From NCBI RefSeq assembly GCF_029910535.1, contig NZ_CP069362.1:1116001-1180000 (forward strand): a stretch of DNA of 64,000 nt. The letters run 5' to 3'. This document shows positions 1 through 64,000 of this stretch, one piece after another; the stretch's first letter is position 1; each line of letters opens with the position of its first letter. The DNA is from Marinitoga aeolica. GTDB lineage: Bacteria; Thermotogota; Thermotogae; Petrotogales; Petrotogaceae. The position numbers and the translations under genes are program-made. The notes beneath the pieces are model-generated. The model was not told the origin of the DNA. It made no database searches and saw only the letters and a program-made list of their open reading frames with translations.

Positions 1-546
1 TCATTTGATTATGGACCTGCACATTTTATTGTTTTAGATGCAGATGTATTATTGATGCAAAAAGATAAAGAAGGTATGGAAAAAGAGACACAATGGTTAA
101 TCAATGATTTAGAAAAGAATAAAGATGCAAAATGGAAATTTGTATTCTTCCATGAACCATTCTGGACGAATTGTACGGAATATGGAGTAGAACCTGTAAG
201 TCCAACAGTTAATTATTGGAAATCAGTATTTGAAAAATATGGTGTAGATATTGTATTTAACAGTCATTTCCATATGTATGAAAGATTTGAAAATAATGGT
301 ATAGACTATATTGTAACTGGTGGTGGAGGCGCACCATTATATACTAAAGTAAAATCATATGAAGATAAATATCCATTTACAATTAAAGATATAGTAGGTC
401 TACATCATTTTGTAGAATTATATGTTACTGAAAATCAAGTAAAGGTTGTTGTAAAAGGTGTTGCACAACAAACTGATAAGAAAAAAGAAGATGGATTTAT
501 CCCTGTTAATGTAATTCTCGATCATTTTGTAATAAATAAATATTAA
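1..546 (+). CDS. Metallophosphoesterase, C-terminal part (purple acid phosphatase-like)
   Basis: The frame is open from the first base of the window, so the 5' end is missing; an internal ATG at 52 is not the real start. The visible 181 residues contain the second half of a calcineurin-like phosphoesterase: a FHEPFW segment, the metal-binding NSHFHMYERF motif and a following TGGGG turn, which are typical of purple acid phosphatase-like and alkaline phosphatase D-like enzymes. The protein probably hydrolyses phosphate esters with two metals, and the substrate is not readable from the sequence. A signal peptide cannot be judged because the N-terminus is outside the window. A strong hairpin terminator follows directly after the stop codon. 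Confidence 0.75.
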   Translation, partial: SFDYGPAHFIVLDADVLLMQKDKEGMEKETQWLINDLEKNKDAKWKFVFFHEPFWTNCTEYGVEPVSPTVNYWKSVFEKYGVDIVFNSHFHMYERFENNGIDYIVTGGGGAPLYTKVKSYEDKYPFTIKDIVGLHHFVELYVTENQVKVVVKGVAQQTDKKKEDGFIPVNVILDHFVINKY

Positions 547-549
547 AAA

Positions 550-580
550 AATATCCCTGGCTAAACCAGGGATATTTTAA
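550..580 (+). terminator. Rho-independent terminator after the phosphoesterase gene
   Basis: An 11-bp perfect stem (550-560 with 566-576, loop CTAAA) is followed by TTAAT. It starts a few bases after the stop codon at 546. Confidence 0.8.
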
Positions 581-636
581 TTTGTAGACAAAAAGCATTT
601 AATGCTGCGTTGTGCACATTAAAAGTGAAATAAAAA
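574..636. repeat. Short intergenic repeat, copy A
   Basis: The 20-mer ATTTTAATTTGTAGACAAAA at 574-593 matches 19 of 20 bases at 45542-45561. In both places it abuts the 3' arm of a terminator. A second shared block reads ACATTAAAAGTGAAATAA here, and a similar ACATT...TTAAAGTGAAAT lies at about 45721-45741. The two copies therefore share ends but differ in the middle, 62 bp here against about 200 bp there. Their nature (miniature element or conserved 3' region) is an inference. Confidence 0.45.
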
Positions 637-661
637 ATTCCCGACAAAGCCGGGAATTTTT
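632..661 (-). terminator. Terminator of the metK-rpsT unit
   Basis: TTCCCG (638-643) pairs with CGGGAA (651-656), extended by A/T pairs on both sides. On the minus strand the stem runs into a T-rich tail immediately downstream of rpsT. The A/T flanks make it usable in both directions. Confidence 0.75.
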
Positions 662-663
662 TA

Positions 664-942
664 TTAGGCATCTTCTCCTAAATATTCTTTAACTTTAACA
701 TGTAATCTTGATTTTTTTCTTGATGCATTATTTCTATGAATAACACCTTTTTTAGCAGCTTTATCAATTACAGAAAATGCTGAATTTAATAAACCCATAA
801 CTTCTTCTTTTTCTTTTTTTGCTTCAATAGCAGCTAATACTTTTTTGATTGAATTTTTAACTCTTGTCTTATAAGCTTTGTTTCTTAATCTTCTTTTTGC
901 TGTTTGTCTTACTCTTTTTTTAGCTGATTTAACGTTTGGCAC
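664..942 (-). CDS. rpsT: 30S ribosomal protein S20
   Basis: The 92-residue product has the S20 pattern: a very basic N-terminus ([12 protein letters not shown]), long amphipathic helices, and a conserved [10 protein letters not shown] segment near residues 71-80. S20 binds 16S rRNA early in assembly of the small subunit. The start is a GTG at 942 preceded by AAAGGAGG with normal spacing. It lies 31 bases after metK with no promoter or terminator in between, so it is probably co-transcribed with metK. A terminator hairpin follows the stop codon. Confidence 0.96.
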
Positions 943-973
943 TTTGATATTCCTCCTTTATATTATTATTTTA

Positions 974-2170
974 TTATAGTCCAAAAGCTGCTCTTAAATC
1001 GTTAACTCTATCAGTTCTTTCCCATGGGAATTCAACATCTGTTCTTCCAAAATGACCATAAGCAGCAGTTTTTTTGTAAATTGGTTTCAATAAGTCTAAA
1101 TTTTTAATGATTGCACCAGGTCTGAAATCGAACATTTCAGTTACTACATTGTATAATTTTTCTTCGTCTACTTTTGCAGTGCCTTTTGTGTCTATTAAAA
1201 TAGAAACTGGTTTTGCAACACCTATAGCATAACCTAATTGAATTAAAACTTCATCAGCTAAGCCAGCTGCAACGATATTTTTTGCAACATAACGTGCCAT
1301 ATAGTGAGCTGATCTGTCTACTTTTGTAGGGTCTTTTCCAGAGAAAGCTCCTCCTCCGTGTGGTACCCAACCGCCATATGTATCAACAATAATTTTTCTT
1401 CCTGTTAATCCTGTATCGGCATGTGGACCACCTAATACAAATCTTCCTGTTGGATTAACTAAAATTCTTGTATTGTTTGTTAAGAATTTTTCAGGAATAA
1501 TTGGTTTTATTACATGCTCGATTAAAGCTTCTCTAATTTCTTCAATAGTTACATCTGGTTCATGCTGTGTAGATATTAAAACTGTTTCTACTTCAACAGG
1601 TTTTCCGTTTTCATCATATTCAACAGTAACCTGTGTTTTTCCGTCTGGTCTTAAGAATTTTAATGTTCCATTTTTTCTAACTTCAGCAAGTCTATATGCT
1701 AATTTATGAGCTAAAACAATTGGTAAAGGCATCATTTCTGGAGTTTCGTTTGTAGCATAACCGAACATAATACCCTGGTCACCAGCACCTAATTTTTCAT
1801 ATGGATCTTCTTCTTTTATTTCTCCAGTTTTAGCTTCTAATGCTTTATCTACTCCCATAGCTATATCTGGTGATTGTTCGTCTATAGAAACCAATACTGC
1901 TGAAGTTTCACCATCAAAACCAAACTTTGCTCTTGTATATCCAATGTCCAATATTGTTTGTCTTACGATTTTTGGAATATCAACATATGCTTTTGTTGAT
2001 ATTTCACCAGCAACCATTGCTACTCCTGTAGTTACAAGCGTTTCAACTGCAACTCTTGAAAAAGGATCTTTTTCTAATAACGCATCTAATATAGCATCTG
2101 ATATTTGATCAGCAACTTTATCTGGATGACCTTCTGTAACACTTTCGCTTGTAAAAAGTCTTCTTTTCAA
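974..2170 (-). CDS. metK: S-adenosylmethionine synthase
   Basis: Makes S-adenosylmethionine from methionine and ATP. At 398 residues it is full length for the bacterial family. Family signatures are present: [13 protein letters not shown] near the N-terminus (ATP-binding histidine and metal ligand), [12 protein letters not shown] around residue 130, and [19 protein letters not shown] around residues 270-290. The start ATG at 2170 has a GGAGGAAG-type ribosome binding site. An extended -10 promoter lies upstream at 2224-2232. No SAM riboswitch is apparent in the short leader. rpsT follows on the same transcript. Confidence 0.97.
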
Positions 2171-2223
2171 TTTTCTTCCTCCTTTTTAATTTATTTAATA
2201 TTATAATCGATATCCAAAGTATT

Positions 2224-2232
2224 ATTATACCA
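2224..2232 (-). promoter_or_regulatory. Extended -10 promoter for metK
   Basis: On the minus strand the sequence is TGGTATAAT, a perfect -10 with the TGN extension, about 55 bases before the metK start. No good -35 hexamer is found at 16-18 bases, which fits an extended -10 promoter. Confidence 0.65.
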
Positions 2233-2294
2233 GAAATATACCTCAATACACTTATAAAAAATTAATTTTAAAATAAAATCTATTGTATTTTAAG

Positions 2295-3287
2295 TTACAT
2301 TTCTTTTACCAGTACTAACTTATAAACTTTTACAGTTCCCCATATATCTTCTAAAATTAATTCAGCAGGGTTCCTATCTTTCAATGTAAATGCAATTTCA
2401 TTCCATCTATTGACTTTTATTGGAGTTATAAATGAAGAAGAATATAATTTAATCCAATATGTAAATATGTTTGATCCATTTCCGTATATTGTATTTGGTG
2501 AGTACATTTCATCTGTTCTAATTGCATCAAATTCTATTTCATATACTAATTCATCATTTATACGTAAAGAAATTTTTCTTGGCACAATTTTGGTATTATT
2601 GCCAATTCTTTCATCGGCTTTTACTGCTAATTTAGGTAAAGATGCAAAGGGAATTTCCGTAACTTGATCTTCTAAAAGTTTAAATGTTCTATTGTTTGAT
2701 CTTATTTCCAGTGCTTCCAATTTTCTTGGTCTCATTTCAACATAATCAACAAATTCAAGAGCATCTCTAACAATTTCAACTTTTTCATTTCCGGATTTTT
2801 TAATTTCCCTAACTTCAAAATGGACATGAGGTACTTCAGCTTCTCCAGATTTACCAGAATATGCAATAATTTCTCCTTTTGATACTCTTATTTCATCTTC
2901 TGGAAATTTTATTTCTGCAAAGGTATTTCCTACTTCACTGATAACAGAATTTGCGATTTCTTCAACTAAACCTTTAAAAGAGCTTAAATGTGCATATACA
3001 GTTATCAAGTCATAATCAGGATGATATAAAAATACAGTATTACCGTATACTTTATGATTTATCCATATTTTATACACATAACCATCTGCTGCAGCATTTA
3101 CTGGATAACCTATTCTGGAAAATGATGAAAAATCTATTCCTAAATGAAAATGAGGTTTGTCTCCTGTATCTCTATATTCACCAAATGAAGAGGTGAGATA
3201 AGAATCTTTAACAGGCGGCAAAAATCTTTGTGAGAAAGCAAAAACGATACTTAAAAGAACTAATGAGATAATAATTAGTTTTTTCAT
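2295..3287 (-). CDS. Secreted M23-family (LytM-type) peptidase
   Basis: A typical signal peptide (residues 1-20, lysine pair, hydrophobic core, AFSQ) precedes an M23/LytM zinc endopeptidase domain at about 25-165. The zinc ligands can be read: H48-x3-D52 in HLGID and the HVHFE motif near residue 157. The enzyme probably cuts peptide cross-links in peptidoglycan in the periplasm. Residues from about 170 to 330 form a beta-rich C-terminal region that I cannot assign. The start ATG at 3287 has TAGGAGG upstream. A weak promoter (3314-3322) separates it from hfq. Confidence 0.88.
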   Translation of the reverse strand: MKKLIIISLVLLSIVFAFSQRFLPPVKDSYLTSSFGEYRDTGDKPHFHLGIDFSSFSRIGYPVNAAADGYVYKIWINHKVYGNTVFLYHPDYDLITVYAHLSSFKGLVEEIANSVISEVGNTFAEIKFPEDEIRVSKGEIIAYSGKSGEAEVPHVHFEVREIKKSGNEKVEIVRDALEFVDYVEMRPRKLEALEIRSNNRTFKLLEDQVTEIPFASLPKLAVKADERIGNNTKIVPRKISLRINDELVYEIEFDAIRTDEMYSPNTIYGNGSNIFTYWIKLYSSSFITPIKVNRWNEIAFTLKDRNPAELILEDIWGTVKVYKLVLVKEM

Positions 3288-3313
3288 GACATACCTCCTA
3301 CAGAAAATTTGAA

Positions 3314-3322
3314 TTTATAACA
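3314..3322 (-). promoter_or_regulatory. Possible extended -10 promoter for the M23 peptidase gene
   Basis: The minus strand reads TGTTATAAA 27 bases upstream of the start codon. It lies just after the hairpin that ends the hfq unit. Confidence 0.4.
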
Positions 3323-3328
3323 CAATAA

Positions 3329-3350
3329 CCAGAAGATTGTGATCTTCTGG
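3329..3350 (-). terminator. Hairpin downstream of hfq
   Basis: A perfect 9-bp stem CCAGAAGAT/ATCTTCTGG with a TGTG loop. The trailing minus-strand sequence (TTATTGTG) is only moderately T-rich, so it may be a weak terminator or attenuator. Confidence 0.55.
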
Positions 3351-3415
3351 ATTTAAAAACATATAGCAATAATTTTTGATAGTGAAATATAATAATTAAA
3401 AAAATTGAACATCTG

Positions 3416-3664
3416 TTAGTTTTGATTGCCTCCTGTATTCTCCTGTTGGAATAATCTAACATATTTCATTGGAACAATCATCTTTATTGCATGTTTGTAA
3501 ACGAGAGATTGTTGTCCCTTTTTCTCCAATAAGATAGTAAAATTATCAAAGGATTTAATAAATCCTGTAGTTTGAAAACCACCTTCAAAATAGATTTTGC
3601 ATTCGATTTTATTTGTTCTTAACAAATTCAAAAACCTTTCCTGTAAATTAAACTTTTCTGCCAT
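3416..3664 (-). CDS. hfq: RNA chaperone Hfq
   Basis: The 82-residue Sm-like protein forms hexamers that bind small RNAs and mRNAs. The start is set at the ATG at 3664 (MAEKFNLQERFLN), which has AAGGGGGAG upstream; an in-frame extension to 3715 lacks a ribosome binding site and does not resemble Hfq. The Sm1 region with FxxGFxTTGFIKSFDNF and the Sm2 motif YKHAI are intact, and the RNA-binding KHAI is followed by KMIVP rather than the common STIVP. The gene follows miaA by 43 bases, the same order as in many bacteria. Confidence 0.95.
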   Translation of the reverse strand: MAEKFNLQERFLNLLRTNKIECKIYFEGGFQTTGFIKSFDNFTILLEKKGQQSLVYKHAIKMIVPMKYVRLFQQENTGGNQN

Positions 3665-3707
3665 TCCAACTCCCCCTTTAAAATACTTTAAATTAAAACA
3701 GTAATAT

Positions 3708-4613
3708 TCATTCAATATTTGAAAATATTAGATTTTTAATTTTTTCAACTGGATTTTTTTCGTTTGATAAATTTATCCAGGTTACATTATCATATCCTCT
3801 AAAATAAATTATTTGTCTTCTTGCATATCGTCTTGTATTCCTTTTTATGTAATGAACCATTTTATCATAATCATATTTTTCTTCAATATATTCTAATACT
3901 TCTTTATATCCAATAGTATTCAAAGAATTTAAGTTTTTGTTATATCCCATTTTCAGTAAATTTTTTACTTCATCTATTAATCCTTCTTTTAGCATTTTTT
4001 CAACTCTTAAATTAATTCTTTCATGAAGTTCTTTCCTATCTCTGTCCAATATAATAATGTTAAATTCATAGGGGGATTGAATTTTGTGATTTTTTATTAA
4101 TTCAGACATTTTTTTCCCAGAAATAATATATATTTCTAATGCTCTAATACTTCTTTTTAAATCATTTTGATGTATTCTTAAATAACTTTCTGGATCAACA
4201 TCTTTTAAAATTTCTCTTATTATACCAGGTTGAGAATTTTCTAATTTTCTCAGATAACTTCTTAATGTTAATGAGCTTGGAGATTCAAAAAATCCTTTAT
4301 AAATAGCATCAAAATATAAACCAGTTCCACCAGAAATAACAGGTATTTTTCCCCTATTTAATATATCTTCTATAACTTTTAATGCATCCATTCTATACAT
4401 ATATGCATTATAATATTGATCTGGTTCAACAAAATCAATTAAATGATGTTTTATTTTCTTTTGTTCTTCTTCTGTAGGTTTTGCAGTTCCTATATTCATA
4501 TATTTATATATCTGTCTGGAATCACAAGAAACAACTTCAAAGTTATTTCCAAGTTCAGTAAGTAAACCTGTTTTACCGACAGCAGTTGGACCTAATATAA
4601 CAGGTATTTTCAT
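3708..4613 (-). CDS. miaA: tRNA dimethylallyltransferase
   Basis: Transfers a dimethylallyl group to N6 of A37 in tRNAs that read codons beginning with U. The 301-residue length is usual. The P-loop GPTAVGKT lies at residues 8-15, the DSRQIYKYMNIGTAKP segment that binds substrate follows, and SGGTGLYF lies near residue 95. The start ATG overlaps the stop of the upstream methyltransferase gene by four bases (ATGA), and hfq is downstream, so the three are probably translated from one message. Confidence 0.96.
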   Translation of the reverse strand: MKIPVILGPTAVGKTGLLTELGNNFEVVSCDSRQIYKYMNIGTAKPTEEEQKKIKHHLIDFVEPDQYYNAYMYRMDALKVIEDILNRGKIPVISGGTGLYFDAIYKGFFESPSSLTLRSYLRKLENSQPGIIREILKDVDPESYLRIHQNDLKRSIRALEIYIISGKKMSELIKNHKIQSPYEFNIIILDRDRKELHERINLRVEKMLKEGLIDEVKNLLKMGYNKNLNSLNTIGYKEVLEYIEEKYDYDKMVHYIKRNTRRYARRQIIYFRGYDNVTWINLSNEKNPVEKIKNLIFSNIE

Positions 4614-5371
4614 TTTAAATAAATCACCCCATAAAATACACCAGAATTTTTACTTCCGTCTATTTTATCAAATTTATATTTATCCCATATAGAATCTTTT
4701 ACATGTGCTTTAATGATTACTTTATTTTTTGCCACTCTTTTCATTTCTTCAATATCAGAAGGTTCAAGTTCATCATATACAGCAAACCGCCTTAAAGGAT
4801 TTAAGGCAGATGATTCAAATACCGGATTTTCAAACATTGGATCACAATATATAATATCATAGCTATTATCTTTTTGTTTTCTAATAAAACGTTTATAATT
4901 ATCGTTTATTATTTCTATTTTTTTAGATGCTTCTTTTAACCATTTTATCTTATAAGGATAATATTTAATGCTTTCTTTTACAACAAAATATATAGGGAAA
5001 GATCCTTCTAAACCTATTAATTTTCCATTATCTAATTGTGAAGCAATTAGCAAAGCTTCACTTCCAAGACCAAAAGTTAAATCTAAAACTGTTTCATTTC
5101 CATTTAATGCCAAATTGTTTAATAAATAATCTTTTTTATCCGATACGTAATTTTTCATTCTTATTTTCACTATAGAAGGATGAAAGAAAAATTCAAAGTC
5201 GTCTTTTTTTACTTTAACAGTAAGATTTTTTTCTACAACAAAATAAATGTTGTTTGTTTTTAAATGTCTTCTATTTTTGTATATTAAACCATATTGTTCA
5301 GCGAGTTGTTTGGCTCGCTGAAGTTGTTCCTTCGATGGTTTGTGGGACGTAGTTATAATTAATTTTTCCAT
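4610..5371 (-). CDS. RsmJ-like class I SAM-dependent methyltransferase
   Basis: 253 residues with a Rossmann methyltransferase core: a VLDLTFGLGSEALLIAS glycine motif near 95-110 and a YCDPMFE motif near 180, which resembles the DPMFP motif of RsmJ (the 16S rRNA G1516 methyltransferase family). The N-terminal ITTSHKPS block is also conserved in this family, which supports the start at 5371 (AAAGGTG upstream). The exact RNA target is inferred. It overlaps the preceding DivIC-like gene by 74 bases and miaA by four. Confidence 0.65.
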   Translation of the reverse strand: MEKLIITTSHKPSKEQLQRAKQLAEQYGLIYKNRRHLKTNNIYFVVEKNLTVKVKKDDFEFFFHPSIVKIRMKNYVSDKKDYLLNNLALNGNETVLDLTFGLGSEALLIASQLDNGKLIGLEGSFPIYFVVKESIKYYPYKIKWLKEASKKIEIINDNYKRFIRKQKDNSYDIIYCDPMFENPVFESSALNPLRRFAVYDELEPSDIEEMKRVAKNKVIIKAHVKDSIWDKYKFDKIDGSKNSGVFYGVIYLK

Positions 5372-5642
5372 TTTTTATTGTCACACCTTTCTCTTCCAAT
5401 AATTTTTTTATCATATCTCTTTCTTTTTCTATAGCATTAAGTTTCCTTTTTAATGATTCAAATTCACTTTGCGTTTTTTTATATTCATTACTTAGTTCAG
5501 CATATATAAATAGCATACGAACCATTTGTATGCCAAAATATAGTATTACAAAGATTATAGCAAAATAAAGAATCAATTTAAAAATATTAATTTTTTTTTC
5601 TTTTTTCTTTTTTTTGCCAACGATAATTTTTTTTCTTTCCAT
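5298..5642 (-). CDS. DivIC/FtsL-like small membrane protein
   Basis: 114 residues: a lysine-rich cytoplasmic start (KKKKKEKK), one membrane helix at about 24-45, and a coiled coil at about 50-90. This is the architecture of septum-formation initiators such as DivIC and FtsL. There is no strong sequence signature, so the division role is inferred. The start lies three bases after the MalG-like stop, with AAAGGA upstream, which suggests translational coupling. The last 24 codons overlap the methyltransferase start in another frame. Confidence 0.55.
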   Translation of the reverse strand: MERKKIIVGKKKKKEKKINIFKLILYFAIIFVILYFGIQMVRMLFIYAELSNEYKKTQSEFESLKRKLNAIEKERDMIKKLLEEKGVTIKNGKINYNYVPQTIEGTTSASQTTR

Positions 5643-5645
5643 TTT

Positions 5646-6353
5646 TTATCCTTTCAATCCTGAACGTGCAATTCCTGCTACAAAATATTTTTGCATGAAT
5701 ATGAATAACAGAATTATAGGAATTACAGAAAATGTAGAAGCAGCCATTAAAAGATTATATAAAGTTCCTGATTCTGTTGTAAATGTTTGCAAACCAACCG
5801 CTAATGTTCTCATTTCTGGAGATTTGGTTACAATCAAAACCCACAAGAAAGCATTCCAGCTGCCAACAAATTTAAGCAAAGCACCGGTTATTAAAGCAGG
5901 TTTACTTAGTGGAACCATAACAGTCCATAAAAATCTCCAGCTACTGCTACCATCGATTTTAGCAGCATCCCATAAGTCATTAGGTATAGTTAAAAATTGC
6001 TGTCTTAAAAGGAATATTGCAAATACACTAACTATCCATGGAATAATTAATGCATAATATGTATCAAGCCATCTAAATTTACTGATTGTTATGAAGTTTG
6101 GAACAAGCATTACTTCTCCAGGAACCATCATTGTAGCTAAAAATAGTGTGAATAAAATATTTTTGCCCCAGAATTCAAGTTTTGCAAAAGCAAAAGCTGC
6201 CATTGCAGAAATAATGATTTCAAAAATTGTTGTTGATGTTGCCATAAATACTGTGTTTATATAATATTTTGAAAATGGAGCAGCGTTCCATGCATCGACA
6301 TAATTCTGGAAAACATTTGCAAATATTTGAGAAGGTGTAAATTGTGCCTTCAT
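5646..6353 (-). CDS. MalG-type sugar ABC permease, C-terminal part after an in-frame TAG
   Basis: 235 residues forming the conserved part of a carbohydrate ABC permease: five hydrophobic helices and the EAA loop (DAAKIDGSSSWRFLWTVMVPL) that contacts the ATPase. The N-terminal helix of such permeases is missing and is encoded just upstream at 6375-7865 in the same frame. The two pieces are separated by TAG and seven sense codons. The nominal ATG at 6353 has no ribosome binding site. It is therefore either read through, translated inefficiently by itself, or the 3' half of a recently broken gene. Confidence 0.8.
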   Translation of the reverse strand: MKAQFTPSQIFANVFQNYVDAWNAAPFSKYYINTVFMATSTTIFEIIISAMAAFAFAKLEFWGKNILFTLFLATMMVPGEVMLVPNFITISKFRWLDTYYALIIPWIVSVFAIFLLRQQFLTIPNDLWDAAKIDGSSSWRFLWTVMVPLSKPALITGALLKFVGSWNAFLWVLIVTKSPEMRTLAVGLQTFTTESGTLYNLLMAASTFSVIPIILLFIFMQKYFVAGIARSGLKG

Positions 6354-6374
6354 AGTTGGTTGTTCATCGAGAAA

Positions 6375-7865
6375 CTATAATGCATAGATGTCTTTAAAAT
6401 AAATCTCGATATTTGAATAATTTCTATAATATACTTTATCAACAATATCAGGTTTTTCTAACAAATCTACTTTTGATATAGCATCAGAATATACTTTATT
6501 GAAATTTTCAAGCACTCTATTATATACATTTCTTAAAATAGATAAATCTAAAAGTTTCCTTTTATCAAGATTTTTTTCTTTTATAAAATCAATATCAAAG
6601 CTGTTTAGATAAGTATCAATATTTTCCAGATTAACATTTTTAATTTTTGATAAGCTTCTTATAATAATCAACGTTCTTGACAAGTCTTCAGAAGATATTT
6701 TTAATTCCTGTAGAACTTTATCATTAAAATCATGTTCTATGTTTAAAACGAAATTATCTTTAATCTTTAATATATCGAGTTTTTGATTAATGTCTTTTTT
6801 AAACTCCTCTGGAATATCAGATGAATTTAGAGCCTTTAAAAAGTTATTTTTCATGGTTTCTTTTGTTGGGACATTAAATTTTATTAATAATTTATCTGTG
6901 GAATATTTTTGTATATCATTAAATTTCTTTTCAAAAAAAGATTTGAATTTTAAAGAATTTTTGTTGTGTATAATGGCATTATAAATATTTTTCTCAAGTA
7001 ATCTATTAACATTTCTTAAGTACATATCGGTATATGAAATAAATTTAATTGTATTTAACTTTTCTATTATATCATTAATTTCATCATTTGATATTATACC
7101 AGTTCCTTTAGAATAATTTGAGATTAATACTGAAATATTGGTTAAATCAGTTTTTAGATTTTCAAGATAATTTTTAAGTTCTTCTTTTTTTTCTTCTTTT
7201 TCTTTTTTTATAATAGAATTATCTGTATTTTTAATTCTGAGATAAGGTAATCTATTTAAAGAAATTTTTAGAAATTTATCAATATAATTTATGGATTTTT
7301 TTACTTCTTTATTAAGAGATTTAAGTATTTGTGCCTTTTTAAATAAACCATTTGAAGATGAATATAGACTAAAATAGAAATTTTCAAAGCTTTCAGGATT
7401 GTTTTCAAGAGAATTAATTTTATTTGATAGTTCTGGTATTAAGGGAAAATTTGCATTATATGCTTTTATATCATTGATTAAATTAGCTAAATTAGTATTA
7501 TTTGCATAATTTAAAGCAGGAAATTTTAATGTTATTAAACCCCGTCTTACAGCATCATCTTCGACAGTTAAAACTTTTTTATATGGGTTATAAACACTCT
7601 CACTTTGAGAAGCTCTAAATTCTGCTAAACTAAGACTTCCCTGATTTCCCAACGAAGTAGAAGGTGAATTTTTAATATTTACAGATATTTCAGATTTGAA
7701 ATTTTTTGATGTCCATTTTGGTGGCCATTGAGAGATTTCACTTCCTGTTTTAAATGAAGTTACAACCATCCATGCAAAAGGCATAGCCATTACTATAGCC
7801 CCACCAATAACTAATAAATAAACTATTAAAGTTCCCATTGTATTCATAAATTTTGTCCAGGACAT
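6375..7865 (-). CDS. MalG-type permease, N-terminal helix and giant loop, ending at in-frame TAG
   Basis: 496 residues. Residues about 10-34 are the first membrane helix of a MalG-type permease, followed by the WMVVTSFKTGSEIS segment. About 440 lysine- and asparagine-rich, mainly helical residues follow; they sit where ordinary permeases have a short external loop between helices 1 and 2. From memory, Thermotoga MalG proteins also have a long insertion here. The frame ends with TAG at 6375-6377 and continues without a shift into the permease core at 6353. The MalF-like partner lies 12 bases upstream. ATPase and binding-protein genes are not in the window. Confidence 0.75.
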   Translation of the reverse strand: MSWTKFMNTMGTLIVYLLVIGGAIVMAMPFAWMVVTSFKTGSEISQWPPKWTSKNFKSEISVNIKNSPSTSLGNQGSLSLAEFRASQSESVYNPYKKVLTVEDDAVRRGLITLKFPALNYANNTNLANLINDIKAYNANFPLIPELSNKINSLENNPESFENFYFSLYSSSNGLFKKAQILKSLNKEVKKSINYIDKFLKISLNRLPYLRIKNTDNSIIKKEKEEKKEELKNYLENLKTDLTNISVLISNYSKGTGIISNDEINDIIEKLNTIKFISYTDMYLRNVNRLLEKNIYNAIIHNKNSLKFKSFFEKKFNDIQKYSTDKLLIKFNVPTKETMKNNFLKALNSSDIPEEFKKDINQKLDILKIKDNFVLNIEHDFNDKVLQELKISSEDLSRTLIIIRSLSKIKNVNLENIDTYLNSFDIDFIKEKNLDKRKLLDLSILRNVYNRVLENFNKVYSDAISKVDLLEKPDIVDKVYYRNYSNIEIYFKDIYAL

Positions 7866-7877
7866 TATAAGACCCCC

Positions 7878-9242
7878 TTAAGAATCGTAATGGACACGTT
7901 TTTTCCCGGCTACAAACTGGATAAATGTGAATATAAGTATAATACCAAATAATACATATGCAGCCGCACTTGCCTGTCCCATTCTTTGTTCACCATAGAA
8001 TTTTTCAAAAACATAATAAACTACAGTTAAACCGCTATTGTTGTATGGACCCGGGAGTCCTGAATAAAGAACAAATATTTCAGAAAATACTTTAAATGCA
8101 CCAATCATAGAAACTATTAAAATAAAAAATGTTGTTGGAGAAAGCAAAGGCCAGGTAATGTAGGCGAATTTTTGCCATGTTGTTGCCCCGTCAACTTCAG
8201 CCGCTTCATAATAGCTTTTATCTATATTTTGAAGACCTGCTAAAAAGATTATTGAATAGTATCCTACCAATTTCCATATGGATATAATGGCTATTGTTGG
8301 AATTGTCCATTTTTCATCTTTTAGCCATAATATTTTATCCACACCAAAAAAAGAAAGGATATAATTTAATAGACCATTATCATTGAATATCCATTGCCAT
8401 ACTAAGGATACAGCAACAACACTGGTTACAAAAGGAATAAAATATATAGTTCTGAAAAAAACTTTTCCATGTATTTCTTGATAAAACAATAAGGCGATGA
8501 TTAATGATAAAAATATTGTTATAGGCATAGATAACAAAACATAATAGCTGGTATTCCAAATGGCCTTTAGAAAATCCGCTTCTTCTTTTGCCATACTTAA
8601 ATAAGTGACAATTTCAGGTATTTTAATTAATTTTATTCCTAAAATATATATTCCAATAAAAATTAATAACCTTAATAATAATTTATCAGGAGTTCCTTCG
8701 ATTTTTTTCATAGCTGCAATAGCAACATAAGAGAAAGCAAGCCAAAGGAAAATAATCCATTGTAAATTATAATTTATATAATTCCACAAAACAAAGGTTA
8801 TTAAGCCAAATATCGCATTTATAAAAACAAGTTTTTTAACCTTTTTATCGGAAATTCGTTTTGAATCTAAAATAGCATTTAATAAATAAGCTACGAAAAA
8901 TACAATAAAAAAGGTACCTAAAAAAGCAACATTAAAAGTCAAATCTACAGGATGTTTTAGTTTAAACAATTCCGTATAATTTTCAAATCCAATAAATTGA
9001 GGATTTGCCTGATTTTTAAAGTCCCATTTAAAAAAACTTAATACAAATGAATATATAATAGGCCAGAAAACAAAGATCGATAAAACAATCATAGAAGGTA
9101 GAATATATAAATATGCAGTTAAGCTTTCCCTGGTCCTTCTCCAGGCATGTGGAGAAAGAAAAAATTTAGATACCTTCATTAAAATTGCCAAAATTATAGC
9201 AATACTAACTCCTATAATAGGAATGAGAATTTCCGCGGGCAT
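7878..9242 (-). CDS. MalF-type sugar ABC transporter permease with extra membrane segment block
   Basis: 454 residues. A first transporter helix block (LYILPSMIVLSIFVFWPIIYS), the FIGFENYTELF segment, and the EAA loop (EAAEVDGATTWQKFAYITWPLL) identify a carbohydrate permease. Between the first external loop (about residue 100) and the ALWNT-like segment AIWNTSYYV (about 235) lie about 130 residues with four or five additional hydrophobic stretches that standard MalF/UgpA-type permeases of about 300 residues lack. The start at 9242 (MPAEIL) follows GGAGG by nine bases; a TTG seven codons upstream has no ribosome binding site. A good promoter lies at 9280-9309. Confidence 0.85.
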   Translation of the reverse strand: MPAEILIPIIGVSIAIILAILMKVSKFFLSPHAWRRTRESLTAYLYILPSMIVLSIFVFWPIIYSFVLSFFKWDFKNQANPQFIGFENYTELFKLKHPVDLTFNVAFLGTFFIVFFVAYLLNAILDSKRISDKKVKKLVFINAIFGLITFVLWNYINYNLQWIIFLWLAFSYVAIAAMKKIEGTPDKLLLRLLIFIGIYILGIKLIKIPEIVTYLSMAKEEADFLKAIWNTSYYVLLSMPITIFLSLIIALLFYQEIHGKVFFRTIYFIPFVTSVVAVSLVWQWIFNDNGLLNYILSFFGVDKILWLKDEKWTIPTIAIISIWKLVGYYSIIFLAGLQNIDKSYYEAAEVDGATTWQKFAYITWPLLSPTTFFILIVSMIGAFKVFSEIFVLYSGLPGPYNNSGLTVVYYVFEKFYGEQRMGQASAAAYVLFGIILIFTFIQFVAGKKRVHYDS

Positions 9243-9279
9243 AGACTTTCCTCCAATCAACAAAAAATTTTTAACACTA

Positions 9280-9309
9280 ATTTTACCATATTAATGAGGC
9301 GAAAGTCAA
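9280..9309 (-). promoter_or_regulatory. Promoter for the malF/malG-like operon
   Basis: On the minus strand TTGACT is followed after 18 bases by TAAAAT with a TGG extension, about 38 bases before the start codon at 9242. This is one of the clearest -35/-10 promoters in the window. Confidence 0.75.
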
Positions 9310-9326
9310 AAAAATATATTGTAATA

Positions 9327-10649
9327 TTATTTTAGTTTTTTTGCTAAATTAATTAGTTGCTCAACAATTTCATTAAAAGTTGGTCTTTCAAATGTTCCCT
9401 GTTTTAAAAACGAATTTATATTATCAATTTCTTTTTTTGCAATATCGATTTTTTTGTTAGTTCCCTCTTTATAAGCTCCAACTTCAATTAAATCTTTAGC
9501 ATCATTATAAGTAGCCATAATATCTCTAACAGTGTAAGCAGCATCGAGATGTTCTGAAGTTACTACAGAAGACATCAGCCTACTAATGCTTGCCAATACA
9601 TCTATAGCAGGATAGTGTGATGATTCAGCCAGTCTTCTGGATAGAATAATATGACCATCCACAATACCTCTAACTGTATCTGAAATAGGTTCATTAAAGT
9701 CATCACCTTCAACTAAAACGGTATAAATAGCTGTAATACTACCTTTATCGGAGTTTCCTGCTCTTTCTAATATTTTTGGCAATTCAGCAAAAACACTTGG
9801 AGTATATCCTCTTGTTGCTGGAGGTTCTCCAATTGATAAACCAATTTCCCTTTGAGCCATAGCCCAGCGTGTTAAGGAATCAACCATTAACATTACACTG
9901 TATCCCATATCTCTGAAAAATTCTGCAACAGTGGTTGCACTAAGTAAAGCTTTTGTTCTCATTAAAGCAGGTTGATCGGATGTAGACACTATCACAACAG
10001 AGCGTTTGAGCCCCTCTTCCCCTAAATCTCTTTCGATAAATTCTCTTACCTCTCTTCCACGTTCTCCGATTAATGAAATCACATTTATGTCAGCAGATGT
10101 ATTTCTTGCAATCATACCCAATAATGTACTCTTTCCAACACCACTTCCCGCAAAAATCCCAATTCTTTGTCCTTTACCAAGAGTTATTAAACCATCTATA
10201 GCTTTTACACCAACAGATAAAGGTTCTTCAATCTTATTTCTGATCAATGGATTTGGAGGTGGTGAATAAATAGAACGATATTTATCTGTAATTAAAGGTT
10301 TTCCATCGATAGGTCTTCCAATACCATCTAATACTCTTCCAAGCAAATTTTGAGTAATTCCAATAGAAACTTTTCTATTCAGTTTTTTAACCTTTGCTCC
10401 AACATATAATCCATGAACATCTTCAAATGGCATTAATAATACTTTATTTCCAACAAATCCAACCACTTCACATAATGCTGTATTTTCATCTCTTAATGTA
10501 ATAGAACACAAATCTCCAAGGGACACATCAGGTCCCCTGGATTCAATAACAACTCCAGTTATTCTATCCACAATACCCTCTAAAGAAAATAAATCCAGTG
10601 AATTAAGTTTTCTATTTATATTTTCATATATTTCATTATAATCTTTCAT
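9327..10649 (-). CDS. fliI: Flagellum-specific ATPase FliI
   Basis: 440 residues, related to the F1-ATPase beta subunit, energising or facilitating export of flagellar axial proteins. Walker A FAGSGVGKST is near residue 170, the GERGREVREFIE segment near 200, Walker B VMLMVDSLTRWA near 255, and the GEPPATRGYTPSVFAELP signature of flagellar/type III ATPases follows. It overlaps the end of fliH by 14 bases and is the last gene of a fliF-fliG-fliH-fliI block. Confidence 0.96.
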   Translation of the reverse strand: MKDYNEIYENINRKLNSLDLFSLEGIVDRITGVVIESRGPDVSLGDLCSITLRDENTALCEVVGFVGNKVLLMPFEDVHGLYVGAKVKKLNRKVSIGITQNLLGRVLDGIGRPIDGKPLITDKYRSIYSPPPNPLIRNKIEEPLSVGVKAIDGLITLGKGQRIGIFAGSGVGKSTLLGMIARNTSADINVISLIGERGREVREFIERDLGEEGLKRSVVIVSTSDQPALMRTKALLSATTVAEFFRDMGYSVMLMVDSLTRWAMAQREIGLSIGEPPATRGYTPSVFAELPKILERAGNSDKGSITAIYTVLVEGDDFNEPISDTVRGIVDGHIILSRRLAESSHYPAIDVLASISRLMSSVVTSEHLDAAYTVRDIMATYNDAKDLIEVGAYKEGTNKKIDIAKKEIDNINSFLKQGTFERPTFNEIVEQLINLAKKLK

Positions 10650-11322
10650 CGTTTAATTCTTCCTCTATAATATCGTTTACCTGTTTTAACACATCATCTT
10701 TATTAATAATGATTTTTCCCATATCTGTGTGTATAGACATTGAAAAATCTGGTAATGTAATATCTTCTACTATTTCTATATTGTCTACAGAATTAAATTT
10801 ATCAATTAATTCAGGAAAATCATTTATAATATTTGAACTAACATGAATTTTGATATGTTCAAAATTAACAAATTTTTCTAAAATTTTATTTAGTGAATTT
10901 TCTATCCATTTAGGAGAAGAAAAAATTTCAACGTTTAAAAATTTATTAATTAATAATTTTAATAAGTTGAATAATAAAATTCTTGCATTATAAACTTCCA
11001 AATTAATGGATTTATTAAAAGAATCCAGTAAATTATTAAGTTGTAAAGAATATTGTTGAATAAGATTATTAAGCTCATATTCAGCCTGTTCTTTACCTTC
11101 TTTTCTACCTTTTTCCACTTCTTCAGCATAGGCTAAATGAGCTTCATTGATAATATTTTCCGCTTCTTCTTTCGCATTTTCTATAATTTCTTTTGCTTTT
11201 TTTTCAGCATCATCTATAATCTTTTTTGCTATATCTTCAGCTACATCTTTTTCTAACTCCTGAGTTTCTTCAGACGATTCGAAAATAATATATTGTCCTT
11301 TAATAACTCTTCGATTAAACAA
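10636..11322 (-). CDS. fliH: Flagellar assembly protein FliH
   Basis: 228 residues with an acidic, highly helical N-terminal half containing repeated AEKKAKEIIENAKEEAENII heptads, the hallmark of FliH and V/F-type ATPase stator proteins, and a C-terminal FliI-binding domain. It is assigned mainly from this architecture and from lying between fliG and fliI. The start is TTG at 11322, with GGAGGAG upstream in the tail of fliG. The eight-base overlap with fliG suggests coupling. Confidence 0.85.
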   Translation of the reverse strand: MFNRRVIKGQYIIFESSEETQELEKDVAEDIAKKIIDDAEKKAKEIIENAKEEAENIINEAHLAYAEEVEKGRKEGKEQAEYELNNLIQQYSLQLNNLLDSFNKSINLEVYNARILLFNLLKLLINKFLNVEIFSSPKWIENSLNKILEKFVNFEHIKIHVSSNIINDFPELIDKFNSVDNIEIVEDITLPDFSMSIHTDMGKIIINKDDVLKQVNDIIEEELNDERL

Positions 11323-12331
11323 TTAATTCTTCTCCTCCTCCACCGGCAATGATTATTTCACCAGATTCTTCAAGTTTTCTTATAATAGCAACAATTCTTT
11401 GTTGTGCTTCGTCTACATCTTTTAATCTAACAGGTCCCATGAATTCAAGTTCTTCCTGTATCATCTGACTTGCTCTTTGAGACATATTAGATAATATTTT
11501 ATTTTTTAATTCTTCAGAAGCACCTTTTAAAGATAAGGTTAAATCACGAGTATCAACTTCTCTGAGTATTCTTTGAATAGTTCTGTCATCCAGTTTAAGT
11601 ATATCTTCAAATACAAACATTTTCTTTCTAATTTCTTCAGAAAGCTTAGGATCGGATTCGGATAATCTATCAAAAATATTTTTAGATACAGTTCTATCAA
11701 TATTGTTCATTATTTCAGCTGTAGTTTCTATACCGCCAACCTGACTGAATGGTTGTGCAGCAAATGATGATAACCTGTCTTTCATACGGCTCTCCACCTC
11801 CTTAACAACATCCGGAGTAGCCCTATCCATAATAGAAATTCTTTTGATTACATCTACTTGTAAATCTTCAGGTAAACCAGCAATAACTTGAGCAGCAGCA
11901 GCAGGTGGTAAATAACATAATACTAAGGCTACGGTTTGAGGATGTTCATTTTGTAAAACATTGGTAATTTGTGCGATATCAATTCTTTTTAAGAAATCAA
12001 AAGGTTTAACCTGTAAGTTTGTAACAAGATTTTCAATAATTTTAATAGCCTGTTCTGGTCCAAATGCTTCTTCAAGCAATTTTTTAGCGTAATCTACGCC
12101 GCCTTCTTTAATGAATTCTTTTACTTTCATTAGCTCAAAAAATTCATTTAAAACATTATTTTTTTCTTCATCAGATATTTTCCCAAGATTAGCAACTTCT
12201 AGAGTTAACATTTCCACCTCTTCTTCTGTTAACTCTTTTAATAATTTTGAAGCTCTTTCAGGTCCAACAAGAACTACTAAGATAGCTGCTTTTCTCAAAC
12301 CATTAATATCAGAAGATTTTGGTGCAGCCAT
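11315..12331 (-). CDS. fliG: Flagellar motor switch protein FliG
   Basis: 338 residues. The rotor protein that converts proton or sodium flow through the stator into torque. The N-terminal domain (KAAILVVLVGPERASKLLKEL), the middle EHPQTVALVLCYLPP signature near residue 135-150, and the C-terminal charged helix with LDDRTIQRILREVDTRDL (torque residues) are all present. It lies 20 bases after fliF. Confidence 0.97.
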   Translation of the reverse strand: MAAPKSSDINGLRKAAILVVLVGPERASKLLKELTEEEVEMLTLEVANLGKISDEEKNNVLNEFFELMKVKEFIKEGGVDYAKKLLEEAFGPEQAIKIIENLVTNLQVKPFDFLKRIDIAQITNVLQNEHPQTVALVLCYLPPAAAAQVIAGLPEDLQVDVIKRISIMDRATPDVVKEVESRMKDRLSSFAAQPFSQVGGIETTAEIMNNIDRTVSKNIFDRLSESDPKLSEEIRKKMFVFEDILKLDDRTIQRILREVDTRDLTLSLKGASEELKNKILSNMSQRASQMIQEELEFMGPVRLKDVDEAQQRIVAIIRKLEESGEIIIAGGGGEELIV

Positions 12332-12351
12332 AATATCACCTCTATAATCAA

Positions 12352-13902
12352 TTATTGATTAATCCAATATTTAAGTATTTCAATTACATCATCTAAACTT
12401 GAATCAACAGTTTTAGTAAGCTTTTCAAAGGCTTTTTGATCTTCAGTAACTTCTGAAACTTCAGGTTCAATTTCTTCAATAGCTTTTGTTGCAGCTTCTT
12501 CAAGTTTCTTTTTCCTTTCAATAAGCGTTCTTCGTGCTTTTCTTTTCTTATTAAGATTTATAATACCAATTATCAATAAAATCAAAACAAATATGAAAAT
12601 AACGGAAATTATTGTAATAACGGTAATTGTTTTTGCTCTTTCAGATTGCTGAATAATTTTCTGATATTCTGTTTCCATTTCTTTGTTAAATTTAGTAAAT
12701 AAAATATTTATATTACTTGGAGTAGCACCAGTAGCCGTTGATATTGCACTTTTTATTTGTGCTTTTGTAGTATCATTTTCAGGTATAGGTGATTTATCAA
12801 GGTCAATAAATACTGTGATAGATTTTTTTGCAATTTCTCCATTTTTATCATCGGTAACTTTTTGATATATTTCGTTAAAATCGTAATTTGTAATTGTTTT
12901 AGAAGTTTTATATGTATCTGTTCCTTGATTATCCGGGGTCTGTGTTGTATATGGAGGAACATTAGAATTTACACCAGGGACATTTGATGTGCCAGAAAGT
13001 GCTTTTTTTTCTTCAGATTCTTTTTGTTCGCTAACAACTAAACCAGTATTTTTATTAACAGGTTGTACCTTTCTTGATTCCTCTTCTATTTTTTGCCAGT
13101 TTAAATCCACTTCTGGAATAACAACAACAGCACCCATTCCAAAAACTCTTTGTAATTTATTTTCTATTTTTTCTGTATAATATTCTTCAATTTTCCTTTT
13201 TAAATCAAATTTTGTAGCTGCATCTGCAATGTTGCCTTCTGAAATAACCTGAGCACTTAAATTTCTTGAGTTATTATCAACAACTTTAACGTCTTTTGGA
13301 TCCAAATTTTGAACAGCCCCAGCGACAAAATCCATAATTGCTTTTACCTGATTTGGTTCTATAGTAGCACCTGGTTCTAAAAAGAGCAAAACAGATGCAG
13401 TTGGTTTAGATTGTTCTGCAGGTGTATAATAAGTTCTTGATGGTATAACTATATGTACTCTTGCATATTGAATACCTTTCATTGTCGAAATTGAACGAGA
13501 TAATTCACCTTCAAGTGCTATTTGATAGTTTACCTGCTTATCATAACTTGTAGCTCCAAAACTTTGTTTTTGAAGCAATTCATATCCCTGTACTTGATTT
13601 CCAAGAACACCGTTTAGTGCAAGTTTCATCCATAATTCGTATTTATTGTATTTTTCAGGTACCATTATAGAACCACCAGGTCCAACTTTATATGGAATAT
13701 TTAATTCTTCTAACTTTGAAATAATTCTTCCACCCTGCTTTTCATCAACACCACTAATTAAGACCTGATAATTTGGTTTTAAGTTTAAAACAATAAGGAA
13801 TATTAACAGAAATATAACCGTTAAGGTTATAACTGAAAATATAATTTTTTGATTTGTATTAAAATTTTCCCAATAATCTTTAATCATTTGAAAAGGGTTC
13901 AT
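12352..13902 (-). CDS. fliF: Flagellar MS-ring protein FliF
   Basis: 516 residues. Membrane helices at about 20-42 and 435-460 flank the large periplasmic ring-building region with the conserved QVNYQIALEGELSRSI and VRV-like VHIVIP blocks. The region around residues 285-330 is a proline/threonine-rich flexible linker, as in other FliF proteins. The C-terminal tail (residues about 470-516) should bind FliG, whose gene is next. An upstream transglycosylase gene ends 10 bases before the fliF start. Confidence 0.96.
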   Translation of the reverse strand: MNPFQMIKDYWENFNTNQKIIFSVITLTVIFLLIFLIVLNLKPNYQVLISGVDEKQGGRIISKLEELNIPYKVGPGGSIMVPEKYNKYELWMKLALNGVLGNQVQGYELLQKQSFGATSYDKQVNYQIALEGELSRSISTMKGIQYARVHIVIPSRTYYTPAEQSKPTASVLLFLEPGATIEPNQVKAIMDFVAGAVQNLDPKDVKVVDNNSRNLSAQVISEGNIADAATKFDLKRKIEEYYTEKIENKLQRVFGMGAVVVIPEVDLNWQKIEEESRKVQPVNKNTGLVVSEQKESEEKKALSGTSNVPGVNSNVPPYTTQTPDNQGTDTYKTSKTITNYDFNEIYQKVTDDKNGEIAKKSITVFIDLDKSPIPENDTTKAQIKSAISTATGATPSNINILFTKFNKEMETEYQKIIQQSERAKTITVITIISVIFIFVLILLIIGIINLNKKRKARRTLIERKKKLEEAATKAIEEIEPEVSEVTEDQKAFEKLTKTVDSSLDDVIEILKYWINQ

Positions 13903-13912
13903 ATCTTCACCT

Positions 13913-14917
13913 CTAAAGACTCATATATACTCCAATTCTATATTCAGAATTGAATATTATTCCAAATTTTATGTCATAAATGGAAAAACCAGTAGTAATC
14001 TGTAAATTTTTGTTAATATATAATTTTAACCATAATCCATTTTTCTTTTCTACATTTAAATAAAATGAATCCAGATATTTAAAATTATCAAGAGATAAGA
14101 TGTTTTGAGTCCATGGATAACCAAGTCTCAAATAGAAATCAAGATTTTTTCCATATGATGTTCCAATAGAAAAATTTGATTTTGGAAAATAAAGTAAACC
14201 GAAGTTTAAATTTATATTATTGAATTTTGTAGTGTTATCAGATTTTGTAAATGAAATGTTTTGTGTGGAATAAAATTCTAAATTTTTATATGCAAGACCA
14301 GAATAACTGTTTAATTCAAAAAAGTTTTGTGAAACAGAACCTTGAATTCCAATTAAAATAGGGGAATAAATTTTAGTATTTTTGTAGTATTTTTGAGCCT
14401 TTTTCACCTTTTTATAATAATATAATCCCGAAGAGTTAATGCCATTTTTAAGAACTGAATTTGGTCCTTGATAATATGCAGCAATTTCACTCTTTTCTGA
14501 TTGTAGCAATTTATATAAAAAACTATGATATGCAGAAGCTCCTGTTATATTATCAATAGGATTAAATAAATTGTCTATACCAAAATCCTGAGCTACAATA
14601 GGCTTTAATTGGAGAAGACCAATTGCATGACTGGAAGATATAGCGTGGGTATAATAATTTGATTCCACATACATTTGACCACCAATAAGCGTTCTATCCT
14701 GTGCCCAAACAAATTTTAATAGATCAGAAGATTTCATATACGAGTATTTCCCCAGAAGAATATATTCAAAATTCAAAAACATGGAGTCTGTAGACAACTC
14801 CATGTGTAAGCCTGGCTTATAGAAAATTTTATTATATATATCAATTTTTTGAGAAAATAAAACTGCCGATATTATTAAAAAAACAAGAAAAAAAAACCGT
14901 TTCACCTTAGAGTTCAC
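13913..14917 (-). CDS. Secreted lytic transglycosylase (SLT fold) with beta-rich C-terminal domain
   Basis: A signal peptide (residues 1-23) leads into an SLT-type lysozyme-like domain at about 65-170. The catalytic glutamate is E85 in MYVESNYY, followed by SSHAIGLLQL and a YYQGP motif where most relatives have YNAGP. The remaining 150 residues alternate polar and hydrophobic residues in short strands and end in a hydrophobic strand, which suggests a beta-sheet or small outer-membrane barrel. It probably opens peptidoglycan in the periplasm. The flagellar genes follow, so a role in passing the flagellum through the wall is possible. It overlaps the preceding PNP gene by 11 bases. Confidence 0.78.
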   Translation of the reverse strand: MNSKVKRFFFLVFLIISAVLFSQKIDIYNKIFYKPGLHMELSTDSMFLNFEYILLGKYSYMKSSDLLKFVWAQDRTLIGGQMYVESNYYTHAISSSHAIGLLQLKPIVAQDFGIDNLFNPIDNITGASAYHSFLYKLLQSEKSEIAAYYQGPNSVLKNGINSSGLYYYKKVKKAQKYYKNTKIYSPILIGIQGSVSQNFFELNSYSGLAYKNLEFYSTQNISFTKSDNTTKFNNINLNFGLLYFPKSNFSIGTSYGKNLDFYLRLGYPWTQNILSLDNFKYLDSFYLNVEKKNGLWLKLYINKNLQITTGFSIYDIKFGIIFNSEYRIGVYMSL

Positions 14918-15740
14918 CTAATAATGCCAAAATAATTTCAGCGATTTTTTCACCAGTTCTATTTGCAATTTCTATAACTTCTTCAGCAGTTACTGGTTTT
15001 AATTCTTCAGGAACAGCTTTATCTGTAACTGCAGAGAAACCCAATACTTTTATTCCGCCATGGTTTGCAACTATAACTTCTGGAACTGTAGACATTCCAA
15101 CTAAATCTGCTCCGAAATTCCTCATCATTTTTAATTCTGCAGGTGTTTCGAAGGTAGGTCCTGTAATTCCCAAATAAACGCCAGTGTAAACAGGAATTCC
15201 TAATTTTTTTGCAGTTGATATAGCTTTTTCTGTTAATTCTTTATTATAAGCTTCACTCATATCTGGAAATCTTGGACCCCATTCTTCAGCATTTGGCCCA
15301 ATTAATGGGTTATCTCCCATAAAATTAATTTGATCTGTAATTATACATGGATTTCCTACTTCAAAATTTGGATTCATACCACCAGCTGCATTTGTTACTA
15401 TTAATATTTTTACACCTAATTCCTGCATAACTCTTATAGGAAAGGTTACTTCTTTCATTGTATAGCCTTCATAATAGTGGAATCTTCCATTCATTAACAT
15501 AACATCTTTACCAGAAATAGTTCCAAACATTAATTCTCCTTTGTGCCCTGGAGCAGTTGAGACAGGAAAGTTTGGTATATCTGAATAAGAAATTTTTAAT
15601 GGATTTTCTAATTTATCAGCAATTCCATGTAATCCGGAGCCAAGAACAATAGCAATTTCAGGTTTGTTTTCAATTTTTGTTTTTATATATTTAGCAGCTT
15701 CTTTAACGTTTTTTACATATTCATTAATATCGAAGTTCAT
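14907..15740 (-). CDS. Purine nucleoside phosphorylase (class II, trimeric type)
   Basis: 277 residues. It splits purine nucleosides with phosphate to give base and (deoxy)ribose-1-phosphate. Phosphate-binding GSGLHGIAD near residue 35, MNGRFHYYEGY near 80, TNAAGGMNPNFEVG near 115-128, and MRNFGADLVGMSTVPEV near 205-220 match the punA/deoD2 (trimeric) family. hpt lies 59 bases upstream, so salvage of the released base can follow directly. An extended -10 promoter and a small inverted repeat lie in that gap. Confidence 0.95.
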   Translation of the reverse strand: MNFDINEYVKNVKEAAKYIKTKIENKPEIAIVLGSGLHGIADKLENPLKISYSDIPNFPVSTAPGHKGELMFGTISGKDVMLMNGRFHYYEGYTMKEVTFPIRVMQELGVKILIVTNAAGGMNPNFEVGNPCIITDQINFMGDNPLIGPNAEEWGPRFPDMSEAYNKELTEKAISTAKKLGIPVYTGVYLGITGPTFETPAELKMMRNFGADLVGMSTVPEVIVANHGGIKVLGFSAVTDKAVPEELKPVTAEEVIEIANRTGEKIAEIILALLGEL

Positions 15741-15773
15741 AAATCCACCTCCAGAAATTCGTTTAACTTTATC

Positions 15774-15793
15774 ATAACAATGTTATTATACCA
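15774..15793 (-). promoter_or_regulatory. Extended -10 promoter with inverted repeat before the PNP gene
   Basis: The minus strand reads TGGTATAAT at 15785-15793. It overlaps the 13-base inverted repeat ATAACAATGTTAT at 15774-15786, which covers the expected transcription start. The repeat could be an operator. Its regulator is unknown. Confidence 0.45.
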
Positions 15794-15799
15794 CAAAAA

Positions 15800-16330
15800 T
15801 TATTCTACATATCCAATAAATGGTAAATTTCTATATTTTTCATCATAGTCAAGGCCATAACCAATAACAAAATAATTGTCAATTTCAAATCCAGGAAAGT
15901 CCACATCTATTCCATGATCATGAGCATTTTTTATAAGAAGAGAAGTTAGTTTAATTGAAGCAGGGTTTTGTTTTTTTATTTCATTTATTAAGAATCTAAT
16001 AGTATTTCCAGTATCAACAATGTCTTCAACAATGAGAATATGTTTTCCTTCTAATGGTTCATTTGTCCAACTGTTAACTGTTATTTTTCCTGTTGAAGAT
16101 GTTCCACCATGATAACTTGAAACTCTTACAAAATAATATTTCATATCGTGATCAATATGTTTTACCAGATCAGAAAAGAAATGAACAGAACCCTTTAATG
16201 CGCAAACAGCAATAATTTCATCATCAATATTTTTATAATACTCTGTTATTTGTTTTCCTATCTCTTTTGCTTTTTCCAAAATTTCTTCTTCTGTTAATAA
16301 AACCTTTAGTTTTTTTGGATCTATTTCCAT
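15800..16330 (-). CDS. hpt: Hypoxanthine phosphoribosyltransferase
   Basis: 176 residues. It joins hypoxanthine or guanine to PRPP. The type I PRTase motif LIVEDIVDTGNT is near residue 100, and VSSYHGGTSSTGKI is near 75-88. The start is the ATG at 16330, one base after the birA stop, with AAGGAG at a good distance; the GTG at 16339 sits too close to that site. Together with PNP downstream it forms a purine salvage pair. Confidence 0.94.
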   Translation of the reverse strand: MEIDPKKLKVLLTEEEILEKAKEIGKQITEYYKNIDDEIIAVCALKGSVHFFSDLVKHIDHDMKYYFVRVSSYHGGTSSTGKITVNSWTNEPLEGKHILIVEDIVDTGNTIRFLINEIKKQNPASIKLTSLLIKNAHDHGIDVDFPGFEIDNYFVIGYGLDYDEKYRNLPFIGYVE

Positions 16331-16331
16331 T

Positions 16332-17057
16332 TTAAACACTCTCCTTTCTCAATGAAACCTCGCCAGCATAAATATTTTCTATTAAGCCGTTTTCAAGTAA
16401 TACTTCTAAATAGTCTCCGTGTATTGAAACAATTTTACCATGTTTTTCTCCATTTTGCGATATTATTTTTATAAAATCTCCGTTTCGAATGTTAAGATTA
16501 TTTATCCATTGTTTTGTGAAAACTGAAATCGTATTATTTTTAAAATATTTTATATAATATTTATAATAAGCAGTTGAATTAATTTGCTTTAATAACTTTT
16601 CAAGATTTATCTTTTTATTTTTTTCTTCTATATAGCTGGTAGCAATATCTTTTAGTTCATCAGGAATTTTATTATTAACATTTAAACCAATACCAACAAT
16701 AATTGCAGCAACAGTTTTACCAGTATAAATGCCTTCACCAAGAATACCACAAATTTTTTTATTATCAACTAATAAATCATTTGGCCATTTGATAACAGTT
16801 TCTAATTTAAATTTTTTTGAAAGAACATTTTTAATAGCCATAGTATAAAGTCTTACATAATGCCAGGGATTCATAGGTCTGTTTTTTGGTTTGAATAAAA
16901 CAGAAAACCATAACCCGCCTCTTGGCGATATCCATTCCCTTTTCATTCTTCCATATCCACCAGTTTGTTTTGAAGCCCAAACGACTGTTTCTGAAGGAAG
17001 TTCTTTCCAGTGTTCTTTTAAAAAAATATTGGTAGAATTTATTGTATCGAAATATAT
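16332..17057 (-). CDS. birA: Biotin--protein ligase with apparent AUA start
   Basis: Biotin--[acetyl-CoA carboxylase] ligase, 241 residues if it starts at the ATA at 17055-17057. Upstream of the first ATG (16946) the frame still encodes conserved ligase sequence: INSTN (substrate loop, residues 6-10) and ASKQTGGYGRMKREW (biotin/AMP loop). KWPNDLLV and GIGLNVN follow later. There is no ATG, GTG, TTG or CTG codon between the in-frame TGA at about 17080 and this block. AGGAG at 17066-17070 is eight bases before the ATA. There is no DNA-binding domain, so it is a monofunctional ligase. It begins just inside the panB end. Confidence 0.8.
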   Translation of the reverse strand: MYFDTINSTNIFLKEHWKELPSETVVWASKQTGGYGRMKREWISPRGGLWFSVLFKPKNRPMNPWHYVRLYTMAIKNVLSKKFKLETVIKWPNDLLVDNKKICGILGEGIYTGKTVAAIIVGIGLNVNNKIPDELKDIATSYIEEKNKKINLEKLLKQINSTAYYKYYIKYFKNNTISVFTKQWINNLNIRNGDFIKIISQNGEKHGKIVSIHGDYLEVLLENGLIENIYAGEVSLRKESV

Positions 17058-17071
17058 TAATTTGTCTCCTA

Positions 17072-17878
17072 TTATTTTTCATCACTACCTTCTATTGGTT
17101 TAAATACATTTTCAACAGCAGGAAAATTTCCACTTTTTACATCATTAGAATAATTTTCAATAGCTTCCTTAAATAATTCAAAACCATTTAAGTATTTTTT
17201 TAAAAATTTAGGTTCAAAATCTTTATTTAAACCCAAAAAGTCATGCCATACTAAAACCTGGCCATCACAAAATCTTCCAGCACCAATTCCAATGGTTGGA
17301 ACAGAAATAGAATCTGTAATCTTTTTTGCAACAGGTTCTGTTATCATCTCTAAGACTATAGAAAAAACTCCAGCTTCCTCAATAGATTTTGCACTTTCAA
17401 GCAGAAAATCTTCTTCTGTTTTATTTTTTCCTTTTGAAGAAATACCAATTTGTTTATATGATTGAGGTGTAAAGCCTATATGACCCATTACAGGAATTCC
17501 ATAGTCAACCATTTTTTTTATTAAAGGAGCAACATTTTTTCCACCTTCTAATTTAACAGCATCAGCACCAGCTTTTAAAATGAGACCAGCATTTTTAATA
17601 GCTTCAGATTCTGAAACCTGATAACTTAAAAATGGCATATCTCCAACAACAAATGTATTAGGAGCACCATTTTTTACGGCGTTGATAAAAATTAACATTT
17701 CATCCATTCCAATTTTTATAGTATCTTTGTTACCAATCATTACATTGGATGCTGAATCACCTACAAGTATTATATCAATTCCTGCAGCTTCAGCTATTTT
17801 TGCACTAATGTAATCATAAGCAGTTATCATCGCTATTTTTTCTTTTTTCTTCATTTTTAGTATTTTTTTTATACTCAT
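17072..17878 (-). CDS. panB: 3-methyl-2-oxobutanoate hydroxymethyltransferase
   Basis: 268 residues. First step of pantothenate synthesis: 2-oxoisovalerate plus methylene-tetrahydrofolate to ketopantoate. Family motifs include ITAYDYISAKIAEAAG near residue 20, ILVGDSASNVMIG near 38-50 (Mg ligand), AVKLEGG near 110, and PTIGIGAG near 195. It starts one base after the upstream DUF2520 gene ends, and birA overlaps its end region. panC and panD are not in the window. Confidence 0.95.
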   Translation of the reverse strand: MSIKKILKMKKKEKIAMITAYDYISAKIAEAAGIDIILVGDSASNVMIGNKDTIKIGMDEMLIFINAVKNGAPNTFVVGDMPFLSYQVSESEAIKNAGLILKAGADAVKLEGGKNVAPLIKKMVDYGIPVMGHIGFTPQSYKQIGISSKGKNKTEEDFLLESAKSIEEAGVFSIVLEMITEPVAKKITDSISVPTIGIGAGRFCDGQVLVWHDFLGLNKDFEPKFLKKYLNGFELFKEAIENYSNDVKSGNFPAVENVFKPIEGSDEK

Positions 17879-17879
17879 T

Positions 17880-18602
17880 CTATTCCTCCTTTATTTTATA
17901 GAGGGTATCTATAAAAAAGTCATAAATCTCTTCATTACCAAAAAATTTTTTAAATTCATTTTTTTCTTCATTAATAGTTTTTAAATCATTTCTTGCAACA
18001 GGACCGGTTAAAGCATTTTTTAAACCTTTTTCTTTTATATTTTCTAAAGATTTAATACTGAGATTTATCAAATGTTCTATATCACTTATGTTCATTTCTC
18101 TATAAATATCTTTAGCCATTTTTATTAATGCGTAAGAAAAATTAGAAGATATAACAGCAGCTAAATGATATAATTTCTTTTTGTTTTGTGGTATTATAAC
18201 ATATTTACCTTCTAAAATAGTAACTAATTTTTTAGCGATTTCTATACCTTTTTCATTTCCTTCAATTCCCCAAACAATATTTTTAATATTTTCGCAATTA
18301 GTAACAGAAGAAAAAGGGAAATTTGGATGCATTGAAAAATGAGGAATTTGATCGAAAAAAGATGAATTCAGATAACCACTACAATGTCCAATTGCATTTA
18401 TTTGGGATAAATCATATCTTTTTAATTTATTCCAGACATTTTCTATGTTTTCATCATTTGTGGTTATCAGAATAATTCCAGTAAGTATATTATTTTCATA
18501 ATCAAAATTTTTATCAATTAGAATAACCTCTATATTTTTTTCTAAAAAACAATTATAAAGGCTTTTTCCAACTTTTCCTGGCCCTATAATATTTATATTC
18601 AT
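17880..18602 (-). CDS. Rossmann-fold / DUF2520 protein
   Basis: 240 residues. The N-terminal Rossmann dinucleotide fold has GPGKVGKSL at residues 7-15. A conserved GHCSG segment and HFSMHPNFPFS near residue 90-100, and a helical C-terminal domain with AAVISSNF, fit the DUF2520 family. These proteins resemble F420/NADP oxidoreductases and ketopantoate reductases. Its tight coupling to panB makes a role as ketopantoate reductase plausible, but this is inference only. The start ATG at 18602 is preceded by GAGGTGA. Confidence 0.72.
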   Translation of the reverse strand: MNINIIGPGKVGKSLYNCFLEKNIEVILIDKNFDYENNILTGIILITTNDENIENVWNKLKRYDLSQINAIGHCSGYLNSSFFDQIPHFSMHPNFPFSSVTNCENIKNIVWGIEGNEKGIEIAKKLVTILEGKYVIIPQNKKKLYHLAAVISSNFSYALIKMAKDIYREMNISDIEHLINLSIKSLENIKEKGLKNALTGPVARNDLKTINEEKNEFKKFFGNEEIYDFFIDTLYKIKEE

Positions 18603-18653
18603 ATTTCATTTCACCTCACAATTATGATATAATTACAATTTAATATTAATTTA

Positions 18654-18662
18654 TGATATAAT
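18654..18662 (+). promoter_or_regulatory. Extended -10 promoter for the solute-binding protein / HD-GYP unit
   Basis: TGATATAAT at 18654-18662. The same 13-base string TTATGATATAATT is repeated 29 bases upstream (18622-18634), giving either tandem promoters or a duplicated site in the divergent gap. Confidence 0.55.
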
Positions 18663-18697
18663 TTACTAAAATAATTATACTACTTTGGAGGAATAAT

Positions 18698-19369
18698 ATG
18701 AAAAAACTATTTATTTTTACTATTTTAATTTTTGGAATAATTACGTTTGGTTTTTTAAAGGTTGGAATTGCATTAACAACTCCTTATGCATATTTTGAAG
18801 AAACACAAAAGGGATATTTATTAAAAGGGATAGATATAAATTTAGTAAAAATGATTTCGAAAGATTTAAATGAAGATATTGAAATCTATATAATGGATTT
18901 TTCTGAATTATTAAATCGAGGTATTAAAAAATATGATATGATAATAGGTGGAATACATATAACAGAAGAAAGAAAAAAGTATATAAAATTTTCCATTCCA
19001 TATTTAACAACGGGATTAGTTGTTTTAAAGTTAAAAGGTAATAATAATGAGTTGAAAACTTATGGCGTAAAAAATGGTGCTACGGGTAATAAAAAAGTTT
19101 TAGAATGGATAAAAAGTGGAAAAAAAATAAATTATATTGTATATGATACAAATGATGAATGTCTTAATGCTGTTTTAAATGGTAAAGTAGATGGAGCGTT
19201 TTTTGATCTTGTAAATGCAATATATTTAATGAAAAAATATCCAGTTGAAATATATGGAGAACCTTTAACTAAAAATGATGTTGGAATTGGTGTAAAAGAT
19301 GAGAATTTATTAAAAAAAATCAACCTTTTAATTTTAAAATATAGAGAAGAAAATCTGATAGATTATTGA
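18698..19369 (+). CDS. Family 3 extracellular solute-binding protein
   Basis: 223 residues. A signal peptide (1-22) is followed by an SBP_bac_3 fold: VGIALTTPYAYFEE at the start of the mature protein, GIDINLVKMI, DMIIGGIHITEERKKYIKFSIPY near residues 85-107 (the typical TxxR ligand region), and DGAFFD near residue 165. It has no lipobox cysteine. No permease or ATPase lies nearby; instead the next gene is a membrane HD-GYP sensor, whose start region overlaps the end of this gene. It may deliver a ligand signal to that sensor rather than serve transport (inference). Confidence 0.8.
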   Translation: MKKLFIFTILIFGIITFGFLKVGIALTTPYAYFEETQKGYLLKGIDINLVKMISKDLNEDIEIYIMDFSELLNRGIKKYDMIIGGIHITEERKKYIKFSIPYLTTGLVVLKLKGNNNELKTYGVKNGATGNKKVLEWIKSGKKINYIVYDTNDECLNAVLNGKVDGAFFDLVNAIYLMKKYPVEIYGEPLTKNDVGIGVKDENLLKKINLLILKYREENLIDY

Positions 19370-19377
19370 GGTGTATA

Positions 19378-21444
19378 ATGAAAAAAGAATACTTAAGAAG
19401 ATGGTTTAAAAATCATATTAAAAAAACCTTTTTGATTCTATTGGTAAGTATATATATATTTGTGTTGTTTTATATGATATTTGAGATAAGAAAATCTGTT
19501 GATACAAAAGCAACGCTTAAATATCAAAAAATAAATGAATTTATAATTAGTCAAAAAAATAATATGGTCACTAATTCAATTTTATTTTCTAAATTGTATT
19601 CATATTCTGTTGATAACGAGAATACATTAAAAGAATTTTTGTTAAATAGAAACAATATCAAAGGAGTAATAGATTATAAGCCCACATTTGATTATGTAAA
19701 TGCAAAATATCCTGAAAATATAAATATTGAAGAAGATATAAAAAACATAATAAAAGAAAATTTAGAATATATAAAAACACATAAAAATTATAAAATTATT
19801 ACAAAAAAAGATATTTTATACATAATTATACCATATTATTATACATTAGTAGATACTAATGAAAGTCTTTTTCAGGGAATTTTAATCATTGAATATTCTA
19901 AAGGATTATTATTGAATTCCATAAAAAACATATTAGACAAAAATGAATATTTACTATCAAAAACTGAGTTGAATAACGTAAATAAAAGATTTATAAAAAG
20001 AATAGGGATAAAATTTTATAATGATGACTATTATTATATATTAGACTATTCGAATCAAATAAAAATATTATTATTTGCTACAATTATATTACTTATCATT
20101 ATTTTATTTTTATATTATTTAATTAAATATATGGAATTAGGAGATTTGGAGAAAAAAATAATATATCCAATTGAAGGGTTTACTAAGCATATTGAAAAAT
20201 ATGAAGGTAAACCATATAATGAGCAATTTGAATTTTATGAATTTGAAATGCTAAGACAAACTTATAATAATTTAATTGAGAATCTTAATAACAATAAAGA
20301 AGAATTAGAAGCATCATTAGAAGAAACAAAAGCTATGAATGAAGAACTAATATCACTAAATAGCAAATTAGAAGAGTATATTAATAAATTTGAAAATGTA
20401 ATTGAAATTATAGGAACTTTAAGCTTATACGATAAAGATGAAAAAGAATTTTTTGACAAATTATTGCGTATATCAGTAGAAATAATTCCAGAGATAGATT
20501 ATGGAAGTATAGCTATTAGAGAAAATAGTGAATGGAAATTTATATCTGCCTATGGCCATGATATAGATAAGATAAAATTAGTAAAGTTTACAGATGAAAC
20601 ATTTTTATATGCAGAAAAAGTTTCTATAATAGAAAATATTGTTGATAAAGATAAAAATTTATTATCTGAAAAAGATAGAGAAATATTAGAGAAAGCAAGT
20701 AAAAAAATAAAAAAAAGTATATTAGCTCCTTTGAAAGTCAATGAGGATATAATAGGTCAATTATCATTAGACTCTGAAAAAGAAATAATTTTTTCAGATG
20801 AAACTATTAAGTTCGTTGAAGCATTATCTATATTAGCTTCCTTTTTTATTAAGTTAAAAAGATTATCTAAAGAAGAAGGACAATTACATAAGAATATAAT
20901 TTTAACATTAATAAATGCTTTAGAATATTATGATAAATATACCCGTGGTCACTCTGAGAGAGTTGCAGAAATAGCATCTGAATTTGCAGAATTTATTAAC
21001 TTAAATAAAGAAGATATAAAAAGGGTATATTGGGCTGGAATTACACATGACATAGGAAAATTCTTTGTTCCACAAACGATTTTGAATAAACCTGGCAAAT
21101 TAGATGATGATGAATATGAAATAATAAAAGAGCATCCTGTGAAAAGTTGCGAACTATTATCAAATAATCCATATCTTTCGGAATATTCAAAAATTGCTAA
21201 ACATCATCACGAAAGATGGGATGGTAAAGGTTATCCAGATGGATTATCAGGTGATAATATTCCATATATTGCAAGAATAATAACTTTAGCTGATAGTTTC
21301 GATGCAATGATTACAATAAGACCATACAAAAAAGCAAAGTCTATATATGATGTTATTAAAGATATAGAAAAAAATGCTGGGAAACAATTTGATCCAGATT
21401 TAGCAAAACAATTTATAGAGTTTCTTAGGAGGAAATATCTGTGA
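19378..21444 (+). CDS. Membrane-bound GAF / HD-GYP signalling protein
   Basis: 688 residues. Helices at about 14-34 and 225-250 flank a periplasmic sensor domain. A coiled linker (about 290-335) leads to a GAF-like domain at about 340-490 and an HD-GYP domain at about 500-688. YTRGHSERV, THDIGK (near 558), HHHERWDGKGYPDGLSG (near 615) and TLADSFDAM are intact, so it should hydrolyse cyclic di-GMP. The ATG at 19378 has GAGGTG; a TTG four codons earlier does not. The stop overlaps the rodA start. Confidence 0.88.
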   Translation: MKKEYLRRWFKNHIKKTFLILLVSIYIFVLFYMIFEIRKSVDTKATLKYQKINEFIISQKNNMVTNSILFSKLYSYSVDNENTLKEFLLNRNNIKGVIDYKPTFDYVNAKYPENINIEEDIKNIIKENLEYIKTHKNYKIITKKDILYIIIPYYYTLVDTNESLFQGILIIEYSKGLLLNSIKNILDKNEYLLSKTELNNVNKRFIKRIGIKFYNDDYYYILDYSNQIKILLFATIILLIIILFLYYLIKYMELGDLEKKIIYPIEGFTKHIEKYEGKPYNEQFEFYEFEMLRQTYNNLIENLNNNKEELEASLEETKAMNEELISLNSKLEEYINKFENVIEIIGTLSLYDKDEKEFFDKLLRISVEIIPEIDYGSIAIRENSEWKFISAYGHDIDKIKLVKFTDETFLYAEKVSIIENIVDKDKNLLSEKDREILEKASKKIKKSILAPLKVNEDIIGQLSLDSEKEIIFSDETIKFVEALSILASFFIKLKRLSKEEGQLHKNIILTLINALEYYDKYTRGHSERVAEIASEFAEFINLNKEDIKRVYWAGITHDIGKFFVPQTILNKPGKLDDDEYEIIKEHPVKSCELLSNNPYLSEYSKIAKHHHERWDGKGYPDGLSGDNIPYIARIITLADSFDAMITIRPYKKAKSIYDVIKDIEKNAGKQFDPDLAKQFIEFLRRKYL

Positions 21445-22553
21445 AAATAAATGTTGAACCATTTGAGAGAATGCGAAAATTTGAATATATAGTTCCACTA
21501 ATATATTTTTCTTTATTGATTTTTGGTATTTTAATGGTTAGAACAGCCACATATGGCGAATATATTGAAGATAATTATTATAAACAAATAATATTTTCTG
21601 TATTAGGAGTAATAATATTCTTCCTCACATATTTTTTGAAAGAGAGAATTTTGAAAAGCATAATTCCTCATTTATATACTATAACTATGTTTTTATTATT
21701 GTATGTTTTACTTTTTGAAAGAGCAAGATATGGTGCAAGAAGATGGATAAGAGTAGGACCTGTTGGAATTCAACCATCGCATTTATTTTTAGTATTTACA
21801 CTTATAATTTTTTCAAAGTATTTAGCAGAGAAAAATAGAAAAGCATATTATATACTCTCTTTTACAACATTAATAGGACTGGGATTGATTTTTAAGCAAC
21901 CAGATTTAGGTATGACCTTATTTACCTTTGGATTATGGTTTTTATTAACATATGTTTCAGGACAACATGAAAAAACATGGAAAACATCGTTATTTTTAAT
22001 GTTATTTTCTTCACCATTCGCTTTTTACTTTATGAAAGATTATCAGAGAGCAAGGATAATAGGTTTTTTATTTCCAGAGAAAAATGCTGCAGGCGTTGCA
22101 TATAATACATTACAGGCAATTAGAGCTATTGGATCAGGCGGTTTATTTGGTAAAGGATATTTGAATGGATTTATGAATCTTTCAAATTTTGTTCCAGAAG
22201 ATCATAATGATTTTATAATAGCGGTTATTGGAGAAGAATTAGGATTTGTTGGAATATTATTTGTTATAGGGTTATATGCTTTACTGATTTATAGAATTTA
22301 TCAATATTCAATGAGAACATCCAGAAAATTCTGGAAGTATGTATATTTTGGAACAATTGCAATAATATTTTTTCATGTATATGAAAATATAGGAATGAAT
22401 TTGGGAATTATGCCAGTAACAGGCGTTCCATTACCATTAATTTCATATGGTGGAAGTCAGATAATAACCTTTTCATTTTTATTGGGATTGGTTACAAAGG
22501 GTATAGCAACAACAGAAACATTTAATGAAGAGAATTATCTGGATAATGAGTAG
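21441..22553 (+). CDS. rodA: Rod shape-determining SEDS glycosyltransferase RodA
   Basis: 370 residues with about ten membrane helices. It polymerises lipid II with PBP2 in the elongasome. RWIRVGPVGIQPSH near residue 98-112, EDHNDFIIAVIGEELGF near 253-270, and PLPLISYGGSQI near 331-343 are SEDS-family motifs. The GTG start overlaps the HD-GYP stop and has AGGAGG. The partner PBP2 and MreBCD genes lie separately on the minus strand at 25750-29542. Confidence 0.92.
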   Translation: MKINVEPFERMRKFEYIVPLIYFSLLIFGILMVRTATYGEYIEDNYYKQIIFSVLGVIIFFLTYFLKERILKSIIPHLYTITMFLLLYVLLFERARYGARRWIRVGPVGIQPSHLFLVFTLIIFSKYLAEKNRKAYYILSFTTLIGLGLIFKQPDLGMTLFTFGLWFLLTYVSGQHEKTWKTSLFLMLFSSPFAFYFMKDYQRARIIGFLFPEKNAAGVAYNTLQAIRAIGSGGLFGKGYLNGFMNLSNFVPEDHNDFIIAVIGEELGFVGILFVIGLYALLIYRIYQYSMRTSRKFWKYVYFGTIAIIFFHVYENIGMNLGIMPVTGVPLPLISYGGSQIITFSFLLGLVTKGIATTETFNEENYLDNE

Positions 22554-22566
22554 GTGAAGATATTAA

Positions 22567-23001
22567 AAAGGAAATCAAAAATCTCATCCGAGAAACAAAT
22601 TAATAGCAGAAATATTTAGAGATATAGGTTTTATTGAAAGATATGGGAGTGGTATTAAAAGAGCTATTACAGAATTAAAAATGAATGAATTAAAAGAACC
22701 TGATATTAAAGAAATAGCTGGTGGATTGGAGGTTATTATTTACGGATCAAAGACCACCCCAAAGACCACCCCAAAGACCACCCCAAAGACATCATATCAA
22801 ATTACAGATTTAGAGAAAAAAATATTAATTAAAATAAAAGAAAATTCTAAAATTACAAGAAAAGAATTAGCCGATGAGTTGGATTTAAGCTTAAATACAA
22901 TTAAAGAATACATCTCAAAAATGAAAAAGAAAAATTTACTAGCAAGGGTGGGTTCTTCAAGAAACGGATATTGGAAAGTTGAGGTTGAATTGGATGATTA
23001 A
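22567..23001 (+). pseudogene. C-terminal remnant of a Schlafen/AlbA_2 (RecG-like) ATP-binding transcriptional regulator
   Basis: Translation in one frame from 22567 gives an HPRN..LIAEIFRDIGFIERYGSGI block, then a KTTP tandem and a C-terminal winged helix (about 22800-22995). This is the tail of the widespread AlbA_2/'RecG-related' protein family. The N-terminal Schlafen domain is gone: an in-frame TAA sits at 22564, 10 bases after rodA. The first ATG (22681) has no ribosome binding site. The rlmH ribosome binding site lies within its last codons. The remnant may still produce a 106-residue winged-helix peptide, but I consider it decayed. Confidence 0.75.
22749..22790 (+). repeat. 12-base tandem repeat, 3.5 copies
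   Basis: AAAGACCACCCC is repeated perfectly three times (22749-22784) plus a partial fourth unit. It encodes KTTP repeats in the linker of the broken gene and is locally much more GC-rich than its surroundings. Confidence 0.9.
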
Positions 23002-23458
23002 AATATTTGTAATTGGTAAACCCAAAACTAAGTTTATAAAAATGGGTATAGAACAATATTTAAAGTGGAACAGTAAATATGATAGAGTTGAATTAGTAGA
23101 ATTGCCTCTTTCTAATGACTTAAATAAAATAACTGAAGAAGAATATAAAAAACAGGATAAAGAAAAATTTGATAAATACTTTTTACCAAATGTTTTTAAA
23201 GTAGTTTTAGATGAAAGGGGAAAAGAATTATCCTCTATAGATTTTGCGAATAAAATAGAAAAATGGAGAATAGGAAAAAAGAATATTTCTTTTTTTATAG
23301 GTGGTCCATTAGGTCATCATGAAGAAATAAGAAAAAATGCAGATTTTTTATTATCAATTTCAAAAATGACATTTACACATGAGATGGCTGTATTGCTTTT
23401 ATTAGAACAAATATATAGAGCTTTCAAAATAAACAATAATGAAAAATATCATTATTAG
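22994..23458 (+). CDS. rlmH: 23S rRNA (pseudouridine1915-N3)-methyltransferase RlmH
   Basis: 154 residues of the SPOUT family. FFIGGPLGHHEEI near residue 100 is the knot loop binding SAM; the C-terminal FTHEMAVLLLLEQIYRA and the YHY end are typical. It methylates pseudouridine 1915 in helix 69. The ATG at 22994 is placed eight bases after GAGGT; a TTG at 22979 is not favoured. Confidence 0.93.
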   Translation: MIKIFVIGKPKTKFIKMGIEQYLKWNSKYDRVELVELPLSNDLNKITEEEYKKQDKEKFDKYFLPNVFKVVLDERGKELSSIDFANKIEKWRIGKKNISFFIGGPLGHHEEIRKNADFLLSISKMTFTHEMAVLLLLEQIYRAFKINNNEKYHY

Positions 23459-23467
23459 GAGGTATTT

Positions 23468-23785
23468 ATGCATAAAAGAGTATTTAAAAGATTAAAAAAT
23501 TATGATGATGTAAAAAAATACTTTGAAAATGAAATAAAAGATGAAAAGGTATTAGAAGTTGTAAAAGAAATTCTATTTGAAGAAGAAGATAGAGCATTTA
23601 AATTAATTGAAGAAGAAGATAAGATAAGATTTATAAAATTTTATCGTTCTGGAAGTTGTGAATTATGTTACGAAGAATATGTGGATGAAACAAAAGAAAA
23701 GTTAGAATCCTGGAAACAAAAAGAACCAGATTTTAGAGATAATTCATTATATTTAGAAATAATATTTGAAGTAAGAGAAAAATAA
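23468..23785 (+). CDS. Small acidic protein of unknown function
   Basis: 105 residues, rich in Glu, Lys and Asp, predicted mostly helical with a central strand region (KIRFIKFYRSG). It has one CELC pair near residues 73-76 that could bind a metal, but nothing else supports that. AGGAGG lies upstream of the ATG and it follows rlmH by nine bases, so it is probably translated. I do not recognise the family. Confidence 0.6.
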   Translation: MHKRVFKRLKNYDDVKKYFENEIKDEKVLEVVKEILFEEEDRAFKLIEEEDKIRFIKFYRSGSCELCYEEYVDETKEKLESWKQKEPDFRDNSLYLEIIFEVREK

Positions 23786-23806
23786 ACTTGGATTATACCA
23801 AGTCAA

Positions 23807-23859
23807 ACTGTTGACAAAGTATTTTCAAAAATAATATGAGCGAATACTTTGTCGTCAGT
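23807..23859. repeat. Dispersed hairpin repeat, copy 1
   Basis: Imperfect inverted repeat ACTGnnGACAAAGTATT ... AATACTTTGTCnnCAGT, 17-base arms with two mismatched positions and a 19-base AT-rich centre containing TAATATGAGCG. About 44 bases match, in reverse orientation, the sequence at 45628-45673. Confidence 0.75.
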
Positions 23860-23862
23860 ATG

Positions 23863-23890
23863 AGCCAGGGTTATCCCTGGCTTATTTGTT
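23863..23890. terminator. Bidirectional terminator between converging genes
   Basis: AGCCAGGG (23863-23870) pairs with CCCTGGCT (23875-23882) around TTAT, followed on the plus strand by TATTTGTTTT. The TAA stop of the minus-strand HAD gene lies in the hairpin loop and its last codons in the stem. Confidence 0.75.
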
Positions 23891-24509
23891 TTATAATAGG
23901 TAATATTTCTCTTATATTATTAACAATATAATCTGCATCTTTTACTTCATCATAGCCAAAACCATATGCACAACCGATAGATATAAAATCATTAGCTTTA
24001 GCTGCTTCAATGTCTTTATGTCTATCTCCAACCATCACAAAATCCTTTTTTCCATCGGATATTAATCTTAAAACAAAATCTTTCTCTTGCCAATTATACA
24101 TTTCTGCACAATGAGGTGAGTCAATATATTCGTTCAACTTTTTTTCCAGTAAGGCATTCATGTATTTTATATTACAATTTGAAAGTATGTAAAGTTTATG
24201 TCCGTCCTTTTTTAATTTTTCCAAAACTTTTAAGACACCATCAAAAAAAATTTTATTTATGTCTTCATTTCTTATAATTTCAGTTTCATATTCATCCAAT
24301 AAAGAAATAGCTTTTTCTATAATTTTTTTATCTTTTGTTTTTAAAAGACCTTCAAAAATATCATCAATAGTATATCCAATATATTTAAAAATTTCTTTAT
24401 CTGGAATATTTGGATCATATCCTAAATCTTTTAGAATGTTTCTGATAGCTGGTAAAGCAATATTTTCTGTTTTTACAAGTGTTCCATCTAAGTCAAAAAC
24501 AATATTCAT
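23871..24509 (-). CDS. HAD-family phosphatase (phosphoglycolate phosphatase-like)
   Basis: 212 residues. Motif I FDLDGTLV is at residues 5-12, motif II ILSNC near 108, and motif IV MVGDRHKDIEAA near 158-170, with a helical cap between motifs I and II. These are the features of subfamily IA HAD hydrolases such as Gph and PpaX. The substrate is not determinable. It is the last gene of the mreB cluster; a terminator overlaps the stop codon. Confidence 0.85.
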   Translation of the reverse strand: MNIVFDLDGTLVKTENIALPAIRNILKDLGYDPNIPDKEIFKYIGYTIDDIFEGLLKTKDKKIIEKAISLLDEYETEIIRNEDINKIFFDGVLKVLEKLKKDGHKLYILSNCNIKYMNALLEKKLNEYIDSPHCAEMYNWQEKDFVLRLISDGKKDFVMVGDRHKDIEAAKANDFISIGCAYGFGYDEVKDADYIVNNIREILPIIKQISQG

Positions 24510-24523
24510 TTTATCCTCCTTTT

Positions 24524-25735
24524 TTATTTTACATCGTTTCTTATAGTAATCTCAAGAGATTGATTTCCCTGAATATAAAATGATATTTTATCAGAATTTT
24601 CAACTTTTTTTAAATATGTACCTTTAACACTTAATAGTTTCATAGCTGTACCATTAATTGTGATTTTTGTTTTTCCAGAAGATTTGACATTAAATTTAAA
24701 TGTTTTGTCGATATGATCTTTTGATCTAGATTCATTTAGAATTTGTAAATCGGCTGTTGAATTCCATGATTGACCTAAAAAGATTTCAGCGGTTTCATTT
24801 TCATTTGCTTTTGAAAGTGTTGCAACCTTTTGTATAAATTCTTTACCATCTTTTTTTGTGAAAATATAAATATTACCTTTAATCAATGGAACACCAATTC
24901 CATTATCTTTGGTGTTTTCAAATTCCCTCATAATATTCATATATTTATTTTCAAATGATCTAGAATAAAAATTTATATTTAGATAATTAATATCTTCATA
25001 TTTTTTAATAGTTCCAAGTTTCATTACTTTTGAAAATACACCATTGAATGGTTCTATTTTTCCAAAATTTACAATAGCACTTTCATTTACAATAAGAGGA
25101 ATATATGGTGCAGCTTCTAAAGACATAGTTTTTGTATATACAGTTTTATTGTTTATTTGCCTATCATCTAAATTAAATGTTTCATCTATTAATGTAGCGT
25201 TATAAAGCTCTTTTGTATTACCACTTATTTTATACGTAACAAATAGATCACCATTACTTTTTAGGTCATAAAATAAATTCCAGCTTATAGGTTTTGATAT
25301 CAAAACTTTCCCTTTAATATTCTTAGCATATAAAGTCTTGTGGTTTAACAAAGTATCAAGATTTTTTGCATCTGTTCGACACCACATATTCAAGTATGAA
25401 TTAAAGAAATAAATATAATTTAGATTTAAAGCGTCTTTTAGAATTACAGGATTTGAATTTAACATACTTATTCTGCTACCTAAAACATTTTTTAAATCAT
25501 CAGTGCTACCTATAATTTTAAAACTAATATTTTTTAACTCAGATATATTTACTTTATAAAAATCTGCATTTTCTATAAAAACAACATTTTCATCCTTGTG
25601 TAAAGGTATGTTTATTTCATCGGTCCACGGATAATCCATGCTTATAATTCCTATATTTTTGAAAATAAATATATCATTAGAAAATAATGTTAAAGCTATA
25701 ATAGTGATTATAAAAGAAATAAAAATCTTTTTCAT
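24524..25735 (-). CDS. Secreted beta-rich protein, possibly DUF4139-like
   Basis: 403 residues with a signal peptide (1-19). The rest is predicted beta-rich and secreted. The C-terminal half (GIGVPLIKGNIYIFTKKDG followed by AEIFLGQSW) resembles the DUF4139 pattern of a short loop, a decoration strand and a 'G-x-x-x-D' turn, but the similarity is weak and from memory. It sits directly after mrdA in the cell-shape operon, 14 bases downstream, and may act in the envelope. I do not claim a function. Confidence 0.5.
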   Translation of the reverse strand: MKKIFISFIITIIALTLFSNDIFIFKNIGIISMDYPWTDEINIPLHKDENVVFIENADFYKVNISELKNISFKIIGSTDDLKNVLGSRISMLNSNPVILKDALNLNYIYFFNSYLNMWCRTDAKNLDTLLNHKTLYAKNIKGKVLISKPISWNLFYDLKSNGDLFVTYKISGNTKELYNATLIDETFNLDDRQINNKTVYTKTMSLEAAPYIPLIVNESAIVNFGKIEPFNGVFSKVMKLGTIKKYEDINYLNINFYSRSFENKYMNIMREFENTKDNGIGVPLIKGNIYIFTKKDGKEFIQKVATLSKANENETAEIFLGQSWNSTADLQILNESRSKDHIDKTFKFNVKSSGKTKITINGTAMKLLSVKGTYLKKVENSDKISFYIQGNQSLEITIRNDVK

Positions 25736-25749
25736 AAAAAATTCCCCCT

Positions 25750-27459
25750 TTATTTGTTATTATTTTTTAATTCAATATATTTTTCCAGTGCTTTTTTAGC
25801 AATAGGTGCAGCTACTTCCGAACCATAACCACCATTTTCAACAAACGAAACTATTGAAACTTCTGGATTATTTGCTGGCATGAATCCTGCAAACCAGGAA
25901 TGTGGTGATTTACCTCCAGTTACTTCAGCTGTTCCTGTTTTTCCGGCTACTAATTCTTTAAAATTTTTAAATACATGATATGCTGTTCCGCCATCGGAAC
26001 TATTTCCAGGATATGTCGTAACTTCTATTAATCCTTTTAAAATATTAAAATATTCAATAGGTTTAATATTGAAAACAAAATCTAATTTTTTTTCATAACT
26101 TATAGCATCTTCCGATATATTTTTGACATACTTTTCTAAAACATGAAATTTATAATATTTACCTTTTGTTGATAATATATTATATAATCTAAGAATACTA
26201 ATGGGTGTAAATTGCATATATCCCTGTCCTATTGAAGTTAAAACTGTTTCTCCAATGAACCAATCTTTTCCGAATTTTTCTTTTTTCCATGAACGACTTG
26301 GAAAAACAGAAGAAACTTCTCCAGTTAAATCTATGCCAGTTTTTTGATTTATCTTAAATAAATTAGCATATGAACTCATAGTATCTATACCAAGTTTTAA
26401 ACCAAGATTATAATAATATAAATTACATGAAACTCTCAATGATTTTACAAGATCAGTAACACCATGACCAAAAATATTCCAATCATAATATTCTGCAATA
26501 ACCTTATTTTGAGAATTTTTTAACTCAAACTTTCCATCACAGAAAATAGTGGCTTCAGGTGAAATACCTTCTTCTAAACCGACAAGCGCAAAAAAAGGTT
26601 TAATAACTGACCCTGGAGCATATACAGAAGATATAGCTCTGTTGATTAATGGTTGTTTTGTATCATATATAATTTTTTTCCAATCCTGGATTGATAATCC
26701 AGAAGAAAATAAGTTTGGTTCTATTGATGGATAACTAACAAGAGCAAGAATTTCCCCATTATTTGGGTTTGACATTATTACAGCACCGGGTTTTTTATAT
26801 TTTTCCATTTCATCATATATATATTTTTGCAAATTATAATCAATAGTAAGATATAAATCTTTTCCTTTTATTGGATCAACAGTTTCTAAAACCTTATCTA
26901 CACGCCCTCCAGGAGTAATTTTCACAATTTGATAACCAGGTTTTCCTTCTAGAATGTTATTATAAACCTTCTCAACACCATATAGAGGTACACCTTCAGA
27001 ATTAACATAACCAATAATGGGATATATAGTATTGTCTTTATATTTTCTAATATATTTTTCAGAAATTCTTATTCCTTTTATAGAGGAAATTAGTTTTATA
27101 TTTGCTGGAGTTAAATTAACTGTAATTCTTTTTTGAAAAATTAATTTATCAACGAGAGTCTCTGGAGATTTTGTTATTGTTGAAAAAGCCTTCTTTAATA
27201 ATGCGATATCTTTTTCTGAAAAAGATTCTCTATAATTTTCAATAACATATACTTTTTCATTCCAGGCTAATAAAGTACCATTTCTATCGTAAATATTTCC
27301 TCTGATGGGATTCAGAGTTATAATTTTTGTACTTAATTCTTCAACTTCTTTTGTGTATTTTGTATGATTAAAAATTTGTATATAAGCAGTTCTTGAAATT
27401 AATATAATAAAGGAAAATAAAAATAATAAAATTAGTAATTTAAATCTCGATTCTTTCAT
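25750..27459 (-). CDS. mrdA: Penicillin-binding protein 2 (elongation transpeptidase)
   Basis: 569 residues. One membrane helix at about 7-26, a pedestal domain, and a transpeptidase domain. The catalytic SVIK (SxxK) lies near residue 287, SCNLYYY (SxN) near 345, and KTGTAE (KTG) near 512. It crosslinks peptidoglycan with RodA and MreC. The start at 27459 follows GAAGGAT; the seven-codon TTG extension is disfavoured. It overlaps mreD by 20 bases. Confidence 0.94.
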   Translation of the reverse strand: MKESRFKLLILLFLFSFIILISRTAYIQIFNHTKYTKEVEELSTKIITLNPIRGNIYDRNGTLLAWNEKVYVIENYRESFSEKDIALLKKAFSTITKSPETLVDKLIFQKRITVNLTPANIKLISSIKGIRISEKYIRKYKDNTIYPIIGYVNSEGVPLYGVEKVYNNILEGKPGYQIVKITPGGRVDKVLETVDPIKGKDLYLTIDYNLQKYIYDEMEKYKKPGAVIMSNPNNGEILALVSYPSIEPNLFSSGLSIQDWKKIIYDTKQPLINRAISSVYAPGSVIKPFFALVGLEEGISPEATIFCDGKFELKNSQNKVIAEYYDWNIFGHGVTDLVKSLRVSCNLYYYNLGLKLGIDTMSSYANLFKINQKTGIDLTGEVSSVFPSRSWKKEKFGKDWFIGETVLTSIGQGYMQFTPISILRLYNILSTKGKYYKFHVLEKYVKNISEDAISYEKKLDFVFNIKPIEYFNILKGLIEVTTYPGNSSDGGTAYHVFKNFKELVAGKTGTAEVTGGKSPHSWFAGFMPANNPEVSIVSFVENGGYGSEVAAPIAKKALEKYIELKNNNK

Positions 27460-27853
27460 TTTTACCGATCCTTCCAGCAATAATAAAATGAGTAATAGAA
27501 AGCAAAATATATGAGATTAACAATACATAAAAGTTTTTGTTTATAAAAGCCAGAAAAAATAACGGTATTGAAGAACTAAAAAGGCTTCTCAAATAGCTCT
27601 TTTCTAAAAACTCAAAAATATGAAATGAAGATATTGTTAAAATAAAAAAGATAATTGTCATTAATCCAACATCATATTTAGATGCAAAATATATAACAGA
27701 ATATAATAAAGCAAAAAAGTACATTTTTTCTTTAAATAAGTATTGAACAATTAAAAATATTATTGGAAAAGAAAAAAACAATACATCACCCATCCATCTG
27801 TCCCATGAAGAAGAGATTAAAGTCATAACGATAATATAAATATATGACATCAT
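27440..27853 (-). CDS. mreD: Rod shape-determining protein MreD
   Basis: 137 very hydrophobic residues with about five membrane helices. MreD sequences diverge widely, so the call rests on the order mreB-mreC-mreD-mrdA and size. It overlaps mreC by four bases and mrdA by 20. Confidence 0.8.
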   Translation of the reverse strand: MMSYIYIIVMTLISSSWDRWMGDVLFFSFPIIFLIVQYLFKEKMYFFALLYSVIYFASKYDVGLMTIIFFILTISSFHIFEFLEKSYLRSLFSSSIPLFFLAFINKNFYVLLISYILLSITHFIIAGRIGKNERIEI

Positions 27854-28530
27854 TTCACCCCAAATTCGCTAAAAAGAATAATTTTACTGTCTAAATTTGT
27901 TGGATATAAATAATAAATAGTATTGGATTTTTTATAAACCCTTCCTTTTATTGTTAATGTCTTATTAATCCAATTTGATTTTGATATAGTTAAAGTAACC
28001 TCTTCTGCATTATCAAAAACAGAAAAACCTTCTGGAATATTAATAAAAATATTTCCGTTTCCACTTTCTTTTATCAATAGTTCAACATTCTTGTATGAAC
28101 CAAAAATCTCATGATTACCCCATCCTAATTTTTTAATCACTTTATTATTTCTTAAAGAACTATCTACAAAACCAATAATCATACCATTTTTGGTAAATGC
28201 AATTTCATTGTTTTTAACATCTTTACCTGTTTTTACATAATAATATTTAGAATCTTCATTTATAAAAATTCCCGGAATTAAAGACAAATTTAACTCTATG
28301 TTTTCATTTTTAATATGTATAGATTTAGTATAATCAGATATAATATTATCCAAATTTTCTAAATATTCCGCATTTTTTGTTAATAATAAATAATTATTTC
28401 TTATTTCATAAAAAACAATATCCAGAGGATAATTTACTCTGGATATAATAGAATTTATATAAGGGAATAATGTTGAAATTATGGAAATAAATAGTAATAT
28501 TATAGTATAAGAAATAAATTTCCTGAACAT
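27850..28530 (-). CDS. mreC: Rod shape-determining protein MreC
   Basis: 226 residues: a short cytoplasmic start, a membrane helix at about 7-25, a coiled stretch and a periplasmic beta-barrel domain. KNGMIIGFVD near residue 112 resembles the conserved GLVG turn of MreC. It lies one base after mreB. Confidence 0.88.
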   Translation of the reverse strand: MFRKFISYTIILLFISIISTLFPYINSIISRVNYPLDIVFYEIRNNYLLLTKNAEYLENLDNIISDYTKSIHIKNENIELNLSLIPGIFINEDSKYYYVKTGKDVKNNEIAFTKNGMIIGFVDSSLRNNKVIKKLGWGNHEIFGSYKNVELLIKESGNGNIFINIPEGFSVFDNAEEVTLTISKSNWINKTLTIKGRVYKKSNTIYYLYPTNLDSKIILFSEFGVK

Positions 28531-28531
28531 A

Positions 28532-29542
28532 TTACCTCTGTAATTTAGCTAAATTTTCTAAAATTTTTATTTTGTCAAGCACCATACCGGCTCCTCTGGC
28601 TACAGCAGTTAAAGGATCTTCTGCGACAATAACCTTAATTTTAGTTTCATGCTCAATTAATTCTTTTAAACCCTTTAATAATGCACCACCACCCGAAAGG
28701 TATATACCTTTCATAACAATGTCAGTTAATAATTCTGGAGGTGTTTCTTCAACAGTTAATTTTATTTGTTCTACAATTTTGGAGACAGGATTACTTATTG
28801 CTTCTCTTATTTCAAAACCTTTTAATATTATATTTTTTGGAAGACCGGATAAAATATCTCTGCCAATAATTTCAATTTCTTCATTATCATATTCCTCATT
28901 TGGCCATGTATTACCTATTCTCTTTTTAATTTTTTCTGCAGTTCTTTCACCAATAAGAAGACCGGCTTTATCTTTAACATAGTTTATAATAGCTTCATCG
29001 AGTTCATCGCCAGCTATTCTAACGGATTTTGAAAGAACAATGCTACCAAGAGAAATAACAGCAATTTCTGTTGTTCCACCACCAATATCAACAACCATAT
29101 TTCCTGACGCCTCTTCAACATTTAAACCAACCCCAATAGCTGTTGCCATTGCTTCTTCAATTAAAAAAGCTTTTCCAGCTCCAGCATCCAATGTTGCTTT
29201 GTATAGAGCGCTTCTTTCAACTTCTGTAGCATCTGTTGGTACACCAACAACTACAGTTGGTTTGAAAAATGTGAATGATCCAACTGAAGCGCTTATAAAG
29301 TATTTTAACATAGCTAATGCAGTATTATAATCAGCAATAACACCATCTTTTAAAGGTCTAACAGCTATTATATTAGCAGGAGTTTTACCTATCATTTTTT
29401 TTGCTTCTTTTCCAACAGTCAAAATTTCTTTAGTATCCTTTTCTATAGCAATAACAGATGGTTCATTAACAACAATTCCTTTTCCTTTTACGTAAACCAA
29501 AGTATTAGCAGTTCCCAAATCTATACCAATATTCGCTCTCAT
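28532..29542 (-). CDS. mreB: Actin-like cell-shape protein MreB
   Basis: 336 residues. [13 protein letters not shown] at residues 4-16 (phosphate 1), [18 protein letters not shown] near 150-168 (phosphate 2), and GGGALLKGL near 285 (adenosine) are intact. It forms membrane-bound filaments that guide wall elongation. A promoter with both -10 and -35 elements lies just upstream. Confidence 0.98.
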
Positions 29543-29572
29543 TTCAAATCCTCCTGAATTTTATTTTTATAA

Positions 29573-29601
29573 ATTATATCACAATATATTGAAATATTGA
29601 A
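29573..29601 (-). promoter_or_regulatory. Promoter for the mreBCD-mrdA operon
   Basis: On the minus strand TTCAAT is followed after 17 bases by TATAAT with TGA extension (29573-29581), about 30 bases before the mreB start. Confidence 0.65.
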
Positions 29602-29627
29602 GATTTTAAGAGAAAAATCATAAATAA

Positions 29628-30110
29628 TTATCTATTACTATATTTTTGAAAATTACCATGACAAAATGCAATAGCCAATGCGTCTGCAGCATCATCAGGT
29701 GTGGGTGTTTTTTTAAGATTAAATACTACTTTCAACATTCTTTGAATTTGTCCTTTTTCTGCTCTTCCATAACCTGTAATAGCCTGCTTTACCTGATAAG
29801 GTGTATATTCAAAAATTGGAATACTGGCTTTTTGTAAAGCCAGTAAAATAACACCTCTAGCTTCACCAACTTGAATAGCAGTTTTTACATTTTTAAAGAA
29901 AAAAAGACTTTCAACTGCTGCTTCATCAGGATTATAATCTTTAATTAAATTATTGAGTTTATCAAAAATCTCAAGAAGCCGTGCGTTTAAGTCAGCCTTT
30001 TTATCAGTTTCTATAACACCAAAATCTATTAATTTAAAATTATTACCTGTTTTTTCAATAACTCCATATCCGATTCTACCATATCCTGGATCAATACCTA
30101 ATATTCTCAT
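29628..30110 (-). CDS. ruvC: Crossover junction endodeoxyribonuclease RuvC
   Basis: 160 residues, resolves Holliday junctions. Acidic residues are visible: D7 in LGIDPGYGRIGYG, E67-68 region in AAVESLFFF, and DDAADALAIAFCH near the C-terminus. YTPYQVKQAITGYGRAEKGQIQ is a family block. ruvA and ruvB are elsewhere. It has its own promoter at 30215-30223. Confidence 0.95.
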   Translation of the reverse strand: MRILGIDPGYGRIGYGVIEKTGNNFKLIDFGVIETDKKADLNARLLEIFDKLNNLIKDYNPDEAAVESLFFFKNVKTAIQVGEARGVILLALQKASIPIFEYTPYQVKQAITGYGRAEKGQIQRMLKVVFNLKKTPTPDDAADALAIAFCHGNFQKYSNR

Positions 30111-30188
30111 TTTTCACCTCTTCAAAGAAAAATTCTTAATTAGTCTCCTGAATCTTGTTTTTTCTTAGTTTTTTGAAATAAAACACCA

Positions 30189-30223
30189 TGATGAAAATTA
30201 GCATTTTCATCAAAATTATATCA
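30189..30223 (-). promoter_or_regulatory. ruvC promoter with operator-like inverted repeat
   Basis: The minus-strand -10 TGATATAAT is at 30215-30223. Directly downstream lies a perfect 10-bp inverted repeat, TGATGAAAAT (30189-30198) and ATTTTCATCA (30203-30212), covering the expected start of transcription. It could be an operator or a leader hairpin. Confidence 0.5.
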
Positions 30224-30293
30224 TGAAATAGAAAAAAAACATCTAAATTTTTCGCCAAATAAACCATTCAAAAGCAACTTTTGTGTTATAATT

Positions 30294-30302
30294 AAATTGA
30301 AT
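30294..30302 (+). promoter_or_regulatory. Extended -10 promoter for the 30324-45498 gene array
   Basis: TGTTATAAT on the plus strand, 21 bases before the start codon at 30324. No convincing -35 is seen. Confidence 0.6.
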
Positions 30303-30323
30303 TTAAGATAAATGGAGGTAAAT

Positions 30324-31685
30324 ATGAAAAAGTCGTTAATAATTTATTTTTTATTTTTAATAACTATTTCGTTTTCAAATATAATCTGGGAAATAAATCC
30401 AACCAACTTTAAAATAGTTGAATATAATAAGTTTATGACTTTATCCTGGGATATAAATGAAAAAGTAAATTACTATAGTTTATATTTTGGTGAAAGTGAG
30501 AAAAACTTAAAATTAGTATATAACGGTGAAAAGTCAAAATATATAATAAAAGAATTAAAACCTAATAAAAATTATTATTGGAGGATAAAGGCTTATACAG
30601 AGAAAGGAATAATAGAATCTGAAATATTTAGATTCTATCTGCAATTAAAAAAACCAGAAATAAAAAATGTATATCCGAATTTCGAGCATGATTTAGATTC
30701 CAGCAACATTCAATTTAAATGGAATTTGAATTATCCTGTGAATTATACAACAACTTTTATTTTGTATAAAAATAATGAAAAAATCATTGAAAAAAGGCTT
30801 TTAGGAAATAAATATGTAATGAATTTGGTTCCAGGAATAAATTATAAATGGTATATTATATTAGACGATGAATTTAAAAATAAATATACTTTTGGTCCAT
30901 ATATATTTTCTACAAAACCTTTTGATTTTTTAATGAGTTTAAAAAATTCAATATATGAAATAAAAACATATGATAAGTATCTGGAAAAAAGACCTATATA
31001 CAATTTAAACGACAATATAGAATCATTTTACGAATATAAAAATTTTATTATATTAAAAATGAAAGATAGGATAGAAATAGTTCATAAAAGTGGTAAAAAA
31101 ACCTCTGAAATTGATGTTGAAAATATAAAAGATTATTATATAGAGAAAAAAAATGATGAATTATTATTATACATAGTAAATGAAAAAAGTTTAAAAGTTT
31201 TTGATATAACAAATCCTTATTACCCATTTTTAAAAAAAGAAATTATTGGTAATTTTATTTCAGTGTCATCAAATGATTTTAGTATAATTCTTTTGTCAAA
31301 AAATAACTTAATATTAATGGATAAAAAATATAAAATATATTTTCAAAAAGAAATTAAACAATTAAAAAAAATAATTTATAACAATAACAAAATGTTTATT
31401 GTTGCTTTGTCAGACAAGCTGATAAGATATGACTATAAAAATGGGATGATATATTATAAAAAAGAATTGAGATTATCTAAAATAATTTCATATGATATAT
31501 ATGAAAATAAGATAGCTTTTTTAACAATTAATAATGAAATATATGTTTATAATATGGATTTTGAATTATTGGATTATATTTATTTAAAAGAAAAAATAAA
31601 AAAAATAAAGCTTTATGGTAACCTTATTTATTATTATTCTGATGATTTGAATTTTATAGAGATGAATAACTCAGGAAGGAAGTGA
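30324..31685 (+). CDS. Secreted protein with fibronectin-III-like N-terminus, unknown
   Basis: 453 residues with a signal peptide (1-18). Residues about 20-110 resemble a fibronectin type III module (LSWDINEKVNYYSLYF ... LKPNKNYYWRIKAY), and a second similar module follows at about 110-205. The C-terminal 230 residues contain short repeated strands such as NEIYVYNMDFELLDY, which suggest a beta-propeller. The start at 30324 follows GGAGG; an ATG at 30312 is part of that site. Probably an envelope or surface protein. I do not recognise the family. Confidence 0.65.
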   Translation: MKKSLIIYFLFLITISFSNIIWEINPTNFKIVEYNKFMTLSWDINEKVNYYSLYFGESEKNLKLVYNGEKSKYIIKELKPNKNYYWRIKAYTEKGIIESEIFRFYLQLKKPEIKNVYPNFEHDLDSSNIQFKWNLNYPVNYTTTFILYKNNEKIIEKRLLGNKYVMNLVPGINYKWYIILDDEFKNKYTFGPYIFSTKPFDFLMSLKNSIYEIKTYDKYLEKRPIYNLNDNIESFYEYKNFIILKMKDRIEIVHKSGKKTSEIDVENIKDYYIEKKNDELLLYIVNEKSLKVFDITNPYYPFLKKEIIGNFISVSSNDFSIILLSKNNLILMDKKYKIYFQKEIKQLKKIIYNNNKMFIVALSDKLIRYDYKNGMIYYKKELRLSKIISYDIYENKIAFLTINNEIYVYNMDFELLDYIYLKEKIKKIKLYGNLIYYYSDDLNFIEMNNSGRK

Positions 31686-31690
31686 TTTTT

Positions 31691-33115
31691 TTGATTGCTG
31701 TAATAGGTGGGGGAATAGTAGGAACTCTTATTGCAAGGGAACTGAATAAATATGTAGAAGATGTATGGCTTTTTGAAGCAAAAACGAATTTTGGTATGGG
31801 GGTAACAAAATCAAATTCTGCAGTTTTGCATGGTGGTTATGATGATCCACCAGGCAGTTTAAGAGCCCAATTATGTTACAAGGGGAATCAACTATATACA
31901 CAATTACAAAAAGAATTACATTTTGATTTAAAAAGGGTTGGATCACATGTTGTTGCAATTGAAGATGAAGAAACTAAATATATATATAATCTTTTAAAAA
32001 AAGCTGAAAAAAATGGAGTAAAGGAAGTTAGAATAGTTGAAAAATTAGAATTACTTGAAATGGAAAAAAATATCAATCCAAAAGCCAAACGATCATTATT
32101 TTGTGAAATAGCAGGTATTTTTGATCCCTGGATAGTTGCCATGCAGGCAGCAAAATCCGTTAGAATAAATGGTGGAAGAACATTAATAAAAAAACGTCTT
32201 GTCGAAGTTGAAAAGAAAAATGGAAAATTTTTACTCAGATTTCAGGATAAATCTGAATATTTTGCTGATCTTGTTATTAACGCTGCAGGATTGTTTGCAG
32301 ATGATGTGGCTAAATTATTTGATGATGAAGTACCAGAAATTTTTCCTGTAAAAGGGGAGTATTTCTTACTATCAAAAGATTTTCAATATGTAAATTCTAC
32401 AATTTTTCCTGTACCAACTGGAATTTCGAAAGGTTGTTTGGTTTTACCAACAGTAGATGGTGGATTTTTAGTAGGTCCAAATGCCAATAGAGTTTTATCA
32501 AAATATGATACAGCCACAACAAGAGAAGGACTTAATGAAATAAGAGAAAAAGGAACAAAATTAGTTCCAAATTTGAATTTTAGAAGACATCTTGTAAAAA
32601 CATTTGCAGGATTAAGACCTGAAACAGAAAAAAAAGATTTTTATATAGATATAGGAAAAAGTGGTGCAATTCATGTATCTGGAATTAGATCACCAGGACT
32701 CACAGCAGCACCGGCAATAGCCAAATATGTTGTTGAATATTTAATTCAGGAAAAACTAGGTATGAATTTATATAAAAGGGAAAACTATGTACCAGAAGTA
32801 GAAAAAACACCACATTTAGTCCATATCAATAGAAATGAATGGAATGAAATTATTCAAAAAGATCCCAATGCAGGAGAAATGATTTGTCACTGTAATAAAG
32901 TAACCAAAAAAGAAATAATTGATGCTATTAAAAATGGTGCAAGAACATTAGATGATATTAAATTTATGACAAGAGCATCTTTTGGAGAATGTCAGGGTGG
33001 TTTTTGTACAGCTAAGATTTTAAAAATATTGGCAGAATATACAGGAAGAGATCCAAGAGAAATAAATCAAAATGAAGATGGATCATGGATTGTGAATGCG
33101 AAGGTGAGAATATGA
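31691..33115 (+). CDS. GlpA-like FAD-dependent dehydrogenase with BFD [2Fe-2S] domain
   Basis: 474 residues. An FAD-binding AVIGGGIVGTLIAREL motif at the N-terminus and the DAO fold resemble anaerobic glycerol-3-phosphate dehydrogenase subunit A. The C-terminal domain has the BFD-like iron-sulfur pattern CHC (near residue 399) ... C ... GGFC (near 438). The probable reaction is oxidation of glycerol-3-phosphate, but the substrate is inferred. I chose the TTG at 31691 because AGGAAGTGA precedes it; a GTG at 31682 is possible. It overlaps the next gene by four bases (ATGA). Confidence 0.82.
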   Translation: MIAVIGGGIVGTLIARELNKYVEDVWLFEAKTNFGMGVTKSNSAVLHGGYDDPPGSLRAQLCYKGNQLYTQLQKELHFDLKRVGSHVVAIEDEETKYIYNLLKKAEKNGVKEVRIVEKLELLEMEKNINPKAKRSLFCEIAGIFDPWIVAMQAAKSVRINGGRTLIKKRLVEVEKKNGKFLLRFQDKSEYFADLVINAAGLFADDVAKLFDDEVPEIFPVKGEYFLLSKDFQYVNSTIFPVPTGISKGCLVLPTVDGGFLVGPNANRVLSKYDTATTREGLNEIREKGTKLVPNLNFRRHLVKTFAGLRPETEKKDFYIDIGKSGAIHVSGIRSPGLTAAPAIAKYVVEYLIQEKLGMNLYKRENYVPEVEKTPHLVHINRNEWNEIIQKDPNAGEMICHCNKVTKKEIIDAIKNGARTLDDIKFMTRASFGECQGGFCTAKILKILAEYTGRDPREINQNEDGSWIVNAKVRI

Positions 33116-34332
33116 AATATAAAACAGATGTGGTTGTTATAGGTGGTGGAGCAGCGGGGATGGCTGCTGCATATAGAGCAAAAAAAGAAGGAGTTGATGT
33201 AATTCTCCTTGAAAGAGATGAAGATACCGGAGGGGTTTTAAATCAATGTATTCATAATGGTTTTGGCTTACAATATTTCAGAAAAGATTTAACAGGTCCA
33301 GAATTTAAAGAATATGCAAAAGAAAGATTGGAAGATATAGAAATATTATTTGGAACGTATGTACTTGAAGTAAGAAAAGATAGGACAATTGTTTTTGTTG
33401 ATAAAAGAGGAATTCACGAAATAGAAACAAAAGCATTGGTTATGGCAACAGGAGCCAGAGAAAGGCACTTTAATTCATTGCCAGTTCCAGGGAAAAGAAT
33501 AACAGGTGTATTCACAGCTGGATTGGCTCAAAGATTTATTAATCTTGAAAATTTAAAACCAGGTAGTAAAGCTGTAATTTTAGGTTCTGGAGATATTGGT
33601 CTTATAATGGCAAGAAGACTTACACTTGAAGGAATAAAAGTTGAAGCAGTACTTGAAATCATGCCTTATCCCGGAGGTCTTGAAAGAAATGTTCAACAGT
33701 GTTTAAAAGATTTTGATATTCCATTATATTTATCTCATACCGTCACTGCAATTGAAGGTGATAGAAGATTAGAAAAGGTAATAGCTGCTCAAGTTGATTA
33801 TAAATGGGATCCTATTCCGGGAACTGAAAAAGAATTTGAAGTAGATACCTTAATCACATCAGTTGGATTAATTCCTCAAACTAAACCTGTTGATTTTGTT
33901 GAAACCGATCCTGGTTTTTTAGTTTCAAATACAAATCAAACATCTGAAGATTGGATATTTGCGGCAGGGAATTGTACAGTGATATTTGACCTGGTAGATT
34001 ATGTAGCAAAAGAGGGAGAAAAAGCAGGTAAATATGCTGCATTATATGCTAGAGGTGAATATAAAAAGGGTAAAAAAGTAAAAGTAAGAAAAGGAGATAA
34101 TATTGGAATTGTACATCCGGTATATATAGATCCAACTCAGGAATCCACATTATATATAAGGGTATCACGGGTATTTGATAGAGCAAGTATAAAGGTATTA
34201 CCATTAGATGTTGAAGTAATTGAGGATGAAGCAAGACCACCAGAAATGATTGTGGTAAAATTGAAACCTTTTGATGAAAATATAGATGAAATCGAGGTGA
34301 TGGCAGATGAGCTCATCTCAAAACTTGGTTAA
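33112..34332 (+). CDS. Pyridine-nucleotide/FAD oxidoreductase partner of the GlpA-like protein
   Basis: 406 residues with two dinucleotide-binding folds: VVVIGGGAAGMAAAYRA at the start and ILGSGDIGLIMARR near residue 162. CIHNGFGLQYFRKDLTG near residue 50 is a conserved family block. These proteins stand beside GlpA-like dehydrogenases and DUF1667 proteins in Thermotogota and probably pass electrons to NAD or another acceptor. ATG at 33112 overlaps the upstream stop, with AAGGTGA. Confidence 0.83.
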   Translation: MKYKTDVVVIGGGAAGMAAAYRAKKEGVDVILLERDEDTGGVLNQCIHNGFGLQYFRKDLTGPEFKEYAKERLEDIEILFGTYVLEVRKDRTIVFVDKRGIHEIETKALVMATGARERHFNSLPVPGKRITGVFTAGLAQRFINLENLKPGSKAVILGSGDIGLIMARRLTLEGIKVEAVLEIMPYPGGLERNVQQCLKDFDIPLYLSHTVTAIEGDRRLEKVIAAQVDYKWDPIPGTEKEFEVDTLITSVGLIPQTKPVDFVETDPGFLVSNTNQTSEDWIFAAGNCTVIFDLVDYVAKEGEKAGKYAALYARGEYKKGKKVKVRKGDNIGIVHPVYIDPTQESTLYIRVSRVFDRASIKVLPLDVEVIEDEARPPEMIVVKLKPFDENIDEIEVMADELISKLG

Positions 34333-34690
34333 GGAACTAACCTGCGTAAGATGTCCGCTTGGATGTAAGGTAAAAATTGAGTATACAGAAGAATTAGAAG
34401 TTTTAAACGTTTCAGGTAACAAATGTCCAAGAGGAAGAGAATATGCTATTCAGGAAATAAGTGATCCGCATAGAATACTCGTTACCAGTGTAAAAGTGAA
34501 AAAAGGTAAATATTTATTGGCTTCAGTAAAGACAACAGATGCCATACCTTTAAGATTATTTGATGAAGCCATGAAAATAATAGAAAAATTAGAAATTGAG
34601 GCACCTGTAAAAAGAGGCGATATAATAATAAAGAATTTTTTAGAAACAGGAACAGATTTAATTGTTACAAGAAGTGTCGAAAGGTTGTGA
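34307..34690 (+). CDS. DUF1667 protein (cysteine-rich redox partner)
   Basis: 127 residues with CVRCPLGCKV near residue 13-22 and a further cysteine in NKCPRGREYAIQE near 39. Four cysteines can bind an iron-sulfur cluster or zinc. The family is usually encoded with the two upstream oxidoreductases and likely forms a complex with them. The start ATG is preceded by GAGGTGA and overlaps the end of the preceding gene by 26 bases. Confidence 0.82.
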   Translation: MSSSQNLVKELTCVRCPLGCKVKIEYTEELEVLNVSGNKCPRGREYAIQEISDPHRILVTSVKVKKGKYLLASVKTTDAIPLRLFDEAMKIIEKLEIEAPVKRGDIIIKNFLETGTDLIVTRSVERL

Positions 34691-34693
34691 AAT

Positions 34694-36160
34694 ATGGAAT
34701 CGAGAAATATGGTTATTGAAACATATTCTAAAATTTCTGACCTTGTAATGGAACTCAGTTCATTAAATAGTTTAAGCCAAATCGAAGACTCTATTCACTC
34801 AATAATCAGTAAATTAATTCCGATAAAAGAAGAGTATTTTTTAAAACCAGATGAAAATAAATATATTGAAATTAATAATAAAAATATATCAGAAGAAATC
34901 AAAGATTTAGCTGCATGGGCAGCTAAATCTTTGAAAATCTCTGTTTTTCCTTTAGATAGCGGAGAAAATGCTTTAATATTACCATTTTCAAAATCACAAA
35001 AATTAATGTTAGTCTATATTTGCAAAACAAATATAGACGAGATTTCAAATGAAGTAATGCTATTTTTAAATATAATGAGTTTTTTAACTGCTGCAATAAT
35101 AGAAAACCTTCAGTTATATGAGGAAATTTTAAAAACTAATGAAGTTATAGAAAAAAACAGAGATTTTTTGAATCAGATATTAAATTCAATGATTAGTGGT
35201 CTGGCAGTTTTTGATCAAAAATATAAAAAAATATTTTTTAATTCTAATTTTGAAAAATTTGAAAAAGATTATGGAAATACATTATTGGAATATATAAAAA
35301 ATGAATTGATAAATTTGGAGGTTGTTGGTGAAAAACTAACAAAAGAATTTGAAATAAAAAACCATTTTTTATCAATAGATTTTTTAAAAACTAAAGATAA
35401 AAATTATCTGGTCATAATTTCTGATATTACAGGAACAAAAGAACTTGAAAGATTGAAAAAAATAGATCAGATGAAAACAGAATTTTTATCAACAGTTTCT
35501 CATGAGTTAAGAACACCATTAGCAGCTATTAAAGCATATTCTGAATCAATAGTTGATAGTTTAGAAATACTGGATACAGAAACATTAAAGGATTTTATGG
35601 AAACAATATTAAATGAAGCTGATCATCTTCAAAATTTACTTGATGAAATATTGGATTTTTCAAGATTAGAAATGAAAACTATAAATATAAAAAAAGAAAA
35701 TTTCTCCATAAATGAATTAATTGAAGAGATATATGTAGCAAATAAAAATAAAGCAGAAATAAATGGGGTTAAATTATATAAGGTTTTACCAAAAGAAAAT
35801 ATAATTGTTAATTTAGATAGAACAAGGGTAAAACAAATATTGTCTAATTTAATTGACAATGCTATAAAATATTCTGATAAACGAAAAGATTTAAAATTCA
35901 TAAAAATTACAGTGAAAGATGAAAAAGATATAGTATTAATATTAGTTGAAGATAATGGAATAGGAATAGCAAAAGAACATCATGATAAAATATTTGAAAA
36001 ATTTTATAGAGTTGATTCCTCATTAACATATGAAATATCAGGTACAGGAATAGGATTATCTGTGGTGAAGGAATTGGTAGAAATCCAGGGTGGTAAAATA
36101 TGGTTGAAAAGCGTTGAGGGAAAAGGAACAAGATTTTATATAGAGTTTAAAAAAGGATAG
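34694..36160 (+). CDS. Soluble sensor histidine kinase
   Basis: 488 residues without obvious membrane helices. An N-terminal GAF-like domain (to about 140), a linker helix, a PAS-like domain (about 155-250), HisKA with VSHELRTPLAA near residue 269, and HATPase_c with NLIDNAIKYS, EDNGIGIAKEHHDKIFEKF and GTGIGLSVVKELV. It should autophosphorylate on the HisKA histidine. No response regulator gene is adjacent; the next gene encodes an HDOD protein. Confidence 0.92.
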   Translation: MESRNMVIETYSKISDLVMELSSLNSLSQIEDSIHSIISKLIPIKEEYFLKPDENKYIEINNKNISEEIKDLAAWAAKSLKISVFPLDSGENALILPFSKSQKLMLVYICKTNIDEISNEVMLFLNIMSFLTAAIIENLQLYEEILKTNEVIEKNRDFLNQILNSMISGLAVFDQKYKKIFFNSNFEKFEKDYGNTLLEYIKNELINLEVVGEKLTKEFEIKNHFLSIDFLKTKDKNYLVIISDITGTKELERLKKIDQMKTEFLSTVSHELRTPLAAIKAYSESIVDSLEILDTETLKDFMETILNEADHLQNLLDEILDFSRLEMKTINIKKENFSINELIEEIYVANKNKAEINGVKLYKVLPKENIIVNLDRTRVKQILSNLIDNAIKYSDKRKDLKFIKITVKDEKDIVLILVEDNGIGIAKEHHDKIFEKFYRVDSSLTYEISGTGIGLSVVKELVEIQGGKIWLKSVEGKGTRFYIEFKKG

Positions 36161-36168
36161 TGATATAA

Positions 36169-37074
36169 ATGGCACCAACAATGAAAGAAATAATAAAAAA
36201 AATATCAGAGTTACCAACACCAGATTTTATATTAAAAAGAATAATGGATATAGCTTCTAATCCTTCATCAAATACAAAAGAGCTTGAAAGCGCTGTATTA
36301 CAATCACCGCCATTGGTCGCGAAAATTTTAAAGCTTAGTAATTCAGCGTATTACGCGTTGCCGAGAAAAATAACGAAAGTATCTCAGGCAATAAATATTC
36401 TTGGGTTTAAAACAGTAAGGAATTTAGCCTTGGGAATTTTTGTAGCAGATTCTTTTTTTAGAAGAGAATTTGAATTCCTTGATTCCAGGAAATTCTGGCA
36501 ACATAGTATTAGCGTAGCAATAGCTTCAGAACAACTTGCACAAATAGTTAATTACCCAGATAAAGAAGAAATTTTTTTGAGTGGAATGTTGCATGATCTT
36601 GGAAAAATGGTAATGGGTATCATTACGCCTGAAACAGTAGAAATGGTATTGAACGTTGCAGAATATAAGAAAGCATCATTTTCAAAAGCAGAAAGTATGT
36701 TGAATGTAATGAGCCATCAAACATTAGGAAAACATTTATTTGAAAATTGGAATTTACCAGAAAATGTTATATATACTGCGGCATTTCATGATGAGCCTGA
36801 AAAATTGGAAATAGATTCATTTTCTATGAATGTATATATAGTTCACCTGGCAAACGTATCTATAAATTCTATATATTATGGTTATTCAGGATGTTTCGAT
36901 ATACCTGTTCCATCAGATGTTGTATGGAATAAATTTGATATGAACATAAAAAAGTATATGAATTTTTTAAATAGTTTAGAGCAAAAATTAAACGAATCAA
37001 ATGATTTTACCAATTTAGATACATTTATAGAAGAACCAGAAGAAGAAAAAGAGGAGGACGAAGAAAATGGCTAA
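36169..37074 (+). CDS. HDOD-domain signalling protein
   Basis: 301 residues. The HDOD core runs from about 10 to 205 with SPPLVAKILKLSNSAYYALP near residue 48-65 and GMLHDLGKMV near residue 142. HDOD proteins are non-catalytic or weak HD relatives used in bacterial regulation. The tail is very acidic. It sits eight bases after the histidine kinase and overlaps rbfA, so it is probably one expression unit with them. Confidence 0.88.
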   Translation: MAPTMKEIIKKISELPTPDFILKRIMDIASNPSSNTKELESAVLQSPPLVAKILKLSNSAYYALPRKITKVSQAINILGFKTVRNLALGIFVADSFFRREFEFLDSRKFWQHSISVAIASEQLAQIVNYPDKEEIFLSGMLHDLGKMVMGIITPETVEMVLNVAEYKKASFSKAESMLNVMSHQTLGKHLFENWNLPENVIYTAAFHDEPEKLEIDSFSMNVYIVHLANVSINSIYYGYSGCFDIPVPSDVVWNKFDMNIKKYMNFLNSLEQKLNESNDFTNLDTFIEEPEEEKEEDEENG

Positions 37075-37435
37075 AGAATTTAGAAGAGAAATGATAGAAT
37101 CAGAAATTTTAAAATTAATCAATATGAATATAAGTAATTTAAGAGATCCAAGGATACAGAATAAAATAATATCAGCAACAAGGGTAGAACTTTCACGTGA
37201 TAAATCTTATGCCGATGTTTATGTATCGGTGTTAAATGGTGACATAGATGAGATAATAAATATATTAACAAAGGCAAAAGGCTTTTTTAAAAGTATCATC
37301 TCAAAAAACATCAGAATGTATAAAATACCAGAAATTAGATTTCATAAAGATTTAGGCATCGAAGAAAGTATAAAAATCCATAAACTATTAAATGAAATTT
37401 CTAAAAATGAAGATAAAGGTGAAACAGATGAATAA
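37067..37435 (+). CDS. rbfA: Ribosome-binding factor A
   Basis: 122 residues with a KH-like fold; REMIESEILKLI at the start, RVELSRDKSYADVYVSV near residue 45-60, and RMYKIPEIRFHKD near 85 are family blocks. It helps mature the 30S subunit. It precedes truB, the usual bacterial order, and both share the operon. Confidence 0.93.
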   Translation: MAKEFRREMIESEILKLINMNISNLRDPRIQNKIISATRVELSRDKSYADVYVSVLNGDIDEIINILTKAKGFFKSIISKNIRMYKIPEIRFHKDLGIEESIKIHKLLNEISKNEDKGETDE

Positions 37436-38342
37436 CGGTTTCATTTTAATTGATAAACCCGCTGGAATAACCTCACATGATGTTGTTGAGGTAATAAGAA
37501 AAAAATTTTCAACAAAAAAAGTAGGTCACTCTGGAACACTTGACCCATTTGCTACAGGATTATTAATAATTGGTATAAATAAAGGAACAAGGTTATTGGA
37601 ATATCTTCAACATCAGGATAAAAAATATCATGTAAAGGCAAAATTAGGTATAGTTACAGATACATACGATATAACTGGTGAAATAAAAGAAACCAATGAA
37701 GTTCAAAAAGAGCATATCAATAATTTAAAAGAGGTAATCTTACAATTTAAGGGGAAATATATGCAGGTACCACCAATGTATTCTGCAAGAAAATATCAGG
37801 GAAAAAGATTATTTGAACTTGCAAGAAAGGGTAAAATAATAAAAATGCCACCCAAAGAGGTTGAAATATATAATATAGAAAATATACAAATTTTTGAAGA
37901 TGGAACGTTTGAATTTGAATGTGAAGTATCTTCAGGAACATATATAAGATCATTGATAATGGATATAGGATATAAAATTGGTATAGGCGCAGTTACAACA
38001 GACTTAAGAAGATTGAAAGTTGGCGAATTTGATATAAACAATGCAGTAAATTTAGAAGAAGTATCTGAAAAGGATATTATTTCAATGATTGATATGTTAT
38101 CTTTTCCAAAAGTAACATTAAATGAAATAGGTCTTAAAAGAGCATTAAACGGGAATCATATATTTTTAGAACATATTGAAAAATATGATAAATTTAAAAA
38201 AGATGATTATGTTTCTTTAATTGATAAAGAGGGACATTTAATTGCTGTTGCAAATGCTGAAAGGAATTCTGATTTTCTTGAAACATTAAAAAAACATGAA
38301 AGAAATGAAAGGATTTTTAAAATAAAAAAAGTTTTTAAATAA
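37428..38342 (+). CDS. truB: tRNA pseudouridine(55) synthase
   Basis: 304 residues. GFILIDKPAGITSHDVV at the start, and the catalytic aspartate in GHSGTLDPFATGLL near residue 43. It makes pseudouridine 55 in the T loop of tRNAs. The ATG at 37428 follows AAAGGTG; an upstream ATG in the rbfA frame region is not used. It overlaps rbfA by eight bases. Confidence 0.95.
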   Translation: MNNGFILIDKPAGITSHDVVEVIRKKFSTKKVGHSGTLDPFATGLLIIGINKGTRLLEYLQHQDKKYHVKAKLGIVTDTYDITGEIKETNEVQKEHINNLKEVILQFKGKYMQVPPMYSARKYQGKRLFELARKGKIIKMPPKEVEIYNIENIQIFEDGTFEFECEVSSGTYIRSLIMDIGYKIGIGAVTTDLRRLKVGEFDINNAVNLEEVSEKDIISMIDMLSFPKVTLNEIGLKRALNGNHIFLEHIEKYDKFKKDDYVSLIDKEGHLIAVANAERNSDFLETLKKHERNERIFKIKKVFK

Positions 38343-38354
38343 GAGGGTGAAGGT

Positions 38355-38876
38355 ATGGAAGGAAATCATCCCTATGTTAGATGGGCAATAGACTGTATTG
38401 AAAATTACGTAAAACATGGTAGAAAAATAGATATAAAAGATGATTTACCAGAAGAATTATTAACCAGGAGAGCAGCATGTTTTGTAACATTACATAAATT
38501 TAATGGTGATTTAAGAGGATGTATTGGCACAATTGAACCGGTATATGAAAATTTAGCCATAGAAATAAGAGAAAATGGAATAGCAGCTGCTACAAGAGAT
38601 TACAGATTTTCACCTGTGACTGTAAGCGAATTGGATGAAATACAGGTAAGCGTTGATGTTTTAAGCGAACCAGAACCTGTTGAATCTGTAGATGAGCTGG
38701 ATCCAAACGTTTATGGGGTAATTGTTGTTAGTGGGTGGAAAAAAGGAGTTTTACTTCCTGCAATTGAGGGTGTTGAAACGGTGGAAGAACAATTAAGAAT
38801 AGCAAAATTAAAAGCAGGAATATATTCTGCTGAGCCTTATGAAATTTATAGATTTACTGTAGAAAGATATTTTTGA
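38355..38876 (+). CDS. amrA: AMMECR1-domain protein (AmmeMemoRadiSam system protein A)
   Basis: 173 residues matching the AMMECR1 family: FVTLHKFNGDLRGCIGTIEP near residue 55-70, NGIAAATRDYRFSPV near 85-98. In many prokaryotes it is encoded with a radical SAM protein and a MEMO1 protein; the radical SAM gene follows here, and a MEMO1 gene lies at 62941-63744. The molecular function is unknown. Confidence 0.92.
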   Translation: MEGNHPYVRWAIDCIENYVKHGRKIDIKDDLPEELLTRRAACFVTLHKFNGDLRGCIGTIEPVYENLAIEIRENGIAAATRDYRFSPVTVSELDEIQVSVDVLSEPEPVESVDELDPNVYGVIVVSGWKKGVLLPAIEGVETVEEQLRIAKLKAGIYSAEPYEIYRFTVERYF

Positions 38877-38895
38877 TATTCTATCAGGTGATTTT

Positions 38896-39888
38896 ATGAA
38901 AGAAGCAATGTTTTATGAGGAGTTAGAAGATAAAAAAGTGAAGTGTAAATTGTGTCCTCATAATTGTATAATAAAAAATAACCTTACAGGAATTTGTAAG
39001 GTTAGAAAGAATATTGATGGAAAATTATATTCCCTGAATTATGGTGAAATAACGGCAATAAATGATGATCCAATTGAAAAAAAACCGCTATTTCATTTTT
39101 ATCCAGGTGAATATGTATTATCACTTGGTACATGGGGTTGTAATTTTAAGTGTTTATTTTGTCAAAATTTTGAAATTTCGCAGGAACGTCCATATAGTAT
39201 ATATAAATTAAATCCAGAAGATATTGTGGAAATGGCAATTAAAAGAAAAACGAAAATAGTTGCATTTACATATTCTGAACCTATAGTATGGTATGAATTC
39301 GTATACGATACAGCCAAATTATTAAAAGAAAAAGATATAAAGACTGTTCTTGTTACAAATGGATACATAAACAAAGAACCATTATTGAAATTAATACCCT
39401 ATATTGATGCTATGAATATAGATTTAAAGGGATTCAACGATGAATTTTATAAAAAAATTATAGGTGGTAAAAAAGAACCTGTGATGGAAGCAATTAAATT
39501 ATCATTTGAAAATAATATTCATATTGAAGTTACAACGTTGGTTGTTACAAATGGTAATGATAATGAAAATGAACTTGAAGAGTTGTTTAAATGGATTGGA
39601 AATATTTCAAAAGATATACCATTGCATTTAAGCAGATACTACCCGGTTTATAAGTATTCTGAATCCCCCACGGATATTGTTAAGTTAAAAAAAATATATA
39701 ATATAGCAACAAATTATTTGAACTACGTTTATTTAGGCAATGTATGGGATGAAAATTATGAATCAACATTTTGTCCTGAATGTGGGACCTTATTGATAAA
39801 TAGAAGAGGTTATAATATAAAAATTCAAAATATAGATGACAAAGGAAGGTGCAAAAGTTGTTTAAAAAAGATCCCAATAATTTTCTAA
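38896..39888 (+). CDS. amrS: AmmeMemoRadiSam system radical SAM enzyme
   Basis: 330 residues. The N-terminal CKLCPHNC is a cysteine pair motif, and WGCNFKCLFCQN near residue 80-91 is the CX3CX2C iron-sulfur motif of radical SAM proteins. A C-terminal CPECG...CKSC motif (near residues 295-325) could bind another metal centre. It resembles pyruvate formate-lyase activases and pairs with AMMECR1. Its substrate is unknown. Confidence 0.92.
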   Translation: MKEAMFYEELEDKKVKCKLCPHNCIIKNNLTGICKVRKNIDGKLYSLNYGEITAINDDPIEKKPLFHFYPGEYVLSLGTWGCNFKCLFCQNFEISQERPYSIYKLNPEDIVEMAIKRKTKIVAFTYSEPIVWYEFVYDTAKLLKEKDIKTVLVTNGYINKEPLLKLIPYIDAMNIDLKGFNDEFYKKIIGGKKEPVMEAIKLSFENNIHIEVTTLVVTNGNDNENELEELFKWIGNISKDIPLHLSRYYPVYKYSESPTDIVKLKKIYNIATNYLNYVYLGNVWDENYESTFCPECGTLLINRRGYNIKIQNIDDKGRCKSCLKKIPIIF

Positions 39889-40898
39889 AAAAGAAAGGAA
39901 CATTATATTTAACTATTTTGATTTTAGCATTGGGTTTAACATTATTCTTTATATTTCATAAACCATTGCCTAAATATTATGAAAAAAAAGATTTTGCTTT
40001 GGGGACATGGGTTAATGTAGTAGTAGCAAGTAATAAAATTGATTCAGAAAAGTTAACTGATATAGCGTTTAATGAAATGAGGCGTATAGAAAGAAAATTT
40101 AGTAAAAACATAGAAACAAGCGTAATATCTCAATTGAATGAAAAAAGAAGTATTACAGCAGATAAAGAAACATTGTTTTTAATAAAAGCAGCAATAAACT
40201 ATGCAGATTTAACAGGAAGCGCATTTGATCCAACAGTGGGCGCAATAATAAAGTTGTGGGGATTCGATGATATGAATAGTAAAAAAAGAGTACCTACTCA
40301 AGAAGAAATAAATAAACTTTTACCTGGCGTAAGCTATAAATTTATTAAAATCGAAGGAAATAAAATTACATTATTAAATGATAAAACAATGGTAGATTTA
40401 GGTGGCATAGCAAAAGGATATGCTGTAGACATGGCCATTCAAAAAATTAAGGATTTAGATCCAAATGCTACTGGTTTTATAGATGCAGGTGGAGATATTG
40501 GAATAATTGGTCCAAAATTTGGAAGATTTGCATGGTCAATAGGTATAAGAGATCCGGATGGTGGTCCATATGATATTAAAGAAAGGGTATATTTGAAAGA
40601 GGGTGCAATAGTTACTTCTGGTAATTATGAAAGATATTTTATAAAAGATGGCGTTAGATATCATCATCTAATAGATCCAAAGACAGGATATCCTGCTAAT
40701 TATTATAAAAGTGTTACAATAATTTCAGATAGTGCCATGAAAGCTGATGCTATGGCAACTGCGCTTTTTATTTTAGGTGATAAATTAATAGGCTTAGACT
40801 CAATGACAAGATATGGAATACAGGTTTATGGTATTACATCCAATAATAAAATAGTTAAAACCACAGGATTTGATTATTATCTAAAAGAAGAAAAATAA
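39858..40898 (+). CDS. apbE: FAD:protein FMN transferase
   Basis: 346 residues. A membrane anchor at about 14-33, with no lipobox cysteine. ALGTWVNVVV near residue 52, GSAFDPTVGAIIKLWGF near 118-134, DLGGIAKGYAVDMA near 180 and VTSGNYERYF near 250, then DAMATALFILG near 300, define ApbE. It attaches FMN covalently to threonine on flavoproteins such as Rnf/Nqr subunits, which are not in this window. The start TTG at 39858 follows GGAAGGTG and overlaps amrS; a GTG at 39849 is an alternative. NusG-II and Gx genes follow. Confidence 0.9.
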   Translation: MFKKDPNNFLKKKGTLYLTILILALGLTLFFIFHKPLPKYYEKKDFALGTWVNVVVASNKIDSEKLTDIAFNEMRRIERKFSKNIETSVISQLNEKRSITADKETLFLIKAAINYADLTGSAFDPTVGAIIKLWGFDDMNSKKRVPTQEEINKLLPGVSYKFIKIEGNKITLLNDKTMVDLGGIAKGYAVDMAIQKIKDLDPNATGFIDAGGDIGIIGPKFGRFAWSIGIRDPDGGPYDIKERVYLKEGAIVTSGNYERYFIKDGVRYHHLIDPKTGYPANYYKSVTIISDSAMKADAMATALFILGDKLIGLDSMTRYGIQVYGITSNNKIVKTTGFDYYLKEEK

Positions 40899-40915
40899 AA
40901 ATTGGAGAGAAAAGA

Positions 40916-41278
40916 ATGAAAAAAGACTTAATCTTTGTATTTATAATAATATTATTAGTTTCAGGTATTATGATTATTCAAAATAACCTGAAGAATGATT
41001 TAAAAGGGGCAGAAGTATATTTAAGTGGAAAAGAAATAATGAAAATAACAAAACCTGGAACATACGCCATTTATGGTGATGATGGAGATTACAAATTAAA
41101 AGTTGTATTTAATGGAGAAAAGGTAAGGGTTATAGATGCGGATTGTCCTTTAAAAACGTGTGAGTATACCGGATGGGTTGATAATGCATCACAGGAAATC
41201 ATATGTTTACCGAATAAAGTTGTAGTAAAACCAATTGGAAAAGAAAAAAATATAGGAGTTGACATTATTTCATGGTAA
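40916..41278 (+). CDS. NusG domain II protein, membrane anchored
   Basis: 120 residues with one membrane helix (about 5-22) and an outside NusG-II domain containing CPLKTC (near residue 79-84) and IICLPNK near 101-107. Related proteins accompany ApbE, FMN-binding and Gx transporter genes in many anaerobes. The role is unknown; a redox or cofactor role is inferred from the cysteines and neighbours. Confidence 0.78.
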   Translation: MKKDLIFVFIIILLVSGIMIIQNNLKNDLKGAEVYLSGKEIMKITKPGTYAIYGDDGDYKLKVVFNGEKVRVIDADCPLKTCEYTGWVDNASQEIICLPNKVVVKPIGKEKNIGVDIISW

Positions 41279-41769
41279 AAAATAATATTCCAAGAATAGC
41301 AATATTAACAGCTTTATCCTCTGCCGTTTATTATTTAGAAACACTTGTTCCTTTCCCTATTCCATTACCAGGTGCAAGATGGGGTTTCTCTAATTTTGCT
41401 ATATTATACTCATTGAACTATGATCAATCACTTTTAAATGGATTATATATAGCGATATTTAAAAGTATTTTGGGAGCATTATTGGCTGGTAAATTTTTAA
41501 GCCCTACATTTTTTATGGGATTATCTGGTAGCATTATTGCAACATTTGCGATGTATTTAGTGATAAAAATGAAAAAATTTGGTATAATAGGAATTAGTGA
41601 AGTAGGGGCGATATTTAATAATCTTACCCAGGTAACAATAGGCTGGTTATTTATAGTGAAATCCATAGGAATATTTTGGTATCTACCACAGATGATATTA
41701 TTTGGAACTTTTTCAGCTCTTGCAAATGCCTTTGTAGTTAAATCAACTTTTAGGAGTGTAAATAAATGA
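41272..41769 (+). CDS. Gx transporter family membrane protein
   Basis: 165 residues with about five membrane helices and the segment PIPLPGARWGFSN near residue 27-39, which is typical of the Gx transporter family (formerly annotated heptaprenyl diphosphate synthase component I). It resembles ECF S-components in size and layout. The overlap with neighbours and the linkage to ApbE suggest it imports something for flavin or quinone use, but this is inference. Confidence 0.75.
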   Translation: MVKNNIPRIAILTALSSAVYYLETLVPFPIPLPGARWGFSNFAILYSLNYDQSLLNGLYIAIFKSILGALLAGKFLSPTFFMGLSGSIIATFAMYLVIKMKKFGIIGISEVGAIFNNLTQVTIGWLFIVKSIGIFWYLPQMILFGTFSALANAFVVKSTFRSVNK

Positions 41770-42326
41770 AAATAATATTAGGTTCTGGTTCTCCAAGAAG
41801 GAAAGAAATTCTGACAATGTTAAATATACCATTTGAAATTAGGGTATCAAATAGTGAAGAATATAGTGAAAATAAAAATCCTATTGAATATGCTAAAGAG
41901 TTGAGTTTAAAAAAATCAAAAGATATAAAAATATTTGAAGATGAATTGCTAATTACAGCAGATACTATTGTGGTTTTTGATAACGAAATATTAGGAAAAC
42001 CAAAAAATAAAACCGATGCAATGAATATGTTAAAAAAATTATCAGGTAAAAAACATGATGTGATTACTGGAATTACCTTTAGAACAATAACTGAAACATA
42101 TACAACATATGACTTAACAGAGGTATTTTTTCATGAATTACCAGAAAACATAATTCAATACTATATAGAAACATATCATCCTTTAGATAAAGCTGGAAGT
42201 TATGGAATTCAAGATTTTGGAGGATCTTTTATTGAAAAAATTAATGGAGATTACTATAATGTAATGGGATTGCCTTTAAATAAAATCTTTTGGTATTTAT
42301 ATGAAAAAGGAGTTTTTAATGTCTGA
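41766..42326 (+). CDS. maf: Maf-family nucleoside triphosphate pyrophosphatase
   Basis: 186 residues. LGSGSPRRKEIL at residues 4-15, ADTIVVFDNEILGKP near 63-77 and AGSYGIQDFGGSFIEKINGD near 150-169 are Maf signatures. It hydrolyses canonical or modified nucleotides such as dTTP or UTP. It overlaps the Gx gene by four bases and radC by eight. Confidence 0.93.
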   Translation: MKIILGSGSPRRKEILTMLNIPFEIRVSNSEEYSENKNPIEYAKELSLKKSKDIKIFEDELLITADTIVVFDNEILGKPKNKTDAMNMLKKLSGKKHDVITGITFRTITETYTTYDLTEVFFHELPENIIQYYIETYHPLDKAGSYGIQDFGGSFIEKINGDYYNVMGLPLNKIFWYLYEKGVFNV

Positions 42327-42984
42327 TTTACCAAGAGAAAAATTATTAAAATATGGACCTAAAAATTTGACTATTGATGAATTATTAGCTATAATAATAA
42401 GAAAGGGAACTAAAGAAAAAAGTGTTTTTGAGATTTCAAAAGAAATTTCAAAAGAGTATTCCCTAAAAGATTTATTTTCTATGGATATTGAACAACTTTG
42501 TGAAATATCCGGGGTAGGTAAAGTGACTGCTATTACATTAAAAGCAGTATTTGAACTGGGAATAAGATTTCACAAAGAAGCATTAAAAAAAGACAATTTA
42601 AAACTTGATTCACCAGATAAAGTTTATGACCTGTTATATGATGAAATGGTTTTTTTAGATAAAGAAATGGTAAAATGCATATCTTTGAATAGCAAGTTAA
42701 ATCCAATTTCCATAGACACAATTAGTATAGGAACGGCAAATCATTCAATTTTACATCCAAGAGATATCTTTAAAACAGCAATAAAAAATAATGCAATATC
42801 AATTTTAATTGTTCATAATCATCCATCAGGAGATAGTGAACCAAGTATGTTGGATTATGAAATTACCAAAAAGATAGAAAAAAGTGGAGATTTGCTTGGA
42901 ATAAAATTGTCTGATCATGTAATAATTGGAAAATCAGAATATTATAGTTTTAAAATTGGAAGAAAGGTGATTAGAAATGGATAA
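42319..42984 (+). CDS. radC: RadC (JAB/MPN domain) protein
   Basis: 221 residues. A helix-hairpin-helix region (CEISGVGKVTAITLKA) near residue 55-70, then the JAB metal motif HNHPSGDSEPSMLD near 170. Usually called a DNA repair protein, but its function is not established. The ATG at 42319 follows AAGGAG and lies inside the maf end; an ATG at 42301 lacks a site. Confidence 0.92.
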   Translation: MSDLPREKLLKYGPKNLTIDELLAIIIRKGTKEKSVFEISKEISKEYSLKDLFSMDIEQLCEISGVGKVTAITLKAVFELGIRFHKEALKKDNLKLDSPDKVYDLLYDEMVFLDKEMVKCISLNSKLNPISIDTISIGTANHSILHPRDIFKTAIKNNAISILIVHNHPSGDSEPSMLDYEITKKIEKSGDLLGIKLSDHVIIGKSEYYSFKIGRKVIRNG

Positions 42985-44194
42985 TATACCTGATAATTTA
43001 AAAGCTTTAATGCAGTTAAAAAAGAAGTTTGAAAAAGATTTAAAGAAAAAAGGTATTAATATTGAAAGAAAAAAACAGAAAAGTGTTGAAAGAGCCAAAA
43101 TAGAAATAAAATACATATCTATACCAATTGATGATGTTCAAACTATTGTTGATCTTAATTATTATGATTTTAAAAATAATAATCTTGAATTAGCAAGACA
43201 CATAGAAAAATTGTTGGCTAATAAGCCAAAAAGTTCTTATATTAATCAGCAAGCAGTAGTTCATTTACTGAGAGAAGAATATGAAGAAGTAAAAGAATTA
43301 TTGGACAATCCATCGTTTCCAGAGGATTATTTTAATTTAGGAATGGCAAAGTTTCTTCTAAAAGAAAAAGATGCTTATGAATTTGCTGAAAATGCAGTTA
43401 AAAGATTTCCGAATAACAAATATACAAATTTGCTATTGGCAATGAATGCAGTATATAATGGTCAATATCATAAAGCATATATGGCAGTAGGAGAGGCTGC
43501 AAAAAGTGCAAATGATCCGTTATTGTATTTTGTTATGGCATTATATGATAAAGATTATGTAAAAGCAAAAGAATATTTGAGTAAAGTATTCTTACAGGGT
43601 AAAGTAAAATATGTAGCTTCAATTTATCAAGGGTATTTACACTATTTATCTCAAGAAGGAGATAAATTATATCAAATGAGAAAAAATTTTGAAAACAGTA
43701 TTCCATGTGCTAATTGTTTATTGAGATATTCAAAATTAAAGGCTATAAATGTTCCTCCAGATTACTGTAAATACTGGAAAGTACTTGAATCATTTGAATA
43801 TGAAACATCTGGTAGATTTGAAACAGAAATGAATTTACCAGAACAAGCTATAATTAGTTTTCTTGGTTTTTATAACTATAATAACGAAGAAATGGCAAAT
43901 AAAAGTTTTGAAGAAATATCAGAAATGTTTGGAGAAGTAAGAATAATATTCTTCCCAAATGATTCACATGTAAAAGGATTAAAAACATTCTCAATGGAAC
44001 CTATTAAAAACGGAAAAATAGCAAAATTAATAGGTCCTGGTGTATATCAAAAACTTAAAAATATAATACAGAGATTGGAATCAAAAGAAGGAGTAAGATA
44101 TGATTTTGCTATAGATATGCCATTCTATGAAGGAATAAAGATGTTATTTGGATGGAGAACATGTCAAATGTATTATGAGGGGGAAGATGAATGA
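42977..44194 (+). CDS. TPR-like protein of unknown function
   Basis: 405 residues. The first 50 residues are a lysine-rich helix, and residues about 60-200 contain TPR-like helical pairs (DYFNLGMAKFLLKEKDAYEFAENAVK and similar). A CANC pair at about residue 240 and a DYCKYW near 257 may be structural. The C-terminal third has mixed strands. It overlaps radC and the next HD gene and is likely cytoplasmic. I do not recognise the family. Confidence 0.65.
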   Translation: MDNIPDNLKALMQLKKKFEKDLKKKGINIERKKQKSVERAKIEIKYISIPIDDVQTIVDLNYYDFKNNNLELARHIEKLLANKPKSSYINQQAVVHLLREEYEEVKELLDNPSFPEDYFNLGMAKFLLKEKDAYEFAENAVKRFPNNKYTNLLLAMNAVYNGQYHKAYMAVGEAAKSANDPLLYFVMALYDKDYVKAKEYLSKVFLQGKVKYVASIYQGYLHYLSQEGDKLYQMRKNFENSIPCANCLLRYSKLKAINVPPDYCKYWKVLESFEYETSGRFETEMNLPEQAIISFLGFYNYNNEEMANKSFEEISEMFGEVRIIFFPNDSHVKGLKTFSMEPIKNGKIAKLIGPGVYQKLKNIIQRLESKEGVRYDFAIDMPFYEGIKMLFGWRTCQMYYEGEDE

Positions 44195-44733
44195 CAAGAG
44201 ATGAAGCTATTAAATTATTAAAAGAGCAGGTAAAAAATGATAATCTTATAAAACATTGTCTTGCCGTGGGTGCCATAATGAAAGGATTGGCAAAAGAACT
44301 GGGTGAAAATCCTGAAAGATGGGAAATAATAGGTATTTTACATGATTTGGATTATGAATATACAAAAGATAAGCCGGAAATACATGCTAAAAAGACAGTA
44401 GAGCTTTTAGGTGATAAATTAACAGAAGAGGAAAAGAATGCTATTTTAGCTCATAATAATCATGCCCCATTAAATACTAAAATGGATTATGCATTATATG
44501 CTGCTGACCCTATGTCAGGTTTAGTAACAGCAGCGGTATTAGTAAGGCCTGAAAAGAAAATAGAAGGCTTAAAAGTAAAATCTTTAAAGAAAAAATTTAA
44601 AGATAAGTCTTTTGCTGCAGGTGCAAACAGAGAAAATATAAGGAAAATAGAAGAAATAAACATAGAACTAAGCAGATTTTTTGAAATTTCAATAGAGTCA
44701 ATGAAAGAAATTGCTGAAGAATTAGGACTTTGA
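44191..44733 (+). CDS. HDIG-domain phosphohydrolase
   Basis: 180 residues with LIKHCLAVGAIM near residue 19-30 and GILHDLDYEYT near 48-58 as HD metal-binding motifs, then HNNHAP near residue 90. It resembles small HDIG proteins of unknown substrate. It overlaps the TPR gene by four bases. Confidence 0.85.
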   Translation: MTRDEAIKLLKEQVKNDNLIKHCLAVGAIMKGLAKELGENPERWEIIGILHDLDYEYTKDKPEIHAKKTVELLGDKLTEEEKNAILAHNNHAPLNTKMDYALYAADPMSGLVTAAVLVRPEKKIEGLKVKSLKKKFKDKSFAAGANRENIRKIEEINIELSRFFEISIESMKEIAEELGL

Positions 44734-44748
44734 AAAGAGGTGGAAAAG

Positions 44749-45498
44749 ATGGAATTAAAAGAATTAGTTCAAAAAGAAATAGAAAGATATAACAGAGAAT
44801 TTAAGATCGTGGAAAAAGATATAAAATTAGAACCAAAAGATGTTGCTAAATATATAGACCACACAATTTTAAAAGCAACAACAACACCAGAAGATATAAA
44901 AAGAATTTGTAATGAAGCAAAAGAATATAACTTTTTCTCAGTCTGTGTAAATCCCGCATATGTTCCTCTAGCAAAAGAAGAATTAAAAGGATCAGATGTA
45001 AAAGTAGCTACAGTAATTGGCTTCCCTTTAGGTGCAAATCCAATTGATGTAAAAGCTTATGAAACAGATATAGCTTTAAATGATGGAGCAGATGAATTCG
45101 ATATGGTTATAAATGTTGGTATGTTAAAATCTGGAGATTATGATTATGTATATGATGAAATAAAAGCAGTTGTAGAAGCTGCTCAAGGAAAAACAGTAAA
45201 GGTTATTATTGAAACATGTTATTTAACAGCAGAAGAAAAAATAGCTGCATGTGTAATATCTAAGGAAGCTGGAGCACATTTTGTAAAAACATCAACAGGA
45301 TTTGGAACAGGTGGAGCTACAGTTGAAGATGTTGCATTGATGAAATTTGTTGTAGGTGATGCATTGAAAGTCAAGGCTTCAGGAGGAGTCAGAAGCTTTG
45401 AAGATGCAGAAAAGATGATAAAAGTTGGTGCAGAAAGAATTGGAGCCAGTGCAGGTGTAAAAATTGTAAGTGGCGAAAAATCCAACGCAGATTATTAA
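44749..45498 (+). CDS. deoC: Deoxyribose-phosphate aldolase
   Basis: 249 residues. It splits 2-deoxyribose-5-phosphate to glyceraldehyde-3-phosphate and acetaldehyde. FVKTSTGFG contains the Schiff-base lysine near residue 180, and VKASGGVRS the second lysine near 209. [15 protein letters not shown] is the N-terminal signature. The ATG at 44749 follows GAGGTG; a GTG at 44740 sits in that site. It is the last gene of the array and is followed by a terminator. Confidence 0.95.
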
Positions 45499-45511
45499 TA
45501 CAAACATTAAA

Positions 45512-45550
45512 TAACTCCTTAAGTATAATACTTAAGGAGTTATTTTAGTT
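45512..45550 (+). terminator. Terminator of the 30324-45498 gene array
   Basis: A perfect 14-bp stem TAACTCCTTAAGTA (45512-45525) with TACTTAAGGAGTTA (45529-45542), loop TAA, followed by TTTTAGTTT. A near copy lies at 45678-45708. Confidence 0.9.
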
Positions 45551-45627
45551 TGTAGACAAAATCCTCAAAAGCAGTTATTTTAGTTTATAATATTTAATCT
45601 TCGCGAAGCGAAAGTTTGGGAATTTTC

Positions 45628-45673
45628 AAGTATTCGCTCATATTATTTTTTTAGAAAATACTTTGTCAACAGT
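45628..45673. repeat. Dispersed hairpin repeat, copy 2 (inverted)
   Basis: AAGTATT (45628-45634) pairs with AATACTT (45657-45663). Read on the minus strand it matches 23807-23850 (CTGTTGACAAAGTATTTTC, TAATATGAGCGAATACTT) apart from a few extra A residues. Confidence 0.7.
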
Positions 45674-45677
45674 ATGA

Positions 45678-45715
45678 ACTCTTTAAGTATAAAATACTTA
45701 AGGAGCTATTTTATA
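45678..45715 (+). terminator. Second terminator-like hairpin
   Basis: CTCTTTAAGTAT pairs with ATACTTAAGGAG (one G.U pair) and is followed by CTATTTTATA. The sequence nearly repeats the deoC terminator, as if the terminator was duplicated. Confidence 0.75.
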
Positions 45716-45793
45716 TAGTGACATTGTATTAAAGTGAAATTAATATATTTTCATTAAAATAGCGTGGAATATAAAATATGAGGAGGTATTTCC

Positions 45794-46366
45794 ATGGAAG
45801 TCAAAAACGTAAATGTTTCAGAAAAACTTGCAAATCCTGCACCATTAGGTTTGATGGGTTTTGGTATGACAACGATATTATTGAACTTACACAATGCAGG
45901 AATAATAAAATTAAGCGTTATGATTATGACAATGGGTATTTTTTATGGTGGATTAGCCCAGGTTATTGCAGGTATTTTTGAAATGAAGAAAAATAACACC
46001 TTTGGAGCAACAGCCTTTACATCATATGGTTTTTTCTGGTTGAGTTTAGTTGGTATATGGACAATGCCAAAAATGGGCTTGGGAGATCCAGCTTCCGCAA
46101 AAGCAGTCGCATTTTATCTTTTATTATGGGGAATATTTACATTATTTATGTATATTGGTACATTAAATGGAAATAAAGCGACACAAACAGTTTTTGGCTC
46201 ATTAACAATATTATTTTTCTTATTGGCTATTGGCGATTTTACAGGAATTGCTGTGATAAAAACAATAGCTGGCTGGGAAGGAATATTCTGTGGAGCATCT
46301 GCTTTTTATACAGCTATGGCTGAAGTTTTAAATGAAAAATTAGGAAAAACAATATTACCACTATAA
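45794..46366 (+). CDS. satP: Acetate/succinate transporter, SatP (GPR1/FUN34/YaaH) family
   Basis: 190 residues, six membrane helices. NPAPLGLMGFGMTT at residues 14-27 is the family signature. It moves acetate or succinate across the inner membrane. AGGAGG precedes the ATG at 45794. It stands alone between two repeat-rich terminators and a strong terminator. Confidence 0.92.
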   Translation: MEVKNVNVSEKLANPAPLGLMGFGMTTILLNLHNAGIIKLSVMIMTMGIFYGGLAQVIAGIFEMKKNNTFGATAFTSYGFFWLSLVGIWTMPKMGLGDPASAKAVAFYLLLWGIFTLFMYIGTLNGNKATQTVFGSLTILFFLLAIGDFTGIAVIKTIAGWEGIFCGASAFYTAMAEVLNEKLGKTILPL

Positions 46367-46367
46367 C

Positions 46368-46400
46368 AAATAGCCCGAAAGGGCTATTTATTATTTTATT
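46368..46400. terminator. Terminator between satP and the ATPase-nuclease gene
   Basis: A perfect 9-bp stem AAATAGCCC/GGGCTATTT with a GAAA tetraloop (46377-46380), followed by ATTATTTTATT. The genes converge, so it may serve both. Confidence 0.85.
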
Positions 46401-47917
46401 TTTGATGGATTTTCAAAATTTGTTTTTATAAACCACACATGAATTTTTACTCCATCTTTTTCTTCTGTTATATATTCAAAATCTTCTATTGAGCTAGAAT
46501 ATACTATTAACCATCCTTCTTTTAATCCTTTTCTTTTTATGTATTCTATTAATTGTTTTTTCGCTTTTTCATATTCATTTCCCGTTATATCTGCTTTTAC
46601 TTCTATTAAATATTCTTTATTATTAAAGTTAATTAATAAGTCTATTCTTCCCCCGCCTACTTGTGTTTCTGGATATACTTTTCCTTCTGCTGCTTCTACA
46701 TATAAACTCAGAAATTGATCTAAATTATATTGATATACTCCTTCATAATAATTTCTTCCTTTAAACATTATCGCTCCTCTTTGTTTTATGTATTTCGTAT
46801 ATCTTTTTAATAACTTATTTAAATCCAGACTTCCATCTTCTTTTATGTATGGTTTTACTGTATCTTTTAATGTTGCCATATATTTTTTTTCACCATTTAT
46901 TTGTGGTTTGAAATATCCATATAATTTTTTGTAATACAACGGTACTTTTACACAACAATATCCATTACATTCATCTATTACTCCATTTAAATATAGATAT
47001 TTTATCCTTTCATCACTTATATCAAATTCTATTGTTTCTGGTTCAAATAATATTCTCATCATTAATTCTTTTTCTTGTTTTGCTTTTGATACAATATTTT
47101 CAATGTTTTTTTGAATATATTTTCTGGTAAAATCAAAATATGTTTTTTCAAAATGTTCTTTTGTTATTATTTTTTCATTTTTTGCTTTTTTCTCTACTAA
47201 ATCGTATGCTAATGCATTGGTTAATCCCGGTTGTCCTGCTGCATTATGCCAAATGAGTTCCTTTACTTTTTTATCAAACATTTGTCCAGTTTCTTTTTCA
47301 TGCTGGCTTAATAAATCATATACCTGTTCTTTTGTAAAATATGGCACTTCCATGTGCTCTGCTATATTAAATGGACTTGCATTATCTTCTAGTATTCCAC
47401 TTAAATAACTTACACTTATTAATATCACACTTCTGAGTTTATATAACATCTTTTTATGATACACATTTCTTATAACATGTAAAAATTCATTCATTAATTC
47501 TTCATTATTAAATTTCTCAAATTCATCTATCATCAGTATAATTTCTTTTCCTGTTTTATCATATAAATCTTCCAATACAAGCCTTATTTCATCGATTTCT
47601 TCAGGATTTTTTAATTGTATTTTTATATTGTGTCTATATTCTAGATCATCCATTATATCCTTTATCAATGTTTTTAAAAATTGATTTTGATCTTTACTGG
47701 AATAACTCTCAAAAGATATAAATATAGGCAAATATTTATCTTTTGTTTTTTCCACTATTTCATTTAAAAATGTAGTCTTACCTGTTTGCCTTGGTGCTGA
47801 TACTGTGAAATATCTCCAATTCTCTATATGATCTATTGCTTCTTTCATTAATTTTGCTCTTTCCACATAATAACATGTTTTTTTATCAACAGGTCCTGAT
47901 GTGCAAAATCGTTTCAT
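46391..47917 (-). CDS. AAA-like ATPase with C-terminal PD-(D/E)XK nuclease domain
   Basis: 508 residues. The N-terminal ATPase has Walker A APRQTGKTTF near residue 41-50 and Walker B IILMIDEFEKF near 115-125. A winged-helix-like region follows, and the last 120 residues carry GRIDLLINFNNKEYLIEVKA, a PD-(D/E)XK signature (D...EVK). This layout matches the AAA-ATPase-like plus PDDEXK_9 family, which is often found in variable genome regions. Function is unknown; a role against foreign DNA or in a mobile island is speculative. Base composition is similar to that of neighbouring genes. Confidence 0.82.
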   Translation of the reverse strand: MKRFCTSGPVDKKTCYYVERAKLMKEAIDHIENWRYFTVSAPRQTGKTTFLNEIVEKTKDKYLPIFISFESYSSKDQNQFLKTLIKDIMDDLEYRHNIKIQLKNPEEIDEIRLVLEDLYDKTGKEIILMIDEFEKFNNEELMNEFLHVIRNVYHKKMLYKLRSVILISVSYLSGILEDNASPFNIAEHMEVPYFTKEQVYDLLSQHEKETGQMFDKKVKELIWHNAAGQPGLTNALAYDLVEKKAKNEKIITKEHFEKTYFDFTRKYIQKNIENIVSKAKQEKELMMRILFEPETIEFDISDERIKYLYLNGVIDECNGYCCVKVPLYYKKLYGYFKPQINGEKKYMATLKDTVKPYIKEDGSLDLNKLLKRYTKYIKQRGAIMFKGRNYYEGVYQYNLDQFLSLYVEAAEGKVYPETQVGGGRIDLLINFNNKEYLIEVKADITGNEYEKAKKQLIEYIKRKGLKEGWLIVYSSSIEDFEYITEEKDGVKIHVWFIKTNFENPSKIK

Positions 47918-47937
47918 CTTTTCACCTCCACAACTGA

Positions 47938-47992
47938 ATTATATCACGTTTCAATTATTTTGTTACTTTCAACTTCAACCTCAATTATATCA
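47938..47992 (-). promoter_or_regulatory. Tandem extended -10 promoters for the ATPase-nuclease gene
   Basis: TGATATAAT occurs twice on the minus strand, at 47938-47946 and 47984-47992, in the divergent gap with rtcB. Confidence 0.5.
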
Positions 47993-48011
47993 TAATTAAA
48001 AATAAAAATTG

Positions 48012-48020
48012 TGCTATAAT
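48012..48020 (+). promoter_or_regulatory. Extended -10 promoter for rtcB
   Basis: TGCTATAAT on the plus strand, ending 18 bases before the start codon at 48039. The first transcribed bases lie close to the GAGGTGG ribosome binding site. Confidence 0.6.
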
Positions 48021-48038
48021 AGTAGTGAGGTGGATTCT

Positions 48039-49418
48039 ATGAAAATAATTAGAGAAACACCATATATCTGGAAAATTGAAAAATTTGGAAACATGAAAGT
48101 TGATGCAATTGTTTTTACCAATTCAGAAACAATATATAGTCAGGAATACCATGAAGCAATTCAACAATTAATCAATGTAGCTTCTTTACCGGGAATTGTT
48201 AAAGCAGCATATGCAATGCCAGATATTCATTGGGGATATGGATTCCCAATAGGTGGGGTAGCGGCATTTGATACAGATAATGGAATAATATCACCAGGTG
48301 GTGTAGGTTTTGATATTAATTGTGGTGTAAGAGTTATGACCACATCGCTTTCTTATTCAGAAATAAAAAAATATATAGATAAATTAATAAAAGAAATATA
48401 TAATAATATTCCAGTTGGAGTAGGCTCAAGAACAAATTTTAAATTTTCTGTAAAAGAAATGAAGAATATTATAGAAAATGGAGCATATTGGGCGATTAAT
48501 AGCAATTATGGAATATCAGAGGATTTGAATAATATTGAAGATAGAGGTAAAATAAAATACACAGATTTTAATACAATGTCTAAAGAAGCTATAAAAAGAG
48601 GTTCAAATGAATTAGGAACATTGGGATCAGGTAATCATTTTATTGAAATACAAAAAGTAGGGAAAATATATAATTTAGAAATAGCTGAAAAATGGGGATT
48701 ATTTGAAAATCAAATTGTTTATACAATACATTCTGGTTCAAGAGGGCTTGGACACCAAATCGCTACAGATTATATTAAAATATTAAGGGATAACCTAAAA
48801 GAGTGGAACAAAAAAATTCCTGATAAGCAATTAATAAATGCACCATTTAATAGTCAATATGGGCAGAATTATTTCTTAGCAATGAATGGAGCTGCAAATT
48901 TTGCTTTTGCAAATAGGCAAATAATGGGACATAAAATCAGAAAAATTTTTAAAGAAATTTTTGGTACTGATGTGAAATTATTATATGATATAACTCATAA
49001 TATTGCAAAATTAGAAGAGCATATTATTGATGGGAAAAAGAAAAAATTAATAATTCATAGGAAAGGTGCCACAAGAGCCTTTAAAAATCAACCAGTACTT
49101 ATTCCAGGAGATATGGGGACATCATCTTATGTTCTTATAGGAACAGAAAAATCAGAATCACTTGCTTTTGGATCTTCTGCTCATGGTGCAGGCAGAGTAT
49201 TAGGACGAAGGCAGGCAAAAAGAAAGTTGAATTCAAAAGATATATTAACAGAATTAAAAAACAAAAATATACGTATAATAGCTAAATCAAAAGGAACTAT
49301 TGTTGAAGAAGCCCCCGAAGTTTATAAAAATATCGATGATGTAATTGAAATTATAGAAAAAACAGGTATTTCAAAAAAAATCGCAAAATTAATACCAATA
49401 GGTGTTGTAAAGGGTTAA
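48039..49418 (+). CDS. rtcB: RNA-splicing/repair ligase RtcB
   Basis: 459 residues. It joins 2',3'-cyclic phosphate or 3'-phosphate RNA ends to 5'-OH ends using GTP and Mn. MPDIHWGYGFPIGG near residue 60, GGVGFDINCGVR near 85-97 (metal cysteine), GSGNHFIEIQ near 197, HSGSRGLGHQ near 235, and HRKGATRAF near 343, are intact. ATG at 48039 follows GAGGTGG. Archease and RtcA genes are not adjacent. Confidence 0.95.
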   Translation: MKIIRETPYIWKIEKFGNMKVDAIVFTNSETIYSQEYHEAIQQLINVASLPGIVKAAYAMPDIHWGYGFPIGGVAAFDTDNGIISPGGVGFDINCGVRVMTTSLSYSEIKKYIDKLIKEIYNNIPVGVGSRTNFKFSVKEMKNIIENGAYWAINSNYGISEDLNNIEDRGKIKYTDFNTMSKEAIKRGSNELGTLGSGNHFIEIQKVGKIYNLEIAEKWGLFENQIVYTIHSGSRGLGHQIATDYIKILRDNLKEWNKKIPDKQLINAPFNSQYGQNYFLAMNGAANFAFANRQIMGHKIRKIFKEIFGTDVKLLYDITHNIAKLEEHIIDGKKKKLIIHRKGATRAFKNQPVLIPGDMGTSSYVLIGTEKSESLAFGSSAHGAGRVLGRRQAKRKLNSKDILTELKNKNIRIIAKSKGTIVEEAPEVYKNIDDVIEIIEKTGISKKIAKLIPIGVVKG

Positions 49419-49450
49419 TGAAAATTAAAACGTATATTCAAGTTAAATCT

Positions 49451-49479
49451 TTAAAATTGTAAAGTTTTATTTCTATAAT
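49451..49479 (+). promoter_or_regulatory. Possible promoter for the DUF89 gene
   Basis: TTAAAA at 49451-49456 and TATAAT at 49474-49479 are spaced by 17 bases. The -35 is weak. Confidence 0.45.
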
Positions 49480-49513
49480 TTAAATGTAAGAAATAAACGA
49501 CGGGGGTAATAAT

Positions 49514-50401
49514 ATGTTTGCAAAATATGAATGTATAGAATGCATAATAGGGCAGATAAAAAATATTATAAATAAAGATTTTAAAGGATATGATGAAAAA
49601 CAAAAGTTCGAAATTATGAAAAATGTATCTATGGAAATGCTTAAATATTCAACATATGGAAAAAAACCAATTGAAATGGCAAGAGTAATTTATGAAATGC
49701 TCGGTGAATATACCGGTACTACTGATTATTTTAAAGAAGAAAAAAAACAGTCTAATGAAACATTTTTAGATGTATTCGATGAAATGTATACATTCTTAAG
49801 AGAATCAGATAATCCTCTAAAAAATGCAGCAAAACTCTCAGCTTTAGGTAATGTTATTGATTATGGGGTAAAGAATTCCTTTGGAGAATTAGAATGGGAA
49901 CTGGAAAATATTTTGAAAAACAAAGATTTTGCGCTGGATGATTTTGATAGTTTTGCCGAAAAACTTGAGAATTCAAAAATATTACTATATATACATGACA
50001 ATGCTGGTGAAATAGTATTAGACAAATTATTTATAAAACTTATTAAAGAAAAATATCCGTCATTGCATATTATTTCTGCAGTAAGAGGTGAACCTGTAAT
50101 AAATGATGTGACATTAGAAGATGCAAAAGAGATTGGACTTAACGAAGTTTCATCAGAAATAATATCTTCTGGTAGTAAAATCCCGGGAACATTATTAAGT
50201 GACGTAAATCAAGAGTTTATGATTGCCTATAAACAGGCAGATATGATAATTTCGAAAGGACAGGGAAATTTTGAAGGATTAAGTGGAGAAGATGATAACA
50301 TCTACTTTGTTTTAATGGCTAAATGTCCTGTGGTTTCAAGAGAATTAGGAGTTAACGTTGGAGATTTAATTTTTTCGAGAAAAAGTTTGTTTGTAAAATA
50401 A
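49514..50401 (+). CDS. DUF89 (ARMT1-like) damage-control phosphatase
   Basis: 295 residues. DNAGEIVLDKLF near residue 160 and the GQGNFEGLSG segment near 256 are the metal and phosphate motifs of DUF89 proteins, which remove phosphate from damaged or side-product metabolites. The ECIECIIGQ pair near residues 6-12 is also seen in this family. The substrate is unknown. A GGGGG-containing ribosome binding site precedes the ATG. Confidence 0.87.
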   Translation: MFAKYECIECIIGQIKNIINKDFKGYDEKQKFEIMKNVSMEMLKYSTYGKKPIEMARVIYEMLGEYTGTTDYFKEEKKQSNETFLDVFDEMYTFLRESDNPLKNAAKLSALGNVIDYGVKNSFGELEWELENILKNKDFALDDFDSFAEKLENSKILLYIHDNAGEIVLDKLFIKLIKEKYPSLHIISAVRGEPVINDVTLEDAKEIGLNEVSSEIISSGSKIPGTLLSDVNQEFMIAYKQADMIISKGQGNFEGLSGEDDNIYFVLMAKCPVVSRELGVNVGDLIFSRKSLFVK

Positions 50402-50440
50402 ATCAGGGTCCATAATCTTATTTTTTAAGGGGGTAAGAAG

Positions 50441-51994
50441 ATGAAAAAGTTATTAGTTATTTTGTTGGCAGTTTTAACAGTTGCTGTATTTGCAGCTCCT
50501 ACACATCTTGTCATTTTTCATTTAAATGACACACATGGTCATGTGTGGCCATACAGTGAATATCACAATCCTGATATTGGGGGATTTGCAAGAATTGCAA
50601 CTTTGGTAAACAAAGAAAGAGCAGTAAATCCTAACGTATTGTTCTTACATGCTGGCGATGTTAACACAGGTGTTCCAGAATCAGATCAGCTTGATGCAAT
50701 TCCAGATTTTGTAACATTGCATTATATGGGTGTAGATGCAATGGCTTTGGGTAATCACGAATTTGATAATCCACTCGAAACAACATTCATGCAACAAAGA
50801 TATGCTGGATTTCCATTTTTATCAGCAAACTTCGTTACAAAAGATGGAAGACAATTATTCAAACCTTATATCATAAAAAATGTTGGTGGAATTAAGGTTG
50901 CTATTCTTGGTGTTACTACAGAACAAACACAGGTATTAGAACCACTTCACTTAAATGGCGGTAAATTCTTAAATGTTGAAGAAACAGTTAAAAAATATCT
51001 TCCTGAATTAAAGAAAAAAGCAGATATTGTTGTTGTTCTTGGTCATTTAGGTTATGATGGAAAATATCAACCATTAGGCGTTCAATACACAACATCAGAT
51101 CAGTTGGCAAAAGATGTAAAAGGTATCGATGTTGTTATAGATGGACATTCACACACATTAATGGAAAAAGCAGCATACATAAACAAAACAATAGTTGTTC
51201 AAGCAGGAGAATGGGGTAAATACTTAGGTAGATTGGATTTATGGGTAGAAAATGGAAAAATCGTGGATTATGAATGGGCAGCTATTCCAATTAATATGAA
51301 AAAATACTTAGGCAAAGATGAAAATGGAAATGCTCAATACGAATACGTAACAGAACCAATTCCTGAAGATCCATTTATAAAAATGATAGCAGATTACTAC
51401 TACTCATTAGGTGCAGAAGAATTAAATAAAGTTATTGGTGAAACAAAGATATTATTAGATGGTGAAAGAACACATGTTAGAGGTGGAGAAACAAATCTTG
51501 GTCACTTAATTACAGATGCTTTAATCTGGAAAACAGGAGCAGATATTGCATTGCAAAATGGTGGCGGAATTAGAGCTTCAATACAACCAGGTAAAATTAC
51601 ATATAGAGACATCTTAACAGTATTACCATTTGGAAATACCGTATATGTTGAAGAATTAACAGGAAAAGATATTATGGATATTTTGAATTATGCAGTTAAG
51701 ATTCCAGCAGGTAAAGGTGCATGGTTACATGTTGCAGGAGTAACATATAAAGTAAAAGATGGAAAACCTGTAGATGTTATGGTAAATGGCAAACCATTAG
51801 AAATGGATAAATTATATAAAGTTGCTGCAAATAATTACATGGCTAGTGGTGGAGACGGTTACTCAATGTTAAAAGGTAAAAAAGGATATGACACAGGATT
51901 TGTATTAGCAGATGTTGTTAAAGAGTACATTCAAAAATTAGGAACAATAGAAAATTATGATAATGCTCCAAGAATAATGATGGAAACAAAATAA
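50441..51994 (+). CDS. Secreted 5'-nucleotidase / UshA family phosphoesterase
   Basis: 517 residues with a signal peptide (1-18, VFAAP). The N-terminal metallophosphatase domain has HLNDTHGHV (residues 27-35), AGDVNTG near 68-74 and GNHEFDNP near 105-112; the C-terminal nucleotide-binding domain has NGGGIRASI near 370-378 and LPFGNTV near 394-400. It acts in the periplasm on nucleotides or UDP sugars. It stands alone, followed by a strong terminator. Confidence 0.93.
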
Positions 51995-52003
51995 AAATAT
52001 AGC

Positions 52004-52034
52004 AATCGGCGAGTGTACACTCGCCGATTTTTAA
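52004..52034 (+). terminator. Terminator of the 5'-nucleotidase gene
   Basis: Perfect 13-base inverted repeat AATCGGCGAGTGT/ACACTCGCCGATT followed by TTTTAATT. One of the most GC-rich hairpins in the window. Confidence 0.95.
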
Positions 52035-52063
52035 TTATGAAATTTAATATTTAATGTAGTGGT

Positions 52064-52091
52064 TTGTAATAATTAAAGTATATACTATAAA
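52064..52091 (+). promoter_or_regulatory. Promoter of cold-shock gene 1
   Basis: TTGTAA at 52064-52069 and TATAAA at 52086-52091 spaced by 16 bases. The predicted start of transcription gives a leader of about 45 bases. Confidence 0.55.
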
Positions 52092-52101
52092 GGAAATCAC
52101 A

Positions 52102-52123
52102 CGTAGTTACAAAGGGTAACACG
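52102..52123 (+). promoter_or_regulatory. Leader hairpin of cold-shock gene 1
   Basis: CGT, bulged A, GTTAC (52106-52110), loop AAAGG, GTAAC (52116-52120) and ACG fold into an eight-pair stem. The equivalent leader of gene 2 keeps the same fold. Confidence 0.6.
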
Positions 52124-52142
52124 CGAAACATGGAGGAAAAGT

Positions 52143-52340
52143 ATGAGAGGAAAAGTTAAATGGTTTGATGCAAAAAAAGGTTATGGATTCATTTCTGGTG
52201 AAGATGGAAACGACGTATTCGTACATTTCACAGCATTAAGCATGGACGGATTTAAAACATTAGAAGAAGGTCAAGAAGTAGAATATGACATTCAAGAAAA
52301 TAACAAAGGTTTACAAGCAGTTAATGTAACTACACTCTAA
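52143..52340 (+). CDS. Cold-shock domain protein, copy 1
   Basis: 65 residues, a single OB-fold cold-shock domain. RNP1-like KGYGFIS near residue 13-19 and RNP2-like VFVHF near 27-31 bind single-stranded nucleic acid. The downstream copy differs by only a few residues. Ribosome binding site TGGAGGAAAAGT is shared with copy 2. Confidence 0.95.
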
Positions 52341-52351
52341 TAAAACCAATC

Positions 52352-52380
52352 AAGCCCCGGAATGGGGCTTTTTATATTTT
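52352..52380 (+). terminator. Terminator after cold-shock gene 1
   Basis: AAGCCCC (52352-52358), loop GGAAT, GGGGCTT (52364-52370), then a T-rich tract. Confidence 0.9.
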
Positions 52381-52419
52381 ATTTTGTACTTTGACTACAA
52401 ACTTAATTTTATATTTTTG

Positions 52420-52448
52420 TTGACTTTTATAAAAAAAAGGTATATAAT
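52420..52448 (+). promoter_or_regulatory. Promoter of cold-shock gene 2
   Basis: TTGACT at 52420-52425 and TATAAT at 52443-52448 with a 17-base spacer: the best classical promoter seen in the window. Confidence 0.85.
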
Positions 52449-52478
52449 TGATTTGTCCCGTAAAGGGAAGAATCACAT

Positions 52479-52502
52479 CCGTAGTTGCAATGGGTAACAC
52501 GG
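52479..52502 (+). promoter_or_regulatory. Leader hairpin of cold-shock gene 2
   Basis: CCGT, bulged A, GTTGC (52484-52488), loop AATGG, GTAAC (52494-52498), ACGG. Relative to gene 1 one A-U pair becomes G.U and one extra C-G pair is added. The following GAAACATGGAGGA is identical apart from one added base. Confidence 0.65.
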
Positions 52503-52522
52503 TAGAAACATGGAGGAGAAGT

Positions 52523-52720
52523 ATGAGAGGAAAAGTAAAATGGTTTGACGCAAAAAAAGGTTATGGATTCATTTCTGGTGAAGATGGAAACGATGTATTC
52601 GTACATTTCACAGCAATTGCTATGGACGGATTCAAAACATTAGAAGAAGGTCAAGAAGTAGAATACGACATTCAAGAAAACGAAAAAGGCTTACAAGCTG
52701 TTAATGTAAGAGCTATCTAA
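52523..52720 (+). CDS. Cold-shock domain protein, copy 2
   Basis: 65 residues, nearly identical to copy 1 (differences at about five positions such as SMDG/IAMDG and NNK/NEK). Same cold-shock domain motifs. The start is the ATG at 52523 with TGGAGGAGAAGT upstream; an in-frame ATG at 52448 lies inside the promoter and leader and is not used. Tandem duplication is likely. Confidence 0.95.
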
Positions 52721-52734
52721 CAAAATAAACCAAT

Positions 52735-52760
52735 AAGCCCCGTTAAGGGGCTTTTTTATT
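52735..52760 (+). terminator. Terminator after cold-shock gene 2
   Basis: AAGCCCC (52735-52741), loop GTTAA, GGGGCTT (52747-52753), then TTTTATTT. It also lies at the end of the converging racemase gene. Confidence 0.9.
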
Positions 52761-53823
52761 TCTCGATAACTTTTTCAACATATTTACTTGTAATAGCTTT
52801 TAATAAACAACCATAACTCATTCTAAATTTAATAGTATCTCCCAGCTTATATTCATATTCTGAGTCTGTTAAATCAACTATAGTGTGATCACTGCTTGAA
52901 TGCAAAACTTCGATTTTTTCATCTATAGGTATTAATCCATCTGGTGAAATATCCTGCTCTCCAATAGCAAGAATAGCTTTTAGTCTTTTCCCTTTATCTT
53001 CAAAAACAGGTTTTCTTCCAAAAGCATCAAATCCTATTTCTCCAACAGGTACTGATGGTTTTTCTTTTAATTCTATAATTTGTGCTTCTAAAATAACAGT
53101 ATCCTGTCTATTTCCAGGTACATTTCTGTTATTAGTTACATCAGTTCCACAAATAATAGACTCACCCAGCCTAAAATGATTTATCCCATCAGGTAAAATT
53201 CCATTTTCTATTAATGGTAAAGCAGCAGAATTACCACCAGAAATTATATCTAATTTTCTACTTAAAATTTCTTCAATTTCATTTTTTACTTCAAGAAGAA
53301 TATTCATATTTTTTACACTTGGTAGAACGCCACCAAAACACCCGAGGTTAGTTCCGATACCTTTTAGACAAATATTATCATATTTTTGTACCTCAATAAT
53401 TTCTTCAACAGCATTTTCATACCAAACTCCTTCTCTTAAATCACCAACATCAACCATATATATAATATTTTGAATTTTATTTTTTTCTTTAGCAATTTCA
53501 TTTAACCATTCAACAGTTTTCAATTCTGAAACGAGGGTAATATCAACATGTTCAACCACCAATTCCAACTCTGACTTCATAGGTATTCTTAATAGCATAA
53601 ACTCTGCGTCAATACCATTTTCTTTCATATAAATAATGTTTTGAATTCTGGAGTCACCTAATGAAGTAATTCCTGCATCCAACATAGCTTTTGCAACGTC
53701 TATATTTGCAGAAACAACTTTTGTAACTCCTGTAACCATAATTCCACGGTTATCACAAAGCTTTTTAATGTTTTTAGCATTATGTTTTATCCTTTCAGGA
53801 TAAATATGAAGAACTGGATACAC
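52756..53823 (-). CDS. Ornithine racemase-like PLP enzyme (alanine racemase fold type III)
   Basis: 355 residues. VTGVTKVVSANIDVAKAML near residue 30-48 contains the PLP lysine, and DSRIQNI, MVDVGDLREGVW near 123-134 and GGNSAAL near 195-201 match the ornithine racemase group. It may make D-ornithine or another D-amino acid. In Thermotogota wall peptides contain D-lysine, so lysine is another candidate; not decided by sequence. It is the last gene of the minus-strand cluster. Confidence 0.75.
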   Translation of the reverse strand: MYPVLHIYPERIKHNAKNIKKLCDNRGIMVTGVTKVVSANIDVAKAMLDAGITSLGDSRIQNIIYMKENGIDAEFMLLRIPMKSELELVVEHVDITLVSELKTVEWLNEIAKEKNKIQNIIYMVDVGDLREGVWYENAVEEIIEVQKYDNICLKGIGTNLGCFGGVLPSVKNMNILLEVKNEIEEILSRKLDIISGGNSAALPLIENGILPDGINHFRLGESIICGTDVTNNRNVPGNRQDTVILEAQIIELKEKPSVPVGEIGFDAFGRKPVFEDKGKRLKAILAIGEQDISPDGLIPIDEKIEVLHSSSDHTIVDLTDSEYEYKLGDTIKFRMSYGCLLKAITSKYVEKVIEK

Positions 53824-53826
53824 TAA

Positions 53827-54768
53827 CTATTCCCCCTTTAAATCTTTAATATTATCACTATTAATTCCAAAACATTCCTTTTCAGCATTACCATATGGTT
53901 CAATATGAATAACGATATCTCTAATACTATTATTTTTTTCCTTGATTTTTTCTTCTAATTTTGCGGTAATATCATTTGCTTCTTTTACTGTCATATCTGG
54001 TGGAAGTTCAATATGCATATCCACAAAAATTTTATATCCAAATTTTCTGGCTCTAATTTTATGAGGATTTTTTACGCAATTACAGGATTTTGCCTCATTA
54101 ATTACTATATTATATATTTCTTTTAATTCAGGTGAACTCTCCATAAATTCATTTGAAGATTCCATAAATTGCTCAAATCCTGTTTTTAAAATCATAAATG
54201 AAACCAATATGGCTATAATTGAATCTAACCACCATATTCCTGTAAAGTATAACACAAACATACCAATTAGAACAGATGATGAAGTTAAAATATCATTTCT
54301 CATATTTAGAGCATCAGCGATAATAGCATTACTATTTATCTTTTTGCCAATAGATAATCTATATTTATATAATAAAAATTTAGAAATAACGGAAATAGAG
54401 GCAATAGCAATTACATAAACAACATTATCAATAATTATATCTTTATTAATTAATCTTTTAATTGAGCTTATCAATACTTCAAATCCAGCATATATAATAA
54501 TTAATGAAACAACCTTTGTAGCAATAGTTTCAGCTCTTTCATGACCATATGGATGTTCTACATCAGGTGGCTTATTAGAAATTTTACCTGCAATTAAAGT
54601 CATAAAAGAAGTAAGAATGTCAGTAGCAGTATCCAATCCATCAGCCAATATAGCCATACTGTTAGTAAAAAATCCTATTAAAATTTTAAATAAAGCAAGC
54701 AGAGTATTAACAATTATTGAAATTATAGATGATTTTGTAGAAAGTTTTTCTCTTTCAATATAATCCAC
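53827..54768 (-). CDS. Cation diffusion facilitator (CDF) metal transporter
   Basis: 313 residues. Six membrane helices, with AILADGLDTATDIL near residue 38-51 and HPYGHERAETIAT near 72-84 as the transport-site motifs, and a cytoplasmic C-terminal domain of about 90 residues. It exports zinc, iron or manganese. The GTG at 54768 lies behind GAGGTGA; the ATG six codons upstream does not. The coding region starts five bases before the PHP gene ends. Confidence 0.88.
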   Translation of the reverse strand: MDYIEREKLSTKSSIISIIVNTLLALFKILIGFFTNSMAILADGLDTATDILTSFMTLIAGKISNKPPDVEHPYGHERAETIATKVVSLIIIYAGFEVLISSIKRLINKDIIIDNVVYVIAIASISVISKFLLYKYRLSIGKKINSNAIIADALNMRNDILTSSSVLIGMFVLYFTGIWWLDSIIAILVSFMILKTGFEQFMESSNEFMESSPELKEIYNIVINEAKSCNCVKNPHKIRARKFGYKIFVDMHIELPPDMTVKEANDITAKLEEKIKEKNNSIRDIVIHIEPYGNAEKECFGINSDNIKDLKGE

Positions 54769-54772
54769 ACCG

Positions 54773-55606
54773 TCACCTCTTTGCATTTATTAATATATCT
54801 ATTGACTTTTGTAATAAATCATCCTTAACACTCATTCCAAGATCAATATCTGGTTTATTTTCGCCATGAAAATCACTGCCGGCGGTAATAAAAAGTCCAG
54901 TTTCAATAGCTAAATTTTTGAACATTCTTATTTCTTCATTGGAATGTTTTGGATAATAAACCTCTATTCCCCATAATCCATATTTTTTTAATTCTAAAAT
55001 AATATTTTTTAATTTATTATAAGACAGTTTTAAATATTTTGGATGAGCAATAACAGGAAACCCACCTGCATTTTTAATTAATTTTACAGCTTCTTTTGGT
55101 TCTATTTTTTCTTTTGGTATATGTGCGATCTTTCCATCGCCCAGATATTTATCAAAAGCTTCATCTCTATCTTTTACATATCCTTTCTTTAATAAGACTC
55201 TTGCAAAATGTGGTCTTCCAACAACATCACCATGAGCCTCATTTATAACTTCTTCTAATGTTATATCAAATCCTAAGCTATTTAGCCTTTCAACCATTAA
55301 ATTATTTCTGTTTTTTCTAAAATCCTGGACTTTTTTTAAAGCGGTATTTAATTCCTGATTATCCAGAGCAATATTATATCCAAGCATATCAAACATATTT
55401 TTGAACTTACAACTAATTTCAAGACCTGTAATATAATTGACCTCATGTTTTTTTGCATAATAAAGTGCTTCTTTTTGAGCATCGATATTATCATGGTCAG
55501 TAATTGAATATAAAATTAAATTTTTTTCTTTTGCTTTTAATATTAAATCTTCTGGAGTATATGTTCCATCTGAAAAAGTAGAGTGTGAATGTAAATCAAT
55601 CAGCAT
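54773..55606 (-). CDS. PHP-domain phosphoesterase (RNase AM/TrpH-like)
   Basis: 277 residues. IDLHSHSTFSDG at residues 3-14, ITDHDN near 37-42, GLEISCKF near 62-69, HAHPK-type PVIAHPKYLK near 180-189 and GSDFHGEN near 245-252 carry the metal ligands. Similar enzymes degrade short RNAs or 3',5'-bisphosphonucleotides. The ATG at 55606 follows AGGAGG. Confidence 0.85.
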   Translation of the reverse strand: MLIDLHSHSTFSDGTYTPEDLILKAKEKNLILYSITDHDNIDAQKEALYYAKKHEVNYITGLEISCKFKNMFDMLGYNIALDNQELNTALKKVQDFRKNRNNLMVERLNSLGFDITLEEVINEAHGDVVGRPHFARVLLKKGYVKDRDEAFDKYLGDGKIAHIPKEKIEPKEAVKLIKNAGGFPVIAHPKYLKLSYNKLKNIILELKKYGLWGIEVYYPKHSNEEIRMFKNLAIETGLFITAGSDFHGENKPDIDLGMSVKDDLLQKSIDILINAKR

Positions 55607-55631
55607 AATGTTCCTCCTAATCAAATAAATT

Positions 55632-55654
55632 AATGCGGGCATAAAGCCCGCATT
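55632..55654 (-). terminator. Hairpin after the 70-residue gene
   Basis: AATGCGGGC (55632-55640), loop ATAAA, GCCCGCATT (55646-55654). On the minus strand it includes the stop codon of the small gene and is followed by TTAATTTATTTG; a moderate terminator. Confidence 0.6.
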
Positions 55655-55865
55655 ATGCGAGAATATCTAACTTCTGACCCTGATACATTTCACCAACGAT
55701 TCTCACAAGTTTTCTTGTTAGTCCGTCCTGTTTGTAAACAATGGCATTTAATAAGTTTTCGAAATCTTGAGACGTTTGCTGGGTGATTCTGGCAGCTTGA
55801 ACATGAGCCTGTTTTGAAACCTGAGGTGTATATTGATATGACACTCCACTAACTGGACTAATCAT
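55653..55865 (-). CDS. Small helical protein, unknown
   Basis: 70 residues. The first 20 are Ser/Val/Gln-rich, the rest amphipathic helix (FENLLNAIVYKQDGLTRKLV). AAGGTGATAGC precedes the ATG, and a hairpin ends the gene, so it is probably real. I do not recognise it. It stands between era and the PHP gene. Confidence 0.6.
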   Translation of the reverse strand: MISPVSGVSYQYTPQVSKQAHVQAARITQQTSQDFENLLNAIVYKQDGLTRKLVRIVGEMYQGQKLDILA

Positions 55866-55929
55866 GCTATCACCTTCTTTAAGCTTTGGTCCATTAAATA
55901 TATCGACTCAAATCATCTTTTTCTTAATA

Positions 55930-56832
55930 TTATTCTAAATCTTCCTTCATTCCTATAGTATTTAATATAATAGAATCTTTTTGTCGCCATTTATCCTTGA
56001 CTTTTACATATAAATCCAGATAAATTTTATCATCCAGTAAAATCTCAAGATCCTTTCTGGCAAGCATACCGATTTTTTTAATCATTCTTCCTTTTTGACC
56101 TATTATAATTCCTTTTTGCGATTGTCTTTCAACATATATTTCTGCTCTTATATAGACTAAATCTTCTTTATCTTTTATTTCTTCAACAACAACCGCAGTA
56201 GAATGAGGAATTTCCTGAGAAGTCAAATGAAATATCTTTTCTCTTACTATTTCTGAAATCATAAAAGCCAGAGGTCTATCTGTAGTCATATCTTCTGGGT
56301 AATATTGAGGACCTTCTGGTAATACCTCTATTATTTTTTGTAGTAATTCTGTTAAATTATGTCCTGTTAATGCCGAAATTTCAAATTCAGCAACAATATT
56401 TGAATTTTCGTCTAAAACAGTTTTAATTCTATTTTTGGCTTCATTTATTTGTTCAGGAGTTGCAGCATCTATTTTATTGATAATCAATATAGCAGGTATT
56501 TTTGATTCCTTTATTATTCTGGCAATATTTAAATCTGATTCTCTTACCTTATCAATAGGATCAATTAAAAATAATATTAAATCCTGTCCTTTTAAAGCAT
56601 TTACAGCTATTTTTACCATGTATTCTCCAAACTTATGTAAAGGTTTATGTATTCCCGGTGTATCTACAAGAACCACCTGAGCCTCAGGGGTAGTTAAAAC
56701 ACAATTAATTCTATTTCGTGTTGTTTGAGGTTTATCCGAAACGATAACCACTTTTTTTTTCATTAAAGCATTAATCAATGTAGACTTTCCAACATTTGGT
56801 TTACCTGCAACCGCTACAAAACCACTTTTCAT
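55930..56832 (-). CDS. era: GTPase Era
   Basis: 300 residues. G1 GKPNVGKST near residue 9-17, G3 DTPGIHKPLH near 56-65 and G4 NKIDA near 117-121; the C-terminal KH domain has GQKGRMIKKIG near 252-262. It binds the 3' end of 16S rRNA during 30S assembly. Its ATG shares one base with the stop of the TM0106-like gene. Confidence 0.97.
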   Translation of the reverse strand: MKSGFVAVAGKPNVGKSTLINALMKKKVVIVSDKPQTTRNRINCVLTTPEAQVVLVDTPGIHKPLHKFGEYMVKIAVNALKGQDLILFLIDPIDKVRESDLNIARIIKESKIPAILIINKIDAATPEQINEAKNRIKTVLDENSNIVAEFEISALTGHNLTELLQKIIEVLPEGPQYYPEDMTTDRPLAFMISEIVREKIFHLTSQEIPHSTAVVVEEIKDKEDLVYIRAEIYVERQSQKGIIIGQKGRMIKKIGMLARKDLEILLDDKIYLDLYVKVKDKWRQKDSIILNTIGMKEDLE

Positions 56833-57950
56833 TACATCAACTCCCTTAAACTTTCCATTATCATTGCAGTTGCTCTACAATCATCTTCATTATATTTAAT
56901 AATCTTTTCTAAACTCTCTTTATGTCCTCTTAAATAATTTTTATATTCAATAAATATAGCATAACCGTTTAAATCAGTTCTCCATTTATATCCAAAAAAT
57001 TTACTAATATCCTTTAAAGAATACGAAGTTACAGGTAAAGCAATATTTTTCTGAATTTTTTCATATAAATCATATGATCTATCTTCTATTTTATATAGAT
57101 ATTTGTATAAATGAGATATGTTTTTTGTAATCATTTGCAACCTTTTTATATCATATACATCATAGTGGACAATAGTTTCTTTTGTAGAATCAATAAATTT
57201 CAGGAACCTTTCAAGATTATCGTCGGTGTTTTCGACATTCAAATAAGGCTTATATTTGCCTTTTACTAAAATTCCATGAAGAAAGTCCAAATCTCTGTAT
57301 GTTTCAACATCATATATAATATATTTTTTAGGAATATCAAATTTGTTTATTATTATTGGTTTATTTTCCAATAAGGATTTTAAATTATACAATGGTTTTC
57401 GAAATTGTGGAGGGACCTGTTCAATTTTATTTGATTCAACAACTTTTATAGGGTTGATATTTAAATCTTTTAAAAGATTCATATAACTCTTTGAAATTCC
57501 AGGAACAACAGATAAATCACCATTTTTAATCATTTCTTTATGACATTGAATCTTTATTTTACAAAATTTACAATGATTTCCTGGAGTTTTTTCTTTTGGT
57601 ATCTTAAAGGATTCAACCTCTTTTTTAAATAAAGGAAGTTTTCTCATTATCCATCGTTCAGAAAAATAATGAACCTTATTCTCAAGGGTTATTTCAACTC
57701 CCCTAACCTCTTTACCCATATCTTTAAAGTATAAATATACAGAAATTATATGAAAAATATGGCTTAATTTTAATTTTCTCGATTCCCTTAAAATCTTTAC
57801 TGATTTTCTTTTTGCGTCATAACTGTCATAACTTGCAACAATATCAACGCCTTTGTAATTAAATTCAATATATTTAGTTGGCCTTTTATAAATAGGAACA
57901 AAGTGCTGACACTTTTTTATATTTCGATAATTCAACAGATCCATTTTCAT
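56832..57950 (-). CDS. TM0106-family RecB-like putative nuclease
   Basis: 372 residues in two parts. Residues about 1-150 resemble Cas4/RecB-type nucleases and end in a CKFCKIKIQC cluster near 130-140, but the usual catalytic E-x-K is not seen (VKIL at that place). Residues about 215-370 have an RNase H-like exonuclease layout: YDVETYRDLDFL, HYDVYDIKRL, and YNEDDCRAT near the end carry the acidic residues. Likely DNA or RNA processing; no CRISPR genes are present. Confidence 0.75.
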   Translation of the reverse strand: MKMDLLNYRNIKKCQHFVPIYKRPTKYIEFNYKGVDIVASYDSYDAKRKSVKILRESRKLKLSHIFHIISVYLYFKDMGKEVRGVEITLENKVHYFSERWIMRKLPLFKKEVESFKIPKEKTPGNHCKFCKIKIQCHKEMIKNGDLSVVPGISKSYMNLLKDLNINPIKVVESNKIEQVPPQFRKPLYNLKSLLENKPIIINKFDIPKKYIIYDVETYRDLDFLHGILVKGKYKPYLNVENTDDNLERFLKFIDSTKETIVHYDVYDIKRLQMITKNISHLYKYLYKIEDRSYDLYEKIQKNIALPVTSYSLKDISKFFGYKWRTDLNGYAIFIEYKNYLRGHKESLEKIIKYNEDDCRATAMIMESLRELM

Positions 57951-58014
57951 TTTTCCAGCTCCACTTCCATATCCACTTTTTTAAAAAACATATTACTCAA
58001 TATTTTGTTGAAAA

Positions 58015-60048
58015 TTAACTGTATAATTTTGTAATATCACCAAATTCAAGAAATAAATTAGCAATATTTTTCAAAAATCCCAGTCTGTTCATTCTTATAC
58101 TTTCATCTTTATCCATAACAAACACATTGTCAAAATAATTATCAATACTCTCCTTCATTCTCAATAGCTCTGCAATAGCCTCATCATAATTTAAATAATC
58201 CAATTTTTCTTCCATTTTTCCTTTTACACATAAATATTTATCAAACAATTCTTTTTCTGCATCTTCCTTAAATAATCTTCCATCATATTTTAAAGAATCA
58301 TGATTTTTTGAAATGTTTTGTACCCTCTGAAATGTTTTGATAAATGCTGTAAAATCTTCAGAACGAACTACCTTATTAAGAGCTTGGGCAGAAATTAAAG
58401 CTCTCAAAGGTTTATTCCAGTTAATAATAACAGTATTTATTACATCTGTTGAAATGTTTTTCTTTGAAAGATACGTTTCAAAACGTCCTTTAAAAAAGTC
58501 TGCAATTTCTGTTTCAAGATATTCAACATTTATAATGTTAGCAATATTCTTCATCAAATCATTTAAATCAAAATCCCAATTATTTTCTATAATTATTCTT
58601 AAAACACCATATGCTTTCCTTCTAAGAGCAAAAGGGTCCTTTGAACCAGTTGGTATTTTCTTTATACCAAAAAATCCAACAATATCAAATAATTTATCAG
58701 CTAAAGAAACAATTAAAGAATTTAATTCAGTTGGTAAACTATCTCCTTCTTCAACTGGTTTATAATGTTCTTCTGGAACCATATATATATCTTCTGGATA
58801 ATTGCGATGTTTTAAATAAATTCTTCCCATTGTACCCTGCAACTCAGGGAATTCATATACAATATGCGTTGGTATATCTATTTTTGATAATTCGGTAGCT
58901 TTTAAAAGATTTTCATTTTTATAATTTAAAATCTCTGAAATTAATTTAGAAATTTCTTTCATTGAATTTACTTTATCAAGATATGTACCCAATCCAGCTT
59001 GATAAGTTATTTCATTTAATTTTGAAAGATAAGCTCCTTCTACTGTATTTAGATCCTCTTCGTAATAGAATTTTGCATCATCGAGTCTGGCATTGATTAC
59101 CCTCGAATATCCATTAGTAACATTTTCTTCTTCACTTAAACCATCTTGAAAGGCTATATAATAATTGCTAATTTCACCATTCTTCTTTGCTACAAAACTT
59201 CTTTGATGATGTTTTACAGTAATTTTTATTACTTCTTCTGGTAAAGAAAGATATTCTTCATTAAATTTTCCAACAACGGCACTTGGATATTCTGTTAATT
59301 GAGTAATTTCATTTATTAAATCCTCATCTTTTTCAATTTCCAGTTCATTATTTGTTGCAACCATTTCCAGTTCTTTTATTATTCTCTCTCTTCGTTCATT
59401 ATAGTCAGCAATAACAAAATTTTCTCTTAATTCAGAGAAATAATTATCTGGATGTGATATTGATATTTCACCTTTTCCAAGGAATCTATGACCATATGAT
59501 TTTCTCGATGAGTTTATACCAAACAATTCAAAATCAATTATTTCATAATCGAGTAAAGACAATATCCAGTGAATAGGCCTTATAAATTCATAATCACCAT
59601 TTCCCCATCTCATAGGCTTCTTAAATCTCAATTTTTTAATTATCAGAGGATATATTTCTGCAAGCGTTTCAGAAATCTTTTTTCCCTCTTTTTTTATTTT
59701 TGCAAACATATATACATTGCCTTTTATTTCTCTTTCCTCTATTTCATAATTTTCATTCTGTAATGATCTTAAAAATCCCTGATACGGTTTTGCTGGATTT
59801 CCTTCTTCATCAAAAGCAACCTTTTTGGCAGGTCCTTTTCTTTCAATTATTCTATCAGGTTCTTTTTCAGGTAATCCTTCTAATAATATTCCAAATCTTC
59901 TTGGTGCAATAAACACCTGCAGTTTAGAATAAGAGATATTTCTATTCTTTAGTTCTTCTTCTGCATATGTATATAATTGTTTAATTATATTATCGTATTC
60001 ACTTGAAGGTAATTCTTCAACACCTATTTCAAGTAATGATTTAATCAT
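58015..60048 (-). CDS. glyS: Glycyl-tRNA synthetase, beta subunit
   Basis: 677 residues, a typical length. The N-terminal [10 protein letters not shown] block and [10 protein letters not shown] segment, the middle [11 protein letters not shown], and the [30 protein letters not shown] motif near residues 475-502 are the beta-subunit features. The ATG at 60048 overlaps the glyQ end. It binds and charges tRNA(Gly) with GlyQ. Confidence 0.96.
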
Positions 60049-60898
60049 TCTCTTCGCCCCCAATCGCATCCAGATATGTGCGGGCAGTCTTTCTTGCCAT
60101 ATCTCTTATTATCAAAATATACTTTTGTCTTTCATTTACACTGATAGCATTTCTTGCGTCTAATAAGTTAAATGAATGAGCAGCTTTTACAAGATAATCA
60201 TATGCTGGTAAATATAATTTTTGTTCTATTAAAGCTTCAAATTCCTTTTTATAAGTTTCAAATAATCCATATAATGTTTCTACATTCGCCTTTTCAAAAT
60301 TAAAAATTGAAAATTGCCTTTCATTTTCTTTAAACAATTTTCCATATGGAACGTATTTATTCCACATAGTTTCATATACATTATCTTTTCCCTGTAAATA
60401 CATAGCCAGTCTTTCTATACCATAAGTAATTTCAAGAGAAATTGGCTTTAATGGAATACCACCCATTTGTTGAAAATATGTGAATTGAGTAATTTCCATA
60501 CCATCAAGCCATACTTCCCAACCAATTCCCCATGCTCCTAATGTTGGTGATTCCCAGTTATCTTCTACAAATCTTATATCATGTTCAAGGGGATCTATAC
60601 CTATTGCTTTTAATGATTCCAGATATAATTCCTGGGAGTCTTTTGGAGATGGTTTTAATATAACCTGATATTGATGAAATCTCTGCATTCTATTTGGGTT
60701 TTCACCATACCTACCATCTGTAGGTCTTCTACTTGGTTGAACAAATGCAACGTAAAAAGGGTCTTCTCCCAATGTTCTGAAAAAAGTAGAAGGGTGGTAT
60801 GTTCCCGCACCCATTTCCATATCATATGGTTGATCAATAACACAACCACGCTCGGACCAGAAACTATCTAATTTTAATATTAAATCCTGTATATACAA
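60041..60898 (-). CDS. glyQ: Glycyl-tRNA synthetase, alpha subunit
   Basis: 285 residues. [18 protein letters not shown] near residue 26-44 and [19 protein letters not shown] near 53-71 are class II synthetase motifs for glycyl-adenylate formation. ARKTARTYL ends the protein. It overlaps glyS by eight bases, and together they form an alpha2beta2 enzyme. Confidence 0.97.
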
Positions 60899-60910
60899 GT
60901 CAATTCCTCC

Positions 60911-62569
60911 CTATTCCAATGAAATTAACAGTGGATAATGTGGTTGCCCACCATTATGGATCTCCACTTCAAGATCAGGAAATTCTTCCATTAACTCATT
61001 AGCTATTAATTCTGCAGTTTTTAATTCTATATCCTGACCATAGAAAATAGTCATTATTTCATATCCATCATTAATCTGATCTTTTAATACTTTTAATACA
61101 GCTTCATTTAAATCAAAACTATGAGCTTTTAATTCCTTTCCAACAAATACAAGATATTCATCTTTTTTAATTTTTTCTCCAGCAATTTCAGAATCTCTTA
61201 TAGCATATGTAACCTGAATAGGAACAACACCAGATATTTCAGATTCTATTGATTCCTTTAATTCATCATAATCCATATTATCATCAAAGGCCAATAATGC
61301 AGCAACGCCTTCCTGAATATATTTTGTTTTTATTACCAGTATTTCCCTATCTTCAATCATATCAGCTACTTTTTCTGCAGTTAAAATAATATTTGGATTA
61401 TTTGGTAAAATCAAAATTTTCTTTTGAGGTAATTTTTCTATAGCATCCATAAAATCCTTAACGCTTGGATTCATTGTCTGTCCGCCGAATATAACAGCAT
61501 CCACACCAAGACTCTTGAATATTTTCGTTAATCCTTCTCCAGGAGAAACTGTAACAATTCCCCAATTTTCATTATTAGATTCAAATTCTACTTCTTCTTC
61601 ATTATTTTTAGCAGAATTTTCAATTGTTGATTCAACTACATGTTCATGTTGAACCTTCATATTATCAACTTTAACCTTATATAATTCCCCATATTCAAGA
61701 AATTCTTCAAAAACCTTACCAGGTCTATTTGTATGAACATGTGTTTTTAAAAATTCACCCTGATGAACCAATACAATAGAATCACCAAGTTCTTCCAGAA
61801 ATGCTCTAATTTTGTCTATATTTTCTTTAGATATTTCAGGGTCATGTAATTTTAATACACATTCTGTACAATATTGAAATTTTATTTCTTCATATGCAAT
61901 CTCTTTTATTTCTTCAGCAGATGCTGATTCAATCTCTTTAAGATTAACCTCAGTATCACCTTTAATGGCATCTCTAAAACCTTTAACAATATAACTAACT
62001 CCTTTAGCACCAGCATCTACTACATTAGCATCTCTCAGCTTTTTTAAATATTTAGGTGTTTCTTCTACAATTTCTTCTGATATTTCATATAATTTATCCA
62101 TAAACTCTTCAAAATCATCTATATTTGACAGTTCATTTTCGGCCCTCTCGGCTAATTTTCTTATCAATGTAAGCATTGTACCTTCAACAGGCTTTATAAC
62201 AGCATGATAAGCTACTTCTTTTGCGTTTTTTAAAGCTTCGATAAAATCCTTTGTTGTTACTGATTCTTTATTTTCTAATACTTCAGTAAAACCTCTAAAA
62301 ATCTGGGATAAAATAACACCAGAATTACCCCTTGCCCCCATTAATAAACCGTCGCGCATATTTTTCATGATATCTTTTATCTTATCTTTATTTTTAACCC
62401 TGTCAAGCCATTCACATGCTTCCAGCATTCCAGAAGTCATATTTGAACCGGTATCGCCATCAGGTACAGGGAAAACATTTAATGCATTTATCTCATCTTT
62501 ATTTACCAATAATGTTTCAGCAGCCTTTTTGAATGCCACATAAAAGTCTCTTGCCTTTAATTCAGTCAT
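60911..62569 (-). CDS. FakA-like fatty-acid kinase (DAK2/DegV-related, YloV family)
   Basis: 552 residues. NVFPVPDGDTGSNM near residue 34-47 and GARGNSGVILSQIFRG near 88-103 are ATP/Mg motifs of the DAK2 domain. A middle region and a C-terminal domain similar to YloV follow. In Firmicutes the enzyme phosphorylates fatty acids bound by FakB; no fakB lies in this window. The ATG at 62569 follows AGAGGTGA; a GTG three codons upstream is not chosen. It sits four bases from the Asp23-like gene. Confidence 0.85.
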   Translation of the reverse strand: MTELKARDFYVAFKKAAETLLVNKDEINALNVFPVPDGDTGSNMTSGMLEACEWLDRVKNKDKIKDIMKNMRDGLLMGARGNSGVILSQIFRGFTEVLENKESVTTKDFIEALKNAKEVAYHAVIKPVEGTMLTLIRKLAERAENELSNIDDFEEFMDKLYEISEEIVEETPKYLKKLRDANVVDAGAKGVSYIVKGFRDAIKGDTEVNLKEIESASAEEIKEIAYEEIKFQYCTECVLKLHDPEISKENIDKIRAFLEELGDSIVLVHQGEFLKTHVHTNRPGKVFEEFLEYGELYKVKVDNMKVQHEHVVESTIENSAKNNEEEVEFESNNENWGIVTVSPGEGLTKIFKSLGVDAVIFGGQTMNPSVKDFMDAIEKLPQKKILILPNNPNIILTAEKVADMIEDREILVIKTKYIQEGVAALLAFDDNMDYDELKESIESEISGVVPIQVTYAIRDSEIAGEKIKKDEYLVFVGKELKAHSFDLNEAVLKVLKDQINDGYEIMTIFYGQDIELKTAELIANELMEEFPDLEVEIHNGGQPHYPLLISLE

Positions 62570-62582
62570 TACAGTCACCTCT

Positions 62583-62924
62583 TTATGATTTTATTCCAAC
62601 GACTTTTACATTTACAATTACGTCGACATCCCCCAAGGCCTCTTTTATCCTGTGATAGACATTTTCCTGAGCATTGGCAGCAACTCTTTTTAAAGGTAAA
62701 CCGTATTCCATATAGATATATAGATTTATAGTTACTCTGTTATTTTCTTCAATTACTTCAACACCTTTTTCTTGTGGTTTTTGAAGCATAGAAGTTAATT
62801 TGTTTAAAAATCCACCTTTTCCGATATCCACAGTACCATATGATTCTAATGCCGCTCTATATACAATTTCATTAAAAACTTCAGGTTTTATAGTAACCGT
62901 TCCAAGTTCTGTTTCAACTATCAT
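62583..62924 (-). CDS. Asp23/Gls24-family protein (YloU-like)
   Basis: 113 residues with EVFNEIVYRAALESYGTVDIG near the start and VTINLYIYMEYGLPL near 69-83. These small envelope- or lipid-linked proteins are typically beside fakA-like genes, as here. Function not established. Confidence 0.87.
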   Translation of the reverse strand: MIVETELGTVTIKPEVFNEIVYRAALESYGTVDIGKGGFLNKLTSMLQKPQEKGVEVIEENNRVTINLYIYMEYGLPLKRVAANAQENVYHRIKEALGDVDVIVNVKVVGIKS

Positions 62925-62940
62925 AATAACACCTCCAGAA

Positions 62941-63744
62941 TTATTTTTCTAATATAGCTGATAAATATCCAACAGTTCTGTTATAATCGCCAAATGTTTC
63001 AGCGCTAGTCGTGTGATATAAAATTCTTACCTTATCAAACCCCATATATAATAACGTATTTATACACCCATATCCACATGCAGAAATACTATATTCTTTT
63101 ATATCTTCATATAATAGTTCGGGATCTAATTTTTTCAGATCTTTTATAATAATTTTGCCTTTTTTTATCGTTAATTCATGACTTTCATAATGGTTTAAGT
63201 CACTCGAAGCAATTATTAATGTTCCATCATCTATAATTTCTTTTAAAACCTGAGCCAGCATTTTTGACGTTTTTAAACTCTGATCTCCCAGTATTATAGG
63301 AATTATCTTAAACGTATTTCCATATAAATATTGTAAAAATGGTAACTGAACTTCAATAGAATGTTCATAATGATGTGCGGAATAATCACCTTTTATCTGT
63401 AATTTAGATAATAATAATTTTGCCTTTTCATCTATTTCTATTTCTCCATAAGGAGTGAGCCATGATCCTTCTGGAAACACAGAAATATTTGGACCTATAC
63501 CTGTATGATTAGGTCCAATAATTATAACAGATTTTATTTTACCTTTTTTGAAGATTTCATAATATCCATATGAAGCTGTTTTTCCAGAATATACAAAACC
63601 AGCATGTGGTGAAATTAATCCTGTAGGTTTTATATAATTTTTTGGAATATCCGGTAATTCTCCAAAAAACTCTTCCATTAAATCATTTAACTCACTTATT
63701 TTTTCAGGATAAAAAGTCCCTGCAACCACAGGGTATCTAATCAT
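62941..63744 (-). CDS. amrB: MEMO1-like protein (AmmeMemoRadiSam system protein B)
   Basis: 267 residues. SPHAGFVYSGKTASYGYY near residue 42-59, IGPNHTG near 76-82, and ASSDLNHYES near 177-186 match the MEMO1 family, which keeps the histidine/aspartate metal site of ring-opening dioxygenases. The ATG at 63744 begins one base after the secretin stop. Its usual partners are at 38355-39888. Confidence 0.92.
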   Translation of the reverse strand: MIRYPVVAGTFYPEKISELNDLMEEFFGELPDIPKNYIKPTGLISPHAGFVYSGKTASYGYYEIFKKGKIKSVIIIGPNHTGIGPNISVFPEGSWLTPYGEIEIDEKAKLLLSKLQIKGDYSAHHYEHSIEVQLPFLQYLYGNTFKIIPIILGDQSLKTSKMLAQVLKEIIDDGTLIIASSDLNHYESHELTIKKGKIIIKDLKKLDPELLYEDIKEYSISACGYGCINTLLYMGFDKVRILYHTTSAETFGDYNRTVGYLSAILEK

Positions 63745-63745
63745 T

Positions 63746-64000
63746 TTAATCGCCCCCATAATTAACTAATTTGGGCCAGATAAATAAGTTCAAATCATAT
63801 TCTCGATTTCTTTTTTCATTACTTTTAAATAGAAAACCAACAATAGGTAAATCCTTTAAAAATGGAACCCCAGAATTTAAATTTTCTTCCTTTATTATTT
63901 TTAATCCGCCTAAAATACTTACAAAATTATTTTTTAAAATCATTTTAGTATTTATTTCTCTCGAATTTTCTGCATTATAATTTGAAACAGTAGATTTCTC
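63746..64000 (-). CDS. Secretin C-terminal part (type II/IV pilus secretin-like)
   Basis: The frame is open to the window edge, so the gene continues beyond 64000. The visible 84 residues have ILGGLKIIKEE, then SGVPFLKDLPIVGFLFKS, and end in LNLFIWPKLVNYGGD; this matches the last strands of a secretin pore (VPxLxDIPxxGxLF, then FITP-like). It probably builds an outer-membrane pore for pili, secretion or DNA uptake. The last residues and the stop overlap the amrB start region. Confidence 0.8.
   Translation of the reverse strand, partial: EKSTVSNYNAENSREINTKMILKNNFVSILGGLKIIKEENLNSGVPFLKDLPIVGFLFKSNEKRNREYDLNLFIWPKLVNYGGD

Follow-up and report, generated by a model that had tools for sequence, protein, structure and literature searches.

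A probable recent nonsense allele of a MalG-type ABC sugar permease gene in Marinitoga aeolica

In Thermotoga maritima and other Thermotogales, the maltose permease subunits MalG1 and MalG2 are encoded by complete genes, and a hydrophilic stretch of about 500 residues with unexplained function separates their helix 1 from helix 2 (Noll et al. 2008, PMC2246101). The malE, malF and malG genes of T. maritima form one operon, and for malF2 of this species (TM1837/TM1838) an authentic inactivating frameshift has been reported (PMC2246101). The malG-type gene of Marinitoga aeolica described here resides in a window of 64,000 nucleotides on the 2.44 Mb chromosome, which is assembled as one contig. 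It likewise carries an insert, of about 440 residues, but differs from the complete genes encoding MalG1 and MalG2 by a stop codon at the end of the insert, and malE lies apart from malF and malG in this genome in contrast to the T. maritima operon. With T. maritima malF2 it shares an apparently inactivating mutation in a maltose-type permease gene within the same phylum; there, however, it is the partner subunit that is hit, and by a frameshift, whereas the lesion in Marinitoga is a nonsense substitution. By sequence as well as by fold, the best solved relatives of the permease core are SugB of the LpqY-SugABC system and Escherichia coli MalG, both of which comprise about 275-300 residues and, unlike the Marinitoga protein, lack the insert.

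The interrupted gene occupies window positions 5646-7865 on the minus strand and spans 740 codons. Translation of this interval shows that a TAG at 6375-6377 (minus strand), identified as codon 497 by translation and by comparison with the codons of relatives, is the sole internal stop, and owing to this codon malG is not a single uninterrupted reading frame. The TAG ends a 5' open frame of 496 amino acids (6375-7865, minus strand) that contains helix 1 and nearly the whole of the inserted extracytoplasmic domain. Beyond it the same frame continues with seven codons (FLDEQPT) and then the permease core, the downstream half (5649-6374, minus strand) comprising helices 2-6 together with DAAKIDG..P, the sequence of the EAA loop, up to a TAA at 5646-5648. 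A chance juxtaposition of two frames is ruled out, as uninterrupted genes of the genus and family can be aligned with the 739-residue frame over its full length. The gene begins directly after an intact malF-type partner permease gene (7878-9263, minus strand), an order that is the same in other Marinitoga, and its start is preceded by a strong Shine-Dalgarno sequence, AAGGGGG at 7873-7879 (minus strand), with a pairing energy of -11.4 kcal/mol. No Shine-Dalgarno sequence, in contrast, precedes the first ATG downstream of the TAG (6351-6353, minus strand), where pairing reaches only -1.6 kcal/mol. On the opposite (plus) strand, an antisense open frame at window positions 5614-6057 faces the 3' part of malG; it is open in other Marinitoga, too, with 80-87% identity over about 142 amino acids in five of them, and probably owes this to the conservation of the malG codons.

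In the read-through frame the Pfam domain BPD_transp_1 is found at residues 551-732 (E = 2e-22), its 80.2 bits comparing with a curated cut-off of 26.4 and identifying a permease domain. Hydropathy analysis reveals one helix at residues 6-38 (7752-7850, minus strand), a long hydrophilic stretch and five helices at residues 538-733, and the EAA loop is present at about residues 633-652, where the alignment shows no variation at A634, D638, G639 and P652. According to hydropathy and predicted structure, the inserted domain between helices 1 and 2 extends over residues ~55-512 (6330-7703, minus strand); it is predicted with high confidence (pLDDT 90) to be compact and helical apart from a small sheet, and its last predicted strand, residues 504-508, would be lost by truncation at the TAG. 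For this insert no Pfam family was found, a Foldseek fold search returned nothing below an E value of 0.001, and VIA-align gave Z values of about 9 only, to generic helical bundles, which is within the background. As hydropathy and predicted structure place a large hydrophilic region where MalG1 and MalG2 of the Thermotogales have theirs, the insert is not new but a known feature of Thermotogales MalG, and within that family the gene is unremarkable. The initial annotation, made from the letters of the sequence, had thus correctly described a malG split by one in-frame TAG with no other defect, seven codons and the core following in frame, a loop of about 440 residues after the N-terminal helix, a core that by itself lacks the first helix, and an ATG of this core without a ribosome binding site.

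Of 29 relatives, 28, including all six other Marinitoga, have TGG (Trp) at the codon aligned to the TAG, and the remaining one has TAC (Tyr), so that the TAG is a single transition away from the codon of the family; none of the 29 relatives examined has a stop at this position. A wider alignment across the phylum has at residue 497 Trp in 15 rows (the window's own row, read as Trp, being counted), Tyr in nine, Asn in two and Ser in two. The malG frame itself is unbroken in 19 of 20 genomes compared, i.e., in five of six Marinitoga and in 14 of 14 other family members. The exception is M. lauensis LG1 (L165), the closest named genome found, the malG of which has a one-base frameshift at codon 632 that is unrelated to the TAG. 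Since this assembly shows frameshifts in six of the 14 window genes compared, malF and malG among them, the M. lauensis break is best read as assembly noise and was rejected as a true break.

Comparison with M. lauensis yields a dN/dS of 0.080 for the loop (dS 0.61, dN 0.049) and of 0.017 for the core (dS 0.42, dN 0.007), which points to strong purifying selection on both sides of the TAG. With the other Marinitoga as outgroups, the changes in the core could be polarised to branches, giving 20 synonymous and three non-synonymous changes on the M. aeolica branch and 28 synonymous and one non-synonymous change on that of M. lauensis. Given the number of sites in the core, about 72 non-synonymous changes would be expected if the M. 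aeolica branch had been wholly free of selection, and since only three are seen, the stop would have been present for at most about a tenth of the branch; this upper limit on the unconstrained fraction is our own rough estimate from a Poisson bound. The low dN/dS on both sides, together with the lack of a second lesion, suggests that the stop is very young. The low dN/dS would, however, look identical if full-length MalG were still made, and the stop is accordingly either young, or absent from the chromosome, or without effect.

That the TAG might be absent from the chromosome, with a sense codon at 6375-6377 and an intact malG hidden by a base-calling or assembly error, is favoured by a frame that is otherwise perfect and under strong constraint, and lone G/A substitutions can plausibly arise as errors in some long-read assemblies. 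However, when a sample of about 400 kb of the M. aeolica genome was compared with 400 kb of a complete, two-contig Marinitoga genome (G002), malG alone of the 96 paired genes (31,238 codons) was genuinely broken, and the reciprocal comparison found no break in 75 genes. Two other flagged breaks turned out to be antisense reading frames and are not genuine. As far as frameshifts and stops are concerned, the assembly is clean, in contrast to that of M. lauensis with its six broken genes out of 14, and a generally bad assembly is unlikely given that malG is the sole genuine break. A systematic miscall at a sequence motif found no support either, short words around the TAG showing no clear depletion (one 7-mer had the lowest ratio, 0.64), though the test is a weak one. 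A sequence error is therefore an unlikely explanation, albeit one that has to be taken seriously; of the sequencing or strain error raised by the initial annotation, the suspicion as such stands, but with 95 other genes free of genuine breaks it is less likely than a recent break.

That the stop might be without effect appears far less probable in any of its forms. Stop-codon readthrough, suppression or bypass, yielding full-length MalG, would be in keeping with constraint that continues on both sides of the TAG, but this is the least probable reading of all. A CUA anticodon was found neither among the tRNAs detected with a covariance model and ARAGORN nor by anticodon-arm patterns, which were added because the tRNA list may be incomplete (tRNA-Ile(GAU) being absent from it); one pattern match, at 685853, was rejected as the loop of tRNA-Arg(UCU) read one base off. 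Release factor RF1 is present (474.7 bits), and TAG terminates 34 of the 248 open reading frames with 150 codons or more that a 320-kb sample contains (14%), as well as, in the ordinary way, those ending at 22550 and 36157 in the window. Codon reassignment and a suppressor tRNA were rejected on these grounds, and the earlier argument that general recoding is unlikely, drawn from TAG as the normal stop of these two window frames, rodA and a histidine kinase gene, gains support from them. In addition, the RNA around the TAG folds no better than shuffled sequence (z = -0.59), the following bases, TTTCTC, do not fit the known CARYYA readthrough context, and neither stop nor context is conserved in relatives as programmed readthrough would lead one to expect (TGG in 28 of 29, TAC in one). 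Reinitiation at the ATG seven codons past the TAG might instead supply a five-helix core and partly preserve importer activity, given that this ATG lies 22 bases beyond the TAG in the same frame and that the core contains the whole Pfam permease domain; yet with no Shine-Dalgarno sequence, no stop at this codon in any of the relatives examined, and the helix leading into the core missing, the chance of this is very small. Even smaller is that of a functional importer with a split MalG, in which both the exported domain, tethered to the membrane, and a five-helix core made by reinitiation would work. The lack of a CUA tRNA among those found, the presence of RF1, the common use of TAG, the absence of RNA structure, of a Shine-Dalgarno sequence and of stops in relatives thus together make it unlikely that the TAG is suppressed or bypassed or that two products are made by design. 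Of the initial suggestions, suppression or bypass of the TAG finds no support, nor does that of two products in its by-design version, while the proposal that the gene broke very recently is well supported by the step from TGG to TAG, the absence of further decay and the very low dN/dS; the refuting outcome named there, a loss of conservation of the downstream half in relatives, is not seen, this half being in fact the best-conserved part.

A recent nonsense allele of an ordinary MalG-type permease gene, in which a Trp codon changed from TGG to TAG in this strain or in the sequenced culture, thus appears the best explanation, with a probability of about 0.74. On this recent-allele reading, the importer would be an ABC system of the maltose type, with malG encoding a permease subunit that has the Thermotogota-typical large insert between helices 1 and 2, and one G-to-A transition, either in the strain or in the culture, would have arisen too recently for a second lesion to appear. 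Translation would stop at residue 496, so that helix 1 and nearly all of the exported domain would be made, but neither the five core helices nor the EAA loop, which provide the coupling to the ATPase. Because such a truncated MalG would lack both, the maltose-type importer is most likely non-functional.

This loss might be tolerable in many media, e.g., rich medium, with MalF, MalE and other sugar importers intact. The stand-alone malE (L207:1285-2493, minus strand), which lies outside the malF-malG locus and is not linked to it, is intact and has T. maritima MalE2 as its best match, and the genome encodes about 20 other SBP_bac_8-type binding proteins. Other importers are present, one of them adjoining genes that by eye were named beta-phosphoglucomutase-like and GH65 phosphorylase-like. 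A second permease, of 863 amino acids, in which a loop of about 600 residues joins helix 1 to helix 2, is encoded outside the window at chromosome positions 533338-535926 (L184:3338-5926), where its gene follows a MalF-like gene of 593 amino acids; its core is 32% identical to that of malG, and the two inserts have no significant similarity. A search of a plasmid collection gave no match.

Beyond the one strain the finding carries little biological weight; it most likely represents an ordinary loss of function and not a new reading of the code. For practical purposes, it is advisable to label malG a probable pseudogene or to verify it in the reads, and caution is advised against using this strain of M. 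aeolica for experiments on maltose uptake. Should the mutation prove real, however, the strain would provide a natural test of the large Thermotogota MalG insert when severed from its permease core.
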